Origin: Lysobacter sp. K5869
Lineage (GTDB): Bacteria; Pseudomonadota; Gammaproteobacteria; Xanthomonadales; Xanthomonadaceae
DNA length: 64,000 bases
Reading direction: 5' to 3'
NCBI RefSeq assembly: GCF_018847975.1
Contig: NZ_CP072597.1
Coordinates: 3,511,001-3,575,000, forward strand
The first letter of the stretch is position 1. Every line of letters begins with the position of its first letter. The position numbers and the translations under genes were made by a program. Under the pieces are notes generated by a model. That model did not search any database. It was given only the letters and a program-made list of their open reading frames with translations, and was not told where the DNA came from. Positions 1 through 64,000 of this stretch are shown in pieces.

Positions 1-415
1 ACGCGGCGTTGCTGCCGTCGCCGATCACCGCGACCATCTGCCGGAACCCGAGCGCGGCGCAGTCCTCGATCAAACGCCGCATCAGCGCGCCGCCGATGCC
101 GCGCCCGTGGCAGGCCGGTTCGACGTAGACCGAATTCTCCACCGTCCAGCGATAGCCGATGCGGGTGCGGTACGCGCTGGCGTAGGCGTAGCCGGCGAAA
201 CGCGCAGCGCCGTCTTCGATCAGTTCGGCGACCAGATACGGATAGCCCGCGTCGGCGATCGCGCGCCAGCGCCGGCGCATCTCGGCCAAATCGGGAACCT
301 CGTATTCGTAAGTCGCCACGCCCTCGCGCACCTCGCGCGCGTACAACGCGGCGATCGCGTCCAGATCGGACTCGACCGCCGCGCGCAGGCGCAGCGCGGA
401 CGCGGGCGCCGGCAT
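1..415 (-). CDS. GNAT family N-acetyltransferase, phosphinothricin acetyltransferase-like (partial, C-terminus cut by window)
   Basis: The reading frame runs on the minus strand from an ATG at 415 to the window edge and gives 138 residues; about 30-40 C-terminal residues are missing. It opens like the PAT/YncA branch of GNAT enzymes, with YAREVREGVATYEYEVP near residues 25-41. The acetyl-CoA pyrophosphate-binding loop is visible as HGRGIGGALM at about residues 103-112. Such enzymes acetylate amino groups of small molecules; the substrate cannot be read from the sequence. The ATG overlaps the aguB stop codon (TGATG), so translation is probably coupled and the gene is probably cotranscribed with the agmatine genes. 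A link to polyamine acetylation is inference only. Confidence 0.85.
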   Translation of the reverse strand, partial: MPAPASALRLRAAVESDLDAIAALYAREVREGVATYEYEVPDLAEMRRRWRAIADAGYPYLVAELIEDGAARFAGYAYASAYRTRIGYRWTVENSVYVEPACHGRGIGGALMRRLIEDCAALGFRQMVAVIGDGSNAA

Positions 416-1302
416 CAGTCGCGGTAACGCTTGAGCAGGTCGGCGTAGGCGTCGATGCGGCGGTCGCGCAGGAACGGCCAGATCCGCCGCACGTGCTCGC
501 TGCGGCCCAGATCGACCTCGGCCATGACGATTTCCGGTTCGGCGGTCTTGGCCTCGGCCAGATACTCGCCCTGCGGCCCGAGCACGTGGCTGGACCCCCA
601 GAACTGGATGCCCGACGCGCCGAGCGGCGAGGCCTCGAAACCGACGCGATTGACGCTCAGCACCGGCAGCCCGTTGGCGACCGCGTGGCCGCGATGGCTG
701 AGGATCCATGCATTGCGCTGTCGGTCCTTCTCGTCCTGCGCATCGTCCGGGTCCCAACCGATCGCGGTCGGATACAACAGCAATTCCGCGCCGGCCAGCG
801 CCATCAGCCGCGCGCCTTCGGGATACCACTGGTCCCAGCACACCAGCACGCCGAGGCGGCCGACCGAGGTCTGGATCGGCTCGAAGCCGATATCGCCCGG
901 CGTGAAGTAGAACTTCTCGTAGAACCCCGGATCGTCGGGGATGTGCATCTTGCGGTACTTGCCGGCGATGGAACCGTCGGTTTCGTAGACCACCGCGGTG
1001 TTGTGGTACAGCCCGGCCGCGCGGCGCTCGAACAGCGAGCTGACCAGGACGATGCCGTGCTGCTTGGCGAGCGCGCCGAGGCGCTGCGTGCTCGGGCCCG
1101 GAATCGTTTCGGCCAGATCGAATTCGCTGACCGACTCGTGCTGGCAGAAGTACGGGCCGTTGTGCAGTTCCTGCAACAGCACCAGTTTGGCGCCTTGCCG
1201 GGCGGCCTCGCCGACGCGCTGCTCGATGTTGGCCAGATTGGCCTCGCGCGAGCCGTGGTCGCGGTCCTGGATCAGGGCGACGGGGAGGGTGGTCTTCTTC
1301 AT
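415..1302 (-). CDS. aguB: N-carbamoylputrescine amidase
   Basis: This 295-residue nitrilase-superfamily enzyme hydrolyses N-carbamoylputrescine to putrescine, CO2 and ammonia in the cytoplasm, the last step of the agmatine route. The catalytic triad is visible: Glu45 in LQELHNGPYF, Lys118 in KYRKMHIPDD and Cys155 in LVCWDQWYPEG. The length fits the family. I start at MKKTTLPVAL (1302), because the longer open frame upstream is a low-complexity extension outside the nitrilase fold. Agmatine deiminase lies upstream on the same strand, separated by a 518-bp repeat-filled gap. The stop overlaps the start of a GNAT acetyltransferase gene. Confidence 0.95.
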   Translation of the reverse strand: MKKTTLPVALIQDRDHGSREANLANIEQRVGEAARQGAKLVLLQELHNGPYFCQHESVSEFDLAETIPGPSTQRLGALAKQHGIVLVSSLFERRAAGLYHNTAVVYETDGSIAGKYRKMHIPDDPGFYEKFYFTPGDIGFEPIQTSVGRLGVLVCWDQWYPEGARLMALAGAELLLYPTAIGWDPDDAQDEKDRQRNAWILSHRGHAVANGLPVLSVNRVGFEASPLGASGIQFWGSSHVLGPQGEYLAEAKTAEPEIVMAEVDLGRSEHVRRIWPFLRDRRIDAYADLLKRYRD

Positions 1303-1820
1303 CGGGGGCACGGGTCCGGCTGTGGGGCGTGGGCCTATTGTAGGACCGCGCCGTGACGGGAGGCGCTGCGGGCGGCAGCGTCGTGGAGATCGGGGCGGAA
1401 GGGGCGGAACCAAACCCGCGCGGCTTCGGATGAGGTTCCCGCGCACCGCCATGGGCTTGAGCGGGCTTGCTCTCACCCGTCATTCCGGCGAAAGCCGGAA
1501 TCCATTTTGCTGTTGCCTTGCTGCGGCGAGCATGGCGAGCAAAATCAAAATGGATTCCGGCTTTCGCCGGAATGACGGGGTCAGAGAGGCGATGCGGGCT
1601 GTGAGGTCGCGCGGATCGCGCGGGTCGAGCGCCGGCGAACTCGGCGAATGGCAAACAGCAAACAGCGAACAGCGAACAGCGAATGCGGCAATCGCAACGA
1701 ACCGCACGTGCGAGGACGAGTCGCGCGCCGGCAAGAGCCACGTGCGAGGACGAGTCGCGCGCGGCAAGACCCGCGCGCAAGGAACGGCGCGAAGCGCAAC
1801 CGCGCCTCGCGCCGAGCGGT
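1303..1820. repeat. Repeat-filled gap between aguA and aguB
   Basis: I see no gene in these 518 bases. They hold an inverted pair of the GTCATTCCGGCGAAAGCCGG palindrome family (1477-1513 and 1544-1580). They also hold a run of GCGAACA-like short repeats (about 1645-1686) and a 34-bp direct repeat beginning CACGTGCGAGGACGAG at 1705 and 1739, with a decayed third copy after it. The open frames crossing this area are built from the repeats and are not convincing genes. The insertion separates two genes that act in consecutive steps. Confidence 0.8.
1477..1580. repeat. Inverted pair of GTCATTCCGGCGAAAGCCGGAA-type repeats
   Basis: Two copies of an intergenic palindromic element face each other. 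The first reads CGTCATTCCGGCGAAAGCC and continues into AATCCATTTTGC; the second is its reverse complement ending in GAATGACGGG. Each copy is itself a hairpin (TTCCGGC/GCCGGAA), and the pair can form a larger cruciform. The same family recurs at 28035-28338 and 35278-35497. Confidence 0.85.
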
Positions 1821-2861
1821 TTACGCCACCACGCCCCGCGGCAACTGCATGGTCACGCAATGCAGGCTGCCGTTCTGCCAGATCAGCGACCGGCATGGCA
1901 CCGCGACGATCTCGCGGTCCGGGAAGGCCTGCGCCAGCACCGCCTGCGCGGCCGCGTCGGCGGCGTCGCCGTAGGCCGGCATCAGCACCGCGCCGTCGAC
2001 GATCAGGAAGTTGGCGTAGCTGGCCGCCAGGCGGCGGTCCTCGTCGATGATCGGCTTCGCCCACGGCAGCACGAACAGGCGGTACGGCTGGCCGTCGCGG
2101 GTGCGCAGCGCGGCCAGTTCGGCGCCCATCGCCTGCAGCTCGGCGTAGTGCGAATCGGACGGGTCGTCGCAGCCCTGGTAGACGATGGCGTCGGCCGCGG
2201 CGAAGCGCGCCAGGGTGTCGATGTGCGCGTCGGTGTCGTCGCCTTCCAGATAGCCGTGATCGAGCCACAGCACCCGGTCCTGGCGCAGCCAGCCGGCGAG
2301 CTTGGCGGTGATCTCTTCGCGGCTGAGCGTCGGGTGGCGCTCGTGCAGGCAGCGCCAGGTCGTCAGCAGGGTGCCGGCGCCGTCGGTTTCGATGCCGCCG
2401 CCTTCCAGCGCGAAATCGATGCTCTCGCGCTCGCTGCCGGGCGCGAACACGCCTTGCTCATGCAGGCGCTCGACCAGCAGATCGTCCTGGCTGGCGTCGA
2501 ACTTGCCGCCCCAGCCGGTGAAGCGGAAATCCAGCAAACGGAAACCGCCGTCCTCGCGCTTGAGCGTGATCGGGCCGGAATCGCGCAGCCAGGTGTCGTC
2601 GTAGGGCGCGTCGATGAAACGCACCCGGTCCATGTCGATCCGGGCCGAGGCCAGGCGCGCGCGGGCATAGGCCTGGACGTCGTCGTCGGCCACGCAGATC
2701 AGCGCCGGCTGGAAACGGGTAATGGCCGCGACCAGGGCGATGTAGGTCTCTTCGACCTCGCCCAGGCGGTCGGCCCAGTCGGTGTCGGCGTTCGGCCACG
2801 CGATCAAAACCGCGGACTGGGGTTCCCACTCCGCGGGGAAGCGCAATGCGTTGTTGGTCAT
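1821..2861 (-). CDS. aguA: Agmatine deiminase
   Basis: This 346-residue enzyme of the guanidino-group-modifying superfamily converts agmatine to N-carbamoylputrescine and ammonia in the cytoplasm. The N-terminus FPAEWEPQSAVLIAWPN is typical of the family, as is the DTWLRDSGPI block near residue 85. The C-terminal GSLHC motif carries the catalytic Cys (about residue 335). Length matches known agmatine deiminases. With aguB it completes the agmatine-to-putrescine route. The start ATG lies only 4 bases from the stop of the upstream exported-protein gene, so these two minus-strand genes may share a transcript. Confidence 0.96.
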   Translation of the reverse strand: MTNNALRFPAEWEPQSAVLIAWPNADTDWADRLGEVEETYIALVAAITRFQPALICVADDDVQAYARARLASARIDMDRVRFIDAPYDDTWLRDSGPITLKREDGGFRLLDFRFTGWGGKFDASQDDLLVERLHEQGVFAPGSERESIDFALEGGGIETDGAGTLLTTWRCLHERHPTLSREEITAKLAGWLRQDRVLWLDHGYLEGDDTDAHIDTLARFAAADAIVYQGCDDPSDSHYAELQAMGAELAALRTRDGQPYRLFVLPWAKPIIDEDRRLAASYANFLIVDGAVLMPAYGDAADAAAQAVLAQAFPDREIVAVPCRSLIWQNGSLHCVTMQLPRGVVA

Positions 2862-2865
2862 AACC

Positions 2866-3195
2866 TCAAAGGATAGGCGGTTTCGGCCCGATTTCGCCGG
2901 TACCGGCCTTGTTCGCCACCACGTCGATCACCCGGCTCTTCTCGAAGTACACGGTGAAGGCCGGATACACCCAGCGGTTGATCTGCGGCCAGGCTTTCTT
3001 CTGGCCGCCGCGCGAATCCAGGCGCTGGGCCGGCTCGCCGTAGCGCGCCTTGATCTGGTCCATGCTCTGGCCGCGCGTCGGCAGGGCCGCCTTGCTTTCT
3101 TGCTGCACGCGCTGGATCAGCAGGGTATCGGCCGAGGCGGCGCCGGACAGGGCCAGCAGGGCGAGCAGGGGTGCAACGGCAACGCGCAGCTTCAT
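2866..3195 (-). CDS. Small exported protein of unknown function
   Basis: A 109-residue protein starts at MKLRVAVAPLLALLALSGAASA, a clear Sec signal peptide with probable cleavage after ASA, which predicts a periplasmic product of about 87 residues. The mature part has MDQIKARYGEPAQRLDSRGG followed by an aromatic stretch (RWVYPAFTVYFEKSRVIDVV). That pattern loosely recalls the SmpA/OmlA (BamE) fold, where a small domain starts with a V-x-x-x-x-G-x-P motif. The resemblance is weak, so I assign no function. It is probably transcribed with aguA, whose start lies 4 bases downstream. Confidence 0.8.
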   Translation of the reverse strand: MKLRVAVAPLLALLALSGAASADTLLIQRVQQESKAALPTRGQSMDQIKARYGEPAQRLDSRGGQKKAWPQINRWVYPAFTVYFEKSRVIDVVANKAGTGEIGPKPPIL

Positions 3196-3331
3196 GGCGA
3201 ATTCACCTAGGCAAAGGACGCGGGATTCTAGGCACAAGGTGACGCTCAGCGGCAGGGTGCGGCCGTCACGGTTTGGCGAAACAGGGCCGGCCACGACGCG
3301 AACGCGGCCGGTGGAGGGAGGGCTGGAACGA

Positions 3332-3361
3332 AGAAAGCCGCCTTTCGGCGGCTTTCGACTT
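3332..3361 (-). terminator. Rho-independent terminator after rpmJ
   Basis: On the minus strand the hairpin GAAAGCCGCC-GAAA-GGCGGCTTTC is followed by TTCGTT. It lies about 40 bases past the rpmJ stop. The structure is symmetric and might also act on the plus strand. Confidence 0.7.
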
Positions 3362-3399
3362 GAACCTCTGGCGGCGGATGTCGCATCCGCTGCCGCGGA

Positions 3400-3525
3400 T
3401 CAGCGCTGACGCGCCTTGAAACGCGGGTTCGACTTGCAGATCACGAAGACCTTGCCGCGGCGGCGAACGACTTTGCAGTCGCGGTGGCGGGCCTTCGCCG
3501 ACTTCAGAGAGGACAGGACCTTCAT
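3400..3525 (-). CDS. rpmJ: 50S ribosomal protein L36, zinc-ligand-poor (YkgO-type) form
   Basis: This gene encodes 41 residues, beginning [20 protein letters not shown] and ending [12 protein letters not shown]. This is the C-minus (YkgO-like) form of L36. The Cys/His set that binds zinc in the classical form (C-x2-C...C...H) is incomplete, leaving only Cys17 and Cys30. Compared with the classical 37-38 residue L36 it has the longer AKARH segment typical of the paralogue. It binds 23S rRNA near the peptidyl-transferase domain. It is a single-gene unit with a terminator immediately downstream. In zinc-starved bacteria such forms replace zinc-loaded L36; here it may simply be the resident copy. 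Confidence 0.93.
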
Positions 3526-3714
3526 GAGAGATCTCGGCTGGTTGAGTGGATGGGATGGGTTGGGAAAAGCTAGCCCGCGATTCTAGCGGACAAAATGCCG
3601 GCCGATCAAGTGGTTGCGCACTCGGACGCAAAAATCGGCCGCGATCGGGGCGTTCGGCGCCGGCCGGGCGGCGGGCGAGGGCGCTCGCCGGGACCGCTGC
3701 GGGCGCCGCGGCCG

Positions 3715-3728
3715 CATAATGCGGCGCA
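3715..3728 (+). promoter_or_regulatory. -10-like hexamer placed for leaderless transcription of cmk
   Basis: CATAAT at 3715-3720 resembles a sigma-70 -10 box. A start site 7-8 bases downstream would fall on the A of the cmk ATG (3728). No Shine-Dalgarno sequence precedes the ATG. I cannot see a convincing -35 box. Confidence 0.35.
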
Positions 3729-4420
3729 TGAATAGCGCATCTTCTCAGAACTCCTCCGTCCCCGTCCTCACCATCGACGGCCCCTCCGGTTCCGGCAAGG
3801 GCACCATCAGCCGGCTGGTCGCCCAGCGCCTGGGCTGGCATTACCTGGACTCGGGCGCCCTGTACCGGGCGGTCGGCGTCGCCGCCGGCTGGGCCGACCT
3901 GGACCTGGCCGACCCGGCCGCCCTGGTCCGCTGCGCCTTCGACACCCACATCGGCTTCCGCGACGACGCCTCCGGCGAGCTGCGGGTGCTGGTCAACCAG
4001 GTCGACGCCACCGACGAGCTGCGCACCGAGACCGCCGGCGCCGCCGCCTCGGCCATCGCCGCCATTCCCGAGGTCCGGGCCGCGCTTAAGGACCGCCAAC
4101 GCGCATTCAGGCAGCCCCCGGGGCTAGTCGCCGACGGCCGCGACATGGGCACGGTCATCTTCCCGGACGCCCAATACAAGGTGTTCCTGACCGCCAGCGC
4201 CGACGAACGCGCGGAAAGGCGCTATAAGCAGTTGAAGGACAAGGGGGTTTCGGTTACTTTAGACGGTCTGCTGCGGGAGATTCTCGCCCGCGACGCCCGT
4301 GACGCCCAGCGCGCGGTGGCTCCCTTGCGCCCGGCCGATGACGCCGTCCGCATCGATACCACCGGTCTTGGAATCGACACGGTAGTCGAACAGGTGTTGG
4401 CTTTGCTGCCCGCGCGCTGA
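3728..4420 (+). CDS. cmk: Cytidylate kinase
   Basis: This 230-residue enzyme phosphorylates CMP and dCMP with ATP in pyrimidine salvage and RNA-turnover recycling. The P-loop is GPSGSGKG at residues 18-25. [11 protein letters not shown] follows near residue 38, and the NMP-binding segment [13 protein letters not shown] lies near residue 137. I start at [10 protein letters not shown] (3728); an ATG three codons upstream and a much longer open frame exist but add non-conserved residues. As in many gammaproteobacteria, it stands directly upstream of rpsA and ihfB. Confidence 0.96.
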
Positions 4421-4624
4421 ACGGCGCGGCGCGACGAAACCTCCGCAGCGGAACGTTGCAAACGTACAAGCCCCGGCGCAGTCCCGCGCCGGATCAACCA
4501 CAACACATGATGCGGCTGCATCGCATCACATAACGGGTGGGTCGACCACGTTCTGCTTGCGTTGCCACGACGGCAACGATGTCAAACGGTGCGATCCGTG
4601 TGTTCAACCGAGATATTCAATCCA
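4421..4624 (+). promoter_or_regulatory. rpsA upstream leader region
   Basis: These 204 bases between cmk and rpsA have no gene. The stretch is more AT-rich than its surroundings close to rpsA (AACCGAGATATTCAATCC), consistent with the unstructured, SD-poor leader that S1 mRNAs use for autogenous control. I cannot identify promoter boxes with confidence. Confidence 0.3.
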
Positions 4625-6313
4625 ATGACCGAATCATTTGCCGAACTGTTCGAACAGAGCCAGCAGTACCTGGCCAAGCTGAAGCCGGGCGCCATCGTCA
4701 CCGGCGTCGTCGTGGAAGTCCGCGGCGACGTGGTGGTGATCAACGCCGGCCTGAAGTCCGAAGGCATCGTGCCGATCGAACAGTTCCGTAACGACGCCGG
4801 CGAAATCGACGTCGCCGAAGGCGACGAAGTCAAGGTCGCCCTCGACTCCATCGAGAATGGCTTTGGCGAAACCGTGCTGTCGCGCGAGAAGGCCAAGCGC
4901 GCGATGGTGTGGGACGAACTCGAGCAGGCGCTCGAGAAGAACGAAACCATCACCGGCCGCATCAGCGGCAAGGTGAAGGGCGGCTTCACCGTCGACATCA
5001 AGGACGTCCGCGGCTTCCTGCCCGGTTCGCTGGTCGACGTGCGCCCGGTGCGCGACTCGGCGTACCTGGAAGGCAAGGAGCTGGAGTTCAAGCTCATCAA
5101 GCTCGACCGCAAGCGCAACAACATCGTCGTCTCCCGCCGCGCGGTGGTCGAGAGCGAGTACAGCGTCGAGCGCGAACAGCTGATGGAGAAGCTGCAGGAA
5201 GGCGCGATCCTCAAGGGCGTGGTCAAGAACCTCACCGATTACGGCGCGTTCGTGGACCTCGGCGGCATCGACGGCCTGCTGCACATCACCGACATGGCGT
5301 GGAAGCGCGTGCGTCACCCGTCGGAAGTCGTGGAAGTCGGTCAGGAACTCGACGTCCGCGTGCTCAAGTACGACCGCGAGCGCAACCGCGTCAGCCTCGG
5401 CCTCAAGCAGCTGGGCGAGGATCCGTGGGACAACATCGCCCGCCGCTACCCGGCCAACACCCGCGTGTTCGGTAAGGTCAGCAACGTCACCGATTACGGC
5501 GCGTTCGTCGAGATCGAGCCGGGCGTCGAAGGCCTGGTGCACGTGTCGGAAATGGATTGGACCAACAAGAACGTCAACCCGTCGAAGATCGTGCAGGTCG
5601 GCGACGAGGTCGAGGTCATGGTCCTGGACGTGGACGAAGAGCGTCGCCGCATCTCGCTGGGCATGAAGCAGGTCACCTCGAACCCGTGGGAGACCTTCGC
5701 GGCCATCCACAAGAAGGGCGACAAGGTCGAAGGCCAGATCAAGTCGATCACCGACTTCGGCATCTTCATCGGCCTGGACGGCGGCATCGACGGCCTGGTC
5801 CACCTGTCCGACATCAGCTGGAACACCACCGGCGAAGACGTGGTCCGCAACTACAAGAAGGGCGACACGCTGGAAGCCGTCGTTCTGGCCGTGGATCCGG
5901 AGCGCGAGCGCATCAGCCTGGGCGTCAAGCAGCTCGAGCAGGACCCGATGGGCCAGTACGTCGCCTCCAACGCCAAGGGCTCGATCGTCAAGGGCAAGGT
6001 GAAGGAAGTCGACGCCAAGGGCGCCGTGATCGAACTCGCCGACGGCATCGAAGGCTACGTCGCCGCGCGCGACATCGCCAAGGAGCGCGTCGAGGACGCG
6101 TCGCAGTACCTGAAGGTCGGCCAGGACGTCGAGGCCAAGATCATCGGTACCGACCGCAAGGGCCGCAGCATGCAGCTGTCGATCAAGGCGAAGGACGAGG
6201 CCGACCAGCAGGAAGCCATGGCGGACTACAACCGTCACGCCGGCGACGCTGCCAGCGGCACCACCAGCCTGGGCGCGCTGCTGCGCGAGCGCCTGAGCGG
6301 CAAGTCCGAGTAA
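4625..6313 (+). CDS. rpsA: 30S ribosomal protein S1
   Basis: This 562-residue protein has the usual six S1 (OB-fold) repeats, roughly at residues 20-90, 105-172, 190-260, 277-348, 364-434 and 450-520. Signatures such as [20 protein letters not shown] and [20 protein letters not shown] are plain. It binds mRNA on the small subunit and helps initiate translation on weak or structured leaders. I start at [20 protein letters not shown], the conserved N-terminus; the longer frame upstream is not conserved in type. A strong GC hairpin follows the stop. Confidence 0.98.
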
Positions 6314-6330
6314 TCGCGTCACGTGGTACC

Positions 6331-6360
6331 GCCGCCGCTCCGGTTCGCCGGAGCGGCGGC
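6331..6360 (+). terminator. Strong hairpin after rpsA
   Basis: GCCGCCGCTCCGG and CCGGAGCGGCGGC form a perfect 13-bp stem with a TTCG tetraloop, 17 bases after the rpsA stop. There is no T-tract, so it may act in mRNA 3'-end stabilisation or Rho-assisted termination rather than intrinsic termination. Confidence 0.65.
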
Positions 6361-6646
6361 CATCCTCCGCGGCGCCGCTCGCCGGCGCCGTCGGACGATG
6401 GGCGACACAGGCTTCTGCTCCAAACGAAGCATGCTCCAAGCGAACCACGCTCCAAACGAACCACGCACCACCGTTTCGCGCTTCACACGATTTTGCGATG
6501 CCGCTTCCGGCCATCCGGGGTGCGGCATCCTGGCCCGGCGGGCCGGCAAGGGCCGGCGTACGCTCGGGCAAGCGGCAGGGGATCGCGCGCGGCGCGAGGC
6601 CGCATCTTCAGCAAAGACCTTTTCATAAGGCCAGGCAACACTGCGC
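6361..6646. repeat. Gap between rpsA and ihfB with a 16-bp tandem repeat
   Basis: There is no gene here. A 16-bp unit of the form TGCTCCAAACGAACCA is repeated three times at 6416-6463, with a partial copy after it. The rest looks like ordinary upstream sequence for ihfB. A promoter is expected here, but I cannot place its boxes reliably. Confidence 0.6.
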
Positions 6647-6949
6647 ATGACCAAATCCGAGCTCATCGAGATCCTTTCCCAGCGTCAGGCCCACCTCAAG
6701 GGCGACGACGTGGATCTGGCGGTGAAAGCCCTGTTGGAAATGATGGGCGGCGCCCTGTCGGCCGGCGAGCGGATCGAGATCCGCGGCTTCGGCAGCTTCT
6801 CGCTGCACTACCGTCCGCCGCGCCTGGGCCGCAACCCGAAGACCGGCGAATCCGTCGCCTTGCCCGGCAAGCACGTGCCGCACTTCAAGCCCGGCAAGGA
6901 ATTGCGCGAGCGCGTCAGCGGCGTGACCCCGCTGGACGAAGAAGGCTGA
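6647..6949 (+). CDS. ihfB: Integration host factor subunit beta
   Basis: This 100-residue HU/IHF-family DNA-bending protein pairs with IhfA and kinks DNA at specific sites in transcription, replication and recombination. The beta-arm region [20 protein letters not shown] shows the intercalating proline region and the RNPKTG signature at about residues 61-67. [10 protein letters not shown] is the usual N-terminus of the beta subunit. Position downstream of rpsA and upstream of lapAB is the conserved gammaproteobacterial order. Confidence 0.97.
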
Positions 6950-7160
6950 GCCCGTCGCCGCCGGCGGCCGCCACGGCGGTCCGCGCGCGCGGCAGCCGAT
7001 CCGCTTCGTCGGCCCGATCCGCCCCGCGCGGCGACGGGCATCGCGTTGCGCCGCGACCGTCGTCCCGCCGCGCCGCCGCCCTCTACGCGGCATCGCGCCG
7101 CGTCGGCTACTCTTTAAGCCTGCCGCACGCATCGCGCGTACACGAACACCGGGAGTCCTC

Positions 7161-7439
7161 ATGCGCCTGATCCGCGTACTCATCGCCGTGCTGTGCCTGG
7201 CCGCCGGCGCGGTCCTGGGCGCCCTCAACCGCCAGAGCGTCAGCATCGACCTGGGCTTCGGCTTCGTCCCGGCGACCTCGCTGGGCATCGTCCTGATCGT
7301 GTCGCTGTTGGCCGGCGCGCTGATCGGCGGGCTGGCGATCAGCGCCAGCGTGGTGCTGCCCTTGCGCCGCCGCCTGACCCGCGCCGAACGCGCCGCCGCC
7401 GGTTCGTCCTTGCCGGCCGTCACCGCTCCCGAGAATTGA
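7161..7439 (+). CDS. lapA: LapA family membrane protein
   Basis: A 92-residue protein has two predicted transmembrane segments, at about residues 3-22 and 38-64, separated by a short loop containing the NRQSVSIDLGFG motif of the LapA (DUF1049) family. It ends in a basic cytoplasmic tail. It sits 4 bases before lapB, the arrangement seen for lipopolysaccharide assembly proteins A and B, which coordinate LPS synthesis with LpxC turnover at the inner membrane. Function is inferred from family and neighbour. Confidence 0.9.
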   Translation: MRLIRVLIAVLCLAAGAVLGALNRQSVSIDLGFGFVPATSLGIVLIVSLLAGALIGGLAISASVVLPLRRRLTRAERAAAGSSLPAVTAPEN

Positions 7440-7443
7440 GCGC

Positions 7444-8622
7444 ATGGAATTCATCAGTCAGTGGTTCTGGTTCTTCCTGTTGTTGCCGATCGCCGCGCTC
7501 AGCGGCTGGGTGATCGGCCGTCGCGGCGGCGAGCGCCACAGCGACAATCAGGTCAGCCACCTGTCCACCACCTATTTCCGCGGTCTGAACTACCTGCTCA
7601 ACGAGCAGCCGGACAAGGCCATCGAGTTGTTCCTGCATATCGCCGAACTCGATAAGGACACCTTCGAGACCCAGGTCGCGCTCGGCCATCTGTTCCGCCG
7701 CCGCGGCGAGGTCGACCGCGCGATCCGCCTGCATCAGGCGCTGGTGCAGCGGCCGGGCCTGAGCGATCAGCAGAAGGTCCAGGCGCTGCTGGCGCTGGGC
7801 GAGGACTACATGCGCTCGGGCCTGCTCGACCGCGCCGAGACGGTGTTCAGCGATCTGGTCGCGCTGGACATGCGCGCGCCGCTGGCGCTGCGCCATCTGA
7901 TCGGCATCTACCAATCCGAGCGCGACTGGGACAAGGCGATCGAAAACGCCCAGCGCTTCGAGGCCGCCACCGGCGAGCCGATGGGCAAGCTGATCGCCCA
8001 GTTCGAATGCGAACTCGCCGACCGTCACCGCGCCGCCGGCGACGCCCAGGCCGCGCGCGACGCGGTCAAGCGAGCCTACGAGGCCGACGCCAACTCGGTC
8101 CGCGCCGGCATGCTCGAAGGCCGGATCGAAGTGGAGGCGGGCAACGACGCCGCGGCGATCCGCGCGTTCGAACGCGTCGCCCGCGCCGACCCGGACTACC
8201 TGCCCGAAGTGCTGCCGGCGCTGCTGAGCTGCTACGAGCGCAACGGCGACCCGACCGGCGCGCGCGCGTTCCTGGCTGAGATGTGCGAGCACTACCGCGG
8301 CATCTCGCCGGTGCTGGCGCTGACCCGCATGGTCGAAGCCGAGGACGGCGTGCCGGCGGCGCGCGCGTACCTGGCGCGCCAGCTCAAGGACCGGCCGTCG
8401 GTGCGCGGCGAAGCGGCGCTGATCGACCTGACCCTGGCCGAGGGCGCCGACCCGCTGGCGACCCTGCACGACCTCAAGCACATCACCGACCAACTGCTGG
8501 TGCGCAACCCGAGCTACCGCTGCAACCGCTGCGGCTTCGGCGCGCGCAGCCACCACTGGCAATGCCCGAGTTGCAAGGAGTGGGGCACGGTCAAGCCGCT
8601 GCTCAACTACGCGGTGGTCTGA
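7444..8622 (+). CDS. lapB: Lipopolysaccharide assembly protein B
   Basis: This 392-residue protein carries an N-terminal membrane anchor (residues about 5-23), an array of TPR helices over about 45-340, and a C-terminal rubredoxin-like metal site, CNRCGFGARSHHWQCPSC, near residues 360-377. This is the complete LapB (YciM) architecture. In Escherichia coli LapB works with FtsH and YejM to tune LpxC proteolysis and so LPS synthesis. It follows lapA by 4 bases and is followed by the polysaccharide genes after 3 bases, so the whole stretch is probably one operon. Confidence 0.96.
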   Translation: MEFISQWFWFFLLLPIAALSGWVIGRRGGERHSDNQVSHLSTTYFRGLNYLLNEQPDKAIELFLHIAELDKDTFETQVALGHLFRRRGEVDRAIRLHQALVQRPGLSDQQKVQALLALGEDYMRSGLLDRAETVFSDLVALDMRAPLALRHLIGIYQSERDWDKAIENAQRFEAATGEPMGKLIAQFECELADRHRAAGDAQAARDAVKRAYEADANSVRAGMLEGRIEVEAGNDAAAIRAFERVARADPDYLPEVLPALLSCYERNGDPTGARAFLAEMCEHYRGISPVLALTRMVEAEDGVPAARAYLARQLKDRPSVRGEAALIDLTLAEGADPLATLHDLKHITDQLLVRNPSYRCNRCGFGARSHHWQCPSCKEWGTVKPLLNYAVV

Positions 8623-8625
8623 GCG

Positions 8626-9594
8626 ATGTGGGCGTGGATCGGCATGCACGCCGCGCTGGCCGCGGCCGGCACTTGGCTCGCGCGCGCGTACGCGTTGCGC
8701 AGCCGCCTGATCGATCAACCGGGCGAACGCCGCAGCCATAGCGTGGCGACGCCGCGCGGCGGCGGCATCGCCATCGTGATCGCGTTGCTGGTGGCGACCT
8801 TGTCGCTGGCGCTGAAGTTTCCCGCCTACGCCGGGCTGGCGTCGGCGTTCGGGATCGGTTTGCTGCTGGTCGCGGCGATCGGCTGGGTCGACGACCACCG
8901 CCCGCTGTCGCCGTGGCTGCGGCTGGCCGTGCACGTGCTGGCCGCGGCGGTGCTGGCGGCGGGGATCTGGCTGCTGCGCGGCGAGGCCTGGGTGGCCCTG
9001 GCCGCGTTCGTGTTCGCGGTCGGGCTGACCAACGTGTGGAACTTCATGGACGGGATCAACGGACTGGCTGCCTCGCAGGCCGCGCTGGTCGCGCTGGCCC
9101 TGGCCGGATTCGGCGGTCCGGTCTGGAGTTGGCTGGCCCTGGCCCTGCTCGCGGCCTGCGTGGGTTTCCTGCCGTTCAACTTTCCGCGCGCGCGGATCTT
9201 CATGGGCGACGTCGGCAGCGGCGCGATCGGTTACGCCGTCGCCGGCCTCGGCGCCCTGGCCGCGACCGGCCTGGACGCATGGCACGCCGCGCTGATGCTG
9301 ATCCCGCTGGCCGCATTCATGGTCGACTCCAGCCTCACTTTGCTGCGCCGCGTGCGCCGCGGCGAACGCTGGTGGACCCCGCACACCCAGCACGCCTATC
9401 AGGTCTGGGCGCGCCGCGCGGGGCATGTCCGCGTCACCCTCGCTTATGCGATTTTCACGTTGCTGTCTTTAGTCTCGCTGCACCTTGTGACCGAAGTCCG
9501 GATCGGTTTCATGCTGTGTATGGGAGGCGGATGGTATATATCCGCCGCTTTTTTTTGGTGGCTGATCCAGCGGACCGAACGGTCCGCAACGTAG
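8626..9594 (+). CDS. WecA/WbpL-like undecaprenyl-phosphate sugar-1-phosphate transferase
   Basis: This 322-residue polytopic protein of the MraY/WecA family has about ten hydrophobic segments. The catalytic Asp motifs of the family are visible: GWVDDHRPLSP (about residue 86), NVWNFMDGINGLAASQ (about residue 138) and IFMGDVGSGAIGY (about residue 191). Such enzymes load a (di-N-acetylated or deoxy) HexNAc-1-phosphate onto undecaprenyl phosphate and start O-antigen or related glycan assembly at the cytoplasmic face of the inner membrane. The WbpM-like dehydratase downstream supports a WbpL-type role; the exact sugar is unknown. Confidence 0.9.
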   Translation: MWAWIGMHAALAAAGTWLARAYALRSRLIDQPGERRSHSVATPRGGGIAIVIALLVATLSLALKFPAYAGLASAFGIGLLLVAAIGWVDDHRPLSPWLRLAVHVLAAAVLAAGIWLLRGEAWVALAAFVFAVGLTNVWNFMDGINGLAASQAALVALALAGFGGPVWSWLALALLAACVGFLPFNFPRARIFMGDVGSGAIGYAVAGLGALAATGLDAWHAALMLIPLAAFMVDSSLTLLRRVRRGERWWTPHTQHAYQVWARRAGHVRVTLAYAIFTLLSLVSLHLVTEVRIGFMLCMGGGWYISAAFFWWLIQRTERSAT

Positions 9595-9652
9595 GGCGGC
9601 CGGACTCCATCGACCGAACCGCCCGAACCGCGGATTCACAAGCGAGGCAGGA

Positions 9653-11563
9653 ATGAGCTCATTGCGCGATCGACTCAAGAGCGGCCTGCCGCGGCTGGCC
9701 GTGGTCGCGCACGATCTCGCGATGGTCTGGCTGGTCTGGCAGGCGCTGCACAAGCTGCGCTTCGGCGTGATCGCGCAGCCGCCGCCGCTGCCGCTGTGGT
9801 CGACCGAGATCGCCCTGGTGCTGGCCGCGCAAGGTCTGGTGTTCTGGCAGGTCGGCCTGTACCGCGGGCTGTGGCGCTTCGCCGGCGTACCCGATCTTTG
9901 GAACATCTTCAAAGCCTGCATGCTCGGCCTGTTCGCCATCGTGCTCGGGCTGTTCCTCTACAACCGCGTCGACCAAGTGCCGCGCACCGTGCTGGTGCTG
10001 TACCCGCTGGTGCTGATGGGCATGCTCGGCGCGCCGCGCCTGCTGTACCGGGCCTGGAAGGACAGCCGCATCGACAGCGCCAACGCGGTCTCGGTGCGGA
10101 TCCTCATCCTCGGCGCCGGCCGCGCCGGCGAGGCGCTGGTGCGCGACCTGCGCCGCTTCGGCACCTATCACCCGATCGGCTTCCTCGACGACGCCGCGCG
10201 CCTGCGCGGCAGCAAGGTCCAGGGCGTGCCGGTGCTGGGCAAGGTCGACGACGTCGCCGACATCGCCCGCGAGACCGCGGCCAAGCTGCTGGTCATCGCC
10301 ATGCCCTCGGCCGACGCCAACGCGATGCAGCGCATCGTCATGGCCTGCGAGCGCACCGGCCTGCCGTTCCGCATGGTCCCGCGCCTGCAGGACGTGCTGG
10401 AAGGCCGTTCGTTGCCGGGCGAACTCAAGGAAGTCGCGATCGAAGACCTGCTCGGCCGCAAGCCGGTGCTGCCGGACTGGAAGGCGATCCGCGGCTGGCT
10501 CGGCGGGCGCTCGGTGCTGGTCACCGGCGCCGGCGGCTCGATCGGTTCGGAGCTGGTGCGCCAGTGCGCGCGCCACGGCGCCAGCCGCATCGCCCTGATC
10601 GAAATCGACGAACTCGCCCTGGTCACCAGCGAGACCGCGCTGCGCCGCGATTTCCCCGACGTCGAATTCATCCCGATCCTGGGCGACTGCGGCGACCGCG
10701 CGGTGATCGAATACGCGCTCAAGCTGGCCGAGCCCGACGCCGCCTTCCACGCCGCCGCTTACAAGCAGGTGCCGCTGCTGGAAGCGCAGCTGCGCGAAGC
10801 GGTGCGCAACAACGTGCTGGCGACCGAAACCGTGGCCCGCGCCTGCCGCGCGGCCGGGGTCGGCACCTTCGTGCTGATCTCCACCGACAAGGCGGTCGAC
10901 CCGGTCAACGTGCTCGGCGCGACCAAGCGCCTGGCCGAGATGACCTGCCAGGCCCTGGCCGACCAGCGCAAGACCCGATTCGTCACCGTGCGCTTCGGCA
11001 ACGTGCTCGATTCGGCCGGCAGCGTGGTGCCGCTGTTCCGCGAGCAGATCCGCGCCGGCGGCCCGGTCACCGTGACCGACCCGGAAGTGACCCGCTTCTT
11101 CATGACCATCCCGGAAGCCTGCCAGCTGATCCTGCAGGCCTCGGCGATCGGCACCCACGAGGCGATCTACACCCTCGACATGGGCGAGCCGGTGCCGATC
11201 CGCCTGCTGGCCGAGCAGATGATCCGTCTGGCCGGCAAGCAGCCGGGGCGCGACGTGGCCATCGTCTACACCGGCCTGCGTCCGGGCGAGAAGCTGCACG
11301 AGACCTTGTTCCACGCCGACGAGCGCTACCGCCCGACGGTGCACCCCAAGATCCTGCAGGCCGAGCCGCGCGAGGTGACGATGAGCGCGCTGGAGCACTC
11401 GCTGGTGCAGCTGCGCGAGGCGTCGATCCGCTACGACCGCGACGCCCTGGGCGCGTTGCTGCGCGTCGCGGTTCCGGAGTTCCAGCCCATCGGCGAACAC
11501 CCGGATTACAAGGAATCGGCTACCGTGGTGGCCTTTCCCGCCCGTAACGCCAGGAAGATTTAA
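9653..11563 (+). CDS. WbpM/FlaA1-like membrane nucleoside-diphosphate-sugar 4,6-dehydratase
   Basis: This 636-residue protein has four N-terminal transmembrane segments (about residues 15-135), a CoA-binding-like Rossmann domain with GAGRAGEALVRDL near residue 155, and a C-terminal SDR domain with TGAGGSIGSELVRQC near residue 290. The family converts UDP-GlcNAc to a UDP-4-keto-6-deoxy sugar for surface glycans. The catalytic region reads STDKAVDPVNVLGATKR. The residue where WbpM-type enzymes carry Met, and classical SDRs Tyr, is Leu here. The stop overlaps the galU start (TAATG). Its substrate is inferred from the family. Confidence 0.93.
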   Translation: MSSLRDRLKSGLPRLAVVAHDLAMVWLVWQALHKLRFGVIAQPPPLPLWSTEIALVLAAQGLVFWQVGLYRGLWRFAGVPDLWNIFKACMLGLFAIVLGLFLYNRVDQVPRTVLVLYPLVLMGMLGAPRLLYRAWKDSRIDSANAVSVRILILGAGRAGEALVRDLRRFGTYHPIGFLDDAARLRGSKVQGVPVLGKVDDVADIARETAAKLLVIAMPSADANAMQRIVMACERTGLPFRMVPRLQDVLEGRSLPGELKEVAIEDLLGRKPVLPDWKAIRGWLGGRSVLVTGAGGSIGSELVRQCARHGASRIALIEIDELALVTSETALRRDFPDVEFIPILGDCGDRAVIEYALKLAEPDAAFHAAAYKQVPLLEAQLREAVRNNVLATETVARACRAAGVGTFVLISTDKAVDPVNVLGATKRLAEMTCQALADQRKTRFVTVRFGNVLDSAGSVVPLFREQIRAGGPVTVTDPEVTRFFMTIPEACQLILQASAIGTHEAIYTLDMGEPVPIRLLAEQMIRLAGKQPGRDVAIVYTGLRPGEKLHETLFHADERYRPTVHPKILQAEPREVTMSALEHSLVQLREASIRYDRDALGALLRVAVPEFQPIGEHPDYKESATVVAFPARNARKI

Positions 11564-12465
11564 TGGCTGCACGCATCCGCAAGGCCGTATTCCCCGTCGC
11601 CGGCCTCGGCACCCGATTCCTCCCCGCGACCAAGACCGTTCCGAAGGAAATGCTGCCGATCGTGGATCGGCCGCTGATCCAGTACGCGGTGGACGAGGCC
11701 GTCGAGGCCGGTTGCGACACCTTGGTGTTCATCACCAACCGCTACAAGCACGCGGTCGCCGATTACTTCGACAAGGCCTACGAGCTCGAACACAAGCTCG
11801 AGCGCTCGGGCAAGACCGAGCAGTTGGAGCTGATCCGCGACGTGTTGCCGCGCGGCGTGCGCGCGGTGTTCGTGACCCAGGCCGAAGCGCTGGGCCTGGG
11901 CCATGCGGTGCTGTGCGCCAAGGACGTGATCGGCAACGAACCCTTCGCCGTGCTGCTGCCGGACGATCTGATCTGGAACCGCGGCGGCGCGGGCGCGCTC
12001 AAGCAGATGGCCGACGCCTCCGAGGCCAGCGGCGCCAGCACCATCGCCGTGCAGGACGTGCCGCGCGAGCAGACCGGCAGCTACGGCATCGTCGCCACCT
12101 CGAACTTCGACGCGCGCCAGGGCCGCATCACCGCCATCGTCGAAAAGCCCAAGCCCGAGGTCGCGCCGAGCAATCTGGCCGTGGTCGGCCGCTACGTGCT
12201 CAACCCGCGCATCTTCGAGCTACTGGAAAGCACCACGCCGGGCGCCGGCGGCGAGATCCAGCTGACCGACGCGATCGCCACGCTGCTGCAGCAGGAGACC
12301 GTCAACGCCTACCGCTTCCAGGGCACGCGTTTCGACTGCGGCACCCACATCGGGCTGATCGAGGCGACGATTCGCTACGCGCTCGATCACGAGAAGCTCA
12401 GCGACTCGGCGCGGCAGATGATGCAGAACGCGCTCAACGAGCTTGGCGTCGAAGACCTCGCCTGA
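11563..12465 (+). CDS. galU: UTP--glucose-1-phosphate uridylyltransferase
   Basis: This 300-residue nucleotidyltransferase makes UDP-glucose from UTP and glucose-1-phosphate. The signature FPVAGLGTRFLPATKTVPKE lies at residues 10-29 and DDLIWNRGG (metal/UTP region) near residue 133. The C-terminal part (FDCGTHIGLIEATIRYAL) is typical of GalU. UDP-glucose feeds LPS core, exopolysaccharide and trehalose synthesis, which fits the adjacent glycan genes. The ATG overlaps the stop of the upstream dehydratase gene, and a terminator follows closely. Confidence 0.97.
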   Translation: MAARIRKAVFPVAGLGTRFLPATKTVPKEMLPIVDRPLIQYAVDEAVEAGCDTLVFITNRYKHAVADYFDKAYELEHKLERSGKTEQLELIRDVLPRGVRAVFVTQAEALGLGHAVLCAKDVIGNEPFAVLLPDDLIWNRGGAGALKQMADASEASGASTIAVQDVPREQTGSYGIVATSNFDARQGRITAIVEKPKPEVAPSNLAVVGRYVLNPRIFELLESTTPGAGGEIQLTDAIATLLQQETVNAYRFQGTRFDCGTHIGLIEATIRYALDHEKLSDSARQMMQNALNELGVEDLA

Positions 12466-12488
12466 GGTTTTGCCGGCGCAAGACAACG

Positions 12489-12521
12489 AAGGCCGCCGTC
12501 CGCGAGGATCGGCGGCCTTTT
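12489..12521 (+). terminator. Intrinsic terminator after galU
   Basis: AAGGCCGCCG and CGGCGGCCTT form a stem around a short loop, followed by TTTCGTTT. It lies about 25 bases after the galU stop and closes the lap-polysaccharide operon. Confidence 0.85.
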
Positions 12522-12591
12522 CGTTTGCGGCGGGCGCACCCGCAAGGCGCGAGTTGGCGCGGGGCCGGTGAAGGTTTCGGCGTAGTCGTCA

Positions 12592-12680
12592 GGTCGCGGT
12601 CGCGGCTCGCGCCGCTCCTACAGTCGCAAACGGAACCGGCCGCAGCCCCTGTAGGAGCGGCGCGAGCCGCGACCGCGCCA
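12592..12680. repeat. Inverted pair of GTAG-type REP elements
   Basis: A right arm reading CTGTAGGAGCGGCGCGAGCC and then GCGACC (12649-12680) faces its reverse complement (12592-12622), about 27 bases apart. Each arm is an imperfect palindrome beginning with GTAG, like the SMAG repeats of Stenotrophomonas. Such paired arms are typical REP doublets mobilised by RAYT transposases; no RAYT gene is in this window. Confidence 0.8.
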
Positions 12681-12756
12681 ATCGGGCGCGGCAGGAAGCG
12701 GCGATACGAGCGACGACCGCCAGAGCGCCACTAACCCGCGCGCCAGGGCAGGGCGC

Positions 12757-13194
12757 TTACGCCAACCACCACCCCACCGCCAGCGCCGCCGCGATGCACG
12801 CCAGTGCCGCATGCTGGGCGTACCGGCCCAACCGCGCGGTGCGCCGCGCCCAGGCGTCGGCGGCGGCGTCGCGCAGCACGCGCACGTCGCGGTAGGTCTT
12901 CCAGTCGCGCGGCGGGAAGCGCCGTTGCTCGGCGGCGGCGCGGCCGAGCGCGCGCAGGCCGCGGCCCCACAGCCACAGCGGCGCTACCGGCGCCAGCGCG
13001 AGGCCGGCCAGGGCGCGTCGCAGCCAGCGCCGCGCTTCGAGCGGATCGGCGCCGGCGATATGGTTCTGCACGCCCTGCAGCCAGCCGTGCAGTTGCCACA
13101 GCCCGAGCGCGCAGCCGGCGGCGATCGCCAGCAGCAGCCACAGGCTGCGTCTGCGGTAGGCTAGGTCGGCGCGGTGGATTTCCATCGTCTGCAT
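12757..13194 (-). CDS. Small integral membrane protein of unknown function
   Basis: A 145-residue protein starts at MQTMEIHRADLAYRRRSLW. Three hydrophobic segments are visible: SLWLLLAIAAGCALGLWQL (about residues 17-35), LAGLALAPVAPLWLWG (about 61-76) and HAALACIAAALAVGWWLA at the very C-terminus. A basic, Arg-rich soluble stretch with FPPRDWKTYRDVRVLRDAAAD lies between the second and third. I do not recognise a family. It is transcribed divergently from the FAD oxidoreductase gene, with about 100 bases between the starts. Longer starts upstream are possible but add a low-complexity leader. Confidence 0.7.
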   Translation of the reverse strand: MQTMEIHRADLAYRRRSLWLLLAIAAGCALGLWQLHGWLQGVQNHIAGADPLEARRWLRRALAGLALAPVAPLWLWGRGLRALGRAAAEQRRFPPRDWKTYRDVRVLRDAAADAWARRTARLGRYAQHAALACIAAALAVGWWLA

Positions 13195-13295
13195 CGAATT
13201 CGTCCGGCGGTCGGGCGGCGGCGCGCTTGCGCGAGGGCCGCGCCGGATCGTCCCGTCCGCGTCCTGAGCCGCCATCAAAGCGCCGTCGTCCGCCC

Positions 13296-14591
13296 ATGTC
13301 CATACTCGCCGACCACTACTACCGCGCCAGCCTCGCCAGCGACCGCGACTGGCCGGCGCTGGAACAGCCGACGCGGGCGCGGGTGTGCGTGATCGGCGGC
13401 GGTTTCGCCGGGCTCAACACGGCGCTGGGACTGGCCGAGCGCGGCGTCGGCGAGGTCGTGCTGCTGGAGGCCGAACGGGTCGGCTACGGCGCCTCCGGCC
13501 GCAACGGCGGCTTCGTGTTCGGCGGCTTCTCGCGCGGCGAGGACGCGCTGCTGCGCGAGCTCGGGCCGGCGCGGGCCCGGGCCCTGTACCAGGGCACGCT
13601 CGACGCGGTCGAACTGATCCGCGCGCGCATCCGCCGCTACGGCATCGACTGCGACGCCACCGAGGCCGGGGTGATCTGGGCCAACTGGTTCGCCGATCCC
13701 GAAGTGCTGCGCGCGCGCCAGCGCCTGCTCGCCGAACACTTCGGCGTGGAGTGGCAATGGTGGCCGCGCGAACGCCTGCGCGAACGCGTGCGCAGCCATC
13801 GCTACCACGACGCTTTGTTCGAGCCGCAGGCCTTCCATTTCCATCCGCTCAAATACGCCCAGGGCATCGCCGCGCAGGCGCAGGTGCTGGGCGTGCGCGT
13901 GCACGAAGGCTCGCCCGCGCTGGCGCTGGAGCGCGACGGCGAAGGCTGGCGGGTGCGTACCGAGCGCGGCGAAGTGCGCGCCGAACAAGTGGTGCTGGCC
14001 TGCGGCGGTTATCTGGCCGGACTGCGGCGCGAAGTCGATGCGGCGGTGATGCCGATCGCGACGTATGTGATGGTCACCCAGCCGCTCGGCGAACTGCTCG
14101 ACGGCGCGCTGCAAACCCGCGCGGCGGTCTACGACAGCCGTTTCGCCTTCGACTACTATCGGCCGCTGCGCGACGGGCGTTTGCTGTGGGGCGGGCGCAT
14201 CTCGGTGCGCGACCGCTCGCCGCGGCAGGTGCAGCAGCTGCTGTATCGCGATGTGCTGCGGGTATTCCCGCAGCTGTCGGGCGTGCGCATCGACTACGCG
14301 TGGTCGGGACTGATGAGCTACGCCCGCCACCAGATGCCGCAGATCGGCCGCATCGACGACGGCCTGTGGTTGGCGCAAGCCTTCGGCGGCCACGGCGTGG
14401 CGCCGACCACGTTCGCCGGCGAGCTGTTGGCCGCGGCCATCGCCGACGGCGACGAGCGCTGGCGCGAGCTGTCCGGCTACGGCCTGGTGTCGGCGTTCAA
14501 GCCCGCGGGCCTGGCGGCGGCGCAAGCGAGCTACGCCTGGGCGCAGTTCAAGGATTGGTTCAAGGACAAGAGCGAGAGACGCGATCGATGA
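13296..14591 (+). CDS. FAD-dependent oxidoreductase (DAO family, gamma-glutamylputrescine oxidase-like)
   Basis: This 431-residue protein starts at [13 protein letters not shown]. The dinucleotide-binding motif [19 protein letters not shown] lies at residues 32-50 and [13 protein letters not shown] follows near residue 65, the FAD-contact pattern of PuuB/OrdL-type amine oxidases. The C-terminal [19 protein letters not shown] block is also typical. These enzymes oxidise secondary amines such as gamma-glutamylputrescine or N-methyl amino acids. A polyamine role would fit the putrescine genes 11 kb away, but that is inference. The stop overlaps the csaA start (ATGA). Confidence 0.9.
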
Positions 14592-14953
14592 GCGAGAACG
14601 AACACGGTGCCTCCCCGGCGCACGAGCCGATCACCTGGGGCGATTTCGAGAAGGTGGTGATCTGCGCCGGCACGGTGACCCAGGTCGAGGAGTTTCCGCA
14701 GGCGCGCAAGCCGGCGTGGAAGCTGTGGGTGGACTTCGGGCCGTACGGGCTGCGCAAGACCAGCGCGCAGATCCGCGATCTGTATTCGGCGCAGGAACTG
14801 GTCGGGCGGCAGATCGTCGGGGTGATCAATTTTCCGCCGAAGCAGATCGGGCCGTTCGTGTCGGAGTTTCTGCTGACCGGGTTTCCGACAGAAGAGGGCG
14901 TGGTGGTTACCGCGGTGGAGCGGCCGGTGCCCAACGGGACGCGGTTGGCGTGA
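14588..14953 (+). CDS. csaA: tRNA-binding protein / export-related chaperone CsaA
   Basis: This 121-residue single-domain protein has the tRNA-binding OB fold also found in MetRS C-termini and Trbp111. Hallmarks are [23 protein letters not shown] (about residues 20-42) and [21 protein letters not shown] (about 77-97). CsaA is a dimeric chaperone linked to protein export in Bacillus; in proteobacteria its role is less clear. The ATG overlaps the stop of the oxidoreductase gene by 4 bases, so the two are translationally coupled. About 10 N-terminal residues precede the conserved domain. Confidence 0.92.
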
Positions 14954-15035
14954 GGCGGGTGGGGCGGCCGTGAGGTTGCGGGCGCCTCGGTTCGAGCGGC
15001 GACGGGCATCGGTAATTGCGACGCAGGCGTGGTTT

Positions 15036-15119
15036 CGCGGTCGCGGCTCGCGCCGCTCCTGCAGGGCGAGCCCGTTGCTGCGATACCGACGGTAGGCGCG
15101 GCGCGAGCCGCGACCGCGA
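15036..15119. repeat. Inverted pair of GTAG-type REP elements
   Basis: The left arm (15036-15064) ends in GCGCCGCTCCTGCAG; the right arm (15091-15119) starts GGTAGGCGCGGCGCGAGCC. They are imperfect inverted copies of the same element described at 12592-12680. The right arm is diverged (GTAGGCGC instead of GTAGGAGC). The rest of the 14954-15241 gap shows nothing else I can name. Confidence 0.75.
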
Positions 15120-15241
15120 AGCCACAACCACGCCGCATCTTCATTAAGTAAATTTAATCCCCCAAACACACCCCGACGCACACAGCGGCGCTAGCATCCC
15201 CCTGCGATCCACATTCCGGTCGCCTTCTTGGGAGTCTCGCC

Positions 15242-15556
15242 ATGCGCCGCACGCTCGCCGTTTCGCTCGCTTCCGTCCTGCTGTCCCTGAGCCTGGGCGC
15301 GATCGCCGCGCCGCAGCCCGCGCCCGCCGCGCAGCCGACCCCGGCCGCCAAGCCCGCTGCGACCATGCCCGCCGCCAAGCCGGCCGCGACCCCCGCGCCC
15401 GCCGCCGCCGCGGCTCCGGCCAAGGCCGCCCCGGCCAAAGCCGCGACCGAGCGCTGCCGCGACCCGAAGGGCAAGTTCATCGCCTGCGCGACCAAGAAGG
15501 CCGAGACCAAGCACTGCCGCGACGCCAAGGGCAAGTTCACCGCCTGTCCGAAGTAA
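15242..15556 (+). CDS. Small exported Ala/Pro/Lys-rich protein with two CRDxKGKFxxC repeats
   Basis: This 104-residue protein has a signal peptide (MRRTLAVSLASVLLSLSLGAIAA, cleavage near residue 23). A low-complexity linker of Ala, Pro and Lys follows to about residue 68. The C-terminus carries two short repeats, CRDPKGKFIACATKK and CRDAKGKFTACPK, each with two Cys separated by nine residues. A shape like this suggests two small disulfide- or metal-stabilised hairpins tethered by a flexible linker in the periplasm. A ribosome-binding site (TTGGGAG) lies 8-9 bases before the ATG. I know no characterised family and assign no function. Confidence 0.85.
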   Translation: MRRTLAVSLASVLLSLSLGAIAAPQPAPAAQPTPAAKPAATMPAAKPAATPAPAAAAAPAKAAPAKAATERCRDPKGKFIACATKKAETKHCRDAKGKFTACPK

Positions 15557-15888
15557 GCCTCGCCCGCGCGCGGCCGCCGCGAGCCGGCGGCCGCGCAGGC
15601 TTCGACGCGCTCCCGTTTCGTCGTTCGCGCGCGCCTGTCTTGTGGGTGGCGTCGCGCGACCCCGGTGCATGGCTTAGCCGGCGCCGGGTTTTTTGTTTTT
15701 CCGAATCGTCGGTGGCTTCCTGTAGGAGCGACGCGAGTCGCGACCGCGCCAACGCAACGACGACGGAAGCCGCGAGCAGCACAAAAGCCCCCGATCATTG
15801 CCGCGACGCAGGCGTCGGAATCGTTCGTCGTGGTTGCGTTGGCGCAGTCGCGGCTCGCGCCGCTCCTGCAGGGGGCAATTGAAACAAC
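15557..15888. repeat. Gap with an inverted GTAG REP pair
   Basis: No gene is visible. A GTAG element (CTGTAGGAGCGACGCGAGTC, 15719-15750) faces its inverted partner (15841-15872) about 90 bases away. An inverted pair this far apart is looser than the usual doublet. The remainder is GC-rich sequence without clear signals up to the thiolase terminator. Confidence 0.65.
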
Positions 15889-15917
15889 AAAAAACCCCGG
15901 GAAATCCCGGGGTTTTT
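15889..15917 (-). terminator. Intrinsic terminator of the thiolase gene
   Basis: AAAAACCCCGGG-AAAT-CCCGGGGTTTTT is a perfect stem with A/T tails on both sides, so it can stop transcription in either direction. It is positioned 22 bases past the thiolase stop on the minus strand. Confidence 0.88.
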
Positions 15918-15938
15918 CGTGTCGCGAAACCGCTTGCG

Positions 15939-17144
15939 TTACAGCGCTTCGAAAATCCCCGCCGCGCCCATGCCGGTGCCGATGCACATCGTCACCATGC
16001 CGTACTTCTGCTTGCGGCGCTGCAGGCCGTGCACGATGGTCGCGGTGCGGATCGCGCCGGTGGCGCCGAGCGGGTGGCCGAGCGCGATCGCGCCGCCGAG
16101 CGGGTTGACCTTGGACGGGTCGAGCTGGCTGTCGCGGATCACCGCCAGCGCCTGCGCGGCGAAGGCTTCGTTGAGCTCGATCCAGTCCAGCTGGTCCTTG
16201 GTCAGGCCGGCCTGCTTGAGCGCCTTCGGGATCGCGGCGATCGGGCCGATGCCCATCACTTCCGGGCGCACGCCGGCGACCGAGAAGCTGACGAAGCGCG
16301 CCAGCGGGGTCAGGCCGTAATCCTTCACCGCCTGGCCCGAGGCCAGGAGGATCGCGGCGGCGCCGTCGCTCATCTGCGAGCTGTTGCCGGCGGTGACGGT
16401 GCCGCCGAACTGGCCGTTGCGGAACACCGGCTTGAGCTTGGCGAGGCCTTCGGCCGAGGTGTCGGCGCGCGGGCCTTCGTCGTTTTCGACCAGCAACTGG
16501 CGCAGCTTGATCGCGTTCGACGACAGATCCGGCACGTGCGAAATCACTTCGTACGGGCTGATTTCGCGCTTGAACTCGCCGGCGGCCTGCGCGGCCAGCG
16601 CCTTGAGGTGCGAGGCCGCGGCGAACGCGTCCTGCTCCTCGCGCGAGACCTTCCATTCCTCGGCGACCTTCTCGGCGGTAATGCCCATGCCGTAGGCGAT
16701 GGCGACATGGTCGTCCTTGAACACCGACGGCGACAGCGCGACCTTGTTGCCCATCATCGGCACCATCGACATCGACTCGGTGCCGCCGGCCAAAACCAGA
16801 TCGGCGTTGCCCAGGCGGATTTCGTTGGCCGCCAGCGCCACGGCCTGCAGGCCGGAGGAGCAGAAGCGGTTGATGGTCTGCGCGGCGACGGTGTCGGGCA
16901 GGCCGGCCAGCAGCACGCCGATGCGCGCCACGTTCATGCCTTGCTCGCCCTCGGGCATGGCGCAGCCGATGATCGCGTCGTCGATGCGGCTCAGATCGAT
17001 GCCCGGCGCCTGCGCGACCACGGCCTTGAGCACGTGGGCGAGCATGTCGTCGGGACGGGTGTTGCGGAACACGCCGCGCGGAGCCTTGCCGACCGGGGTG
17101 CGGGTGGCGGCGACGATGTAGGCGTCTTGGACTTGTTTCGTCAT
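15939..17144 (-). CDS. fadA: Acetyl-CoA C-acyltransferase (3-ketoacyl-CoA thiolase)
   Basis: This 401-residue thiolase cleaves 3-ketoacyl-CoA with CoA to give acetyl-CoA and a shortened acyl-CoA, the last step of beta-oxidation. The acyl-accepting Cys95 is in NRFCSSGLQAV, the general base His357 in GHPLGATGA and the second Cys387 in CIGTGMGAAGIF. It lies 203 bases downstream of the hydroxyacyl-CoA dehydrogenase/enoyl-CoA hydratase gene on the same strand, with a purine-rich inverted-repeat element between. Thiolases also run in the synthetic direction, but this pairing argues for degradation. Confidence 0.95.
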   Translation of the reverse strand: MTKQVQDAYIVAATRTPVGKAPRGVFRNTRPDDMLAHVLKAVVAQAPGIDLSRIDDAIIGCAMPEGEQGMNVARIGVLLAGLPDTVAAQTINRFCSSGLQAVALAANEIRLGNADLVLAGGTESMSMVPMMGNKVALSPSVFKDDHVAIAYGMGITAEKVAEEWKVSREEQDAFAAASHLKALAAQAAGEFKREISPYEVISHVPDLSSNAIKLRQLLVENDEGPRADTSAEGLAKLKPVFRNGQFGGTVTAGNSSQMSDGAAAILLASGQAVKDYGLTPLARFVSFSVAGVRPEVMGIGPIAAIPKALKQAGLTKDQLDWIELNEAFAAQALAVIRDSQLDPSKVNPLGGAIALGHPLGATGAIRTATIVHGLQRRKQKYGMVTMCIGTGMGAAGIFEAL

Positions 17145-17159
17145 GGTCGTTGTCTCGCT

Positions 17160-17346
17160 GGTTGGAGCGGGGAACGGGGAATGAGGGGACTAAGGGAATG
17201 GCGGGGGCGCGAGGTTGGGTCGCTGCCGGTCGTTGCCGTTTCCTTTCTCGCTTCCGGTTCTACCGCTCGAATACTTGGGGGCTCGCAGATTCAGGGCAGA
17301 GGAGGGCGCATCCATTCCCCGCTCCCCTGTTTCCCTTCATTCCCTG
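17160..17346. repeat. GGGAATG-type long inverted-repeat element between thiolase and fadN-like genes
   Basis: The left end is a purine-rich run (GAGCGGGGAACGGGGAATGA, continuing to GGGAATGGCGG). The right end is its pyrimidine-rich complement (CCATTCCCCGCTCCCCTG, continuing to TTCATTCCCTGCTC). The arms can pair into a long hairpin enclosing about 110 bases. Similar arms flank the gaps at 26279-26578, 30296-30556 and 38902-39066. Confidence 0.75.
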
Positions 17347-17347
17347 C

Positions 17348-19723
17348 TCAATTGCGCAACGGCTTGCCGGTCTTGAGCATGTGCGCGATCCGCTCCTGCG
17401 TCTTGGGCATCTGCGCCAAGGCGACGAAGTGCTCGCGCTCGAGCTTGAGCAGCCATTCCTCGTCGACCAGCGCGCCGCGGTCGACTTCGCCGCCGCAGAT
17501 CACGGTGGCGATGCGGGTGGCGATTTCGTAGTCGTGCGGGGAGATGAAGCGGCCTTCCAGCATGTTCACCAGCAGCATCTTGAAGGTGGCGATGCCGACG
17601 TCGCCGGCGGCCTGGATGCGGCGCGCCGGCAGCGGCGGACGGTAGCCGGCCTCGGCCAGGCCGCGCGCCTGCGCCTTGGCCGCGTGCAGCAGTTCGAAGC
17701 CGTTGAACACCACCACATCGTCGGCGCGGGCGAGCTTGAGCTCGCGCGCTTCGAACGCGGACGTGGACACCTTGCCCATCGCCACGCTCTCGAACGCGGT
17801 CTTCAGGTGCGCGAACACGTCGCCGCCCGGACCGGCCGCGTCGGAGGCGCGCACCGCCAGTTCCTTGAGGCCGCCGCCGGCCGGCAGCAGGCCGACGCCG
17901 GCTTCGACCAGACCGACGTAGCTTTCCAGCGAGAACACCGCGCGCGCCGAATGCATCTGGAACTCGCAGCCGCCGCCCAGGGCGAGGCCGCGCACCGCCG
18001 CGACCACCGGCACCAGCGAGTACTTGATGCGCTGGCTGGTGGCCTGGAAGTTGGCGACCATCGCCTCGAAGCCCTGGATGTCGCCGGCCTGCAGCAGGCC
18101 GAGCGCGCCGGACAAGTCGGCGCCGGCCGAGAACGGCTCCTTCGGCTGCCAGATCACCACGCCCTTGAACTTCTTCTCGGCGATGCCGATGGCTTCTTGA
18201 ATGCCGTTGAGCACGTGGTCGTTGACCGTGTGCATCTTGGTCTTGAAGCTGATCACCGCGATGTCGTCGCCTTCATCGGCCCACAAGCGGATGCCGTCGT
18301 TCTCGAACACGGTCTGGCCCTGCGAGAACTTCTCGCCGAGCAGCGCGTCGGGGAAGCGCTGGCGCGCGTAGACCGGGTTGGACGAACGCGGCACTTGGGC
18401 GTTGCGGCCCGGGCTGTAGCTGCCCTTGCCGTCGTGCACGCCGTCGCGGCCGTCGAACACCCAGTTCGGCAGCGGCGCGCTGGCCATGGCCTTGCCGGCG
18501 ACGATGTCCTCGGCGATCCAGTCGGCGACCTGCTTCCAGCCCGCGGCCTGCCAGGTTTCGAACGGGCCGAGCGACCAGCCGTAGCCCCAGCGCATGGCGA
18601 AGTCGACGTCGCGCGCGGTGTCGGCGATGGATTCCAGGTGGAACGCGCTGTAGTGGAAGGTGTCGCGGAACGCCGCCCACAGGAACTGCGCCTGCGGGTT
18701 GGCGCTGGCGCGCAGCGCGGCGAACTTCTTGGCCGGGTCCTTTTCCTTCAGCATCGCCGCGACCTCGGCGTCGAGCTCGCCGGCGGAGACGCGGTAATCC
18801 TGCGCCTTCAGGTCCAGCACCAGGATGTCCTTGCCCTTCTTGGTGTAGAAGCCGGCGCCGGCCTTCTGGCCCAGCGCGCCCTTCTCGACCAGCGCGCTCA
18901 GCCACTTCGGCGCCTTGAAGTACGGGTGCCACGGGTCTTCGGGCAGGGTGTCGGCCATGGTCTTGATGACGTGGGCCATGGTGTCCAGGCCGACCACGTC
19001 CGCGGTGCGGTAGGTCGCCGACTTCGGCCGGCCGATCGCCGGGCCGGTCAGCGCGTCGACGGTGTCGAAGCCCAGGCCGAACTGCTCGGTGTGGTGCATC
19101 GCGGCCAGCATCGAGAACACGCCGATGCGGTTGCCGATGAAGTTCGGGGTGTCCTTGGCGATCACCACGCCCTTGCCCAGGGTCGTGGTCAGGAAGGTTT
19201 CCAGGCCTTCCAGCACTGCCGCGTCGGTGGTCTTGGCCGGGATCAGCTCGGCCAGATGCATGTAGCGCGGCGGGTTGAAGAAGTGCACGCCGAGGAAGCG
19301 GTGGCGCAGCTGCTCCGGCAGCACTTCGGCGAGCTTGTTGATGCCCAGGCCGGAGGTGTTGGAGGCCAGCACCGCGTGCTCGGGCACGTAGTCGGCGATC
19401 TTCTTGTACAGGTCCTGCTTCCAGTCCATGCGTTCGGCGATGGCTTCGATCACCAGATCGCAACCGCGCAGCTGCTCCAGGCCGGTGTCGTAGTTGGCCG
19501 CGGTCAGGCGCTCGGCCAGCGACTTGCTCGCCAGCGGCGCCGGGCTGAGCTTGGTCAGGTTGGCGATGGCCTTGTCGACGATGCCGTTCGGCGCGCCCTC
19601 TTTGGCGGCCAGATCGAACAGCACCGTGTCGACGCCGGCATTGGTCAGGTGCGCGGCGATCTGGGCGCCCATGACGCCGGCCCCGAGGACCGCGGCGCGA
19701 CGGACTAGCAATTGGTTGGACAT
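17348..19723 (-). CDS. fadN: 3-hydroxyacyl-CoA dehydrogenase / enoyl-CoA hydratase bifunctional protein (FadN type)
   Basis: This 791-residue multifunctional beta-oxidation enzyme places the NAD-binding hydroxyacyl-CoA dehydrogenase domain first (VLGAGVMGAQIAAHLTNAG, residues 12-30) and the crotonase-like hydratase domain toward the C-terminus (FSAGADLSG and AVRGLALGGGCEFQMHS). This order is the reverse of Escherichia coli FadB and matches FadN. It acts on acyl-CoA intermediates before the thiolase encoded downstream. The PsrA-like repressor gene lies upstream on the same strand, 166 bases away. I see no operator directly before this gene, so regulation may come through the upstream transcript. 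Confidence 0.93.
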   Translation of the reverse strand: MSNQLLVRRAAVLGAGVMGAQIAAHLTNAGVDTVLFDLAAKEGAPNGIVDKAIANLTKLSPAPLASKSLAERLTAANYDTGLEQLRGCDLVIEAIAERMDWKQDLYKKIADYVPEHAVLASNTSGLGINKLAEVLPEQLRHRFLGVHFFNPPRYMHLAELIPAKTTDAAVLEGLETFLTTTLGKGVVIAKDTPNFIGNRIGVFSMLAAMHHTEQFGLGFDTVDALTGPAIGRPKSATYRTADVVGLDTMAHVIKTMADTLPEDPWHPYFKAPKWLSALVEKGALGQKAGAGFYTKKGKDILVLDLKAQDYRVSAGELDAEVAAMLKEKDPAKKFAALRASANPQAQFLWAAFRDTFHYSAFHLESIADTARDVDFAMRWGYGWSLGPFETWQAAGWKQVADWIAEDIVAGKAMASAPLPNWVFDGRDGVHDGKGSYSPGRNAQVPRSSNPVYARQRFPDALLGEKFSQGQTVFENDGIRLWADEGDDIAVISFKTKMHTVNDHVLNGIQEAIGIAEKKFKGVVIWQPKEPFSAGADLSGALGLLQAGDIQGFEAMVANFQATSQRIKYSLVPVVAAVRGLALGGGCEFQMHSARAVFSLESYVGLVEAGVGLLPAGGGLKELAVRASDAAGPGGDVFAHLKTAFESVAMGKVSTSAFEARELKLARADDVVVFNGFELLHAAKAQARGLAEAGYRPPLPARRIQAAGDVGIATFKMLLVNMLEGRFISPHDYEIATRIATVICGGEVDRGALVDEEWLLKLEREHFVALAQMPKTQERIAHMLKTGKPLRN

Positions 19724-19889
19724 CGTCTACAACTCCTTGGAAGGAATAGAGTTTTATCGAAGCAGGCCGCGGTGGGCGGCGGCCTGGAAAGCGAAGCGTG
19801 CGTGGCGGGGGAGTTCAGCGGCGGGACGTACGGGACCGGGCGCGAGGCTCCGGCGGCGCGGCCCCCGCCGGGGCCGGCGCCCGCGCCGC

Positions 19890-20510
19890 TCAGCTCTTGA
19901 AGCCGGCGGCGGCGAATCGGATCAGTTCGCGCGCGGCGCGTTCACGGTGCGCCTGCTCGGTGACACCGGCGGGACGCTTGATCAGGCCGAAGTCGGCCAT
20001 GGCGTAGGTCAGCGAGCCGGCGAGGAAGTCCAGGCGCCAGTACAGCTCCTCCTTGCTCAGCCCCGGCACCGCGGTGGCGATGGCCTTGGCGAACTCGCGC
20101 AGGACGTGGCCGTAGTGGTCGGACAGGAACTTGCGCAGGCTGTCGTTCTTCTCGGCGTAGGCGCGGGCGATCACGCGCACGAAGGCGCCGCCGCCGTTGC
20201 GGTCCTGGGCCAGGGCCAGGGCGGGTTCGACGAAGGCGGCCAGGATCGGCTCCAGCTCGCCCGGATGCTCGGCGAGCGCGGCCTTGAGCGCGCTCATGCG
20301 CTGGGTCGTCATCTCGTCCATGCGCCGGCGGAACACCTCGTTGACCAGGTTTTCCTTGCTGCCGAAGTGATAGTTGACCGCGGCGATGTTGACGTCGGCG
20401 CGGCTGGTGACCTGGCGCAGCGAAGTGCCGGTGAAGCCGAACTGGGCGAACAGTTCCTCGGCGGCGCCGAGGATCCGGTCCTTGGTCGAAAAATGGGCGG
20501 TGCTGGACAT
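19890..20510 (-). CDS. psrA: TetR/AcrR-family regulator, PsrA-like
   Basis: This 206-residue repressor starts at [20 protein letters not shown]. The helix-turn-helix spans about residues 25-54 and includes [27 protein letters not shown], very close in pattern to the fatty-acid-responsive PsrA regulators of Pseudomonas. PsrA binds an (C/G)AAAC-N2-4-GTTT(G/C) palindrome and releases it on long-chain acyl ligands. A perfect site, CAAACGCTTGTTTG, lies 55 bases upstream of the start. The beta-oxidation genes downstream on the same strand are the natural targets. The ligand is inferred, not shown. Confidence 0.85.
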
Positions 20511-20562
20511 GCGGGCGGGCGACTCCGGGACGCGGCCTGAGCGGGTGGAAAGGCAGGCATGA

Positions 20563-20580
20563 ATCAAACGCTTGTTTGAT
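20563..20580 (-). promoter_or_regulatory. PsrA-type operator upstream of the TetR regulator gene
   Basis: ATCAAACGCTTGTTTGAT is a palindrome with two 7-bp arms (ATCAAAC/GTTTGAT) around GCTT. Its core CAAAC-N4-GTTTG matches the published PsrA consensus. It lies 52 bases upstream of the regulator start codon, as expected for autorepression. Confidence 0.75.
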
Positions 20581-20743
20581 GCTAGTCCCGAGCGCGGCTC
20601 CGGGTCAATCCGGTGGCGTATGTCGGCCCGCCGACGGCGGCGAACGGCAAAGCCGGGGAGGGCGGGAAACCTCCCGTTCGCGCGTCGTCCCCTCTCCCGA
20701 ATCGCCGCGCTTGCATGTAGAATTACCGCAGCCATATCGGCTA

Positions 20744-20770
20744 AACCCGCGTCCCGTCGCGGGTTTTCTG
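20744..20770 (+). terminator. Terminator-like hairpin in the ndk leader
   Basis: ACCCGCG-TCCCGT-CGCGGGT followed by TTTCTGTTATT resembles an intrinsic terminator. It lies about 50 bases before the ndk start codon and on the ndk strand. A possible -10 box TAGAAT sits at 20718-20723, so this could be an attenuator or the 3' end of a short RNA. Confidence 0.5.
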
Positions 20771-20818
20771 TTATTCTCAGGGCCGACCGCAAGCGGCCCG
20801 CCTACCCGGAGAGATTCC

Positions 20819-21244
20819 ATGGCGCTGGAGCGCACCCTGTCCATCATCAAGCCCGACGCCGTCGCCAAGAACGTCATCGGCGAGATCTACACCCGCTTCG
20901 AAAAGGCCGGCCTCAAGGTCGTCGCCTCGAAGATGAAGCACCTGTCGAAGCAGGAAGCGGAAGGTTTCTACGCCGTGCACCGCGAGCGTCCGTTCTTCGC
21001 CGCCCTGGTCGAGTTCATGATCAGCGGTCCGGTGGTGATCCAGGCGCTGCAGGGCGAGAACGCCGTGCTCAAGCACCGCGAACTGATGGGCGCCACCAAC
21101 CCGAAGGACGCCGCGCCGGGCACGATCCGCGCCGACTTCGCCGACAGCATCGACGCCAACGCCGTGCACGGTTCGGACAGCCTGGAGAACGCCGCGATCG
21201 AAATCGCGTACTTCTTCCCGGCCACCGACGTCTACGCGCGCTGA
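20819..21244 (+). CDS. ndk: Nucleoside diphosphate kinase
   Basis: This 141-residue enzyme balances nucleoside triphosphate pools by transferring the gamma-phosphate of ATP to NDPs. The phosphohistidine is His117 in NAVHGSDS, the P-site Lys is in [10 protein letters not shown], and length matches the family. I start at [10 protein letters not shown] (20819), with GGAGA seven bases upstream; a longer open frame through the leader hairpin is not protein-like. ndk-rlmN-pilF-rodZ is a conserved order in xanthomonads. Confidence 0.97.
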
Positions 21245-21271
21245 GCCCATAGCGACACACACGAGACCGCA

Positions 21272-22591
21272 GTGAACGATATCCGCGACAACGCGAACGC
21301 CGCTTCCGCTGCCGACCCGCAGACGGAAACCGCCGCGCGCGCGGACGTCTCCGCCGCGGCCGGCGCCGATCCGATCGGTGCCGCTCCGGTCATGGCGGCG
21401 GCCAAGCCCGCCGCCGTGCCCGACAACGGCAAGACCAACCTGTTCGACCTCGACCGCATCCAGCTCGAGGATTTCTTCGAACAGACCCTGGGCGAAAAGC
21501 GCTACCGCGCGCACCAGGTGATGAAGTGGATCCACCACCGCTACGTCACCGATTTCGCCGAGATGACCGACCTGGGCAAGGCGCTGCGCGCCAAGCTCGA
21601 GGCCAACGCGCAAGTGCGCGCGCCGATGGTCGTGTTCGACAAGCCCTCCGCCGACGGCACCCACAAGTGGCTGCTCGGCATGGACCCGAAGAACGCGATC
21701 GAGGCGGTCTACATTCCCGACAAGGGCCGCGGCACGCTGTGCGTGTCCTCGCAGGTGGGCTGCGCGCTCAACTGCCAGTTCTGCTCGACCGCGACCCAAG
21801 GCTTCAACCGCAACCTGTCCACCGCCGAGATCATCGGTCAGGTGTGGGTCGCGGCGCGCCACCTCGGCAACGTCCCGCACCAGCAGCGCCGCCTCACCAA
21901 CGTGGTGATGATGGGCATGGGCGAGCCGCTGGCGAACTTCGACAACGTGGTGCGCGCGATGAGCATCATGCGCGACGACCTCGGCTACGGCCTGGCCAAC
22001 AAGCGCGTGACGCTGTCGACCGCGGGCATGGTGCCGATGATCGACAAGCTCGGCGAGGTGTCGGACGTGTCGCTGGCGGTGTCGCTGCACGCGCCCAACG
22101 ACGAGTTGCGCAGCGAACTGGTGCCGCTCAACAAGAAATACCCGATCGCCGAATTGATGGAAGCCTGCGTGCGCTACGCGCTGCGCAAGCGCGGCACCTC
22201 GGTGACCTTCGAATACACCCTGATGAAGGGCGTCAACGACCAGCCGCAGCACGCGCGGCAACTGGTGCGGCTGCTGCGCCAGTTCGACAACGCGGTGCAG
22301 ATGAAGGACGCGGCCAAGGTCAACCTGATTCCGTTCAACCCGTTCCCCGGCACCCGTTTCGAGCGCCCGGACGACGCGGCCATCCGCGCCTTCCAGAAGC
22401 TGCTCAACGAGGCCGGCATGATCGCGCCGGTACGGCGCACCCGCGGCGACGACATCGACGCCGCCTGCGGACAGCTCAAGGGGCAAGTGATGGACCGCAC
22501 CCGGCGTCAGGCCGAATTCCGCAAGCGCCTGCAAGCGCAGGGGCTCGACGACGGCCAGGGCGGCGGCGGGGAGATCGGCGATGCCGCTTGA
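21272..22591 (+). CDS. rlmN: 23S rRNA (adenine2503-C2)/tRNA (adenine37-C2) methyltransferase
   Basis: This radical SAM methyltransferase methylates C2 of A2503 in 23S rRNA and A37 in some tRNAs. The [4Fe-4S] ligands are Cys164, Cys168 and Cys171 in CALNCQFC, and the methyl-carrying Cys is near residue 399 in DAACGQLK. From a GTG start (21272) the protein has 439 residues, with about 50 Ala-rich, non-conserved residues before the core begins at [15 protein letters not shown]. An internal ATG at 21392 would remove most of this extension. Its end overlaps pilF by 11 bases. Confidence 0.95.
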
Positions 22592-23435
22592 CCGGCCGGC
22601 GTTCTCGGCCCGCGGCCGACGGCTGTTGCGCGGCGCGCTGGTGTCCGCGCTGGTGCTCGCCGGCACCGCCGGCTGCAACCGGCTGACCTTCATCAAGCCC
22701 AACATGGAACGCAAGGGCTACGACCAGACCGGCCCGACCTACAACTTCAAGAGCGACCGCCCCGCGGCCAGCGGCGCGACCGCCGCCAGCGGCCGGGTGC
22801 TGGCCGCGCAGCGTTACCTGCAGGGCGGCGAAGACGCCAAGGCGCGCGAAGAGCTGCGCCAGGCGCTCAAGCTGGATTCCAAGTCGGTCGAGGCCTACAG
22901 CCTGATGGCGGCGCTGGCCCAGCGCGACGGCAAGAGCGCCGAGGCGGGCGGTTACTACCGCAAGGCCGCCGAGCTGGCGCCCGAGCGCGGCGCGGTGCTC
23001 AACAACTACGCGGTGTGGCTGTGCGCGAACCAGCAGCCGGCGCAGTCGCTGGGCTATTTCGATCGCGCCCGGGTCGATCCGACCTACGAAGACCTCTCCT
23101 TGCTGCTCGCCAACAGCGGCGCCTGCGCCGACCGCGCGGGGCAGGGCGAGCGCGCCGAGCGCGACCTGCGTCAGGCGCTCGCGCTGGAACCGGACAACGC
23201 CACCGCGCTCAGCGCGATGGCCAAGCGCCAGCTGCGCCTGGGCAACGCCTTCGAGGCGCGCGCCTTTTCTGAACGCCGTCTGGCCGTTGAGCCTATTTCA
23301 GCTGAAGCGCTGATGACTGCGTCACAAATCGAAGAAAAACTCGGCGACAGGGCTGCCGCCGCGAGATACGTTCAGCGAATGAGGGCGGAGTTCCCTGACG
23401 CGCAGGGCTCCGAATCGGGGGATGGCGGTAAGTGA
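22581..23435 (+). CDS. pilF: Type IV pilus biogenesis/stability lipoprotein PilF (PilW)
   Basis: This 284-residue outer-membrane lipoprotein acts as pilotin for the PilQ secretin. The lipobox LAGTAGC puts the lipidated Cys at residue 32. TPR motifs cover about residues 70-260 (for example [20 protein letters not shown] and [20 protein letters not shown]). The gene overlaps the end of rlmN, and its own stop overlaps the rodZ start, so translation of the three genes is probably coupled. Codon use becomes slightly less GC-biased in the last 50 codons, which I do not interpret. Confidence 0.93.
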
Positions 23436-24256
23436 TGATGCAGTCGAACGAATTCGCGCCTGACGTCGGCGGAAGCTGCGGCGCGCGTCTGAAACAGGCC
23501 CGCGAGTCGGCGGGGCTGTCCATCGAAGACGTGGCCGCGAAGCTGAAAATGCCGGCGCGCGCGATCCAATCGCTGGAACGCGACGACTTCGCCCGCATCG
23601 GCGCGCCGGTGTTCGTGCGCGGCCAGCTGCGCAGCTACGCGCGCCTGCTCGGCATCGATCTGGAAGACCAACTGGTCGCCAGTCCGATCGCTTCGACCGC
23701 TCCGTCCGAACTGATCAGCCACACCCACACCCCGCGCTACCGCCGGGTGTTCGAGCAAACCACCCGCCGCGCCGTCTACATCGTCATGACCGCGGCGATC
23801 GCGGTGCCGATCTGGATCGCCACCCGCCATCCGGCCAGCAACTCCGCCGTGCAATCGCTGGACATGGCCGCGGTGCCGACCGGCGATGCGGCCCAGGTCG
23901 CGAGCCCGGCGAGCGAACCGCCGCAGCGCACGCCCGTCATCGCGTCCATCGGCCCGAGCCTGCCGCAAGCCGCGCCGGCGCCGGCCGCGGCGAAGTCGCT
24001 GACCTTCAAGTTCAGCGGCGACAGCTGGGTGCAGATCGTCGGCAACGACGGACGCAAGCTCGAGGAAGGCATCCTCGGCGCCGGCCAGGAACGCAACTAC
24101 GCCCCGGGCGAAGTCGCCAACGTCCGCCTCGGCAACACCTCGGCGGTGGAAGTCCTCAACGCCGGCCAACCGGTCGATCTGACGCCGTTCAGCCGCGCGA
24201 ACGTCGCGCGCTTTACGCTATCCTCTGACGGTTCCCTCGCGCCGGTCTCCGACTGA
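23435..24256 (+). CDS. rodZ: RodZ-like helix-turn-helix / DUF4115 membrane protein
   Basis: From the ATG at 23435 the protein has 273 residues; a GTG one codon earlier is possible. It has a cytoplasmic xre-type HTH (CGARLKQARESAGLSIEDVAAKL, about residues 13-35), a single transmembrane segment near residues 112-130 (AVYIVMTAAIAVPIWIA), a Pro/Ala linker, and a C-terminal DUF4115 domain starting LTFKFSGDSWVQIVGNDGRKL. That is the RodZ architecture, which links MreB to the elongasome for rod shape. The usual neighbours ispG and hisS are not found between this gene and yfgM. Confidence 0.92.
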   Translation: MMQSNEFAPDVGGSCGARLKQARESAGLSIEDVAAKLKMPARAIQSLERDDFARIGAPVFVRGQLRSYARLLGIDLEDQLVASPIASTAPSELISHTHTPRYRRVFEQTTRRAVYIVMTAAIAVPIWIATRHPASNSAVQSLDMAAVPTGDAAQVASPASEPPQRTPVIASIGPSLPQAAPAPAAAKSLTFKFSGDSWVQIVGNDGRKLEEGILGAGQERNYAPGEVANVRLGNTSAVEVLNAGQPVDLTPFSRANVARFTLSSDGSLAPVSD

Positions 24257-24398
24257 CCCGCGCCGCGGGTCCGCGAACGTTCCGTACCGGGCGCCACGCG
24301 TCCGGTTCCCCGGCCTGTTTCCCTAACGGCCCGTTCGGCCCCGCTTGCCGCGCCGCGCGCGGCGTCGGGCCGTCCAGGCAGCACAACCACGGCGCATC

Positions 24399-25028
24399 AT
24401 GGCGATAGACGACCTGCTCGACGAACACGAACAAAGCGAACGCGTGCTGTCCTGGCTGCGCGCCAACGGCGCGGGCCTGATCGGCGGCATCGCGCTCGGT
24501 CTGGCCGCCATCGGCGGCTGGAAATGGTGGGGCAACCAGCAGCTCGAGCACAGCGTCCGCGCCGCCGGCCAATACCAGGCCGCGGTCGACGCGATCCAAG
24601 CCAAGGACAAGGCCGCCGCGGCCAAGGTCCAGGCGCTGCCGGACAGCATGTACCGCACCCTGGCCTCGCTGGATCTGGCCAAGATGCAGGTCGACGCCGA
24701 TCAGCGCGACGCCGCCATCGCCACCCTGCGTTCGATCAAGACCGGCGATGCCGCCATCGCCGAGATCGTGTCCCAGCGCCTCGCGCGCTTGCTGATCGAC
24801 GCCAAGCAGCCGGCCGAAGCGGTCAAGGTGCTGGCCCAGTCGACCCAGCCGCTGGCGATGGAAGTGCGCGGCGACGCGCAGTTCGCGCTCGGCAAGCAGG
24901 ATCTGGCGCGCAAGGAATACACCGCCGCGTTGGGCAAGCTCGATGAAGCTTCGCCGCGCCGCCGCCTGCTCGAACTCAAGCTCACCGAAGCCGGCGGCAC
25001 GCCGGCCAAGCCCGAGGCCAAGTCTTAA
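24399..25028 (+). CDS. yfgM: YfgM-family ancillary SecYEG translocon subunit (TPR protein)
   Basis: This 209-residue protein has a short cytoplasmic N-terminus (MAIDDLLDEHEQSERVLSWL), one transmembrane segment (about residues 27-44, GLIGGIALGLAAIGGWKWW) and a periplasmic TPR-like domain. This is the YfgM architecture; YfgM associates with PpiD at the Sec translocon and helps pass proteins to periplasmic chaperones. Its stop overlaps the bamB start (TAATG), the same pairing seen in Escherichia coli, which fits a joint envelope-biogenesis role. Confidence 0.92.
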   Translation: MAIDDLLDEHEQSERVLSWLRANGAGLIGGIALGLAAIGGWKWWGNQQLEHSVRAAGQYQAAVDAIQAKDKAAAAKVQALPDSMYRTLASLDLAKMQVDADQRDAAIATLRSIKTGDAAIAEIVSQRLARLLIDAKQPAEAVKVLAQSTQPLAMEVRGDAQFALGKQDLARKEYTAALGKLDEASPRRRLLELKLTEAGGTPAKPEAKS

Positions 25029-26275
25029 TGATCCAAGCCCAGAAGAGGTCTTCCGGCGGCGCCTATGTGCGCGTCGCCGCCGCCGCCGCGTTGTGCGTGT
25101 TCGCCCTGAGCGGATGCTCGACGGTCAAGGGCTGGTTCGGCGGTAGCAAGAAGAAGGACGACGCCAAGCCCAGCGAGCCGACCGAGCTCACCGATTTCGC
25201 GCCGAGCGTCAAGGTCGACAAGATCTGGTCGGCCGGCGCCGGCAAGGGCGAGGACCGCATCGGCGTGCGCCAGGGTCCGGCGGTGGCCGACGGCCGCGTC
25301 TACGCCGCGGCGATCCGTGGCGGCGTGCACGCCTACGACCTGCAGACCGGCAAGGAAGTCTGGCACTTCGTGCCGACCCGCAAGGACAAGAAGGACCGCG
25401 AGAAGAAGGACAAGGACATCCGCCTGTCCGGCGGTCCCGGCGCCGGCGACGGCCTGGTCGTGGTCGGCGGCCTGGAGGGCGAGGTGATCGCGCTCGACGC
25501 CGCCACCGGCACCCAGAAGTGGACCGCCAAGGTTCCCAACGAAGTCATCTCCGCGCCGGCGATCGGCCTGGGCATGGTGTTCGTGCGCTCCAACGACGGC
25601 CGCGTGACCGCGTTCGACGCCGCCAGCGGCGAGCGCCGCTGGTTCTGGACCCGCGACGTGCCGATCCTGTCGGTGCGCGGCAACAGCTCGCCGACCCTCG
25701 GCCCGGGCTATGTGTTCGTCGGCAACGACGACGGCACGGTCGCGGCGCTGGCGTCCAGCGACGGCCACGCCACCTGGGACCTGCCGGTGGCGCAGCCCGA
25801 AGGCCGCAGCGAGCTCGACCGCATGGCCGACATCGACGGCACGCCGGTGCTGGAAGGCGCGGTGCTGTACGTGTCCAGCTTCAAGAAGCAGACCGTCGCC
25901 ATCGACGCGCCGACCGGCCGGCCGATGTGGGCCAGCGAACACGGCGGCGTCGGTCGCCTGGGTCTGGCCAGCGACAAGCTGATCGTCGCCGATCCGTCCG
26001 GCACCGTGTACGGCCTGGACAAGAACAGCGGCAGCGCGCTGTGGTCGCAGCCGTCGCTGGCGCGCCGCGATCTCAGCGGCGCGGCGGTGCAGGGCGATTA
26101 CGCCGTGGTCGCCGACTACAAGGGCTACGTGCACTGGATGAAGCTGGCCACCGGCGAGTTCGCCGCGCGCGAACGCGCCGGGCGCAAGCCGGTCAAGGCG
26201 GCGCCGGTCGTGGCCGACGGCATCTTGATCGTGCAGAACGTCAAGGGCGATCTGACCGCGTTCAAGCTGCAGTAA
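25028..26275 (+). CDS. bamB: Outer membrane protein assembly factor BamB
   Basis: This 415-residue lipoprotein of the BAM complex supports folding of beta-barrel proteins into the outer membrane. The lipobox ALSGC gives a lipidated Cys at residue 30. An eight-bladed PQQ-type propeller follows, visible as repeated A-x-D-x-x-(T/S)-G-x-x-x-W elements (for example YDLQTGKEVWHF, LDAATGTQKWTA, FDAASGERRWFW). An unusual Lys/Asp-rich insert (KDKKDREKKDKD) lies near residue 118. The start overlaps the yfgM stop. Confidence 0.95.
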   Translation: MIQAQKRSSGGAYVRVAAAAALCVFALSGCSTVKGWFGGSKKKDDAKPSEPTELTDFAPSVKVDKIWSAGAGKGEDRIGVRQGPAVADGRVYAAAIRGGVHAYDLQTGKEVWHFVPTRKDKKDREKKDKDIRLSGGPGAGDGLVVVGGLEGEVIALDAATGTQKWTAKVPNEVISAPAIGLGMVFVRSNDGRVTAFDAASGERRWFWTRDVPILSVRGNSSPTLGPGYVFVGNDDGTVAALASSDGHATWDLPVAQPEGRSELDRMADIDGTPVLEGAVLYVSSFKKQTVAIDAPTGRPMWASEHGGVGRLGLASDKLIVADPSGTVYGLDKNSGSALWSQPSLARRDLSGAAVQGDYAVVADYKGYVHWMKLATGEFAARERAGRKPVKAAPVVADGILIVQNVKGDLTAFKLQ

Positions 26276-26278
26276 AAG

Positions 26279-26578
26279 CAGGGAGCCGGGAACGAGGGGA
26301 GCGGGGATCGGCGGCGACGCCGCGTCCTCGAAGCCTCGCCCGGCGTCCTGAAGCATCGCGGCCCGGGCGGCGTTCAGCCGTTCCGGGCCGTTCGTTTGCG
26401 GCGGCCCGATCCGTCATCCGGGTCGGCCGGCGCCGCGGGCGAAGAGGGCGCGAAGGCAGCTTCGCGCCCGCTCTGGCACTATGTCGGCCCGGTACGGCCG
26501 CATAGCCGGCGCGTCGGCCCCAGGCCCGCGTCGCCGCCATCGCCCGCTCCCTCTTCCTCTTATTCCCGGCTCCAAACC
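26279..26578. repeat. GGGAAC/GTTCCC-type long inverted-repeat element between bamB and der
   Basis: The left end reads CAGGGAGCCGGGAACGAGGG; the right end reads CGCTCCCTCTTCCTCTTATT and then CCCGGCTCC. The arms are diverged but complementary, and enclose about 240 bases with no gene. The family resembles the elements at 17160-17346, 30296-30556 and 38902-39066. The right arm ends just before the der start codon. Confidence 0.6.
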
Positions 26579-26581
26579 ATC

Positions 26582-27982
26582 ATGCTTCCGTTAGTCGCCC
26601 TCGTTGGCCGCCCCAACGTCGGAAAATCCACCCTGTTCAACGCGCTCACGCGCAGCCGCGACGCGCTCGTCCACGACGAGCCGGGCGTCACCCGCGACCG
26701 CCATTACGGCGTGTGCCGGCCCGAGGGCCAGCGCGCGTTCGCGGTGGTGGACACCGGCGGCATCGCCGGCGAGGAGCAGGGGCTGGCCGGCGCCACCGCG
26801 CGTCAGGCGCGCGCCGCGGCCGAGGAGGCCGATCTGGTCCTGTTCGTGGTCGACGGCCGCGAAGGCGCCTCGGCCCTGGACGACGAAATCCTGGCCTGGC
26901 TGCGCAAGACCGCGCGGCCGACCCTGCTGGTGGTCAACAAGACCGACGGCCTCGACGCGCGCGCGGCGATCAACGACTTCGCCCGCTACGGCATCCGCGA
27001 CGCCGTCGCCATTTCCTCCGCGCACCGCCAGGGTCTGGACGAACTGCTGGCCGAAGTGCTGACGCGCGTGCCCGAAGAGGGCGCGACGACCGAACTGGAC
27101 AACGACCCCAACCGCATCCGCGTGGCCTTCATCGGCCGCCCGAACGTGGGCAAGTCGACCCTGGTCAACCGCTTGCTCGGCGAGGAGCGGATGATCGCCT
27201 CCGACGTGCCGGGCACCACCCGCGACTCGGTCGCGGTCGACATGGAGCGCGACGGCCGCCTGTACCGGCTGGTCGACACCGCCGGCGTGCGGCGCAAGTC
27301 CAAGGTCGAGGAAGCGGTCGAGAAGTTCTCGATCATCAAGACCTTGCAGGCGATCGAGCAGTGCCAGGTCGCGGTGGTCATGCTCGACTGCACCGAGGGC
27401 GTGACCGACCAGGACGCCAGCGTGCTCGGCTACGCGCTCGACGCCGGCCGCGCGCTGGTGGTCGCGGTCAACAAGTGGGACGGGCAAACCGAATACCAGC
27501 GTCAGCAGACCGAGAACCTGCTCAAGCGCAAGCTCGCCTTCGTCGAGTGGGCCGAGCCGGTGCGCATCAGCGCCAAGCACGGTTCGGGCCTGAAGGAACT
27601 GTTCGCGGCGATCCACCGCGCGCACGCCTCGGCCACCACCGAGATCGGCACCAGCGAAGTCACCAAGGCGATGGAAATCGCTTATGAAACCAACCCGCCG
27701 CCGGTGGTGCGCGGGCACGTGGCCAAGCTGCGCTTCGCCCATCCGGCCGGGCTCAACCCGCCGACCTTCGTCGTCCACGGCACCCGCCTGCGCACGCTCA
27801 GCGACAGCTACAAGCGCTATCTGGAGAACTTCTTCCGCAAGCGCTTCAAGCTGGTCGGCACGCCGGTGCGGTTCGTGTTCAAGGAAGGCAGCAACCCGTA
27901 CGAAGGCAAGAAGAACGTGCTGACCGAGCGGCAGGTGGCGAAGAAGAAGCGCTTGCTGCGGCATGTGAAGGGCAAGAAGTAA
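26582..27982 (+). CDS. der: Ribosome biogenesis GTPase Der (EngA)
   Basis: This 466-residue protein carries two tandem GTPase domains. The first P-loop is GRPNVGKST at residues 8-16 and the second is the same motif near residue 182. The NKTD (about residue 119) and NKWD (about 297) specificity motifs follow in each domain. A C-terminal KH-like domain (about 355-440) ends in a Lys-rich tail. Der is needed for 50S assembly. I start at [12 protein letters not shown]; the open frame upstream passes through a repeat element and is not conserved in type. Confidence 0.97.
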
Positions 27983-28413
27983 GCGCGGGCTCGCTGGCTG
28001 GGTGTTCGGCTTGCGAAGGGAACGCGGAGCAAAGTCAAAATGGGTTCCGGCTTTCGCCGGAATGACGGATTGGGGAGTGCCATCGCAGCCCCCGACACCG
28101 TCATTCCGGCGAAAGCCGGAACCCATTTTGCTTCGGCTCTTCGCGCGAGCGCGGATGCTGCGCAAACGACGGGTTCCGAGACTACGACCGAGTCCTAGCC
28201 CCGTCATTCCGGCGAAAGCCGGAACCCATTTTGCTTCGGCTCTTCGCGCGAGCACCGATACTGCGCAAACGACGGGTTTCGAGACTGCGCATGCCCTCAA
28301 TCCCGTCATTCCGGCGAAAGCCGGAATCCATTTTGCCTCGGCTCTTCTCACCCGCACCGCCGCAAGCGCGCCGAAGCGCGCACAATGGCCGCTCTCAAGC
28401 CTTCGATGCGCGC
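27983..28413. repeat. Gap between der and mobA filled by a tandem array of palindromic repeats
   Basis: There is no gene here. One inverted copy (28035-28068) and three direct copies (starting about 28097, 28200 and 28303) of the GTCATTCCGGCGAAAGCCGG element are present. The direct copies belong to a unit of about 103 bp that also includes CTTCGGCTCTTCGCGCGAGC and CTGCGCAAACGACGGGTT, so this is a true tandem array of roughly three units. Open frames through it are repeat-derived. Confidence 0.85.
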
Positions 28414-29004
28414 ATGCTCCTCGCTCCCTCCGACGTGACTCTAGGCCTGCTCGCCGGCGGCCGCGCCACGCGGCTGGGCGGGATCGACAAAGCCTGGCTG
28501 CTGCGCGACGGCGAACCGCAAGCGCTGCGGCTCGCGCGCGCGTTCGCGCCGGTCGTCGTCGCGACGGCGGTCAGCGCCAACCGCGATCTGCCGCGTTACG
28601 CGCGCTACGGCCTGCGCGCCGTCGCCGACCGCGTGCCCGACCTCGGCCCGCTCGGCGGTGTGGACGCGCTGGCCGCCGCCGCCGATACGCCGTGGCTGCT
28701 CACGCTTCCCGTCGACGCGCTCAACGCCGAGGTTGCGCTGCTGTCCGCCCTGGCCGCCGCGCAGAACGGGCAGGGCGCCTATGCCGTCGACGACGACGGC
28801 GTGCAGCCGCTGTTCGCGCTGTGGCCCGTGGCCGCGCTGCGCGCCGCGCTCGCGCCGGCCTTGGCGCAGCGGCGCCTCGCGGTGCGCGAGTTGCAGGCCG
28901 GGCTAGGCATGGCGGCGCTGCGCCTGTCCGGACTACGCTTGGGCAACCTCAATACGCCCGCGGACCTCGCCGCGGCCGGCATCGCCGCCGGTGCGCCCGA
29001 GTGA
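28414..29004 (+). CDS. mobA: Molybdenum cofactor guanylyltransferase
   Basis: This 196-residue nucleotidyltransferase attaches GMP to molybdopterin to form the guanine dinucleotide cofactor. The GTP-binding N-terminus LGLLAGGRATRLGGIDKAWL (residues 10-29) is characteristic, and DLGPLGGVDALAAAADTPWL near residue 75 fits the MobA fold. I chose MLLAPSDVT (28414) because upstream sequence is a repeat array. moeA follows 49 bases later and moeB further on, forming a molybdenum cofactor cluster. No strong Shine-Dalgarno sequence is apparent. Confidence 0.9.
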   Translation: MLLAPSDVTLGLLAGGRATRLGGIDKAWLLRDGEPQALRLARAFAPVVVATAVSANRDLPRYARYGLRAVADRVPDLGPLGGVDALAAAADTPWLLTLPVDALNAEVALLSALAAAQNGQGAYAVDDDGVQPLFALWPVAALRAALAPALAQRRLAVRELQAGLGMAALRLSGLRLGNLNTPADLAAAGIAAGAPE

Positions 29005-29053
29005 CCGCTCCGCGCCGGCGCGATCCGGCCTGCCTTCCGAGTTCGAGCCTTCC

Positions 29054-30274
29054 ATGACCGATTTCCCCACCGGCCTGCTGTTCGACGAGGCCATGCGCCT
29101 GACCGCCGAAGTCGCCGCCGCCCATCGCCTCGAAACCGAACACCCCGCGCTGCCGCGCTGCCACGGCCGCGTGCTCGCCGGCGACGTGGTCGCGCCGCTG
29201 TCGTTGCCGCCGTTCGACAACAGCGCGATGGACGGCTTCGCCTTCCGCCACGCCGATCTGCACGGCGCGCAGACGGAACTGCGCCTGATCGGCGAGCAGT
29301 TCGCCGGCCTCGCCCTCGACCTGCGCCTGGGCGCGGGCGAATGCGCGCGCATCACCACCGGCGCGTCGCTGCCGGCCGGCGCCGACACCATCGCGATCAA
29401 GGAGAACGTGCGGATCGAAGGCGAGCGCGTGTTCGTCCCCGAAACCCAGCGCGGCCACCACGTGCGCTACGCCGGCGAGGACGTGGGCGAGGGCGAGACG
29501 GTGCTGCGCGCCGGGCAGACGCTGACCCCGCCGCGGGTGTCGCTGGCCGCGTCCTTGGGCCTGTCCTCGCTGCCGGTGCGGCGCCAGCCGACGGTGGCGG
29601 TGTTCACCAGCGGCGACGAACTGGTCGAGCCGGGCATGCCGCTGCGGCCGGGGCAGATCTACGACAGCAACCGCGACCTGCTGATGGGCCTGCTGCGCGC
29701 CGACGGCCTGGAGCCGACCGCGTGGCCGCGCCTGCCCGACGACGCCAAGCAAGTCGAGATCGCCTTGCGCGACGCCGCCTGCGCGTTCGATCTGGTGTTC
29801 ACCTGCGGCGCGGTGTCGGCCGGCGAGAAGGACCATATTCCGGCGGTGCTGGGCCAGTTCGGGCAGATCCACTTTTGGAAGGTGAAGATGCGGCCCGGCA
29901 TGCCGCTGCTGCTGGCGAGCATGGATCAGGCGCGCTTCCTCGGCCTGCCGGGCAATCCGGTGTCGGTGCTGGCGACGTATCTGAGCTTCGGACGCGCGGT
30001 GATCGACGGCTTGCAAGGCCGCGCCGAGCCGCGGCCGAAGCTGCGCGCGCGCTTGGTCGGCGGGATCGAGAAGACCCACCCGCGCCGCGAGTTCGTGCGC
30101 GCGCGCCTGCGCAGCGACGACGACGGCGTGCTGTGGACGGACCCGAACCCGGCCACCGGCTCGCACCGGCTGCGCGCGGCGGCCGATTCGGACGCGCTGA
30201 TGGTGGTGCCGGAAGGGCCGCAGCAGTTGCGCGAGGGGGCGGTGGTGGAGGTGTGGCCGTACGCGCTCGGGTGA
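29054..30274 (+). CDS. moeA: Molybdopterin molybdenumtransferase
   Basis: This 406-residue protein inserts molybdate into adenylated molybdopterin. FDNSAMDGFAFR lies near residue 58 and RITTGASLPAGADTIAIKE near residue 99. FTSGDELVEPGMPLRPGQIYDSN and the GAVSAGEKDHIPAVL and LPGNPVSVLATY blocks form the MoeA catalytic domain III. Length is normal. I start at MTDFPTGLLF, inside a longer open frame that overlaps mobA. The gene is flanked downstream by a purine-rich repeat element. Confidence 0.96.
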   Translation: MTDFPTGLLFDEAMRLTAEVAAAHRLETEHPALPRCHGRVLAGDVVAPLSLPPFDNSAMDGFAFRHADLHGAQTELRLIGEQFAGLALDLRLGAGECARITTGASLPAGADTIAIKENVRIEGERVFVPETQRGHHVRYAGEDVGEGETVLRAGQTLTPPRVSLAASLGLSSLPVRRQPTVAVFTSGDELVEPGMPLRPGQIYDSNRDLLMGLLRADGLEPTAWPRLPDDAKQVEIALRDAACAFDLVFTCGAVSAGEKDHIPAVLGQFGQIHFWKVKMRPGMPLLLASMDQARFLGLPGNPVSVLATYLSFGRAVIDGLQGRAEPRPKLRARLVGGIEKTHPRREFVRARLRSDDDGVLWTDPNPATGSHRLRAAADSDALMVVPEGPQQLREGAVVEVWPYALG

Positions 30275-30295
30275 GGGAGTGCTTCGACTTCGTCG

Positions 30296-30556
30296 TAGGG
30301 AATGAGGGGAATCAAGGGAAAGAGGGGAAGGGTGGGCGCGCCGGTAAGGCGCTGTCTCGTGTTCGAGTTTCCTCATTCCGACGGCGGAACAGGACGAAGA
30401 AATGGGTGGCCGTCCCCGCGTTCCCGCCATTTCCCGTTCCCCTCGTTCCCTTGATTCTCCTGCTTCCGGCCCACCGCGCGTTATAGGGCGAAGAAGTGGG
30501 CGCGGCCGCCCCGCGCTCCCGCCATTCCCCATTCCCCTCTTTCCCTTTATCCCCTT
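30296..30556. repeat. GGGAATG-type inverted-repeat element between moeA and moeB
   Basis: The left arm is purine-rich (TAGGGAATGAGGGGAATCAA, then GGGAAAGAGGGGAAGG). Two pyrimidine-rich complements follow, at about 30421-30462 (CCCGTTCCCCTCGTTCCC) and 30520-30556 (CGCCATTCCCCATTCCCC). This looks like one element with a duplicated right end. There is no gene in the 30275-30640 gap. Confidence 0.7.
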
Positions 30557-30628
30557 GCCTCAAAGCCACCCGCCAACCCACGCAACACTCCATCCCCGCA
30601 TCCAACTGCCCCCGCGCCCGCGAAAGCG

Positions 30629-30641
30629 GATAATCGCCGCA
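30629..30641 (+). promoter_or_regulatory. -10-like hexamer placed for leaderless transcription of moeB
   Basis: GATAAT at 30629-30634 is separated from the moeB ATG (30641) by six bases, CGCCGC. A transcript starting 7 bases after the hexamer would begin on the A of the start codon. No Shine-Dalgarno sequence is present. No clear -35 box can be seen. Confidence 0.4.
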
Positions 30642-31777
30642 TGAGCATCGAACAGATTCCCCCCGCGCAGGCGCGCGCCCGCCAGCAGGCCGGCGCGATC
30701 CTGATCGACGTGCGCGAGGCGCACGAACGCGCGACCGGGCAGGCCGAACATTCGCTGGGCGTGGCCAAGGACGCGCTCGAGGCCGATCCCGCGGCCGCCG
30801 TCGCCGACCGCGAGGCGGCGATCGTGCTGATCTGCCAAAGCGGCGCGCGCTCGCTGCGCGCCGCGCAGGCCTTGCTCGACGCCGGCTACGCGCGGGTGGC
30901 CTCGGTCGACGGCGGCACCGCGCGCTGGATCGCCGAAGGCCTGCCGTTGGCGGAGCTGCACCAATCCGCCGACGAGATCGATTTCTACGACCGCTACTCG
31001 CGCCATCTGCGCCTGCCCGAAGTCGGCGAAGCCGGCCAGCGCAAGCTGCAGGCCGCGCGCGTGGCGATGGTCGGCGCCGGCGGTCTGGGTTCGCCGGCGG
31101 CGTTCTATCTCGCCGCGGCCGGCGTGGGCACGCTGGTGTTGGCCGACGACGACGTGGTCGACCGCAGCAACTTGCAGCGGCAGATCCTGCACACCGAGGA
31201 CCGCATCGGCACGCCCAAGGTCGAGTCGGCCAAGATCGCGCTGCAGGCGCTCAATCCGCGCTTGCGGGTGGAGACTTTCGCCGAGCGCATCGCCTCCGAC
31301 AACGTCGAGCGCTTGATCGGCGCGGCCGATGTGGTGTTCGACGGCGCCGACAACTTCCCGGTGCGCTATCTGCTCAACGACGCGTGCGTGAAGCTGGCCA
31401 AGCCGCTGGTGTACGGCGCGATCCACCGCTTCGAAGGGCAGGTGAGCCTGTTCGATGCCGGCCGCCATCGCGGCGCATGCCCGTGCTACCGCTGCCTGTT
31501 CCCGGAACCGCCGCCGCCGGAAGCCGCGCCCAACTGCGCCGAGGCCGGCGTGCTCGGCGTGCTGCCGGGCGTGATCGGTTTGGTCCAGGCGACCGAAGTG
31601 GTCAAGCTGATCCTCGGCATCGGCGAATCGCTGGCCGGGCGGCTGCTGCATTTCGACGCGCTGGGCATGCGCTTTCGCGAAACCCGCCTGCGGCCGGACC
31701 CGGAGTGCCCGGTGTGCGCGGCGGGGCGCGCGTTTCCCGGTTATATCGACTATCAAGCCTTCTGCGCCGCGCCGTAA
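30641..31777 (+). CDS. moeB: Molybdopterin-synthase adenylyltransferase MoeB with N-terminal rhodanese domain
   Basis: This 378-residue fusion has a rhodanese domain first (residues about 1-105, with the persulfide Cys in CQSGARS near residue 66). The E1-like ThiF/MoeB domain follows (GAGGLGSPAAFYLAAAGVG near residue 146). Zinc ligands are CPCYRC near residue 284 and CPVCAAG near the C-terminus. MoeB adenylates the C-terminus of MoaD for sulfur transfer; the fused rhodanese could supply the sulfur. It lies downstream of mobA and moeA. Confidence 0.93.
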   Translation: MSIEQIPPAQARARQQAGAILIDVREAHERATGQAEHSLGVAKDALEADPAAAVADREAAIVLICQSGARSLRAAQALLDAGYARVASVDGGTARWIAEGLPLAELHQSADEIDFYDRYSRHLRLPEVGEAGQRKLQAARVAMVGAGGLGSPAAFYLAAAGVGTLVLADDDVVDRSNLQRQILHTEDRIGTPKVESAKIALQALNPRLRVETFAERIASDNVERLIGAADVVFDGADNFPVRYLLNDACVKLAKPLVYGAIHRFEGQVSLFDAGRHRGACPCYRCLFPEPPPPEAAPNCAEAGVLGVLPGVIGLVQATEVVKLILGIGESLAGRLLHFDALGMRFRETRLRPDPECPVCAAGRAFPGYIDYQAFCAAP

Positions 31778-31808
31778 GCGCGGCGCGAGCAACGAGGAGA
31801 CGCACCGC

Positions 31809-32378
31809 ATGCCCGCACACCGCGGTTTCGACCTTTTGCGCCCGGTGCTGATCGTAGCGGCGTGTTTGATCGCCGCGCCCGCGCTGGCATCGCCGCCGCC
31901 GGCGCCCGCGCCAGGGATCGGCCGCATCGCCGATCTCAGCGCGCAACGTCTCCTGCTGGCCGATCGGGTCGCGGCGAGCAAGCGCGCTTCGGGCAAGCCG
32001 GTCGAGGACGTCCAGCGCGAAAGCGAGCAGTTGGCGAAGGTGCGCGAGCAAGCCGCGTCGCGCGCGCTGCCGCCCGAACGCGCGGCGACGTTCTTCCAGG
32101 CGCAGATGGAAGCCAACAAGCTGGTGCAGTACCGCTTGCTGGCCGAGCCGGCGCGCGCGGGCCAACCGGTCGACCTAGGTCCGGTCCGGGACAAGTTGGA
32201 CGCGATCAACAAAGAACTCTTGGACGCCTTGCCCGCCGCGCTGACCGAAGCGAGCGGCGAACGCTGCGAGCAGCGCGCGTTCGACGCGCAAAAGCGCGCG
32301 GCCAAGCGCTACCGATTGGACGAACTGCACCGCACCGCGCTGGCGCGCGCCTTCGGCGATCTGTGCCGCGTTCCCTGA
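31809..32378 (+). CDS. aroQ: Periplasmic (secreted) chorismate mutase, AroQ gamma class
   Basis: This 189-residue protein has an N-terminal signal peptide (about residues 1-27, ending ALA|SPP). The all-helical domain matches monofunctional secreted chorismate mutases: RLLLADRVAASKRASGKPVED near residue 45, QRESEQLAKVREQA near residue 67 and FFQAQMEANKLVQYRLL near residue 95. The enzyme converts chorismate to prephenate outside the cytoplasm; its physiological role in Xanthomonas relatives is thought to touch virulence or aromatic scavenging. A perfect 20-bp-arm hairpin follows the gene. Confidence 0.85.
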   Translation: MPAHRGFDLLRPVLIVAACLIAAPALASPPPAPAPGIGRIADLSAQRLLLADRVAASKRASGKPVEDVQRESEQLAKVREQAASRALPPERAATFFQAQMEANKLVQYRLLAEPARAGQPVDLGPVRDKLDAINKELLDALPAALTEASGERCEQRAFDAQKRAAKRYRLDELHRTALARAFGDLCRVP

Positions 32379-32399
32379 GCGGAAACCGGCGCATAGCGA

Positions 32400-32449
32400 A
32401 GAGGAGTTAGGAGATAGCGAAGCCGCTTGCGCTATCTCCTAACTCCTCT
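32400..32449. terminator. Long perfect hairpin between convergent aroQ and Rid genes
   Basis: AGAGGAGTTAGGAGATAGCG (32400-32419) and its exact reverse complement (32430-32449) enclose a 10-base loop. The 20-bp perfect stem lies between two converging genes, so it can serve both as a bidirectional transcript end. It lacks a T-tract. Confidence 0.65.
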
Positions 32450-32466
32450 CCGCTACCTCCTGCCTC

Positions 32467-32847
32467 TCAGTCCGCCGCGATCGCCTCGATCTCGACCATC
32501 CAGCCTTCCTCGTACAAGTCGGCGATGATGACCGTCAGCGCCGGCGTGTACTCGCCCAGCACCTCGCGGCGGATCTCGTAATTGCGCTCGCGCAGCCGCC
32601 GTTCGCTGAGATACGTGGTGACCTTGACCAGATTGGACAGGTCCATCCCGGCCTGCTTGAGCTGATGCTCGACGTTGGCCCACGCGCGCCGGCACTGGCC
32701 CTCGAAGTCCTTGGGCAGGATGCATTTCTCGCACTGCGGCAACTGCCCGCTGATGAACAACAAACGCTTGAAGCCGCTGATCTCGTGCGCTTGCGCGTAC
32801 GACACTTCATTGGGTTGGATCGCCCGGCGTTGCATCTGCATTTGCAT
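32467..32847 (-). CDS. Rid (YjgF/UK114) family protein
   Basis: This 126-residue protein starts MQMQMQRRAIQPNEV, from a small run of in-frame ATG codons at 32847, 32841 and 32835. The fold signature includes FKRLLFISGQLP (about residues 27-38), NVEHQLKQAGMDLSNLVKVTTYLSE (about 61-85) and a C-terminal VEIEAIAAD. RidA members hydrolyse reactive enamines and imines from PLP enzymes, but this protein has an unusual CEKC pair near residue 43 and may belong to another Rid subgroup. It is convergent with aroQ. Confidence 0.88.
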   Translation of the reverse strand: MQMQMQRRAIQPNEVSYAQAHEISGFKRLLFISGQLPQCEKCILPKDFEGQCRRAWANVEHQLKQAGMDLSNLVKVTTYLSERRLRERNYEIRREVLGEYTPALTVIIADLYEEGWMVEIEAIAAD

Positions 32848-32927
32848 CTTGCGTCCTCCAAGTGAGGCGCGAGCGGCCGCGGGCGATCGGCGGGCGCGTG
32901 CGTCGCCCGTGCCCGTAGAGTCCCGCG

Positions 32928-33725
32928 CTAGTCGATGAACTCTCTCAAGGCTTGTCCGTATTCGGGGTAGGCGCCGATGTTGTGGTGATCGGCGCCCTTG
33001 AGCTGGACCACCTCCACGCCTTGCGGGCGGGTTTGCAGCGAATGCACCAGCCGGCTGGTGTTGGCCGGCGGGATCACGTCGTCGTCGCTGGCGCGCACGA
33101 CCAGGATCGGGCCGAAGTAGCCGCGCAGATTGCCGATGGAGTCGTAGCGGTCGCGCACCAGCCAGCGCGTGGGCAGCCAGCGGTAATGCGCTTGCGCGGT
33201 GTCGCTGAGGCTGTCGAACGGGGTCACCAGCGCCAGCCGTTCGACCGGGCGCTTGCCGGCGACGTAGCTGGCCACGCCGCTGCCGAGGCTGCGGCCGATC
33301 ACCGAGACCGGTTGGTGCGGATGCTCGCGCGCGACCTGGTCGAACACCGCCAGCGCGTCGGCGAACAGTTCCGGCTCGGCCGGCGCGCCGTCGCTGGCGC
33401 CGAAGCCGCGGTAGGAGAGCAGGTAGATGGTGCGGTCGGGGAACCACTGCGCCAGGGTTTCGCGCATGTTCTCGATGCGCTCGGCGTTGCCGCCGAAATA
33501 GATCAGCGCCTTGCCGCGACCGGCGTTGAGGCGCCAGCCGCGCAGCACCGCGTCGCCGCGTTCGACCGTGTAGTCGGTCATGTCGGCGCCCAGGCGGGTG
33601 TTCTGCGGGAAGTACATCAGTTCGCGCTGCTTGAAGTACATCCAGCCGCAGATGCTGAGGTAGCCGGCGGCGGCGACGCCGGCGACCGCGGCCAGGGACT
33701 GGAACAAGCGTGGATTGCGTGCCAT
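32928..33725 (-). CDS. Membrane-anchored alpha/beta hydrolase
   Basis: This 265-residue protein starts at MARNPRLFQSLAAVAGVAAAGYL, an uncleaved N-terminal anchor (about residues 8-26). The catalytic triad of the family is visible: Ser in GRSLGSG (about residue 145), Asp in VRASDDDVIPP (about 212) and His in KGADHHNIG (about 245). It resembles the YfhR/BEM46 group of serine hydrolases with unknown natural substrates. The longer open frame upstream is not conserved in type. It sits alone, divergent from the DUF2272 gene. Confidence 0.88.
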   Translation of the reverse strand: MARNPRLFQSLAAVAGVAAAGYLSICGWMYFKQRELMYFPQNTRLGADMTDYTVERGDAVLRGWRLNAGRGKALIYFGGNAERIENMRETLAQWFPDRTIYLLSYRGFGASDGAPAEPELFADALAVFDQVAREHPHQPVSVIGRSLGSGVASYVAGKRPVERLALVTPFDSLSDTAQAHYRWLPTRWLVRDRYDSIGNLRGYFGPILVVRASDDDVIPPANTSRLVHSLQTRPQGVEVVQLKGADHHNIGAYPEYGQALREFID

Positions 33726-34005
33726 CGATTCGCGGGCCTTTCGTATGCGGAGCGGGAAAGCGCCGGCCGGACCGCAAGCGGCCGCGCGGCGCGTAGTGCG
33801 TGCTGCGACGATACCCCGCACACGCGCGCGCCGCCAGCGGCGCGCGGCGGCGGTGTCGGGTCGTCTCGCGCTCACGCGATTTGCACGCAAGACGGCTAGG
33901 CTGGCGCAGGCGGGTTCGTCGCGTTCGTGCCGTACCTTCCTGCATGACAAGCTTGGCGTTCCGCGCCCCCGCGCGAACGCTTCGATGGACCGGAGAACGC
34001 CCCCA

Positions 34006-35073
34006 ATGCCCCGCCGTATCGCTTCCGTTTTGCCCATCCTGGCCGTTGCCGCCGCGCTGGTCTGGCCATGGGCCGGCGCCCGCGCCGCCGACGTCTGCCC
34101 GAGCCTGCGCGACCAAGGCGGCGCGGCGCAGGCCGCGACCCGCATCGCCGCGGCCGCGTGCAACGAAAATCTGCTCTGGTACCGGCCTTTCATCGACTTG
34201 CAAGGCCGGCTCGCGAGCGCGTCGGTGAGCGAGTCGGAAACCTCGCGCCTGGCCGACGGCGCCACCGAAACCTGGCGCCGCACCGCCGGCTATTGGCGCG
34301 AGACCGGCCTGCTGCAGCGCATGAGCGGTTTCGCCGGCGCCAGCCAGTGCTTCGATCCTTACGGCAGCGCGTATTCGACCCAGGCCTGCCGCGCGTTCCT
34401 GGTCGACAACCCGTGGTCGGCCGCGTTCGTCTCTTACGTGATGATGAAGGCCGCGGTGCCCGGCTTCCGTCCTTCGGCCAGCCATTACGACTATGTGCGC
34501 GAGGCCTACCGCAATCCGGACCAAAGCCCGTTCCTGTATCTCGACCCCGCGAGCGCGGCGCCGGCGCCGGGCGATCTGCTGTGCGCGGTGCGTTCGAGCA
34601 CGCGCGTGTACGGCTACCAGGGCTTGATGGCCGCGCTCGACGGCGGCAACGGTTCGCTGGCGATGCATTGCGACGTGGTCGTCGCGGTCAATCCGGGCAA
34701 CGACGGCAAGGCGTATCTGATCGGCGGCAACGTCCAGCAGGGCGCGACGATGCGGATGATGGCGGTCAACCGCAACGGCCAGTTCTGGCCGCTGCCGCTG
34801 CGCAGCGAGACGCAGGTGGAGTGTTCGCCCGACACCGCCGCGGCCTGCGACATGAACAAGCTCGATTGGGCGGCGCTGCTCAAGCTCAAGCCCGACGCGA
34901 GTCTGGCGGCGCTGGCGCCGCCGCAGCCGTTGTTCGCGCCGCAACAGGCGCCGCCGTCGCAACCGTCGGGGTGCTGCATCAACTGCGTGGTGGGTTCGGG
35001 GATTCCGCGTTGTCCGAATCCGAACGCGCCGGCGTTGCAGCCGCAGGGGCAGCCGCAGCCGGTGCAGGATTGA
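34006..35073 (+). CDS. Exported DUF2272-type protein
   Basis: This 355-residue protein has a signal peptide (MPRRIASVLPILAVAAALVWPWAGARA, about 27 residues). The DUF2272-type core includes NPWSAAFVSYVMMKAAVPGFRPSASHYDYV near residue 142, a segment with a Ser/His/Cys environment like cell-wall or cysteine-peptidase folds. The C-terminus is Pro/Gln-rich with a compact Cys cluster, CCINCVVGSGIPRC. The domain is known from uncharacterised secreted proteins. The 280-base gap before it shows no further feature. An ATG at 33985 is an alternative start. Confidence 0.8.
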   Translation: MPRRIASVLPILAVAAALVWPWAGARAADVCPSLRDQGGAAQAATRIAAAACNENLLWYRPFIDLQGRLASASVSESETSRLADGATETWRRTAGYWRETGLLQRMSGFAGASQCFDPYGSAYSTQACRAFLVDNPWSAAFVSYVMMKAAVPGFRPSASHYDYVREAYRNPDQSPFLYLDPASAAPAPGDLLCAVRSSTRVYGYQGLMAALDGGNGSLAMHCDVVVAVNPGNDGKAYLIGGNVQQGATMRMMAVNRNGQFWPLPLRSETQVECSPDTAAACDMNKLDWAALLKLKPDASLAALAPPQPLFAPQQAPPSQPSGCCINCVVGSGIPRCPNPNAPALQPQGQPQPVQD

Positions 35074-35201
35074 GGTTGGGCGGTTTGGGTGGGGTAGTTC
35101 GCGGCGGGGCCGCAGGCGGCGGCGTCAATGGGCGTTGGCGGTTGCCGGCGTGCTCGCGATCGCGGCCGTTGCGCCGATCTCATTGCGGACGTTGTCTGCA
35201 C

Positions 35202-35252
35202 CGCGACCATCGCTGCGTCGCGACCATCGCTGCGTCGCGACCGTCGCTGCAC
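35202..35252. repeat. 17-bp tandem repeat, three copies
   Basis: The unit CGCGACCATCGCTGCGT is present twice exactly (35202-35218, 35219-35235) and once with changes (35236-35252). Confidence 0.85.
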
Positions 35253-35277
35253 CGCGATCAAAGCCGGCCGCCTGACC

Positions 35278-35497
35278 ACCGTCATTCCGGCGAACGCCGG
35301 AATCCATTTTGCTGTTGCTGTTCACGCGGTGCGTTGCGTGGATGGAAGCAAACGCTGCACCACGACCAAAGCCGGCCGCCTGGACGCCGTCATTCCGGCG
35401 AAAGCCGGAATCCATTTTGCTGTTGCTCTTCGCGCGGTGCGCTGCGGGGATAGGAGCAAGATCAAAATGGATTCCGGCTTTCGCCGGAATGACGGGA
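35278..35497. repeat. GTCATTCCGGC palindrome repeats, two direct and one inverted copy
   Basis: The two direct copies lie about 109 bases apart and share flanking sequence (GCTGTTGCT and CGCGCGGTGCG-like), so they form a short tandem array. The third copy is inverted and closes the array. Confidence 0.8.
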
Positions 35498-35593
35498 TTT
35501 GGGAGGCGGCGCGGAGCTGGTGCGGCGTTGGGCTAAGCCGGTGTTGCGCGGCGTTGCGGGCGGGCGCTTCGTGCTTGCGCGGTCGTTCGGCTG

Positions 35594-35625
35594 TCGCGGT
35601 CGCGGCTTGCGCCGCTCCTACAGGG
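35594..35625 (-). repeat. Single GTAG-type REP arm
   Basis: GGTCGCGGCTTGCGCCGCTC then CTACAG is the reverse complement of the GTAG element. No partner arm lies within 150 bases, so this is a solo copy. Confidence 0.7.
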
Positions 35626-35669
35626 GGCAGACCGGGGCCGACGTTGGGCAGGGGCGGCCTGAGTCGCGC

Positions 35670-35990
35670 TCAGGCGTGGCGTTTTTGCGCGGCCTCGAAC
35701 GCGGCCAGCTGCTCCGGCGTCGCGTCCTTCTGGAATTGCGCTTTCCATTGCGCGAACGGCATGCCGTAGATCGCTTCGCGCGCCTGATCCTTGCTCATCG
35801 CCTGGCCGCGTTCGACGGCGGCGTCGCGGTACCAGTCCGCCAGGCAGTTGCGGCAGAAGCCGGCGAGGATCATCAGGTCGATGTTCTGCACGTCGGTGCG
35901 CTCGTGCATCAGGTGGGCGAGCAGGCGGCGGAAGGCGGCGGCCTGCAGGGCGAGGGTGTCGGCGTCGGGGGCGGGATCGGTCTGGCTCAT
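35670..35990 (-). CDS. DUF1244 domain-containing protein
   Basis: This 106-residue cytoplasmic protein has a strongly conserved block, ILAGFCRNCLADWYRDAA (about residues 42-59), followed by MSKDQAREAIYGMPFAQWKAQFQ. These are the hallmarks of the DUF1244 (SMc04008-like) family of small all-helical proteins, whose function is not established. The two Cys in CRNC could bind metal. It is divergent from folD, with 127 bases between starts. Confidence 0.9.
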   Translation of the reverse strand: MSQTDPAPDADTLALQAAAFRRLLAHLMHERTDVQNIDLMILAGFCRNCLADWYRDAAVERGQAMSKDQAREAIYGMPFAQWKAQFQKDATPEQLAAFEAAQKRHA

Positions 35991-36079
35991 AAGGGGCTCG
36001 GTGCGGCGGTCGGTCGGGCGGGGCGCGCGGCGCCTGGGCGAAATGCGCGGCGCGGCGAAATTCGGGGTGCCGGATCGGC

Positions 36080-36085
36080 GATAAT
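36080..36085 (+). promoter_or_regulatory. Possible -10 box of folD
   Basis: GATAAT lies 32 bases upstream of the folD ATG, a normal leader length. A -35 box is not obvious in the GC-rich upstream sequence. Confidence 0.3.
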
Positions 36086-36117
36086 GCGCGGCCCGACTCT
36101 ACCGCAGCCGAGCCCGC

Positions 36118-37008
36118 ATGACGCCTCCCTCGCACCCGGCCCGCATCCTCGACGGCAAGCGCATCGCCGAGGAACTGCTCGACAACCTCAAGGCCCAGGT
36201 CGACCGCCGCGTCGCCGCGGGGCTGTCGCGGCCGGGGCTGGCGGTGGTGCTGATCGGCAACGACCCGGCCTCCTCGGTGTACGTGCGCAACAAGCGCCGC
36301 GCCGCGCAGAAGGTCGGCATCCGCGCGATCGACTACGACCTGCCGGCCGATCCCGGCGACGAGGCGCTGCTGGCCCTGATCGACAAGCTCAACGCCGATC
36401 CCGAGGTGCACGGCATCCTGGTCCAGCTGCCGCTGCCCGACCGCCGCGACGCCACCGCGCTGATCCACCGCATCGACCCGCGCAAGGACGTCGACGGCTT
36501 CCACCCGGAAAACGTCGGCCACCTGATGCTGCGCCAGTTCGGCCTGCGCCCGTGCACCCCGCGCGGCATCACCACGCTGCTGGGCTACACCGACCGCCCG
36601 GTGCGCGGGCAGAGCGCGACCATCGTCGGCGTCAGCAACCACGTCGGCCGGCCGATGGCGCTGGAGCTGCTGATCGCCGGCTGCACCGTCACCAGCTGCC
36701 ACAAATTCACCCCGATGGCGGTGTTGGAGCAGTCGGTGCGCAACGCCGACATCCTGGTGGTCGCGGTCGGCCGCCCGGGGCTGATCCCGGGCGAATGGGT
36801 CAAGCCGGGCGCGGTGGTGATCGATGTGGGCATCAACCGCCTCGACGACGGCCGCCTGGTCGGCGACGTGGGTTTCGCGGCGGCGGCTGAGCGCGCCAGC
36901 TGGATTACGCCGGTGCCGGGCGGGGTCGGGCCGATGACGGTCGCCACGCTGATGCAGAACACGCTGGAAGCGGCCGAGGCGGCGGACAAGGCGGCCGGGC
37001 GGGGCTGA
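36118..37008 (+). CDS. folD: Bifunctional methylenetetrahydrofolate dehydrogenase / methenyltetrahydrofolate cyclohydrolase
   Basis: This 296-residue enzyme interconverts 5,10-methylene-, methenyl- and 10-formyl-tetrahydrofolate, supplying formyl groups for purine synthesis. Catalytic and cofactor motifs are visible: [20 protein letters not shown] with the catalytic Lys near residue 62, VQLPLPDR near residue 103, and [15 protein letters not shown], the NADP-binding loop near residue 170. [22 protein letters not shown] near residue 263 closes the family signature. guaB and guaA follow in the same direction. Confidence 0.96.
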
Positions 37009-38901
<1,893 letters not shown>

Positions 38902-38902
<1 letters not shown>

Positions 38903-39069
38903 GGGGAAAAGGGATTAGGGAATGAAGGGAATGGCGGCCGCGCGATCGCTTTGGTTCGTGCGCGGATTCGCCGGCAGCCATTCCTCATGATGCGTATGAC
39001 CCGCAGCGGCCCCCATCCCCGACACCCGCCATTCCCCTCGTTCCCTTCAATCCCTTCATTCCCCGCCTC
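38902..39069. repeat. GGGAATG-type inverted-repeat element between guaB and guaA
   Basis: The left arm reads GAGGGGAAAAGGGATTAGGG and continues to AATGAAGGGAATGGCGG. The right arm, CGCCATTCCCCTCGTTCCC to CATTCCCCGCCTC, is its complement. The two arms could pair over about 35 bases with small gaps and enclose some 80 bases. This is the cleanest copy of the family, and it fills the whole guaB-guaA gap. Confidence 0.8.
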
Positions 39070-40638
39070 ATGACCGACATCCATAGCGACAAAATCCTGA
39101 TCCTCGATTTCGGCGCGCAGTACACCCAGCTGATCGCCCGCCGCATCCGCGAGCTCGGCGTGTATTGCGAAATCTGGGCCTGGGACCACGATCCGGCCGA
39201 GATCGAAGCCTACGGCGCCAAGGGCATCATCCTGTCCGGCGGCCCCGAATCGACCACGCTGCCGGGGGCGCCGCGCGCGCCGCAGCAAGTGTTCGACGCC
39301 AGCCTGCCGATCCTGGGCATCTGCTACGGCATGCAGACCATGGCCGCGCAGCTCGGCGGCGCGACGGAGGCGGCGGACCAGCGCGAGTTCGGCCACGCCG
39401 AGGTGCAGTTGGTCGCGCAGGACCGCTTGTTCGACGGCCTCAAGGATCACCCGGGTTCGCCGCCGCGCCTGGACGTGTGGATGAGCCACGGCGACCACGT
39501 GTCGAAGGCGCCGGACGGTTTCGTCGTCACCGCCAAGACCGACCGCATCCCGGTCGCCGCCTTCGCCGACGACGCGCGCCGCTGGTACGGCGTGCAGTTC
39601 CACCCGGAAGTGACCCACACCAAGCAGGGCCAGACCCTGCTGCGCCGCTTCGTGGTCGACATCTGCGGCTGCCAGACGCTGTGGACCGCCGCGCACATCA
39701 TCGACGACCAGATCGCGCGCGTGCGCGAGCAGGTCGGCGGCGACGAGGTCATCCTCGGCCTGTCCGGCGGCGTCGATTCCTCGGTGGTGGCGGCGCTGCT
39801 GCACAAGGCCATCGGCGATCAGCTCACCTGCGTGTTCGTCGACACCGGCTTGCTGCGCTACAACGAAGGCGACCAGGTGATGGCGATGTTCGCCGAGCAC
39901 ATGGGCGTCAAGGTCGTGCGCGTCAACGCCGCCGACCGTTATTTCGAGAAGCTCAAGGGCGTCAGCGATCCGGAAGCCAAGCGCAAGATCATCGGCAACC
40001 TGTTCGTCGAGATCTTCGACGAAGAATCGCAGAAGCTCGGCAACGCCAAGTGGCTGGCGCAGGGCACGATCTACCCGGACGTGATCGAGTCCGCCGGCAG
40101 CAAGACCGGCAAGGCCCACGTCATCAAGAGCCACCACAACGTCGGCGGCTTGCCCGAGGACATGAAGCTCGGCCTGGTCGAGCCGCTGCGCGAACTGTTC
40201 AAGGACGAAGTGCGGCGCCTGGGCGTCGAACTCGGCCTGCCGCGCGAGATGGTCTACCGCCATCCGTTCCCGGGCCCGGGCCTGGGCGTGCGCATCCTCG
40301 GCGAGGTCAAGCGCGACTACGCCGACCTGCTGGCCCGCGCCGACCATATCTTCATCGACGAACTGCGCAAGGCCGGCCTGTACGACAAGACCAGTCAGGC
40401 CTTCGCGGTGTTCCTGCCGGTCAAGTCGGTCGGCGTGGTCGGCGACGCGCGCGCCTACGAGTGGGTGATCGCGCTGCGCGCGGTGGAGACCATCGACTTC
40501 ATGACCGCGCATTGGGCGCACTTGCCGTACGACTTCCTCGGCACGGTGTCCAACCGGATCATCAACGAGCTGTCGGGCGTGTCGCGCGTGGTGTACGACA
40601 TCAGCGGCAAGCCACCGGCGACGATCGAGTGGGAGTGA
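39070..40638 (+). CDS. guaA: GMP synthase (glutamine-hydrolysing)
   Basis: This 522-residue enzyme aminates XMP to GMP using glutamine and ATP. The class I amidotransferase domain (about residues 8-205) has the nucleophile Cys85 in GICYGMQTM, with the His/Glu pair in FHPEVTHT near residue 180. The PP-loop [17 protein letters not shown] near residue 230 begins the ATP pyrophosphatase domain, and the C-terminal dimerisation domain ends KPPATIEWE, as usual. A terminator follows 25 bases later. Confidence 0.98.
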
Positions 40639-40662
40639 GCCCGCGGGCTCGCTGAAGCGACG

Positions 40663-40690
40663 AAAGGCCGCGCGCGAGCGCGGCCTTTTC
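40663..40690 (+). terminator. Intrinsic terminator after guaA
   Basis: AAAGGCCGCG-CGCGAG-CGCGGCCTTT followed by TCGTTT lies 25 bases after the guaA stop. Confidence 0.85.
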
Positions 40691-41409
40691 GTTTGCGGGC
40701 GTTCGGTCGCGGGCGGTGTTCGCGGTGCGCGGATCGAGCGTAGGGCGATGTCGTGGGCGCGGGCTCGCTCGCTGCGTTCGCAGGACTTCGCCGCGATCGC
40801 GCGGCGGTGCGGACCTTCCTCGGCGCGCGCGCCGAGCGGACGCGGCGCTTCGATGCCGAATGCGCAGCGAGCGTTTTGCAGTGCGGCAATTCCCTGCGCC
40901 GGCAGGCTTTGCGCGGCGCCGAAGAGTCTGCGGCGAGCGAAAAACTGTGCGCATCGCGGCCGATGCTTGCCCATCGCGGCCGCACGAGCGCGGCGTGGCC
41001 GCCCGCGCGTTCGCCCGCGCCGCATTGTGTGATGGATAACGCGTTACCGTCGCGACGTCGGGCGTAGCGTTCGCCTTCGTCCGCGCGCAGGCCGCCTGCG
41101 ACGCGACGCCGGAGGACCATGGATGTCCGCAGTCGCAGCGACCTCTTGCATCGGTTTGCGCGCCCGTTCCTACCGGTGCGCGGGCAACGCCCGCGCCGCG
41201 TCGAATTTCTTACTCAACTCGCCCGCCGCCGCGCGCCGCGGCGTTCGCCCCCATCGACTCGCATCGCCTGTCGGCCCCGCGCCGGGCGCGATGCACGGCC
41301 GCGGACGGACCCGCGGCGTTCGCGCCGGACGGCAGCCGCCGCCGGCTTCTCCGCCGCGCGCCGCCGGATGCGCGCGCCCGGCCATCGCCACCGAAGACAG
41401 GAGTGCGTC
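40691..41409. other. Gap of about 720 bases without a recognisable gene
   Basis: Several overlapping Arg/Ala-rich open frames on both strands are typical GC-rich noise without conserved motifs. A slightly AT-richer stretch near 41028-41058 (TGTGTGATGGATAACGCGTT) could hold a promoter, but I cannot define it. The last bases carry the ribosome-binding site of the Cys-rich peptide. Confidence 0.5.
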
Positions 41410-41568
41410 ATGCAGAGGATGTCCCGCGCCAAGCTGTTCCTGACCTGCTGTGCGTTCGCGTTCGGCCTGACCGTCAGCTTGTCCGCGTTCGCGCGGCCGT
41501 GCTGCAGCAGCTGCGACGAGAGCCAACCCGATTCGCGTTGCTGGGCGATCTGCACGCCGGGTTGCTGA
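41410..41568 (+). CDS. Small exported cysteine-rich peptide, function unknown
   Basis: This 52-residue protein starts at MQRMSRAKLFLTCCAFAFGL, with an AGGAG ribosome-binding site about 6 bases upstream. The first 28 residues form a signal peptide ending SAFA. The predicted mature peptide has only 24 residues and six Cys in the pattern CC-x2-C-x8-C-x3-C-x3-C, with Trp and Pro-Gly near the end. A clean intrinsic terminator follows 18 bases after the stop, so this is its own transcription unit. I recognise no family. Possible roles include a disulfide-rich antimicrobial or signalling peptide or a metal-binding peptide; nothing here decides. The long open frame upstream in the same phase lacks coding character. 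Confidence 0.75.
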   Translation: MQRMSRAKLFLTCCAFAFGLTVSLSAFARPCCSSCDESQPDSRCWAICTPGC

Positions 41569-41586
41569 GCCCGGGTTGCGCGATCG

Positions 41587-41613
41587 AAGGGGGCGGGCGA
41601 CCGCCCCCTTTTC
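41587..41613 (+). terminator. Intrinsic terminator after the Cys-rich peptide gene
   Basis: AAGGGGGCGG-GCGA-CCGCCCCCTT then TTCG forms a strong 10-bp stem with a T-run, directly behind the small gene. Confidence 0.88.
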
Positions 41614-42001
41614 GTTGCGGGCGGCGCGAGGGTGCGCGGCGCGAATTCGCCGTGCCGCCTCGTGCGTGGGCGCCTGCGACGGCGGCTCAAACGGCGCTTT
41701 GCCGAGGAAGCCCGACCGGCGCCGAATCCGTATCGCTCGATGGCCCCGCACGCCGACTCCGGCCCGCCTCGGGCCGGCTTCGCGCCCTTGTCTATGCCGA
41801 TCCCGACGATTCGCGCCGATTGCCTGAATTAGGACAATTCCAGGCCGCAATGCCCCGTAGCCTGATCGCGCTGGAGGCAGTCCCGGCGCTCGCCCCGCGC
41901 GCCGGCCGGCGGCGTTGTCGAATCCGCGCCCTCCGGTTCGTCGTCTTGTCGTAAGCCGGCCGCTGCCCCGCCGCCGGCGCGAGTCCGATCAGGAGATACG
42001 T
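41614..42001. other. Gap without a convincing gene
   Basis: Short open frames exist but none has a ribosome-binding site plus recognisable protein features. The region near 41818-41845 (TTGCCTGAATTAGGACAATT) is AT-richer and could contain the promoter for the small gene at 42002. I see no repeats of the families found elsewhere. Confidence 0.4.
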
Positions 42002-42238
42002 ATGGACAGGTACCTGCCGTTGGCCGCGGCGCTGCTGGCGCTGCCGCATTTGTTGTCGATCGCGATCCGCGACGAACCGGCCGCGGCGGCCGTGGCGCGC
42101 ACGCCGCGCGCGGTGGCGGCATCGGCGCCGGCCGCGACCACTGCGCGTTGCGCGCTGACGCTGCCGCGCACGCTCGCGCGGGTACCGGCGCGGGCCGGCG
42201 TGGCCGCGGCGGCGCAGCAGATCCACTTGCAGCGCTGA
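42002..42238 (+). CDS. Small Ala-rich protein with N-terminal hydrophobic segment
   Basis: A 78-residue open frame starts at MDRYLPLAAALLALPHLLSIAI, with CAGGAGATA about 7 bases upstream as a good ribosome-binding site. The N-terminus could be a signal peptide or anchor; the rest is Ala/Arg-rich with one Cys and no known motif. The presence of a ribosome-binding site and a hydrophobic start argues for a real gene, but low complexity in a GC-rich genome keeps confidence modest. It converges with the TetR gene downstream. Confidence 0.5.
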   Translation: MDRYLPLAAALLALPHLLSIAIRDEPAAAAVARTPRAVAASAPAATTARCALTLPRTLARVPARAGVAAAAQQIHLQR

Positions 42239-42317
42239 GCTGCGCTCAACGCCACGCGGACAGGCGCGCGTCGACGACGCGGCGTTTCGCGCGGCGATGG
42301 CGCGAAGCGAGGCCGGC

Positions 42318-43019
42318 TCAAGCCGCCGGCCACATCCGCAGCGCCGTGCGCAGCACCTCGCGCAGCTGCTGCGCGCTGGCGCCGTCGCGGGCCTGGATCG
42401 ACAAGCCTTGCACCACGGTCGAAAGGAATTTGGCCAGCGCCGCGGCGTCCGCATCGGCGGCGACGTCGCCCTCGCGCTGGCCGCGCTCGATGCGTTCGCG
42501 GAAACCCGCTTCGATGCCGGCGCGGTGCGCGGCCAGTTCCTCGCGCAACTGCGTCGCCGCCTCGCCGAAGCCGCCGGTTTCGGCCGACACCAGCATGCAG
42601 CCCGAGCGGGCGGGGCAGTCGGCGAACCCGTCGGCGATGGCGTCGAACAAGCGCTCGAAGGCTGCGCGCGCACTCAATCCGGGCAGCGCCAGCGCTTGTC
42701 CACGCTCAAGTCGGAACTGTTGCAGATAGCGCTGCAGCGCGGCGCGGAACAACTCTTCCTTGCTGCCGAACACCGCATAGAGGCTGGGCGCGCTGACACC
42801 GACGGCGGCGGTGAGCTCGCTGATCGAGGTGGCCTCGAAGCCGCGCTGCCAGAACAGGCGCATCGCCGTTTCCAGCGCTTGCTCGCGGTCGAAGCCGCGC
42901 GGGCGGCCGCGCGGTCGGCGCGGCGCGGGCGCGACCGTTTCGCCGGGGGGCGAAACGGCCTCGGCGGCGGGCACGGAGCCGCCGCCGGATCGCTGCGGAT
43001 TTGCAACGCCGAATTTCAT
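42318..43019 (-). CDS. TetR/AcrR-family transcriptional regulator
   Basis: From MKFGVANPQR the protein has 233 residues; an ATG at 43040 would add seven. About 40 Pro/Arg-rich residues precede the helix-turn-helix (RGFDREQALETAMRLFWQRGFEATSISELTAAVGVSAPSLYAVFGSKEELFRAAL). The C-terminal part has AFERLFDAIADGFADCPARSGCMLVSA, the TetR_C pattern of AcuR/YcdC-like repressors that sense small electrophiles or organic acids. It is divergent from a DUF1993 gene 117 bases away, the likely target. Confidence 0.9.
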   Translation of the reverse strand: MKFGVANPQRSGGGSVPAAEAVSPPGETVAPAPRRPRGRPRGFDREQALETAMRLFWQRGFEATSISELTAAVGVSAPSLYAVFGSKEELFRAALQRYLQQFRLERGQALALPGLSARAAFERLFDAIADGFADCPARSGCMLVSAETGGFGEAATQLREELAAHRAGIEAGFRERIERGQREGDVAADADAAALAKFLSTVVQGLSIQARDGASAQQLREVLRTALRMWPAA

Positions 43020-43136
43020 AACGATCGATAGTAAATTCATTGACCCGCGCCGGGCAAGCGCTCAGACTCGGCCGGCCCGCGCGCTGCGCGGGTCGTCCAC
43101 GACTTCTGTTTCCCCGCCACGCAAACAGGAAACCCC

Positions 43137-43646
43137 ATGAGCCTCTCGCTCTACGACATCTCCGTGCCCGCGTTCCAGCGCGGCCTCGACGTGCTCTCGC
43201 ACCTGCTCGACAAGGGCGTCGCCCACATCCGCGAACAGGGCGGCGACCCCGCGCAGCTGCTGACCGGCCGCCTCGCGCCGGACATGTACACCTTGATCGG
43301 CCAGGTCCAGTCGGCCAGCGACGCGGCCAAGTTCGGCGCCGCGCGTCTGGCCGGCATCGCGCCGCCGAGCTTTCCCGACACCGAGACCACGCTGGAGGAA
43401 CTGCGCGAGCGCATCGCCAAGACCCAGGACTTCCTGCGCAGCGTGAGCCCGCAGAGCATGGACGGGCAGGAAGAGCGCGAGATCGTGATCCGCCCGGGCG
43501 GCCGCGAGCTCACCTTCGTCGCCCGCGACTACATCCGCGGTTTCGTGCTGCCGAACTTCTATTTCCACCTCACCACCGCCTACGGCATCCTGCGCCACCT
43601 CGGCGTGCCGCTGGGCAAGATGGACTATCTGCGCGGCGCCGCCTGA
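43137..43646 (+). CDS. DUF1993 domain-containing protein
   Basis: This 169-residue protein covers the whole DUF1993 family. It begins SLSLYDISVPAFQRGLDVLSHLLDKG; a middle part contains LAPDMYTLIGQVQSASDAAKFGAARL, and RDYIRGFVLPNFYFHLTTAYGILRHLGVPLGK ends the domain. The fold is a DinB-like four-helix bundle; the conserved His in FYFHLTTAY may bind metal. Function is unknown. Divergent orientation with the TetR gene suggests induction by that regulator's ligand. Confidence 0.93.
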   Translation: MSLSLYDISVPAFQRGLDVLSHLLDKGVAHIREQGGDPAQLLTGRLAPDMYTLIGQVQSASDAAKFGAARLAGIAPPSFPDTETTLEELRERIAKTQDFLRSVSPQSMDGQEEREIVIRPGGRELTFVARDYIRGFVLPNFYFHLTTAYGILRHLGVPLGKMDYLRGAA

Positions 43647-43745
43647 GCGCGCGCGGTCGCCGCGCCCGCATCCGTCGAACGCGTCGCGCCTGCGCACCCG
43701 CCGCCCGCGCGCGGCGGGTGCGGCCGGCGCGCGGCTGCACCATAA

Positions 43746-44276
<531 letters not shown>

Positions 44277-44310
44277 GCGCGGATCTGGGGTTCTGCGCGA
44301 ACGGAGACTG

Positions 44311-44396
44311 CGCGGTCGCGACTCGCGTCGCTCCTACAGGGGCTCGGCGCGACTACGGGCTCGCCGTGTAGGAGCGACGCGAGTCGCGACCGCGCC
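44311..44396. repeat. Inverted pair of GTAG-type REP elements
   Basis: The left arm (44311-44339) and the right arm (44367-44396, GTGTAGGAGCGACGCGAGTC) are near-perfect inverted copies separated by 27 bases, the same spacing as at 12592-12680. The base pairs that differ (GACGCGAGTC instead of GGCGCGAGCC) are compensatory and keep the stem. Confidence 0.8.
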
Positions 44397-44417
44397 AACG
44401 ACGAACCCCGCGATCCG

Positions 44418-44480
44418 CGCGCAACCGCCGGCCCGAACGCGCGCAACCGCCGGCCCGAACGCGCGCAACCGCCGCGCGCC
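44418..44480. repeat. 22-bp tandem repeat, nearly three copies
   Basis: CGCGCAACCGCCGGCCCGAA is repeated with a two-base CG spacer (starting at 44418, 44440 and 44462), the last copy truncated. It lies at the 3' end of the gene at 44481. Confidence 0.8.
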
Positions 44481-45095
44481 TCAACGCAACGCGGCCAACG
44501 CCTTGCGCGCTTCCTCGCTGAACCGCTGCGCTTCCTGCTGCGAATACAACTGCCCGGCGAGCTGCGAGATCGCCCGCTGCGGATCGCCGCCGGCCGCGTC
44601 GAAGGCTTCCTGGCACAGCATCCCGGCGATCGGCCCGAGATAATTCAGCGCGACCTGCTCCACCGCCTGCCGCACATGCGGATTCACCACGATCGCTTCC
44701 GCCGCGGCGGGCGCGGCGGCGCCGTTGGACGCCGGCGGCGGCGAGGGCGTCGCCGCGGGCGCGTACTGATACTGCTGCCCGCCCAGATCGTGCTCGAACC
44801 CGCCGAGGATCCATTCCACCGACCCCTCGCTCAGCGGCGCGCGCCCGGGCGGCAGCGCGGCGACGCCGCTGCTCTCGAAACGCACCTTGGCCGCCGACAC
44901 CATCGACAAGCGCTGCACCGCTTCTTCGTTGCGCAGCATGCGGTAGACCACTTCCTGCACCTGGCCCTGATGCAGGCGCACGATGCAGGAGTGGTTGTCC
45001 TCGGTGACGATGTAGGCGAAGCCGGACGAGCGCTTGTGCGCCAGCGACTTGAGCTCGCGCAGCACCTGCACCAACGGGCGGAATTCGTTGCTCAT
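44481..45095 (-). CDS. Hypothetical cytoplasmic protein, partner of Cache-HAMP receptor
   Basis: This 204-residue protein starts MSNEFRPLVQVLRELKSLAHK. The N-terminal 95 residues form a compact domain (GFAYIVTEDNHSCIVRLHQGQVQEVVYRML, then VRFESSGVAALPPG) that loosely recalls PATAN/DUF4388-type domains of signalling proteins. A Pro/Ala linker (about 110-135) leads to a helical C-terminus with HVRQAVEQVALNYLGPIAGMLCQEAFDAAGG. It lies 43 bases downstream of the Cache-HAMP gene and is probably cotranscribed. It may receive the receptor's signal; that is inference. Confidence 0.75.
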   Translation of the reverse strand: MSNEFRPLVQVLRELKSLAHKRSSGFAYIVTEDNHSCIVRLHQGQVQEVVYRMLRNEEAVQRLSMVSAAKVRFESSGVAALPPGRAPLSEGSVEWILGGFEHDLGGQQYQYAPAATPSPPPASNGAAAPAAAEAIVVNPHVRQAVEQVALNYLGPIAGMLCQEAFDAAGGDPQRAISQLAGQLYSQQEAQRFSEEARKALAALR

Positions 45096-45138
45096 GCCGG
45101 GCTCCCTGACTCCCTAGGTTCGGCGTGGAAGGGCGGCG

Positions 45139-46275
45139 TCAGCGCGAGAGCTTGGCCAGCCGCTCCATCGCCACGCGCACGCTGTAGGACAGCCGCGAGA
45201 TGGCGCGGGCGAGTTTGCCGATTTCGTCCTTGAGTTCGGTCTCCTCGATGGTGTGGCCCCACTTGCCCACGCTCAGTTCTTCGGCGACCACGGTGAGGTG
45301 CTGGATCGGCTTGAGCACGCGGTTCCAGATCAGTCCCCATTGCAGGCCCAGGATCAGCGCGCACACCAGCAGGCCGATGCCGCCGATCCACAGCGACTGG
45401 CGCGCGATCGCCCTGTCCACGTCGCTCTTGGGATAGGCCGCGACCAGACTGAAACCCCAGCCCGGCACTTCCTGCTTGTCGACCACCCAATCGCTCGGCA
45501 GTTCGTGAGCGATGCGCTCGATCAGCGCCGGATCGCTGGTGGCGCCGGTCTTGGACGAGAAGCGCAGCTTGTCCTTGCCGTCGAATACGGCGATGAAGCC
45601 CGAGTCCAACACCTGGCTGGCGTCGACCACTTCCGACAGCGCCTTCAAATCGGTCTTGTAGCCCACGTACCACACGCCGATCGCGCGCTGGCTGTCGGTC
45701 TCGGCGAAGATCGGCTCGTAGCCGGTGACGTAAGGCGTGCCGAGGATGTCGACCACGCCGTAGAACGCCTCGCCCTTGCGCATGTGCGGAATCACCTGGC
45801 CGAGCGGATCGAGCTGGGTGCCGATGGCGCGGCTGCCGTCGTCCTTGCGCACGTTGGTGGCGACGCGCACGAAGTCCTCGCCGTCGCGCGCGAACAAGGT
45901 GGCGGTGCCCTGGGCGATGGCGGTGACGCCGTCGACGAGGGCGAAGTTGTTGGCCTGCGACACGCCGCCGAGCACCAGATCGTTGGCGGCGCGGCCGCCG
46001 ACGGTGACGCGGCCGCCGAGCGTGGCCGCGCCGAGCCGGCGGCCTTCGCTGCGCAACAGGCGCATGGCGTCGTGGGTGCGGTCGAGCATCACCGAGCGGG
46101 TGACCGAGAACAGGCTTTGCAGCGCTTGCGTGCGCCGTTCGATGGATTGCGACGCATCGGCGCGCACGTGGCGCGCCTGAGTCATCGCCAGCGCGACGGT
46201 CAGCACGACCACCGACACCAGCACCAGCGCCAGCACGGGCAGCAGCAGGCGCACCCGCAACGAGTGAAGAAACAT
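45139..46275 (-). CDS. Cache-HAMP transmembrane sensor lacking an output domain
   Basis: This 378-residue protein has TM1 at about residues 7-29 and a large periplasmic sensor (about 30-285) of the Cache_3/Cache_2 type, with FALVDGVTAIAQGTATLFARDGEDFVRVATNV and VGVWYVGYKTDLKAL-like features. TM2 is at about 292-314 (WIGGIGLLVCALILGLQWGL) and a HAMP domain follows (about 315-368, NRVLKPIQHLTVVAEEL). It stops about ten residues after the HAMP. No methyl-accepting, kinase or GGDEF domain follows in any frame: the next gene begins 43 bases on. The neighbour at 44481 may supply the output. Confidence 0.88.
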   Translation of the reverse strand: MFLHSLRVRLLLPVLALVLVSVVVLTVALAMTQARHVRADASQSIERRTQALQSLFSVTRSVMLDRTHDAMRLLRSEGRRLGAATLGGRVTVGGRAANDLVLGGVSQANNFALVDGVTAIAQGTATLFARDGEDFVRVATNVRKDDGSRAIGTQLDPLGQVIPHMRKGEAFYGVVDILGTPYVTGYEPIFAETDSQRAIGVWYVGYKTDLKALSEVVDASQVLDSGFIAVFDGKDKLRFSSKTGATSDPALIERIAHELPSDWVVDKQEVPGWGFSLVAAYPKSDVDRAIARQSLWIGGIGLLVCALILGLQWGLIWNRVLKPIQHLTVVAEELSVGKWGHTIEETELKDEIGKLARAISRLSYSVRVAMERLAKLSR

Positions 46276-47014
46276 CGGATTTATTCCCCTGGAGCGCGTT
46301 GAAGAACGAATGCGTAGGCCGCCGCCGCGCGCGGGCGCGGACGATGCGGTAAGGCGCTCCATGCCCGATGCGCGCAGCCGCGGCCGATCGGCGGCCGCCA
46401 GGGTGCGTCATCGTTTTTTCTTTCACAATGCGCCGACGCCGCGCGCGGCGCGCGCAGCGGAGCGGCCGGCCAGCGAGGCCGGCGCGGATTCGATGCGGTG
46501 GGTAAACGGTGGGAGTGGATTCGGTGCGCTGCGCGCGTGAGGCGGAAGAGTCGGTCGGTCACGCGGAGCTGCAGGTTCGTGTCGTTCGTGGGCGCAGCAT
46601 ATCGGGCGCGCCGCGTCGCGATTCGTGCGGGCAGTCGCAGAAGGATTTGCTGTCGGACAGCTGTCGCGCGCGAACGCTGCGAAGTGTGCGGGGCGCTTGA
46701 TCGGCGTGTGCTGAGCGACACGCGGTTCAGAAAACGACGTCGGCGGTATCGTGTATACGCCTGTATTTCGCGCGCACCGTTTGCGCTAAATCCATGTCGT
46801 AGCGATTGCGAAAACGATGCCTCTTTCGCTCAGCGATGCGCGCGGCGCGGATCGGGTTCGGGTTCGCGTTGTCGCGGACCATGCGCGCGATGGCCTGCGC
46901 AACGCATAGGTGCACGAAAGTTGCGTACGCGGACTTCGTTGCGCGCAGCGGCGCGCCGCGATGCAAGTTGTGACGCAATGCCGTTTTGCCGCGAGCGGTG
47001 CGGCCCGCCGCGTT
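46276..47014. other. 739-base gap of lower GC without a recognisable gene
   Basis: This stretch is richer in AT than the rest of the window, particularly 46500-46990, and has no convincing gene. An 83-codon minus-strand frame at 46727-46978 has no ribosome-binding site or protein motif. The part next to 46275 must carry the promoter of the Cache-HAMP gene. The lower GC could reflect a decayed gene or acquired sequence. Confidence 0.5.
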
Positions 47015-47497
47015 TCAACCGCGCTTCTTGCGCCCGGCGTCGCGGTCGAACTCGCGCTTCACTTCGGAGTCGAGCATGCTCACGCTCATGCGCGCCTCGC
47101 GGCCCATGTTGATGCAGGCGGCGAGCACCAGCAGCACGCCGCACATCGCCAGTCCGGTCGGCACGCCGCGCAGGCGGTAATCGGTGAACTGGTCGATGCC
47201 GATGGCCAGGCTGGTGCCGACGAACGCCGTCATCGCGCCGTACAGCAGCTGCAGGCAGGTCAGGATCAGGCGCACGCGGCGGCGGTGCAGGATGATGCGC
47301 GCTTCCAGGTACTGGCGCGCGTCCTCGTCGACGGTCTCCTCCAGCGTCGCCAGTCGCTGGCGCATGCGGTCGACCACGCGCGCGAGGCGATTGTTCGACG
47401 ACACCAGCAGCGAGGCGGTGGCGGTGAGGAAGAACGCCGGGGTGATCATCGCCGAGACCACGGCGTAGTGCGTACTCAGTTGCAGCGGATCGGTCAT
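47015..47497 (-). CDS. DUF2721 membrane protein (copy 1)
   Basis: This 160-residue protein has three hydrophobic segments: about residues 12-32 ([22 protein letters not shown]), 76-100 and 113-131. The conserved start ISAM-x-[26 protein letters not shown] is the DUF2721 signature. Basic charged residues dominate the first loop and the C-terminal tail. Function is unknown; the family is predicted to sit in the inner membrane. A second copy lies 257 bases upstream on the same strand (47754-48242). Confidence 0.9.
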   Translation of the reverse strand: MTDPLQLSTHYAVVSAMITPAFFLTATASLLVSSNNRLARVVDRMRQRLATLEETVDEDARQYLEARIILHRRRVRLILTCLQLLYGAMTAFVGTSLAIGIDQFTDYRLRGVPTGLAMCGVLLVLAACINMGREARMSVSMLDSEVKREFDRDAGRKKRG

Positions 47498-47753
47498 GGC
47501 GGAGGCGCGGCGCGCGGGTGGCGGATGTGGCGGGCGGAGCGGGCCCGGACCCCATGATGCCGCAAGCGCGATGGCCGGGCGCTTTGCGGTTGCGTTGCCT
47601 CATCGCGCGGCCGGGCGGCGCGGAGGGCGGCGGTTCGGGCTTCGGCTATCGCAGGGCCGGCGTCTCGACCGCGGGGCGATCGGCATGCCGCCGCTCGGTG
47701 GCGCGTGGCTCGGCCGGCTGCGGATCGAAAGATCACGGCCGACCGCCGACGGC

Positions 47754-48242
47754 TCAGCGCCGCGGCGGCTGCGCCCAGCGCTTCACCGCGCTGGCATGGC
47801 CGTGATCCATCTCCTCGTTGACCGCCTCCACCGCCAGCGAGGACTCGCGCGCCAGCAGCAGGCTGGCGGCGAACATCGACAGCACCCCGAGCGCGGCCAG
47901 GACGGTCGGGACCAGCCCCAACCGGTAGCCGAGCACGGCGTCGCCGGCCACGGTCAGGCTGGTGCCGACGAAGAAGCTGATCGCGGTGTAGAGCAGCTGG
48001 CTGCCGCGCAGGATGATCCGGCTGCGCTTCTTCTGGCGCAGGATGTGGCGCTCGATCAGTTCGCGCTCCTCGGCGTCCTCGGTTTCGGCCAGTTCTTTGA
48101 GCAGCACCCGGGCGCGGTCGATGACCCGGGCCAGCCGGTTGTTGGCCGACAGCAGCAGCGAGGCGGTCGCGGTGAGGAAGAACGCGGGCGCCAGCATCGC
48201 GGTCAGGATGGCGTAGTGGACGTCGGGGGCGTTGGCGGTCAT
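47754..48242 (-). CDS. DUF2721 membrane protein (copy 2)
   Basis: This 162-residue paralogue of the protein at 47015 shares the same layout and the motif [33 protein letters not shown]. The two are about half identical by eye, so this is an old tandem duplication rather than a recent one. I start at [10 protein letters not shown] (48242); the open frame runs further upstream, antisense to orn, without family character. The start lies 64 bases from the divergent orn gene. Confidence 0.9.
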
Positions 48243-48306
48243 CGCGGCGCGGCCGTCGGGGCGGGGTGGGCTATCATGCCGCGACACGCATACGCACGGC
48301 GAGGCC

Positions 48307-48891
48307 ATGAGCGAACACCCCGGACACGAGCGGCACGGACACGAGCACCGGCTGATCTGGATCGACCTGGAGATGACCGGCCTGGACACCGACCGCGACT
48401 CGATCCTGGAGATCGCCACGGTCGTCACCGACGCCCAGCTCAACGTGCTCGCCGAGGGGCCGGAACTCGCCATCGCCCATCCGCTGGAGCGGCTGCAGGC
48501 GATGGACGAATGGAACCGCAACCAGCACGGCAAGTCCGGGCTGTGGAAGCGGGTGCTGGAGCAGGGCGTGGCGATGGACGAGGCCGAACGGCTGACGCTG
48601 GAGTTCCTGGCGAAGTGGGTCGCGCCGAACGCCTCGCCGATCTGCGGCAACTCGATCTGCCAGGACCGCCGTTTCCTGCACCGCTGCATGCCCAAGCTGG
48701 AGAAGTACTTCCACTACCGCAACCTCGACGTCAGCACGGTCAAGGAGCTGGCGCGGCGCTGGTCGCCGGAGGTGCTGGCGGGGGTGAACAAAGAAAGCAA
48801 GCACACCGCGCTGAGCGACGTGCACGATTCGATCGCCGAGCTGCGGCATTACCGCGGGTTCATGGGCAAGCTGGGCGGGCTCGGCGGCTGA
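48307..48891 (+). CDS. orn: Oligoribonuclease
   Basis: This 194-residue 3'-5' exoribonuclease of the DEDDh family degrades diribonucleotides, including pGpG from c-di-GMP turnover, and is usually essential. Exo I is [22 protein letters not shown] (about residues 16-37, with Asp and Glu ligands). Exo II is [11 protein letters not shown] (about 114-124), and Exo III has His/Asp in [14 protein letters not shown] (about 163-176). A His-rich 14-residue N-terminal extension ([13 protein letters not shown]) precedes the domain, and an ATG closer to it is absent. Confidence 0.96.
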
Positions 48892-48931
48892 GCTTTTTGC
48901 CACGGCCTCGCGCGAGGCCGCAACGCAGCGA

Positions 48932-49117
48932 CTGTAGGAGCTGCGCAAGCTGCGACCAACCGCAGCGATTGACGCAAGCGCGCCTGCCCGAAGCCCGGTC
49001 AATCGGCCGGCGCTTTGACGCGTTGTTAGAAAAGGGGAACGTGAGCTTGCCTAGCTTCGGATAGCTGCGCTGGCGTCAACCGCTGCGGTTGGTCGCAGCT
49101 TGCGCAGCTCCTACAGG
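48932..49117. repeat. Long GTAG element with inverted ends
   Basis: CTGTAGGAGCTGCGCAAGCT then GCGACCAACCGCAGCG marks the left end, and its reverse complement (49089-49117) the right end; about 130 bases lie between. The interior begins with GACGCAAGCGC and GAAGCCCGGTCAATCGG, which resemble the interior of the element at 61251-61414, so both may be copies of one longer mobile unit. The 48892-49171 gap holds no gene. Confidence 0.65.
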
Positions 49118-49171
49118 GGGAGACCCACTGGCGCGGCGAAGGGGGAGGGCGTGCGCTCCCCGGCGAACGAC

Positions 49172-50140
49172 TCAGCTCTTGGGCTTGGCGCCCGCCGCCG
49201 CCACGTCGCCATCGTCGGCCACCGCCTTGGTCAGCACTTCGCCGATCGGCCGCCCGTCGGCGTCGTGGTGGTAGACGTGCAGATCGCGCTGCGGGTACGG
49301 GATGTTGAGGCCCTTGCCGATCAGCTCGTTGCGGATGCCTTCGACCAGATCGCTCTTGGTGTGGACCAGATCGCCGGTCTTGGCCCAGGCGCGCAGTTCC
49401 AGGTTGACGCTGCTTTCGGCCAGCGCGGTCACCAGCACTTCCGGCGCGGGTTCCTTGAGCACCTTGGGATGCGCCGCGGCCAGCGCCAGCAGCGTGTCCT
49501 TGGCCACGCGCAGGTCGTCGTCGTAGCCCACGCCGACGGTGAGGTCGATGCGGCGCTTGGGATTGGCGGTGAAGTTGATGATGACCGCGGTGGTGATCAG
49601 GCTGTTGGGCAGCACGATCACCCGGTTGTCGACGGTGCGCAGGCGGGTCTGGAACACGCGGATCTGCTCGACCGTGCCCTCGATGCCGGCGGCCTGCACG
49701 TAGTCGCCGGCGCGGAACGGGCGCAGCACGATCAGCATCACGCCCGAGGCGATGTTGGACAGCGAGTCCTTCAGCGCCAGACCGATGGCGAGGCCGGCGG
49801 CGCCGAGCACCGCCAGCACCGAGGTCATCGGCACGCCGAGCTGTTGCAGCGCGGCCACCGCGACCACCACCACCATCACCGCGTAGGCGATGTTGCGCAG
49901 GAAGCCGCGCAAGGTGACTTCCATGTTGGCGCGGGTCATGACCCGCTCCAACGCCCGCGACAGGCGCTTGGCGATCCACAGGCCGATCAGCAGGATCGCC
50001 AGCGACGCCAGCAGCTTCAGGCCCTGGGTCTGGGCCCATAGCATCAGCTTGTCGAAGTCGAAGCCGGCGCCGAGCCCCAACAGGGACTCGGACGCCTGCG
50101 TCTTGGCGGCCACGGCTTGAGCGGCGTCGGGTTTCGCCAT
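49172..50140 (-). CDS. Small-conductance mechanosensitive channel, MscS family
   Basis: This 322-residue inner-membrane channel has three transmembrane segments at about residues 38-58, 82-100 and 106-138. TM3 reads SVLAVLGAAGLAIGLALKDSLSNIASG, with the Ala/Gly packing face of the MscS pore, followed by the beta domain with FRAGDYVQAAGIEGTVEQI. The C-terminal alpha/beta domain ends near residue 290. It opens under membrane tension to release osmolytes during hypo-osmotic shock. The gene follows ppsA by 7 bases on the same strand; no functional link is evident. Confidence 0.93.
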   Translation of the reverse strand: MAKPDAAQAVAAKTQASESLLGLGAGFDFDKLMLWAQTQGLKLLASLAILLIGLWIAKRLSRALERVMTRANMEVTLRGFLRNIAYAVMVVVVAVAALQQLGVPMTSVLAVLGAAGLAIGLALKDSLSNIASGVMLIVLRPFRAGDYVQAAGIEGTVEQIRVFQTRLRTVDNRVIVLPNSLITTAVIINFTANPKRRIDLTVGVGYDDDLRVAKDTLLALAAAHPKVLKEPAPEVLVTALAESSVNLELRAWAKTGDLVHTKSDLVEGIRNELIGKGLNIPYPQRDLHVYHHDADGRPIGEVLTKAVADDGDVAAAGAKPKS

Positions 50141-50147
50141 GCCGGAC

Positions 50148-52526
50148 TCAGGCCTGCGCCTTGACCTTGGCCAGACGCAGCCAGGTGTCGACGACCGTGT
50201 CGGGATTCAGCGACACCGACTCGATGCCTTGCTGCATCAGCCACTCGGCCAGATCGGGGTGATCGCTCGGGCCCTGGCCGCAGATGCCGACGTACTTGCC
50301 CTTGGCGCGCGCCGACGAGATCGCCATCGCCAGCAGCTTCTTCACCGCCGGATCGCGTTCGTCGAACAGCTGGGCGACGATCGCCGAGTCGCGGTCCAGG
50401 CCGAGGCTGAGCTGGGTGAGGTCGTTGGAGCCGATCGAGAAACCGTCGAAGATCTCCAGGAACTCGTCGGCCAGCAGCGCGTTCGAGGGGACCTCGCACA
50501 TCATGATGATCTGCAGGCCGTTCTCGCCCTTCTTGAGGCCGTTCTTTTCGAGCACCTCGATCACGCGGCGGCCCTCGTCGAGCGTGCGCACGAACGGGAT
50601 CATGATCCAGCAGTTGGTCAGGCCCATCTGCTCGCGCACCTTCAGCACCGCCTGGCATTCCAGGGCGAAGGCGTCGGAGAAGCTCGGATCGACGTAACGG
50701 CTGGCGCCGCGGAAGCCGATCATCGGGTTCTCTTCGTGCGGCTCGTAGCGCGAGCCGCCGATCAGGTTGGCGTATTCGTTGGACTTGAAGTCCGACAGGC
50801 GCACGATCACCGGGTTCGGCGCGAACGAGGCCGTGATGGTGGCGATGCCCTCGGCCAGGCGGTCCACGTAGAACTGCACCGGGTCGCCGCCGTAGCCGGC
50901 GATCTTCTCGTCGATCTTCTTCTTGGTCGCCGCGTCCTGCGCGGCGTATTCCAGCAGCGCCTTCGGGTGGATGCCGATGTGGCTGGCGATGATCATCTCC
51001 AGCCGCGCCAGGCCGACGCCGGCGTTGGGCAGCATGGCGAAGTCGAACGCGCGCTCGGGGTTGGCGACGTTCATCATCACCTTGAGCGGCGCCGGCGGCA
51101 TCTTGTCGAGATCGGCGACGTGGCGCTCGAAGGGCAGGGCGCCGCCGTAGATGTAGCCGGTGTCGCCTTCGGCGCAGCTGATGGTGACGGTCTCGCCTTC
51201 CTTGATCGTGTCGAGCCCGTTGCCGGTGCCGACGACCGCCGGCACGCCGAGTTCGCGCGCGATGATCGCCGCGTGGCAGGTGCGGCCGCCGCGGTTGGTG
51301 ACGATCGCGGCGGCGCGCTTCATCACCGGCTCCCAATCGGGATCGGTCATGTCGGCGACCAGCACGTCGCCCGGCTGCACCCGGCTCATGTCGTCGAGGC
51401 TGCGCACCACGCGCGCCACGCCGCTGCCGATCTTCTGGCCGATGGCGCGGCCTTCGGCGATGACGGTGCCGCGCTGGCCGAGCTGGTAGCGCTCGATCTG
51501 GGTGGCCTTGGCGCGCGACTTCACCGTTTCCGGGCGCGCCTGGACGATGAACAGCTTGCCGCTGACGCCGTCCTTCGCCCATTCCACGTCCATCGGGCGG
51601 CCGTAATGCTTTTCGATCACCAGCGCTTGCTTGGCCAGTTCGTGCACGTCCTCGTCGGTGATCGAGAACTTCGCGCGCAGCTCGGCCGGCGTGTCCTCGG
51701 TGCGCACGCGCTCGCCGGGCTGGCTGGAATAGACCATGCGCAGCTGCTTGGCGCCGACGGCGCGGCGCAGGATCGCCGGCTTGCCCTGGCTCAGGGTGGG
51801 CTTGTAGACGTAGAACTCGTCGGGATTGACCGCGCCCTGCACGACCATCTCGCCCAGGCCGTAGCTCGAGGTGATGAACACCACGTCGCGGAAGCCCGAC
51901 TCGGTGTCCAGGGTGAACAACACGCCGGACGCGCCGACGTCGGAGCGGACCATCAGCTGCACGCCGGCGGACAGGAACACGTCCTCGTGCTTGAAGCCGT
52001 GGTGCACGCGGTAAGCGATGGCGCGGTCGTTGTAGAGGCTGGCGAAGACTTCCTTGACCTTGTGCACGACGTCGTCTTCGCCGGTCACGTTGAGGAAGGT
52101 TTCCTGCTGGCCGGCGAAGGAGGCGTCGGGCAGGTCTTCGGCGGTGGCCGAGGAGCGCACCGCGACGGCGACGTCGCCGCCGCCGTTCTCGTCGCAGAGC
52201 GTGCGGTAAGCCGCGCGGATGTCCTTGTCCAGATCGGGCTGCAACGGCGCGTCGATGACCCAGCCGCGGATTTCGCCGCCGGCCGCGGTCAGCGCCGGCA
52301 CGTCTTCCACGTCGAGCGTGGCGAGCTTGTCGTAGATGCGCTGGTGCAGATCGTTATGCGCGATGAAGGCCTTGAAGGCCTCGGCGGTGGTGGCGTAACC
52401 GCCGGGAACCGATACGCCCAGGTTGGCCAGGTTGCCGATCATCTCGCCAAGCGAGGAGTTCTTGCCGCCGACGCGGGCCAGGTCGTGGAGGCGCAGCGCG
52501 TGCAGCCAGAGGATGTTCTCGTTCAA
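50148..52526 (-). CDS. ppsA: Phosphoenolpyruvate synthase
   Basis: This 792-residue enzyme makes phosphoenolpyruvate from pyruvate and ATP in gluconeogenesis. The N-terminal ATP-binding domain has [11 protein letters not shown] near residue 19 and [25 protein letters not shown] near residue 125. The phosphohistidine His418 is in [15 protein letters not shown]. The C-terminal barrel ends [15 protein letters not shown], with the PEP-binding signature. ppsR is divergently encoded 158 bases away, and it inactivates and reactivates this enzyme by phosphorylating a Thr next to the phosphohistidine (TCH here). Confidence 0.98.
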
Positions 52527-52684
52527 GACACACTATCTCCGAGGGGGACTAGGACGCGTGGGAGCGCGGCCAAGACGATATGATCGCCCGTGCGTCCGGG
52601 GCATACAAGCTTGATCCGGCGGGCTTTTTGTACTGGCCCCCGGGCTTTTTCCGACTGGCACCGTTTTCTTAGACGAGGTTATCG
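52527..52684. promoter_or_regulatory. Shared ppsA-ppsR divergent promoter region
   Basis: These 158 bases between the divergent starts have no gene. GATATGATCG near 52575 and GCTTGATCC are AT-richer, and CCCGGGCTTTTT occurs near 52640. I cannot assign -10/-35 boxes with confidence, but both genes must start here. Confidence 0.4.
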
Positions 52685-53506
52685 ATGGCAGGAACCCGCC
52701 CGGTCTTCTACGTTTCCGACGGCACCGGCATCACCGCCGAGACCATCGGCCACAGCCTGTTGACCCAATTCACCGACACCCGCTTCGTCACCGACCGCAT
52801 CGCGTTCGTGGATACCGTCGAGCGGGCGCAGGAGGCGGCCGGCAAGATCCGCGAGGCCGCGGTGAGCTACGGGGTGCGCCCGGTGGTGATCAATTCCTGC
52901 ATGGACGGCGAGGTCGGCGCGGCCCTGGCCGAGAGCGGGGCGCTGATGCTCGACGTTTTCGCGCCGTTCATCGAGCCGCTGGAGCGCGAGCTGCACGAGA
53001 CCCGCCAGCGCCGCATCAACCAGGCCCACGGCATCGTCGATTTCGACACCTATCACCGCCGCATCAACGCCATGAACTACGCCCTGACCCACGACGACGG
53101 GCAGAGCGTGGACTACAACGAGGCCGACCTGATCCTGGTGGCGGTCTCGCGCGCCGGCAAAACCCCGACCTGCGTGTATCTGGCCCTGCACTACGGCGTG
53201 CGCGCGGCCAACTATCCGCTGACCGAGGAAGACCTCGAACACGACCGCCTGCCGCCGCGGCTGCGGCCGTTCCGGCAGAAGCTGTTCGGGCTGACCATCG
53301 ATCCGGTGCGCTTGCAGCAGATCCGCCAGGAACGCCGGCCGAATTCGCGCTATGCCAAGTTCGAGACCTGCAAGAGCGAGGTCGCCGCGGCCGAAGCGAT
53401 GTTCCGCGCCGAGCGCATTCCCACGCTCAGCACCACTCATACCTCGATCGAGGAGATCGCCAGCAAGGTGATGACCACGCTGGGGATCCATCGCGAGATG
53501 TTCTGA
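52685..53506 (+). CDS. ppsR: Phosphoenolpyruvate synthase regulatory protein (kinase/pyrophosphorylase)
   Basis: This 273-residue DUF299-family bifunctional protein uses ADP to phosphorylate, and Pi to dephosphorylate, PpsA. The start [19 protein letters not shown] (about residues 8-26) and the P-loop-like [14 protein letters not shown] near residue 154 are characteristic, as is the tail [16 protein letters not shown]. Divergent placement beside ppsA confirms the target. A terminator follows 38 bases later. Confidence 0.96.
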
Positions 53507-53543
53507 ACGAGGCGTTCAGGCCCGGTGCGGCCTGGGCGATGCG

Positions 53544-53580
53544 AAAAGCCCGGCGCGCGCAGGCGAGCCGGGCTTTTTTG
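53544..53580 (+). terminator. Intrinsic terminator after ppsR
   Basis: AAAAGCCCGGC and GCCGGGCTTTTTT form an 11-bp stem around a loop of about 12 bases, with a T-run. It closes the ppsR transcript. The 53581-53826 remainder of the gap shows an AT-rich stretch (TATAAATTAAGGG, 53755-53767) that may include the promoter of the DUF1249 gene. Confidence 0.85.
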
Positions 53581-53826
53581 CGTTGTGCGATGGCGTTCGC
53601 GCGGCGTCGCGGCCGGCGCGATGCGCGTGGGCGAGGCTGCCGCATCGAGGCGGCGGAGCAGGGACGTCGTGGGGATGCGCGATGCTGAATGGAGGCGGGC
53701 GGGGCGGCCGTTCGCGGAGCGATTCCGCCGTGCCCGCCGACATCGCGAAAGAGCCTATAAATTAAGGGTTTTTCGTCATTCCGTCAATCCTGCCGCGAAC
53801 GCCTCCAGGCGTGTAGGATCGCGTGC

Positions 53827-54378
53827 ATGACGCAAGCCGCCTCCCGTTTCGCGCGCATCCCCAAGCTCAGCCGTTTCGGCTGGCTGATGGGCCTGTACGC
53901 GGAGAATCACGAACGCCTCACGCGCATGTTCGAGCCCGCCGGGCTCGCCCGCGGCGTGTATCTGTCGCAGGTCGGCGACGGCCTGGATCTGCGCCTGGAC
54001 GTGCTCGAGCAGCATCGCTACACCACCGAGTTGCGCTTGACCTACGCGGTGCTCGATCCGCTCACCGGCGAGCCCGATCCTTCCGCGTATCTGCGCCTGT
54101 ACCACGACGCGCATCAGCTCGAAGCCACGCACTGCTACGTCGGACGGCGCTGGCAGGACGTGATCGGCATGTACCCGCCGCCCGCGCAAGTGCTCGGCCA
54201 TCGCATGCGCATGAATACTTTTTTAGGAAAGTGGCTCGAGTATCTAGCCGAACGCGGGCATGGCATGACAAGATTGCGCCCCGTCGAACTCGACCCGGTG
54301 TCGCCGGCTCCCGATGAGGACAATCCTCTCGGAGCAGGGCACAACGGAGCGGCAAAAAATTCAGCGATGAACGCTTGA
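53827..54378 (+). CDS. DUF1249 domain-containing protein
   Basis: This 183-residue cytoplasmic protein belongs to the DUF1249 (YqiB) family, with FGWLMGLYAENHERLTRMF (about residues 17-35), YTTELRLTYAV and AYLRLYHDAHQLEATHC. The family is widespread in gammaproteobacteria with no assigned function. The stop codon lies only about 45 bases before a tRNA gene, and the tRNA promoter overlaps its 3' end. The last 40 residues are low complexity. Confidence 0.9.
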   Translation: MTQAASRFARIPKLSRFGWLMGLYAENHERLTRMFEPAGLARGVYLSQVGDGLDLRLDVLEQHRYTTELRLTYAVLDPLTGEPDPSAYLRLYHDAHQLEATHCYVGRRWQDVIGMYPPPAQVLGHRMRMNTFLGKWLEYLAERGHGMTRLRPVELDPVSPAPDEDNPLGAGHNGAAKNSAMNA

Positions 54379-54404
54379 CGACTTCGCTGAACGCCCGCTA
54401 AGAT
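54375..54404 (+). promoter_or_regulatory. Promoter of the tRNA-Ala/tRNA-Glu transcription unit
   Basis: TTGACG (54375-54380) and TAAGAT (54399-54404) form a near-consensus sigma-70 pair with an 18-base spacer. A start near 54411 would precede the first tRNA by about 13 bases. The -35 box overlaps the last codons of the DUF1249 gene. Confidence 0.7.
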
Positions 54405-54423
54405 GTTCGTCTTTCCAGCCCGT

Positions 54424-54499
54424 GGGGCCATAGCTCAGCTGGGAGAGCGCCTGCATGGCATGCAGGAGGTCGCCGGTTCGATCCCGGCTGGCTCCACCA
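54424..54499 (+). tRNA. tRNA-Ala(GGC), copy 1
   Basis: This is a 76-base cloverleaf with acceptor stem GGGGCCA/TGGCTCC, D-loop AGCTCAGCTGGGAGAGC, anticodon loop ATGGCAT (anticodon GGC, decoding GCC/GCU) and T-arm GGTTCGATCCC. The 3' CCA is encoded. Confidence 0.98.
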
Positions 54500-54549
54500 C
54501 TCCTCGAACTGGTGAAAGGGTTTCGAGGGGAATGAAGTTTCAAAGGTTT

Positions 54550-54625
54550 GTCCCCATCGTCTAGAGGCCTAGGACATTACCCTTTCACGGTAGCGACCGG
54601 GGTTCGAATCCCCGTGGGGACGCCA
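54550..54625 (+). tRNA. tRNA-Glu(TTC), copy 1
   Basis: This is a 76-base cloverleaf with acceptor GTCCCCA/TGGGGAC, anticodon loop CTTTCAC (anticodon TTC, decoding GAA/GAG), T-arm GGTTCGAATCC and encoded CCA. It lies 50 bases after tRNA-Ala copy 1. Confidence 0.98.
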
Positions 54626-54632
54626 CTTAAAC

Positions 54633-54656
54633 AAAACCCCCTGGCCAGGGGGTTTT
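54633..54656 (+). terminator. Terminator-like palindrome inside the tRNA cluster
   Basis: AAAACCCCCTGGCCAGGGGG then TTTT is a perfect palindrome with A and T flanks. Being 8 bases past tRNA-Glu copy 1 it looks like an intrinsic terminator that would partly separate the two tRNA pairs. Confidence 0.65.
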
Positions 54657-54714
54657 ATGTTGAAGCCCTGCGGTTTTGGGGTTTTTGATGTTGCACAGAG
54701 AGTTTCCAGCGCGT

Positions 54715-54790
54715 GGGGCCATAGCTCAGCTGGGAGAGCGCCTGCATGGCATGCAGGAGGTCGCCGGTTCGATCCCGGCTGGCTCCACCA
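54715..54790 (+). tRNA. tRNA-Ala(GGC), copy 2
   Basis: The sequence is identical to copy 1 over the full 76 bases, with the same anticodon GGC and encoded CCA. Confidence 0.98.
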
Positions 54791-54848
54791 ACTTTTCGAA
54801 CGCGTGAAAGGGTTTCGAAAAGCCGCAGGGATACTTCAAACCAGCTTT

Positions 54849-54924
54849 GTCCCCATCGTCTAGAGGCCTAGGACATTACCCTTTCACGGTAGCGACCGGG
54901 GTTCGAATCCCCGTGGGGACGCCA
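54849..54924 (+). tRNA. tRNA-Glu(TTC), copy 2
   Basis: The sequence is identical to copy 1, with anticodon TTC and encoded CCA. It lies 58 bases after tRNA-Ala copy 2, in the same order as the first pair. Confidence 0.98.
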
Positions 54925-54931
54925 AATAAAT

Positions 54932-54965
54932 ACCCCCGGCTCGAAAGAGTCGGGGGTTTTTATTT
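54932..54965 (+). terminator. Intrinsic terminator of the tRNA cluster
   Basis: ACCCCCG and CGGGGGT form the stem, with a T-rich tail (TTTTTATTTTG), directly after tRNA-Glu copy 2. Confidence 0.88.
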
Positions 54966-55026
54966 TGTCCGGCGAATATCGTCGGCTCGGATGGCGGGGC
55001 GGGGAGATTCGTCGTGGGTGCGTTGT

Positions 55027-55110
55027 CGCGGTCGCGGCTCGCGCCGCTCCTACAGGGGTTGCGGACGGTTCGTCTCCGACTGTAGGAGCGGCGCGAGCCG
55101 CGACCGCGAC
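55027..55110. repeat. Inverted pair of GTAG-type REP elements
   Basis: The left arm (55027-55056) and right arm (55080-55110, CTGTAGGAGCGGCGCGAGCC) are near-identical inverted copies about 23 bases apart, in the tRNA to exported-protein gap. Nothing else is recognisable in the 54966-55220 gap. Confidence 0.8.
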
Positions 55111-55220
55111 GACGCGATTACGCCGAAACTCCGTCGTTGCTGCGTACCGCAGGGCGCCTGCGAACCTCCGCCCGCACCGCCGCCACCCGGCGGCGATGCG
55201 CGCTTCCCGCAACGCCGGCC

Positions 55221-55958
55221 TTACTCCGCCGGCGCGTACATGCCGTTGTGCACCGTCTCGACGATGTCCTCATACCCGCCGGTCGACCACGGCTTGCCCT
55301 TGCCGTCGGCGTACAGCGTCATCGTCGCCTCGATCGCGTGGCTGCCGGCCTGGCCGAGCGAACGGTCGAACTCGGCGACGCCCTCGAGCAGCTTCTTGGT
55401 CTTGAGCTTGGCCGGATCGCCCTTGCCCGCCAGCACTTCCTGCAAGCGCTTGCCGATCAGCGGCACCGTGCATTCCATCGCGACGTCGGCGATGCGCGCG
55501 TTCTTGACGTGCTCGTTGGCGTATTCGCGGTTCGACACGCCGCGGCATTCGGCGCCGGAGGCGAGCACGTTGACCCGCTTGATCGCCGCGGCCAAGGCCG
55601 GCTTGGCCTTCTTCTTGTCGACCTTGGGCATGTCTTCGAGGATCGCGTCGGCGAAGCCGTCGTACTGCGCGTCCATGCCGGCTTCGTCGTGCAGGGCGAT
55701 CGCGTTCTCGCCGTTGGAGTACAGCGGGCGCAGATAGTCGTTGATCCGCGCGGTCGCGTCGGCGTCGTGCTTGAGCGCGATGCGCGCGTAAAGCTCGGCG
55801 ACCTGCTCGGGCTTGAGCGTGTTCTTGGGCGCGGCGGCCTTGGCGGCCTTGGATTTGGACGGCTTGGCGGCTTCGGCCGGGGCGAAGCAGGCCGGCGCGA
55901 GCACGGCCGGAATCAACAAGGCGGCGAGAAGGGCTTTGGACAGAGGGGAGGCGGTCAT
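55221..55958 (-). CDS. Exported protein of unknown function
   Basis: This 245-residue protein has a signal peptide (about residues 1-30, LLAALLIPAVLAPACFAPAEAA) and a Lys/Ala-rich linker (KPSKSKAAKAAAPKN). The remaining helical domain contains LKPEQVAELYARIALKHDADATARINDYLRPLY and two Cys (SGAECRGV and AMECTV) that may form a disulfide. The end, STGGYEDIVETVHNGMYAPAE, is compact. I recognise no family. It lies 93 bases downstream of the STM4011-type radical SAM gene on the same strand, so a link to that operon is possible but unproven. Confidence 0.8.
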   Translation of the reverse strand: MTASPLSKALLAALLIPAVLAPACFAPAEAAKPSKSKAAKAAAPKNTLKPEQVAELYARIALKHDADATARINDYLRPLYSNGENAIALHDEAGMDAQYDGFADAILEDMPKVDKKKAKPALAAAIKRVNVLASGAECRGVSNREYANEHVKNARIADVAMECTVPLIGKRLQEVLAGKGDPAKLKTKKLLEGVAEFDRSLGQAGSHAIEATMTLYADGKGKPWSTGGYEDIVETVHNGMYAPAE

Positions 55959-56051
55959 GTTGCGGTCCTTTGCGGAAGTGGAGGCCGGGGCCGCTCGGTG
56001 CGGCGGCGGGTCGATGGCCCGGGGCGGCCGCGAGGGCGACCGCCGCTACAG

Positions 56052-56903
56052 CTAGACGAACGAGGGCACGCGTTCCAGTACGCCGCCGGCGTAATCGCGC
56101 TGGAACGGCAGGTCCGGGCGGTGGGCGTAGCCGATGTAGCAGTCGCAGCGCGCGTTCGGGCAGGCGCGGGCGCGCAGGTGGGCGGCGAAGCTGCCGTCGT
56201 AGAGGTTGCCCAAGGGCTCGGCGACGAAATGACAGCGGCGCACCGCGCCGTCGCCGTCCACCGACACCACGGTGTCGCCGGTCAGGCAGGGCGCGCCGAG
56301 GCTCGGCGAGGGCGCGAGGTTGTAGCGGAAGTGCGGGTCGATCGCCTCGATCCGGGCGATCTGCGCGGCGTCGTAGTAATCCGGCGGGCGCGGGTCGAAG
56401 GCGTTGACCCACATCGGCGTCGCGGCCGGCAGTTCGCGCCGCATCGCCTCGATTTCGTCGAGGTCTTCGATCAGCCCGACCATGCCGACGCTGTGGCGCA
56501 CGCCGCGCCGGCTCAGCTCGCGGCAGCGGGCGAGGAAGGCGGCGCGGGTCACCTGGGTCGGGTGGTAGGTACACCACAGCGCGAGCTTGCTCAGATCCGC
56601 GTCTTCCAGCCAGCGCAGGCCGACGCAGAGATTGGTCTGGATCGCGACCCGGCGCAGCCGCGGCAAGCGGCTCAGCGCGATCATCGCCTCGCGGTAGTGG
56701 CGGCGCACCAGGCCCTCGCCCCAGGGCGTGAACAGCACCGACAGTTCCATCTCTTGCCGCCCGGCCCACTCGACGAAGCGGGCGAGGTCGGCGGCGTCGC
56801 GGCGCAGCGCTTCGCGGCTGTCGTAGGTCTTGGCGAACGGGCAGTAGCCGCAATCGTAATTGCAACTGCTCAGGCGGCCGCGATAGAGCACGGACAGATG
56901 CAT
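56052..56903 (-). CDS. STM4011-family radical SAM protein
   Basis: This 283-residue radical SAM enzyme has the cluster motif C-x3-C-x2-C near the N-terminus (Cys14, Cys18, Cys21 in CNYDCGYCPFAK). A short partial TIM barrel follows. Five further Cys lie in the C-terminal third (about 206, 224, 248, 253 and 255, including CPNARCDCY), possibly ligands of an auxiliary Fe-S cluster as in SPASM-like enzymes. It is the last gene of a five-gene operon and begins 3 bases after the STM4012-type gene. The reaction and substrate are unknown. Confidence 0.9.
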   Translation of the reverse strand: MHLSVLYRGRLSSCNYDCGYCPFAKTYDSREALRRDAADLARFVEWAGRQEMELSVLFTPWGEGLVRRHYREAMIALSRLPRLRRVAIQTNLCVGLRWLEDADLSKLALWCTYHPTQVTRAAFLARCRELSRRGVRHSVGMVGLIEDLDEIEAMRRELPAATPMWVNAFDPRPPDYYDAAQIARIEAIDPHFRYNLAPSPSLGAPCLTGDTVVSVDGDGAVRRCHFVAEPLGNLYDGSFAAHLRARACPNARCDCYIGYAHRPDLPFQRDYAGGVLERVPSFV

Positions 56904-56906
56904 GGC

Positions 56907-58283
56907 TCAGCCCAGGCGGTAGTCGCGCATGCGCTGGACGATGGCGGACGAGGCCAGCCACGGGCCGATGGTGTCGGCGCGGGCGAGGCCGGCGTCGGTG
57001 AGCTCGATCAGCTCGCCGTTTTCGACCGCGAGGCCGTGGGCGAACAATTCGCGCAGTTGCGGCAGGTGGTCGAGGCAGTCGGCGCCGAAGCGGCGGCGGT
57101 AATCGGCGCGGTCCAGGCCGGGGCGGATCAACAGCGACTGGATCGCGTGGCGGCGCCGGCGTTCTTCCTCGCCCACGGCGATGCCGTAGTCGGCGACCGC
57201 GAAGGAGGCTTCGTCGCGTTCGAGGTAGTGATCGAGGATCTCGGCGACGCTGCGCCGGGCCACGCCGTACTCGCTGGAGTAATGCAGGCTCGACGCATAC
57301 GAACGCGCGCCGCAGCCGATGCCGATCATGCCGTCGCTTTGGCAGCAATACACCGGCGCGGCAACGTCGGGCGCATGCGGCGCGCGGAACATGCGCATCG
57401 ACACTTGCTGGTAGCCGGCGGCGAGCAAACGGTCGCGGCCGGCTTCGTACAAGGCGAGGCGCTCGTCCATCGGCTCGGCTTGCAGCGGCAAACGCGCGCC
57501 GGCCTTGGCTTCGATCCGGCCCAGGCCGGTCAGCGGCCGCACGTACAGCGGATAGAGATACAACTCTTCGGGACGGTGTTCGAGCGCGCTGTCGACGGAG
57601 GCGAGGAAGCTGGCGACCGTTTGCCCGGCGATGCCGTAGATCAGATCGAGATTGAGCGTGGCGATGCCGGCGGCGCGGATCGCGGCGATGGCCTGTTCGA
57701 CCGTGGCGCGCTGCTGCGGCCGTACCAGCGCGCGCACTTCGGCTTCGCTGAAGCTCTGGATGCCCATGCTGACGCGGTCGATGCCGCGCTCGCGGCACAG
57801 CTGCATTTTCTCGGCGTCGACGGTTTCCGGCGACACCTCGATGCCGGCCGGGATCGCATGCAGATCGACGTTCGCGTGGCGTTCGACGAGATCGAACAAG
57901 CGCCGCAACTGCGCCGCGTCGAGATAGCTCGGCGTGCCGCCGCCGACCGCGAAGCGGACGAAGCGGTGTTCGCCCAGCGCCTGCGCGGTGGCGCGCAGTT
58001 GCCGCTCCATCTGTTCGAGATAGCGCTCGACCTTGGCCGGCTCCGGCCGCGCCAGCGCGAACAGATTGCAGAAGCCGCAGCGGTAGCTGCAGAACGGCAC
58101 GTGCAGGTACAGGAACAGCGAATCGCGCGCTTCGCCGGCCCACAGCTCGCGCAGATCGCGCGGCGGCTGCAGGGGGCGATAGGCGGTCTTGTGCGGGTAG
58201 GAGTACGAATAGGCCTGATACGGCGGCAGGCGCAGCAGCTCGCTCAGGCTCGGGGCGGTGGGTTCGTGGACGACGGCGTTCAT
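56907..58283 (-). CDS. STM4012-family (HemN/coproporphyrinogen-oxidase-like) radical SAM protein
   Basis: This 458-residue protein is related to HemN/HemW. The radical SAM Cys65, Cys69 and Cys72 lie in VPFCSYRCGFCNLF. The barrel has VGGGTPSYLDAAQLRRLF, IEVSPETVD, RVSMGIQSFSEAEVRALVR and LNLDLIYGIAGQT. A helical C-terminal HemN-like domain follows. It is distinct from true HemN by context and family, so I do not call it a haem enzyme. Its start overlaps the stop of the STM4013-type gene by 4 bases. Confidence 0.9.
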   Translation of the reverse strand: MNAVVHEPTAPSLSELLRLPPYQAYSYSYPHKTAYRPLQPPRDLRELWAGEARDSLFLYLHVPFCSYRCGFCNLFALARPEPAKVERYLEQMERQLRATAQALGEHRFVRFAVGGGTPSYLDAAQLRRLFDLVERHANVDLHAIPAGIEVSPETVDAEKMQLCRERGIDRVSMGIQSFSEAEVRALVRPQQRATVEQAIAAIRAAGIATLNLDLIYGIAGQTVASFLASVDSALEHRPEELYLYPLYVRPLTGLGRIEAKAGARLPLQAEPMDERLALYEAGRDRLLAAGYQQVSMRMFRAPHAPDVAAPVYCCQSDGMIGIGCGARSYASSLHYSSEYGVARRSVAEILDHYLERDEASFAVADYGIAVGEEERRRRHAIQSLLIRPGLDRADYRRRFGADCLDHLPQLRELFAHGLAVENGELIELTDAGLARADTIGPWLASSAIVQRMRDYRLG

Positions 58284-59113
58284 GGATCGAGGAGGAAATG
58301 CGCGTAGGGCACGGTCATCACCGTGTCGTGGGCGAGGCGGTGGCCGTGGAAGCCGTCCTCGCCGTAGGCGGTGCCGTGGTCGGAGCAGACGATGGCGAAG
58401 GCGCCGCCGCGGGCGCGCAGCGCGGCCAGCAGCGGCGCCAGCGCGGCATCGACGTAACGCAGCGCGGCGCGGTGAGTGGCGTAGCTGTCGGTTTCGCTGC
58501 CGGGCAAGTAGTGGCGGTTGGGTTGGTGCAGGGCGGAGACGTTGACGAAGACGAAGCAGCGCTTGTCGCGCAGTTCGTCGCTGCACAGGCGTTCGCAGGC
58601 CAGCGCGACCTGGCGCTCGGTCGAATCCGGCGCGGTCACGCCCAAGCCGGGATGCCAGTGGCTTTCGTCGAACAGGTTCGGAAACTGCGAGCCCAGCGGA
58701 TTGCGCTTGTTGAAGAAGCCGACGCCGCCGATGCAGATCGCGTGATAGCCGGCGTCGCGCAGGCCCGAGACGATGTCGGCGCGGTCGCGGAACACATGGG
58801 TGCCGGCGGCGGTGGTTTCGCTGCCCTCGAACTCCAGCGCGAACAGGCGCGGGTGCGGGCCGGGGCGCGCGGGCGTGGGCAGGAAGCCGGCGAAGAACGC
58901 GGCGTGCGCGGCGTAGGTGAAGCTGCCCGGGGTGTGGCGGCGCTCCCAGCCGCCGGCGTGCAGGTGCTGCGACAGCACCGGCAGTTCGCCGGCGTCGAAG
59001 CAGGCTTGCGCCGCGTCGAAGCGCAGGGTGTCGAGCGTGATCAGCAGCAAGTCGCGCTGGCCGACCACGCCGCGCATATCGGGATTGTCGTAGCGTGCGC
59101 CGGCCTCAGGCAT
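58280..59113 (-). CDS. STM4013/SEN3800-family hydrolase (alkaline-phosphatase/sulfatase fold)
   Basis: This 277-residue protein shows the sulfatase/alkaline phosphatase fold: LLLITLDTLRFDAAQ with metal-binding Asp28, GSFTYAAHAAFFAGFLPT with the probable nucleophile Ser/Thr (residues 64-66), and CSDHGTAYGEDGFHGHRLAHD with the C-terminal metal ligands. There is no C/S-x-P-x-R sulfatase motif, so formylglycine-dependent sulfatase activity is unlikely. It probably cleaves or transfers a phosphoester or phosphonate-like group in the operon's pathway. Its start overlaps the STM4014-type gene by 8 bases. Confidence 0.88.
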   Translation of the reverse strand: MPEAGARYDNPDMRGVVGQRDLLLITLDTLRFDAAQACFDAGELPVLSQHLHAGGWERRHTPGSFTYAAHAAFFAGFLPTPARPGPHPRLFALEFEGSETTAAGTHVFRDRADIVSGLRDAGYHAICIGGVGFFNKRNPLGSQFPNLFDESHWHPGLGVTAPDSTERQVALACERLCSDELRDKRCFVFVNVSALHQPNRHYLPGSETDSYATHRAALRYVDAALAPLLAALRARGGAFAIVCSDHGTAYGEDGFHGHRLAHDTVMTVPYAHFLLDP

Positions 59114-60257
59114 GGGCGGGCTCCGGCGCGTGCGGCGCTTGCGGCGAGTACGGCGCGGGCACCGGGCGCAGCAGCGCCTGATCCTGGTACGTGCTCAGGC
59201 CTTGCCACGGCAGATCGATCAGCAGATCGCCGAAGGCGTTGGCTTCCAGCACCCAACTGCGGCCTTCGCGCAGGATCAGGTCGAAGCCGATCATGCGGCT
59301 GCGCGGGAACGCCATCGCCGCTTGCTGGGTGGCGATTTCCAGCGCGTGCATGGCCGCGTCGTCGAGCCACTGCGCCAATGCGCCGCGGCGGTTGCCCAGG
59401 TGCAGGTTGGTCAGCGGGCCGGAGCCGACGCGGGCGACGCGGTGGCGCAGGAAACCGTCGAGCGCGACCGCGCGGATGTCGTAATGGCCGCCGTCGCCGT
59501 CCGGCGCGCGCGGCTTGGGAATCCAGCGCTCGACGTAGGCGCCTTGCGCGGCGATCGCGTCGATCAGCCGGGTGATGCGCGCGCCGTCGTCGTAACGGCG
59601 CGGCTTGAGCGAATTGAACACGCGGGTTTCGCCGCCGTCTTCGCTCAGCTCGGCCGAACCGTAAGCCGCTTCGCCGCCCGATCGGTTGCGCCGATACGCC
59701 AACACGCCCGCGCCGGACGAGCCGTAGCGGGCCTTGACGAAGACTTGGTCCGCGGCGTGTTCGCGCAGCAGCGCCTGCAGCGATTCGTAGCCGTCGATCT
59801 CGCCGAGCAGCGGCGGAATCGCGATGCCTTGCGCGCGCAGGCGGCGCTGGCAGGCGAGTTTGTCGCTCATGCCGGCGATGTCATCGGGCGGATTGAGGTA
59901 GCCGGCGCGCGCGGGCAGGGCGTCGAGCAGTGCGCGAAAACCGGCGTACCAGTAGTGCTGATGCGCCAATTCGCCATGCCGCAGCGGCCGCGGCGCCGCG
60001 CCGTCGCCGCCGAGCGCGCGCCAGCCGCGTTCGATCAGCGCCGCGTGCAGCGCCGGCGCTTCGCCCGGCGATTCGATCTTGACCAGCGCGCCGGGCCGCG
60101 CGTCGATGCGCTCGGCCGCGCGCTGCGGCGCGGCGAGCAGGTCTTCGTAATGCAGTTCCTCGGCCGCGGGCAGGCCGCGCTCGCGCAGGGCCTGTTGCAG
60201 CCCCCGCAGGCGGCGGCTGTCGCGCGGACCGATCAGCAGCCAGCCCGGCGGCGCCAC
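59106..60257 (-). CDS. STM4014-family protein, ATP-grasp-like
   Basis: This 383-residue protein has an ATP-grasp-type core: DKLACQRRLRAQGIAIPPLLGEI (about residues 135-160), QVFVKARYGSSGAGVLAYRR near residue 170 with the ATP-binding Lys, and a C-terminal FDLILREGRSWVLEANAFGDLLIDLPWQG metal and nucleotide region. Such enzymes ligate a carboxylate to an amine using ATP, so this gene may make an amide or peptide bond. It follows the LRR gene by 4 bases and overlaps the hydrolase gene by 8. The substrate is unknown. Confidence 0.87.
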   Translation of the reverse strand: MAPPGWLLIGPRDSRRLRGLQQALRERGLPAAEELHYEDLLAAPQRAAERIDARPGALVKIESPGEAPALHAALIERGWRALGGDGAAPRPLRHGELAHQHYWYAGFRALLDALPARAGYLNPPDDIAGMSDKLACQRRLRAQGIAIPPLLGEIDGYESLQALLREHAADQVFVKARYGSSGAGVLAYRRNRSGGEAAYGSAELSEDGGETRVFNSLKPRRYDDGARITRLIDAIAAQGAYVERWIPKPRAPDGDGGHYDIRAVALDGFLRHRVARVGSGPLTNLHLGNRRGALAQWLDDAAMHALEIATQQAAMAFPRSRMIGFDLILREGRSWVLEANAFGDLLIDLPWQGLSTYQDQALLRPVPAPYSPQAPHAPEPAHA

Positions 60258-60261
60258 GTCC

Positions 60262-61173
60262 TTACTCGGACACCGCCACGTAGCGGTCGCCGTCGTCCTC
60301 TTCTTCGGGATCGTCCAGCACCACCTGGCACGGCAGCGCGCGCAGCTTGGCCTGCCATTGCTCGGAGATGTAGTGATGGCTCAGGTCGATGCGTTCCAGC
60401 GCGCCCAGGTGCGGGCTTTCGGCCAGCGCCTGCGCGCCGACGTCGCCGATGGTGCCCAGCGACAGATCCAGGCTCTGCAGCGAGCCCAGCCACGGTTGCT
60501 GCGCCAGCCACACGGCCAAATCGTCGCTGATTTGCGAATCGCGCAGGCCCAGGTAGCGCAGGCGCTCGGGGCCGAGCTTTTCGAGCAGGTTCTGGTAGTC
60601 GGCGACGCTGCCGTCGAAACCGTAGTTGTCGCTGCCCAGCCACAGTTCCAGGTGCTTGAGCGCGGGCAGGGTGGAGCCGGCGAGGGCCTCGACGATCTTG
60701 CTCGGCAGGCCGCCGCATTCGATCGTCAGTTCCTCCAGCGCGGCGTGCGAGAACGCCTGCAGTTCCAGATTGCTGGAGCCGCGGATGCGCAGCGACTGCA
60801 GTTGCGGGAACGCGGCCAGCAGCGGGTTGTAGGAGGTCTGGATGATCCAGGAGATCTCGCAGTCCTCGTAAGTCATGTCGCCGATGAACAGCGCGGTGAG
60901 CTTGGGCAGCTTGGCGCGGTATTCGATCAGCGCGTCGAGATACCCCTGCGGGCCTTCGTCGTGGGCCTCGCTCCACGCGCCGACGATCAGCGCTTCCAGC
61001 CCGGCCGGATCGACCTTGGACAGGAAATCGTCGAGCAGGGCGCGCTGGCTCTCTTCGCTGTCGTAGTCCTGGGTCAGCCGGTAGACCACGTCGCCGCCGG
61101 CGGGCGTGGCGCCCATGCGGAATTCGACGACGCGTTTGCCGCGGTAGATCTGCGAGTACTCGCCGATGGTCAC
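60262..61173 (-). CDS. STM4015-family leucine-rich-repeat protein
   Basis: This 303-residue protein starts at a GTG (61173) with AAGGAG six bases upstream. The first 115 residues form an alpha/beta domain (TIGEYSQIYRGKRVVEFRM). Leucine-rich repeats follow over about residues 115-285, for example FPQLQSLRIRGSSNLELQAF, ALEELTIECGGL, LPALKHLELWLGSDNYGF and ERLRYLGLRDSQISDDLAVW. The acidic tail (DDPEEEDDGDRYVAVSE) lacks a signal peptide, so the protein is cytoplasmic. It is the first gene of the operon and may act as scaffold or carrier. No other function is known. Confidence 0.88.
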   Translation of the reverse strand: MTIGEYSQIYRGKRVVEFRMGATPAGGDVVYRLTQDYDSEESQRALLDDFLSKVDPAGLEALIVGAWSEAHDEGPQGYLDALIEYRAKLPKLTALFIGDMTYEDCEISWIIQTSYNPLLAAFPQLQSLRIRGSSNLELQAFSHAALEELTIECGGLPSKIVEALAGSTLPALKHLELWLGSDNYGFDGSVADYQNLLEKLGPERLRYLGLRDSQISDDLAVWLAQQPWLGSLQSLDLSLGTIGDVGAQALAESPHLGALERIDLSHHYISEQWQAKLRALPCQVVLDDPEEEDDGDRYVAVSE

Positions 61174-61250
61174 GTGGGGCTCCTTGCCTGCATTGGGGTA
61201 AACGAGGCCGAAGCATACCCAAGAGCGCTGGACGATGTAACCGTGGCTGC

Positions 61251-61414
61251 CTGTAGGAGCGGCGTGAGCCGCGACCAACCGCAGCGACGTACGCAAGCGG
61301 TCGATCCGAAGCCCGGTGAAGCGGAAAAGGCCGAAGCCCGATTGTCCGGGCTTCGGTGGGTTGAGTGGTATGGGCGTTGCTGCGGTTGGCCGCGGCTTAC
61401 GCCGCTCCTACACG
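61251..61414. repeat. Long GTAG element with inverted ends upstream of the STM4015 operon
   Basis: CTGTAGGAGCGGCGTGAGCC then GCGACCAACCGCAGCG (61251-61286) faces its inverted partner (61384-61414). The interior includes ACGTACGCAAGCGG and GAAGCCCGGTGAAGCGG, related to the element at 48932-49117. The interior also contains the hairpin at 61331-61356. Its left end lies about 78 bases upstream of the operon start codon. Confidence 0.7.
61331..61356 (-). terminator. Terminator-like hairpin after the GntP gene
   Basis: CCGAAGCCCG-ATTGTC-CGGGCTTCGG is a perfect 10-bp stem; on the minus strand it is followed by CCTTTTCC. It lies about 70 bases past the GntP-family stop, inside the GTAG element. Confidence 0.6.
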
Positions 61415-61423
61415 GGGCACGCC

Positions 61424-62821
61424 TCAGACCAGCCCGGTGGCGTAGAACGTCGCGATCACCACGAACACCGCCGCGGTCTTGATCAGCGTGATCGCGAAAA
61501 CGTCCTTGTACGCCTGCCGGTGGGTCAAGCCGGTCACCGCCAGCAAGGTGATGACCGCGCCGTTGTGCGGCAAGGTGTCCATGCCGCCGGAGGCCATCGA
61601 GGCGACGCGGTGCAACACCTCCATCGGGATGTTGGCGGCGTGGGCGTTGGCGATGAAGGTCTCCGACATCGCCGCCAGGGCGATGCTCATGCCGCCGGAG
61701 GCCGAGCCGGTGATGCCGGCCAACGCGGTGACGGTCACCGCTTCGTTGACCAGCGGATTGGGAATCGCGCCGAGCGCGTTGGCGACCACCAAAAAGCCCG
61801 GCAGCGCTGCGATCACCGCGCCGAAACCGTACTCGCTGGCGGTGTTCATCGCCGCCAGCAGCGCGCCGCCGATGGCCGCCTTGCTGCCTTCGGCGAAGCT
61901 CGCCGTCACCGGCTTCCAGGCGAACGCCAGCACCGCGGCGATGCCGAGCAGCAGCGCGCCTTCCACCGCCCAGATCGCGGCGATCTTGGATACGTCCTGG
62001 ACCACTGGCGCGGCGTCGCCGATCACCGCCGGGTCGAAGCTGTGCTGCTTGCCGTAGGCCTGCGGCAGCCATTCGCTGAAGAGCTTGTTGGCGACGCCGA
62101 CGATGACCAGCGGCGCGACCGCGATCAAGGGATGGGCGAGCTGGCCGCCGGCGAACGGCGCGGGTTCGTTGACCAGATCGGTGCCGTAGCCTTCGCCGGC
62201 CTTGAGCGCGGCGCGGCGGCGCCAGTTCAGATAGAACAGGCCGACGATCAGGATGAACACGCCGCCGATGCAGCCGAGGATCGGCGCGGCCCAGGTGTTG
62301 GTGCCGAAGAACGCGGTCGGAATGATGTTCTGGATCTGCGGCGTGCCCGGCAGCGCGTCCATGGTGAAGGTGAACGCGCCCAGCGCGATGGTGCCGGGGA
62401 TCAGCCGCTTGGGGATGTCGCTTTGGCGGAACAGCTCGGCGGCGAAGGGATAGACCGCGAACACCACCACGAACAGCGACACGCCGCCGTAGGTCAGCAG
62501 CGCGCACACCGCGACGATGGCGAGCATGGCGCGTTCGCGTCCGACCAGACGGATGGTCGCGGCGACGATGGATTTGGAGAAGCCCGAGGTCTCGATCAGT
62601 TTGCCGAAGATCGCGCCGAGCAAAAACACCGGGAAATACAGCTTGAGGAAGCCGACCATCTTGTCCATGAACAGGCCGGTGAACATCGGCGCGACCAGCG
62701 ACGGGTCGGTCAGCAACACCGCGCCGAGCGCGGCGACCGGCGCGAACAGGATCACGCTGTGGCCGCGGTAAGCGACGTACATCAGGAAGCACAGCGCGGC
62801 CAGCACGATCAAAAACGCCAT
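61424..62821 (-). CDS. GntP-family permease (gluconate:H+ symporter family)
   Basis: This 465-residue polytopic protein has about 12-14 transmembrane segments and the family pattern of GntP/citrate/hydroxybutyrate permeases: FPVFLLGAIFGKLIETSGFSKSIVAATIRLVG, AVYPFAAELFRQSDIPKRLIPGTIALGAFTFTMDALPGTPQIQNIIPTAFFGT and GITGSASGGMSIALAAMSETFIANA. The substrate, a small sugar acid or hydroxy/keto acid, cannot be decided here. It is a single-gene unit, opposite in strand to the TonB-dependent receptor gene that starts 266 bases away. Confidence 0.93.
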   Translation of the reverse strand: MAFLIVLAALCFLMYVAYRGHSVILFAPVAALGAVLLTDPSLVAPMFTGLFMDKMVGFLKLYFPVFLLGAIFGKLIETSGFSKSIVAATIRLVGRERAMLAIVAVCALLTYGGVSLFVVVFAVYPFAAELFRQSDIPKRLIPGTIALGAFTFTMDALPGTPQIQNIIPTAFFGTNTWAAPILGCIGGVFILIVGLFYLNWRRRAALKAGEGYGTDLVNEPAPFAGGQLAHPLIAVAPLVIVGVANKLFSEWLPQAYGKQHSFDPAVIGDAAPVVQDVSKIAAIWAVEGALLLGIAAVLAFAWKPVTASFAEGSKAAIGGALLAAMNTASEYGFGAVIAALPGFLVVANALGAIPNPLVNEAVTVTALAGITGSASGGMSIALAAMSETFIANAHAANIPMEVLHRVASMASGGMDTLPHNGAVITLLAVTGLTHRQAYKDVFAITLIKTAAVFVVIATFYATGLV

Positions 62822-63086
62822 CGGTTCGGATTCCCCTCATTGCGGCGCGGGCGTCGGGCCCGGCTGCGCGCAGTGTCGGCAATGCGGCCGCGCGGCAGGC
62901 ATTGTCCGAAGGTACAGCTGCCGGGCGCGGCGGCCGGCTCCTAGGCTGTGCGCCATGACGGGGGACTGCGCGGCGCCGACGCCGCGCGCGACTTCCGCGC
63001 ACGCATTCGCCGGCGGCGGCGCAGCGCTTTGCATGCCGACGCTCGCATCGACTTAAGCATCGACTCCCGGGGGAGGGAACAGCATC

Positions 63087-64000
63087 GTGATCCGCATCAA
63101 CCGACACTCCCGCGTCAGCGGCGCCCGCCGCGGCGCGCTCGCCACCGCGGTCGCCTTCGCCTTGTTGGCGCCGGCGGCCTGGGCGCAGGACGCCGCGCCG
63201 GCGTCGACCGACGCCAAGACCCTGGGCGGGCTGACCGTCACCGCGCGCAAGCGCGAGGAAACCCTGCAGGAAGTGCCGGTGGCGATCACCGCGTTCACGC
63301 CCGAGGCGCTGGACCGGCTCAACATCGAGGATCTCAGCGACCTCGACGCGCAGGTGCCGAACCTGACCATCTACGCCGCACGCGGTTCCAGCAGCACCAT
63401 CACCGCCTACATCCGCGGCGTCGGCCAGTCCGATCCGCTGTGGGGCGTGGACCCGGGCGTGGGCATCTACATGGACGATGTCTACATCGCCCGTCCGCAA
63501 GGCGCGCTGCTCGACGTGTTCGACGTCGAGCGCATCGAAGTGCTGCGCGGCCCGCAGGGCACGCTGTACGGCAAGAACACCATCGGCGGCGCGATCAAGT
63601 ACATCTCGCGCGGCCTGCCGACCCAGTTCGGCGGCTTCGCTTCGGTCACCGCCGGCAATTACGGCCAGCTCGACGTCAAGGCCGCGGTCGCCGGCCCGAT
63701 CGGCGGCCCGACCCTGGGCGGCGACGCCACCTTGCGCGGCCGCTTGTCGGTCGCCAGCCTCAACCGCGACGGCTTCGGCAAGAACCGCTTCACCGGCCAG
63801 GACGTCAGCGACAAGGAAGTGCTGGCGCTGCGCGGCAGCCTCGGCGCCTACGTCAGCGATTCGCTCGACATCCAGTTCGCGTTCGACTGGATGGACGACC
63901 AATCCGGCGTGCGCGGCGCCAAGATGCTCGCGCCCAACCGCTTCGCCCCGGGCTTCGCGCCGCTGGACAGCCGCTACGACATCCGCAGCGGCATGCCCAA
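63087..64000 (+). CDS. TonB-dependent receptor (partial, N-terminal 304 residues)
   Basis: The frame opens with GTG at 63087 (GGGGGAGGGAAC ribosome-binding site) and is cut by the window end. A signal peptide (about residues 1-31, ending AWA|QDA) is followed by the plug domain: GGLTVTARKREETLQEVPVAITAFTPEAL, then NLTIYAARGSSSTITAYIRGVG, and VDPGVGIYMDDVYIARPQGALLDVFDVERIEVLRGPQGTLYGKNTIGGAI. This is a classical Xanthomonadaceae outer-membrane receptor for TonB-driven uptake. The plug contains the CarB/FecA-like LRGPQGTLYG signature. The ligand is not predictable. The GntP permease nearby could share a substrate, but they are divergent and a link is conjecture. Confidence 0.93.
   Translation, partial: MIRINRHSRVSGARRGALATAVAFALLAPAAWAQDAAPASTDAKTLGGLTVTARKREETLQEVPVAITAFTPEALDRLNIEDLSDLDAQVPNLTIYAARGSSSTITAYIRGVGQSDPLWGVDPGVGIYMDDVYIARPQGALLDVFDVERIEVLRGPQGTLYGKNTIGGAIKYISRGLPTQFGGFASVTAGNYGQLDVKAAVAGPIGGPTLGGDATLRGRLSVASLNRDGFGKNRFTGQDVSDKEVLALRGSLGAYVSDSLDIQFAFDWMDDQSGVRGAKMLAPNRFAPGFAPLDSRYDIRSGMP

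Follow-up and report, generated by a model that had tools for sequence, protein, structure and literature searches.

A five-gene STM4011-STM4015 cassette in Lysobacter sp. K5869 encodes an LRR protein with a conserved Glu-ending tail that may act as a carrier for an ATP-grasp ligase

The ATP-grasp enzymes LysX/ArgX and RimK join amino compounds to the C-terminal end of a protein, which in LysW is a Glu. In the amino-group carrier systems (LysW with LysX/ArgX; Vzb22), the carrier is a separate protein with a globular domain and an acidic C-terminal extension that ends in Glu, and further enzymes are encoded alongside the ATP-grasp loader. RimK, a glutamate ligase, uses the C-terminal end of ribosomal protein S6 as its acceptor; it is not known to belong to a cassette with radical SAM enzymes, and its acceptor is no LRR protein. 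Graspetide synthetases use precursors whose core contains Glu/Asp with Ser/Thr/Lys partners. For the pearlins (PEARL carriers, e.g., TglA and TmoA), the sections of PMC9303977 cited here describe small-molecule chemistry, some of it by a radical SAM enzyme, that takes place on an amino acid amide-joined to the C terminus of a gene-encoded carrier.

We analyzed a window (the whole stretch of 64,000 nucleotides from Lysobacter sp. K5869, contig NZ_CP072597.1) in which five genes lie on the minus strand at positions 56052-61173. Their open reading frames and junctions match an earlier note on this DNA, which had called them coupled: STM4015 and STM4014 are separated by a 4-base gap, STM4014 and STM4013 overlap by 8 bases, STM4013 and STM4012 overlap by 4 bases, and a 3-base gap separates STM4012 from STM4011. 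STM4015 has a GTG start, with AAGGAG at 61180-61185. The family names proposed there also hold, as all five adjacent proteins exceed the curated NCBIfam cut-offs for STM4011 to STM4015. The features are as follows.

60262..61173, minus strand: STM4015 gene, LRR protein of 303 aa (NF038076, 324.5 bits; cut-off, 275)
60286..60330, minus strand: acidic linker ahead of the STM4015 tail, residues -22 to -8, assessed by net charge
60265..60285, minus strand: STM4015 C-terminal tail R-Y-V-A-V-S-E, with Glu303 as the last residue
59106..60257, minus strand: STM4014 gene, ATP-grasp ligase (NF038074, 320.3 bits; cut-off, 175)
59226..59246, minus strand: STM4014 motif E-A-N-A-F-G-D, with E337, N339, F341, G342, and D343 invariant in 44 sequences (numbering leaves out the start residue)
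58280..59113, minus strand: STM4013 gene, alkaline-phosphatase-superfamily hydrolase or transferase (NCBIfam, 385.3 bits; cut-off, 250)
56907..58283, minus strand: STM4012 gene, HemN-like, class-C-methylase-like radical SAM enzyme (NF006067, 583.5 bits; cut-off, 380)
58068..58091, minus strand: STM4012 CX3CX2C radical SAM motif, without the fourth cysteine of a CXC
56052..56903, minus strand: STM4011 gene, radical SAM enzyme with a SPASM-like C-terminal domain (NF038073, 371.9 bits; cut-off, 200)
56841..56864, minus strand: STM4011 CX3CX2C radical SAM motif (C14, C18, C21)
56139..56288, minus strand: STM4011 auxiliary-cluster cysteines, C206-x12-G219-x4-C224, then C248, C253, and C255

Already available for these proteins are the NCBIfam family names, which carry no function, and the structure 2RA8. 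Iyer et al. 2009, reportedly on ATP-grasp amidoligases, could hold a prior mention. Among open-licence PMC papers we found no functional study of STM401x, in line with the earlier statement that no product or substrate is established, and neither the carrier reading nor the STM4015 tail was found there. STM4013 appears in a list of Salmonella sigma54 binding (PMC3844500) and STM4015 in a list of Salmonella genes under positive selection (PMC2784778), the cited sections of both saying nothing on function.

Of 100 related genomes, one set of 18 had every one of the five families over its cut-off, and the other 82 had none of them. Essentially the same cassette was present at 90 loci from at least 10 phyla, a range that spans Salmonella, Streptomyces, and cyanobacteria, and the exact order 4015-4014-4013-4012-4011 was found at 64 of them when seven families were scanned. 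Given the shared genomes and the exact order, this grouping is not due to chance, and the all-or-none co-occurrence bears out the suggestion that the genes form one functional unit. Because the loci of the genome-contig profile scan were the best 80 of 533 confirmed, and the protein profile searches were represented by the best 120 of 607 and the best 120 of 2679, the locus and protein counts lean toward high-scoring members and underrepresent diverged tails.

The earlier note had proposed a search of the neighborhood for co-occurring genes and small precursors. Among flanking ORFs of at least 60 aa at 46 representative loci, no small family recurred beside the operon except a DUF6745 partner; one ORF was kept where several overlapped, and peptides shorter than 60 aa or lying under longer ORFs would escape this comparison. 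The DUF6745 pair was present at 15 of the 90 loci and gave no match in the Lysobacter genome, a weak test of absence given that 14 control genomes likewise gave none. Nor did the flanking ORFs reveal a further partner gene in most loci.

The conserved C-terminal tail of STM4015 is a feature that the first reading of this sequence had missed. The protein has an LRR fold, and its solved homologue from Bacteroides fragilis (PDB 2ra8; profile E value, 1.5e-90) is filed as an "uncharacterized protein." An acidic linker leads into the consensus R-[YF]-V-x-V-[SGAT]-Glu, a pattern that occurs once in the whole 5.97-Mb genome. Glu is the final residue in 98 of 99 STM4015 ORFs, the exception being a fragment, and in 120 of 120 proteins among the matches listed in a profile search. 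It is also retained in five unlinked copies, while a Streptomyces check of the diverged edge of the family turned up three tail-less copies. The linker carries a net charge of -3 or lower in 90 of the 97 Glu-ending proteins of at least 200 aa (mean, -6.5). We also considered concerted change in the tails of same-locus paralogues as a sign that the enzymes read the tail, and rejected it: there was no excess over cross-locus pairs at equal body identity.

LysX and RimK were the best PDB profile matches of STM4014. When its AlphaFold2 model (pLDDT, 92.8) was compared with known folds using Foldseek, LysX/ArgX came out on top and RimK structures directly after; in these comparisons RimK and other ATP-grasp enzymes trailed LysX/ArgX only slightly. 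STM4014 can thus be placed both with the LysX/ArgX-type ATP-grasp fold and with RimK, by fold and by sequence kinship. The Glu and Asn of its E-A-N-A-F-G-D motif presumably occupy the usual ATP-grasp metal-site positions. This kinship is a line of evidence independent of the STM4015 tail. Given a Glu-ending tail and a ligase whose nearest kin act on protein C-terminal ends, STM4015 itself probably supplies, in its last residues, the peptide precursor missing from the neighborhood. From its sequence, the LRR protein looks like the substrate or carrier, which supports the earlier guess that it could be a scaffold or substrate, and by analogy we propose that STM4014 loads its tail Glu.

The two radical SAM enzymes differ in their relatives. 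STM4012 has profile matches to HemN (1olt; E value, 1e-30; residues 22 to 411) and to the class-C methyltransferase NocN (9p2u; E value, 9.4e-24). Unlike these, it has only CX3CX2C (86 of 87 ORFs, the exception being the remnant at locus L005) and never CX3CX2CXC (0 of 87), and it lies below the NCBIfam hemN equivalog cut-off (148.2 versus 324.95 bits) while far exceeding that of its own family. STM4011, which has its CX3CX2C motif in 87 of 87 ORFs, resembles the sactisynthase SkfB and other SPASM enzymes in its C-terminal auxiliary-cluster domain (SkfB 6efn; E value, 3.5e-4), whereas its radical SAM core had no match to SkfB above threshold in the profile comparison. The SPASM signature is CX(9-15)GX4C followed by further Cys. 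In STM4011, CX(9-15)GX4C is found in 87 of 87 ORFs and a fixed-spacing CX4CXC in 81; C206, G219, C224, C248, and C253 are present in all 87 and C255 in 86, so the extra C-terminal Cys noted previously are real and nearly invariant. We call the domain SPASM-like because it has five conserved auxiliary Cys, not the full set of seven (AlbA) or eight (anSME) given in the cited part of PMC5682303.

STM4013 has the alkaline phosphatase superfamily fold with the metal-site residues D, T, H, DH, and H, a Thr at the presumed nucleophile position, and no signal peptide discernible by eye. None of 88 STM4013 ORFs, one of them a remnant, has the [CS]xP[SA]R signature of formylglycine-type sulfatases, which confirms its reported absence here. 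The D-T-H-DH-H spacing may resemble that of MCR/EptA enzymes; since the fold matches were tied with sulfatases, we do not assign STM4013 to the phosphoethanolamine transferases. A role in anti-phage defense was also considered and rejected, as PADLOC gave no match at 0.001 for STM4015, STM4014, STM4013, or STM4011. STM4012 matched only the candidate system PDC-M51A (E value, 8.7e-11; residues 95 to 248), probably through the shared radical SAM core.

We consider it fairly likely that the cassette works as an assembly line on a carrier protein: STM4014 would join an amine to the STM4015 tail Glu, and the block so tethered would be altered by the radical SAM enzymes. STM4015 would be a soluble LRR scaffold whose acidic extension, assumed to be flexible, presents the recognition tail with its free terminal carboxylate. 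STM4014 would phosphorylate the terminal Glu at its gamma- or alpha-carboxylate and link a small building block to it through the block's amino group, so that an amide or isopeptide forms. The SPASM-like STM4011 and the HemN/class-C-like STM4012 would then alter this block, possibly together with tail residues, and STM4013, joined in some lineages such as Bacteroidota by an HAD phosphatase, probably acts on an ester, phosphate or sulfate, that the block carries. We infer the steps of ligation at Glu, radical chemistry on the tethered block, and dephosphorylation; what the sequences themselves show is the conserved STM4015 tail, the relationship of STM4014 to its ATP-grasp kin, the SPASM-like Cys of STM4011, and the joint presence or absence of all five genes. 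The earlier interpretation stands in part: a single unit, modification chemistry, and the LRR protein as a possible scaffold or substrate are retained, and the Glu tail and ligase kinship sharpen it.

The tail could instead be the core of a RiPP-like or cofactor-type product, with the radical SAM enzymes cross-linking or rearranging its Arg, Tyr, Val, or Glu, the ATP-grasp enzyme closing an intra-tail lactam or ester, and the LRR protein being a giant leader or the final protein with a built-in cofactor. We regard this as unlikely. It accords with the conservation of Arg at -7 (95 of 99 ORFs) and Tyr at -6 (91 of 99), and with the match of STM4011 to a peptide-modifying radical SAM enzyme, SkfB. 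The graspetide ligases PsnB (rank 16) and MdnC (rank 36) do appear among the Foldseek matches of STM4014, but below LysX/ArgX and RimK, and the tails at these loci lack the conserved Ser, Thr, or Lys nucleophile of a graspetide core, with Gly occupying -2 in 43 of 99 ORFs (fragment included). Moreover, the terminal Glu is the sole tail residue shared by all full-length copies at the loci: the Salmonella protein has Asn at -6, that of Methylobacterium Ser, and that of Schlesneria Met. No protease was recognized in the cassette.

Two further readings also keep the tail but give it other work. STM4014 might append one or several amino acids to STM4015 in the manner of RimK, thereby regulating an LRR adaptor, while the LRR protein recruits a different substrate for the radical SAM enzymes. 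The rank of RimK directly behind LysX/ArgX is compatible with this, and LRR folds typically bind proteins, but the strict tie of both radical SAM enzymes and the hydrolase to STM4015 across the same genomes is left unexplained, and the flanking ORFs showed no additional partner at most loci; we hold it to be quite improbable. An acidic linker followed by a short conserved motif on an LRR scaffold would fit a docking peptide equally well, the tail merely holding the enzyme complex together while STM4014 acts on a free metabolite. Docking does not predict a ligase nearest to two ATP-grasp groups that act on protein C-terminal ends, and we give it very little weight. Finally, the conserved end might be a DNA-level by-product of translational coupling, if the ribosome-binding signal for STM4014 extends into the last codons of STM4015; in 64 of 89 STM4014-followed ORFs, the STM4014 start as chosen mechanically does fall no more than 20 nt from the stop of STM4015. 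However, the Glu codons are mixed (GAG, 50; GAA, 48), as are the stops (TAA, 46; TGA, 33; TAG, 20; fragment included). Glu is also kept in 9 of 9 copies where the next cassette gene is not STM4014 (L075 fragment left out), in 8 of 8 where STM4014 is more than 30 nt away (mechanical starts; L057, which is cut by its contig, and the C-terminal fragment L075 are counted), and in the unlinked copies. This evidence rules out such an origin, to which we attach next to no probability.

Under "STM401x family" names without a function, the five genes, for an LRR protein, a ligase, a hydrolase, and two radical SAM enzymes, form a unit that spans at least 10 phyla, Salmonella included. Naming the last residue of STM4015 as the likely attachment point narrows the open metabolite question to one C-terminal peptide. 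If the assembly-line reading is true, the few ribosomally made carriers that serve small-molecule synthesis gain an LRR member, and the tail motif with a LysX-like ligase becomes a handle for genome mining.

Compared with the amino-group carrier systems, the cassette shares their type of loader and their carrier layout but differs in its parts. LysW, ArgW, and Vzb22 are small Zn-binding domains, whereas STM4015 has an LRR fold; the LysW tail is EDWGE, whereas that of STM4015 is RYVxV[SG]E. Because EDWGE occurs in 0 of 99 STM4015 ORFs, STM4015 is not a LysW-family member and resembles one only in its build and perhaps in its use. LysX/ArgX read EDWGE through a GSWGR motif, which is present in 0 of 90 STM4014 ORFs. 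The cassette adds two radical SAM enzymes and an alkaline-phosphatase-fold hydrolase, and no releasing peptidase was recognized in it. RimK, the second-ranked structural relative, shares the ATP-grasp fold and a protein C-terminal end as acceptor. The PEARL pathways use aminoacyl-tRNA and a dedicated protease, whereas the cassette's putative loader is an ATP-grasp enzyme. Beside amino-group carrier proteins and pearlins, the LRR protein could represent a third kind of amide-tethered carrier, on whose C-terminal Glu two radical SAM enzymes would build a metabolite or protein-bound cofactor, a view on which we are evenly balanced.

The five minus-strand genes described in the earlier note lie in the 5.97-Mb, single-contig genome of Lysobacter sp. 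K5869, and a check of open reading frames (ORFs) and junctions upheld both their positions and their tight spacing, which in transcription order is a 4-base gap, an 8-base overlap, a 4-base overlap, and a 3-base gap. The proposed family identities held as well, with STM4015, STM4014, STM4013, STM4012, and STM4011 all above curated NCBIfam cut-offs. The cassette and its surroundings are as follows.

56052-61173, minus strand: the cassette, encoding a leucine-rich-repeat (LRR) protein (STM4015), an ATP-grasp ligase (STM4014), a hydrolase (STM4013), and two radical SAM enzymes (STM4012 and STM4011)
55221-55958, minus strand: 245-aa protein with a signal-like N-terminus, 93 bases after the operon and outside the conserved cassette; no NCBIfam or Pfam match at 0.01
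61230-61410: gap upstream of the operon with inverted copies of a short element (GTAGGAGCGGCGTAAGCCGCGGC and a near-complement), REP-like by eye
61424-62821, minus strand: 465-aa membrane protein, GntP-type permease-like by eye; no NCBIfam or Pfam match at 0.01

Simple scans, weak guides in a GC-rich organism, returned no sigma-70-like promoter and no excess of terminator-like sites (2, versus 2.5 in shuffles).

The cassette is real and conserved. Among 100 related genomes (its own counted in) and 14 controls, STM4014 exceeded its cut-off in 18 related genomes; a further 51 gave weaker matches (69 of 100 in total at an E value of 1e-3), as did 5 controls, all below the cut-off, and we read these weak matches as other ATP-grasp enzymes. 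The same 18 genomes carry STM4015, STM4011, and STM4013 (searched at 1e-20) and STM4012 (at 1e-80) above cut-off, with no match at these thresholds in the remaining 82 or in any control. The five families behave as one unit. Within Lysobacter the unit is patchy, since only 15 of 20 genomes have it, and the nearest named STM4014 relatives, among the matches listed (best 120 of 607), are from Lysobacter enzymogenes.

To look more widely, we used the STM4014 alignment as a query, with one genome per species, and assembled 90 loci: the best 80 of 533 confirmed relatives, nine of 13 plasmid hits, and the window. All counts over loci below refer to this sample. STM4014 is present in 90, STM4015 in 89, and STM4013, STM4012, and STM4011 in 87 each, counts that for STM4013 and STM4012 take in short remnants on a Bacteroides finegoldii plasmid (L005). 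The exact order 4015-4014-4013-4012-4011 occurs in 64 of the 90, among seven families scanned. Of four incomplete loci, three (L057, L062, and L067) are near contig ends, beyond which their missing genes probably lie; the fourth, L060, lacks only STM4015, which the same genome carries on another contig. By record annotation, checked individually for L079 and L061 only, the loci span Pseudomonadota, Bacteroidota, Actinomycetota, Deinococcota, Bacillota, Planctomycetota, Cyanobacteriota, Melainabacteria, Chloroflexota, Myxococcota, and Acidobacteriota. When six genomes from other groups were searched in full, five proved to have the cassette copy as their only STM4015, and the Myxococcota genome G104 to have its three cassette copies plus five weak, partial matches at other sites. 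On the B. finegoldii plasmid, STM4013 and STM4012 have shrunk to 82- and 68-codon ORFs (L005:8728-9106), and STM4015, STM4014, and an STM4011-HAD fusion appear intact.

STM4015 proteins belong to the LRR proteins, some with an N-terminal extension, and the structure of the Bacteroides fragilis STM4015 has been solved (2ra8; profile E value, 1.5e-90). They end in a conserved tail, R-[YF]-V-x-V-[SGAT]-Glu. Glu is the last residue (position -1) in 98 of 99 ORFs; the odd one out, in L075, is a 120-aa N-terminal fragment, and the C-terminal fragment encoded separately there ends RYCVVSE. With the fragment included, position -2 is Gly, Ser, Ala, or Thr in 98 of 99, -3 is Val in 83, -5 is Val or Ile in 89, -6 is Tyr in 91, and -7 is Arg in 95. 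An acidic linker precedes the tail; its net charge across 15 residues averages -6.5 and is no higher than -3 in 90 of 97 proteins. When the STM4015 profile was searched against 5.8 billion proteins, 120 of the best 120 of 2,679 matches ended in Glu, which is support but not independent support, because the profile contained the tail and some matches were locus proteins. None of the four other cassette proteins has a comparable C-terminus, all 90 tail matches obtained on six-frame translation of the loci fell within STM4015 ORFs, and the reverse-translated pattern occurs once in the whole Lysobacter genome, at STM4015. Three tandem STM4015 genes in a Myxococcota locus (L074:4008-7209; tails RYVTHSE, RYVTHSE, and RYATHGE) are the only ones of the 99 with His at -3.

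We consider it most likely that STM4014 loads an amine on the terminal Glu of the LRR protein and that the tethered group then undergoes radical SAM and phosphoesterase chemistry. All 9 copies in which a gene other than STM4014 comes next in the cassette (not counting the fragment) retain Glu, as do all 8 that are separated from STM4014 by more than 30 nt, and both Glu and stop codons are mixed. The unlinked STM4015 of the L060 genome ends RFVAVGE, and a metagenomic tandem fusion of two STM4015 units (P0121) has the tail on its C-terminal unit only. Of 61 Streptomyces genomes, 24 have STM4015 above cut-off and 23 of these match STM4014 (22 above cut-off, one cut by a contig end); the only one without a match at 1e-20, G131, has an STM4015 ending SVGPLTY, without the tail. 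Six extra unlinked copies occur in ligase-positive Streptomyces genomes: four keep the tail (RYIAVAE, RFISVSE, RYIAASE, and RYIAVAE), and two diverged copies, one below the family cut-off, have lost it. This small sample is consistent with ligation to the tail, but tail sharing among paralogues of one locus, no greater than expected, counts against it. Two unlinked Streptomyces paralogues (L093:9282-10478 and L094:4892-5980) share a C-terminus, ISVGPL[TS]Y, in place of the Glu tail, with no ATP-grasp gene recognized by eye beside them; unlinked STM4015 genes in two Streptomyces genomes (L096:5725-7095 and L099:4033-5361) have downstream genes similar by eye.

STM4011 carries CX3CX2C and CX(9-15)GX4C in 87 of 87 proteins and has three further Cys, in keeping with the extra C-terminal Cys previously noted. 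Its only PDB match at an E value of 0.1 or better is SkfB, through the C-terminal domain (3.5e-4); anSME and AlbA, both SPASM-domain enzymes, are described as modifiers of proteins and peptides (PMC5682303). The HemN-likeness claimed for STM4012 is borne out (HemN match, 1e-30), with a score far under the HemN equivalog cut-off, no CXC fourth Cys, and a match to the class-C methyltransferase NocN (9e-24). Class-C enzymes that resemble HemN, NosN and TbtI among them, catalyze methylation (PMC5682303).

STM4013 belongs to the alkaline-phosphatase superfamily and, as the earlier note held, lacks the sulfatase motif (0 of 88); the residue where the nucleophile is presumed to lie is an invariant Thr; sulfatases and EptC/MCR-type transferases tie as fold matches. 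A single HAD phosphatase family turns up in 7 of 46 representative loci, after STM4014 in L067 and five Bacteroidota loci (L059, L072, L080, L087, and L089) and beside STM4013 in L066. A different HAD follows STM4011 in Salmonella (L003:11949-12683) and is fused to it in Bacteroides (L005:9121-10686). HAD phosphatases in or beside the cassette therefore make a phosphorylated building block plausible.

A DUF6745 protein and an approximately 100-aa partner adjoin the cassette in 15 of 90 loci, on the strand opposite STM4014 in 14.

L001:12112-13421, and in L002, L006, L007, L008, L009, L061, L063, L066, L071, L078, L086, and others: DUF6745 pair

Their C-termini are also conserved, since the partner ends V-x-D in 15 of 15 and position -2 of DUF6745 is Glu or Gln in 15 of 16.

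Searches of open-licence PMC papers yielded no assigned function for the cassette, in line with the earlier statement that no product or substrate is established. The nearest analogies are amino-group carrier proteins and pearlins (PMC9303977), from which the cassette differs in carrier fold, tail, ligase motifs, and tailoring enzymes.
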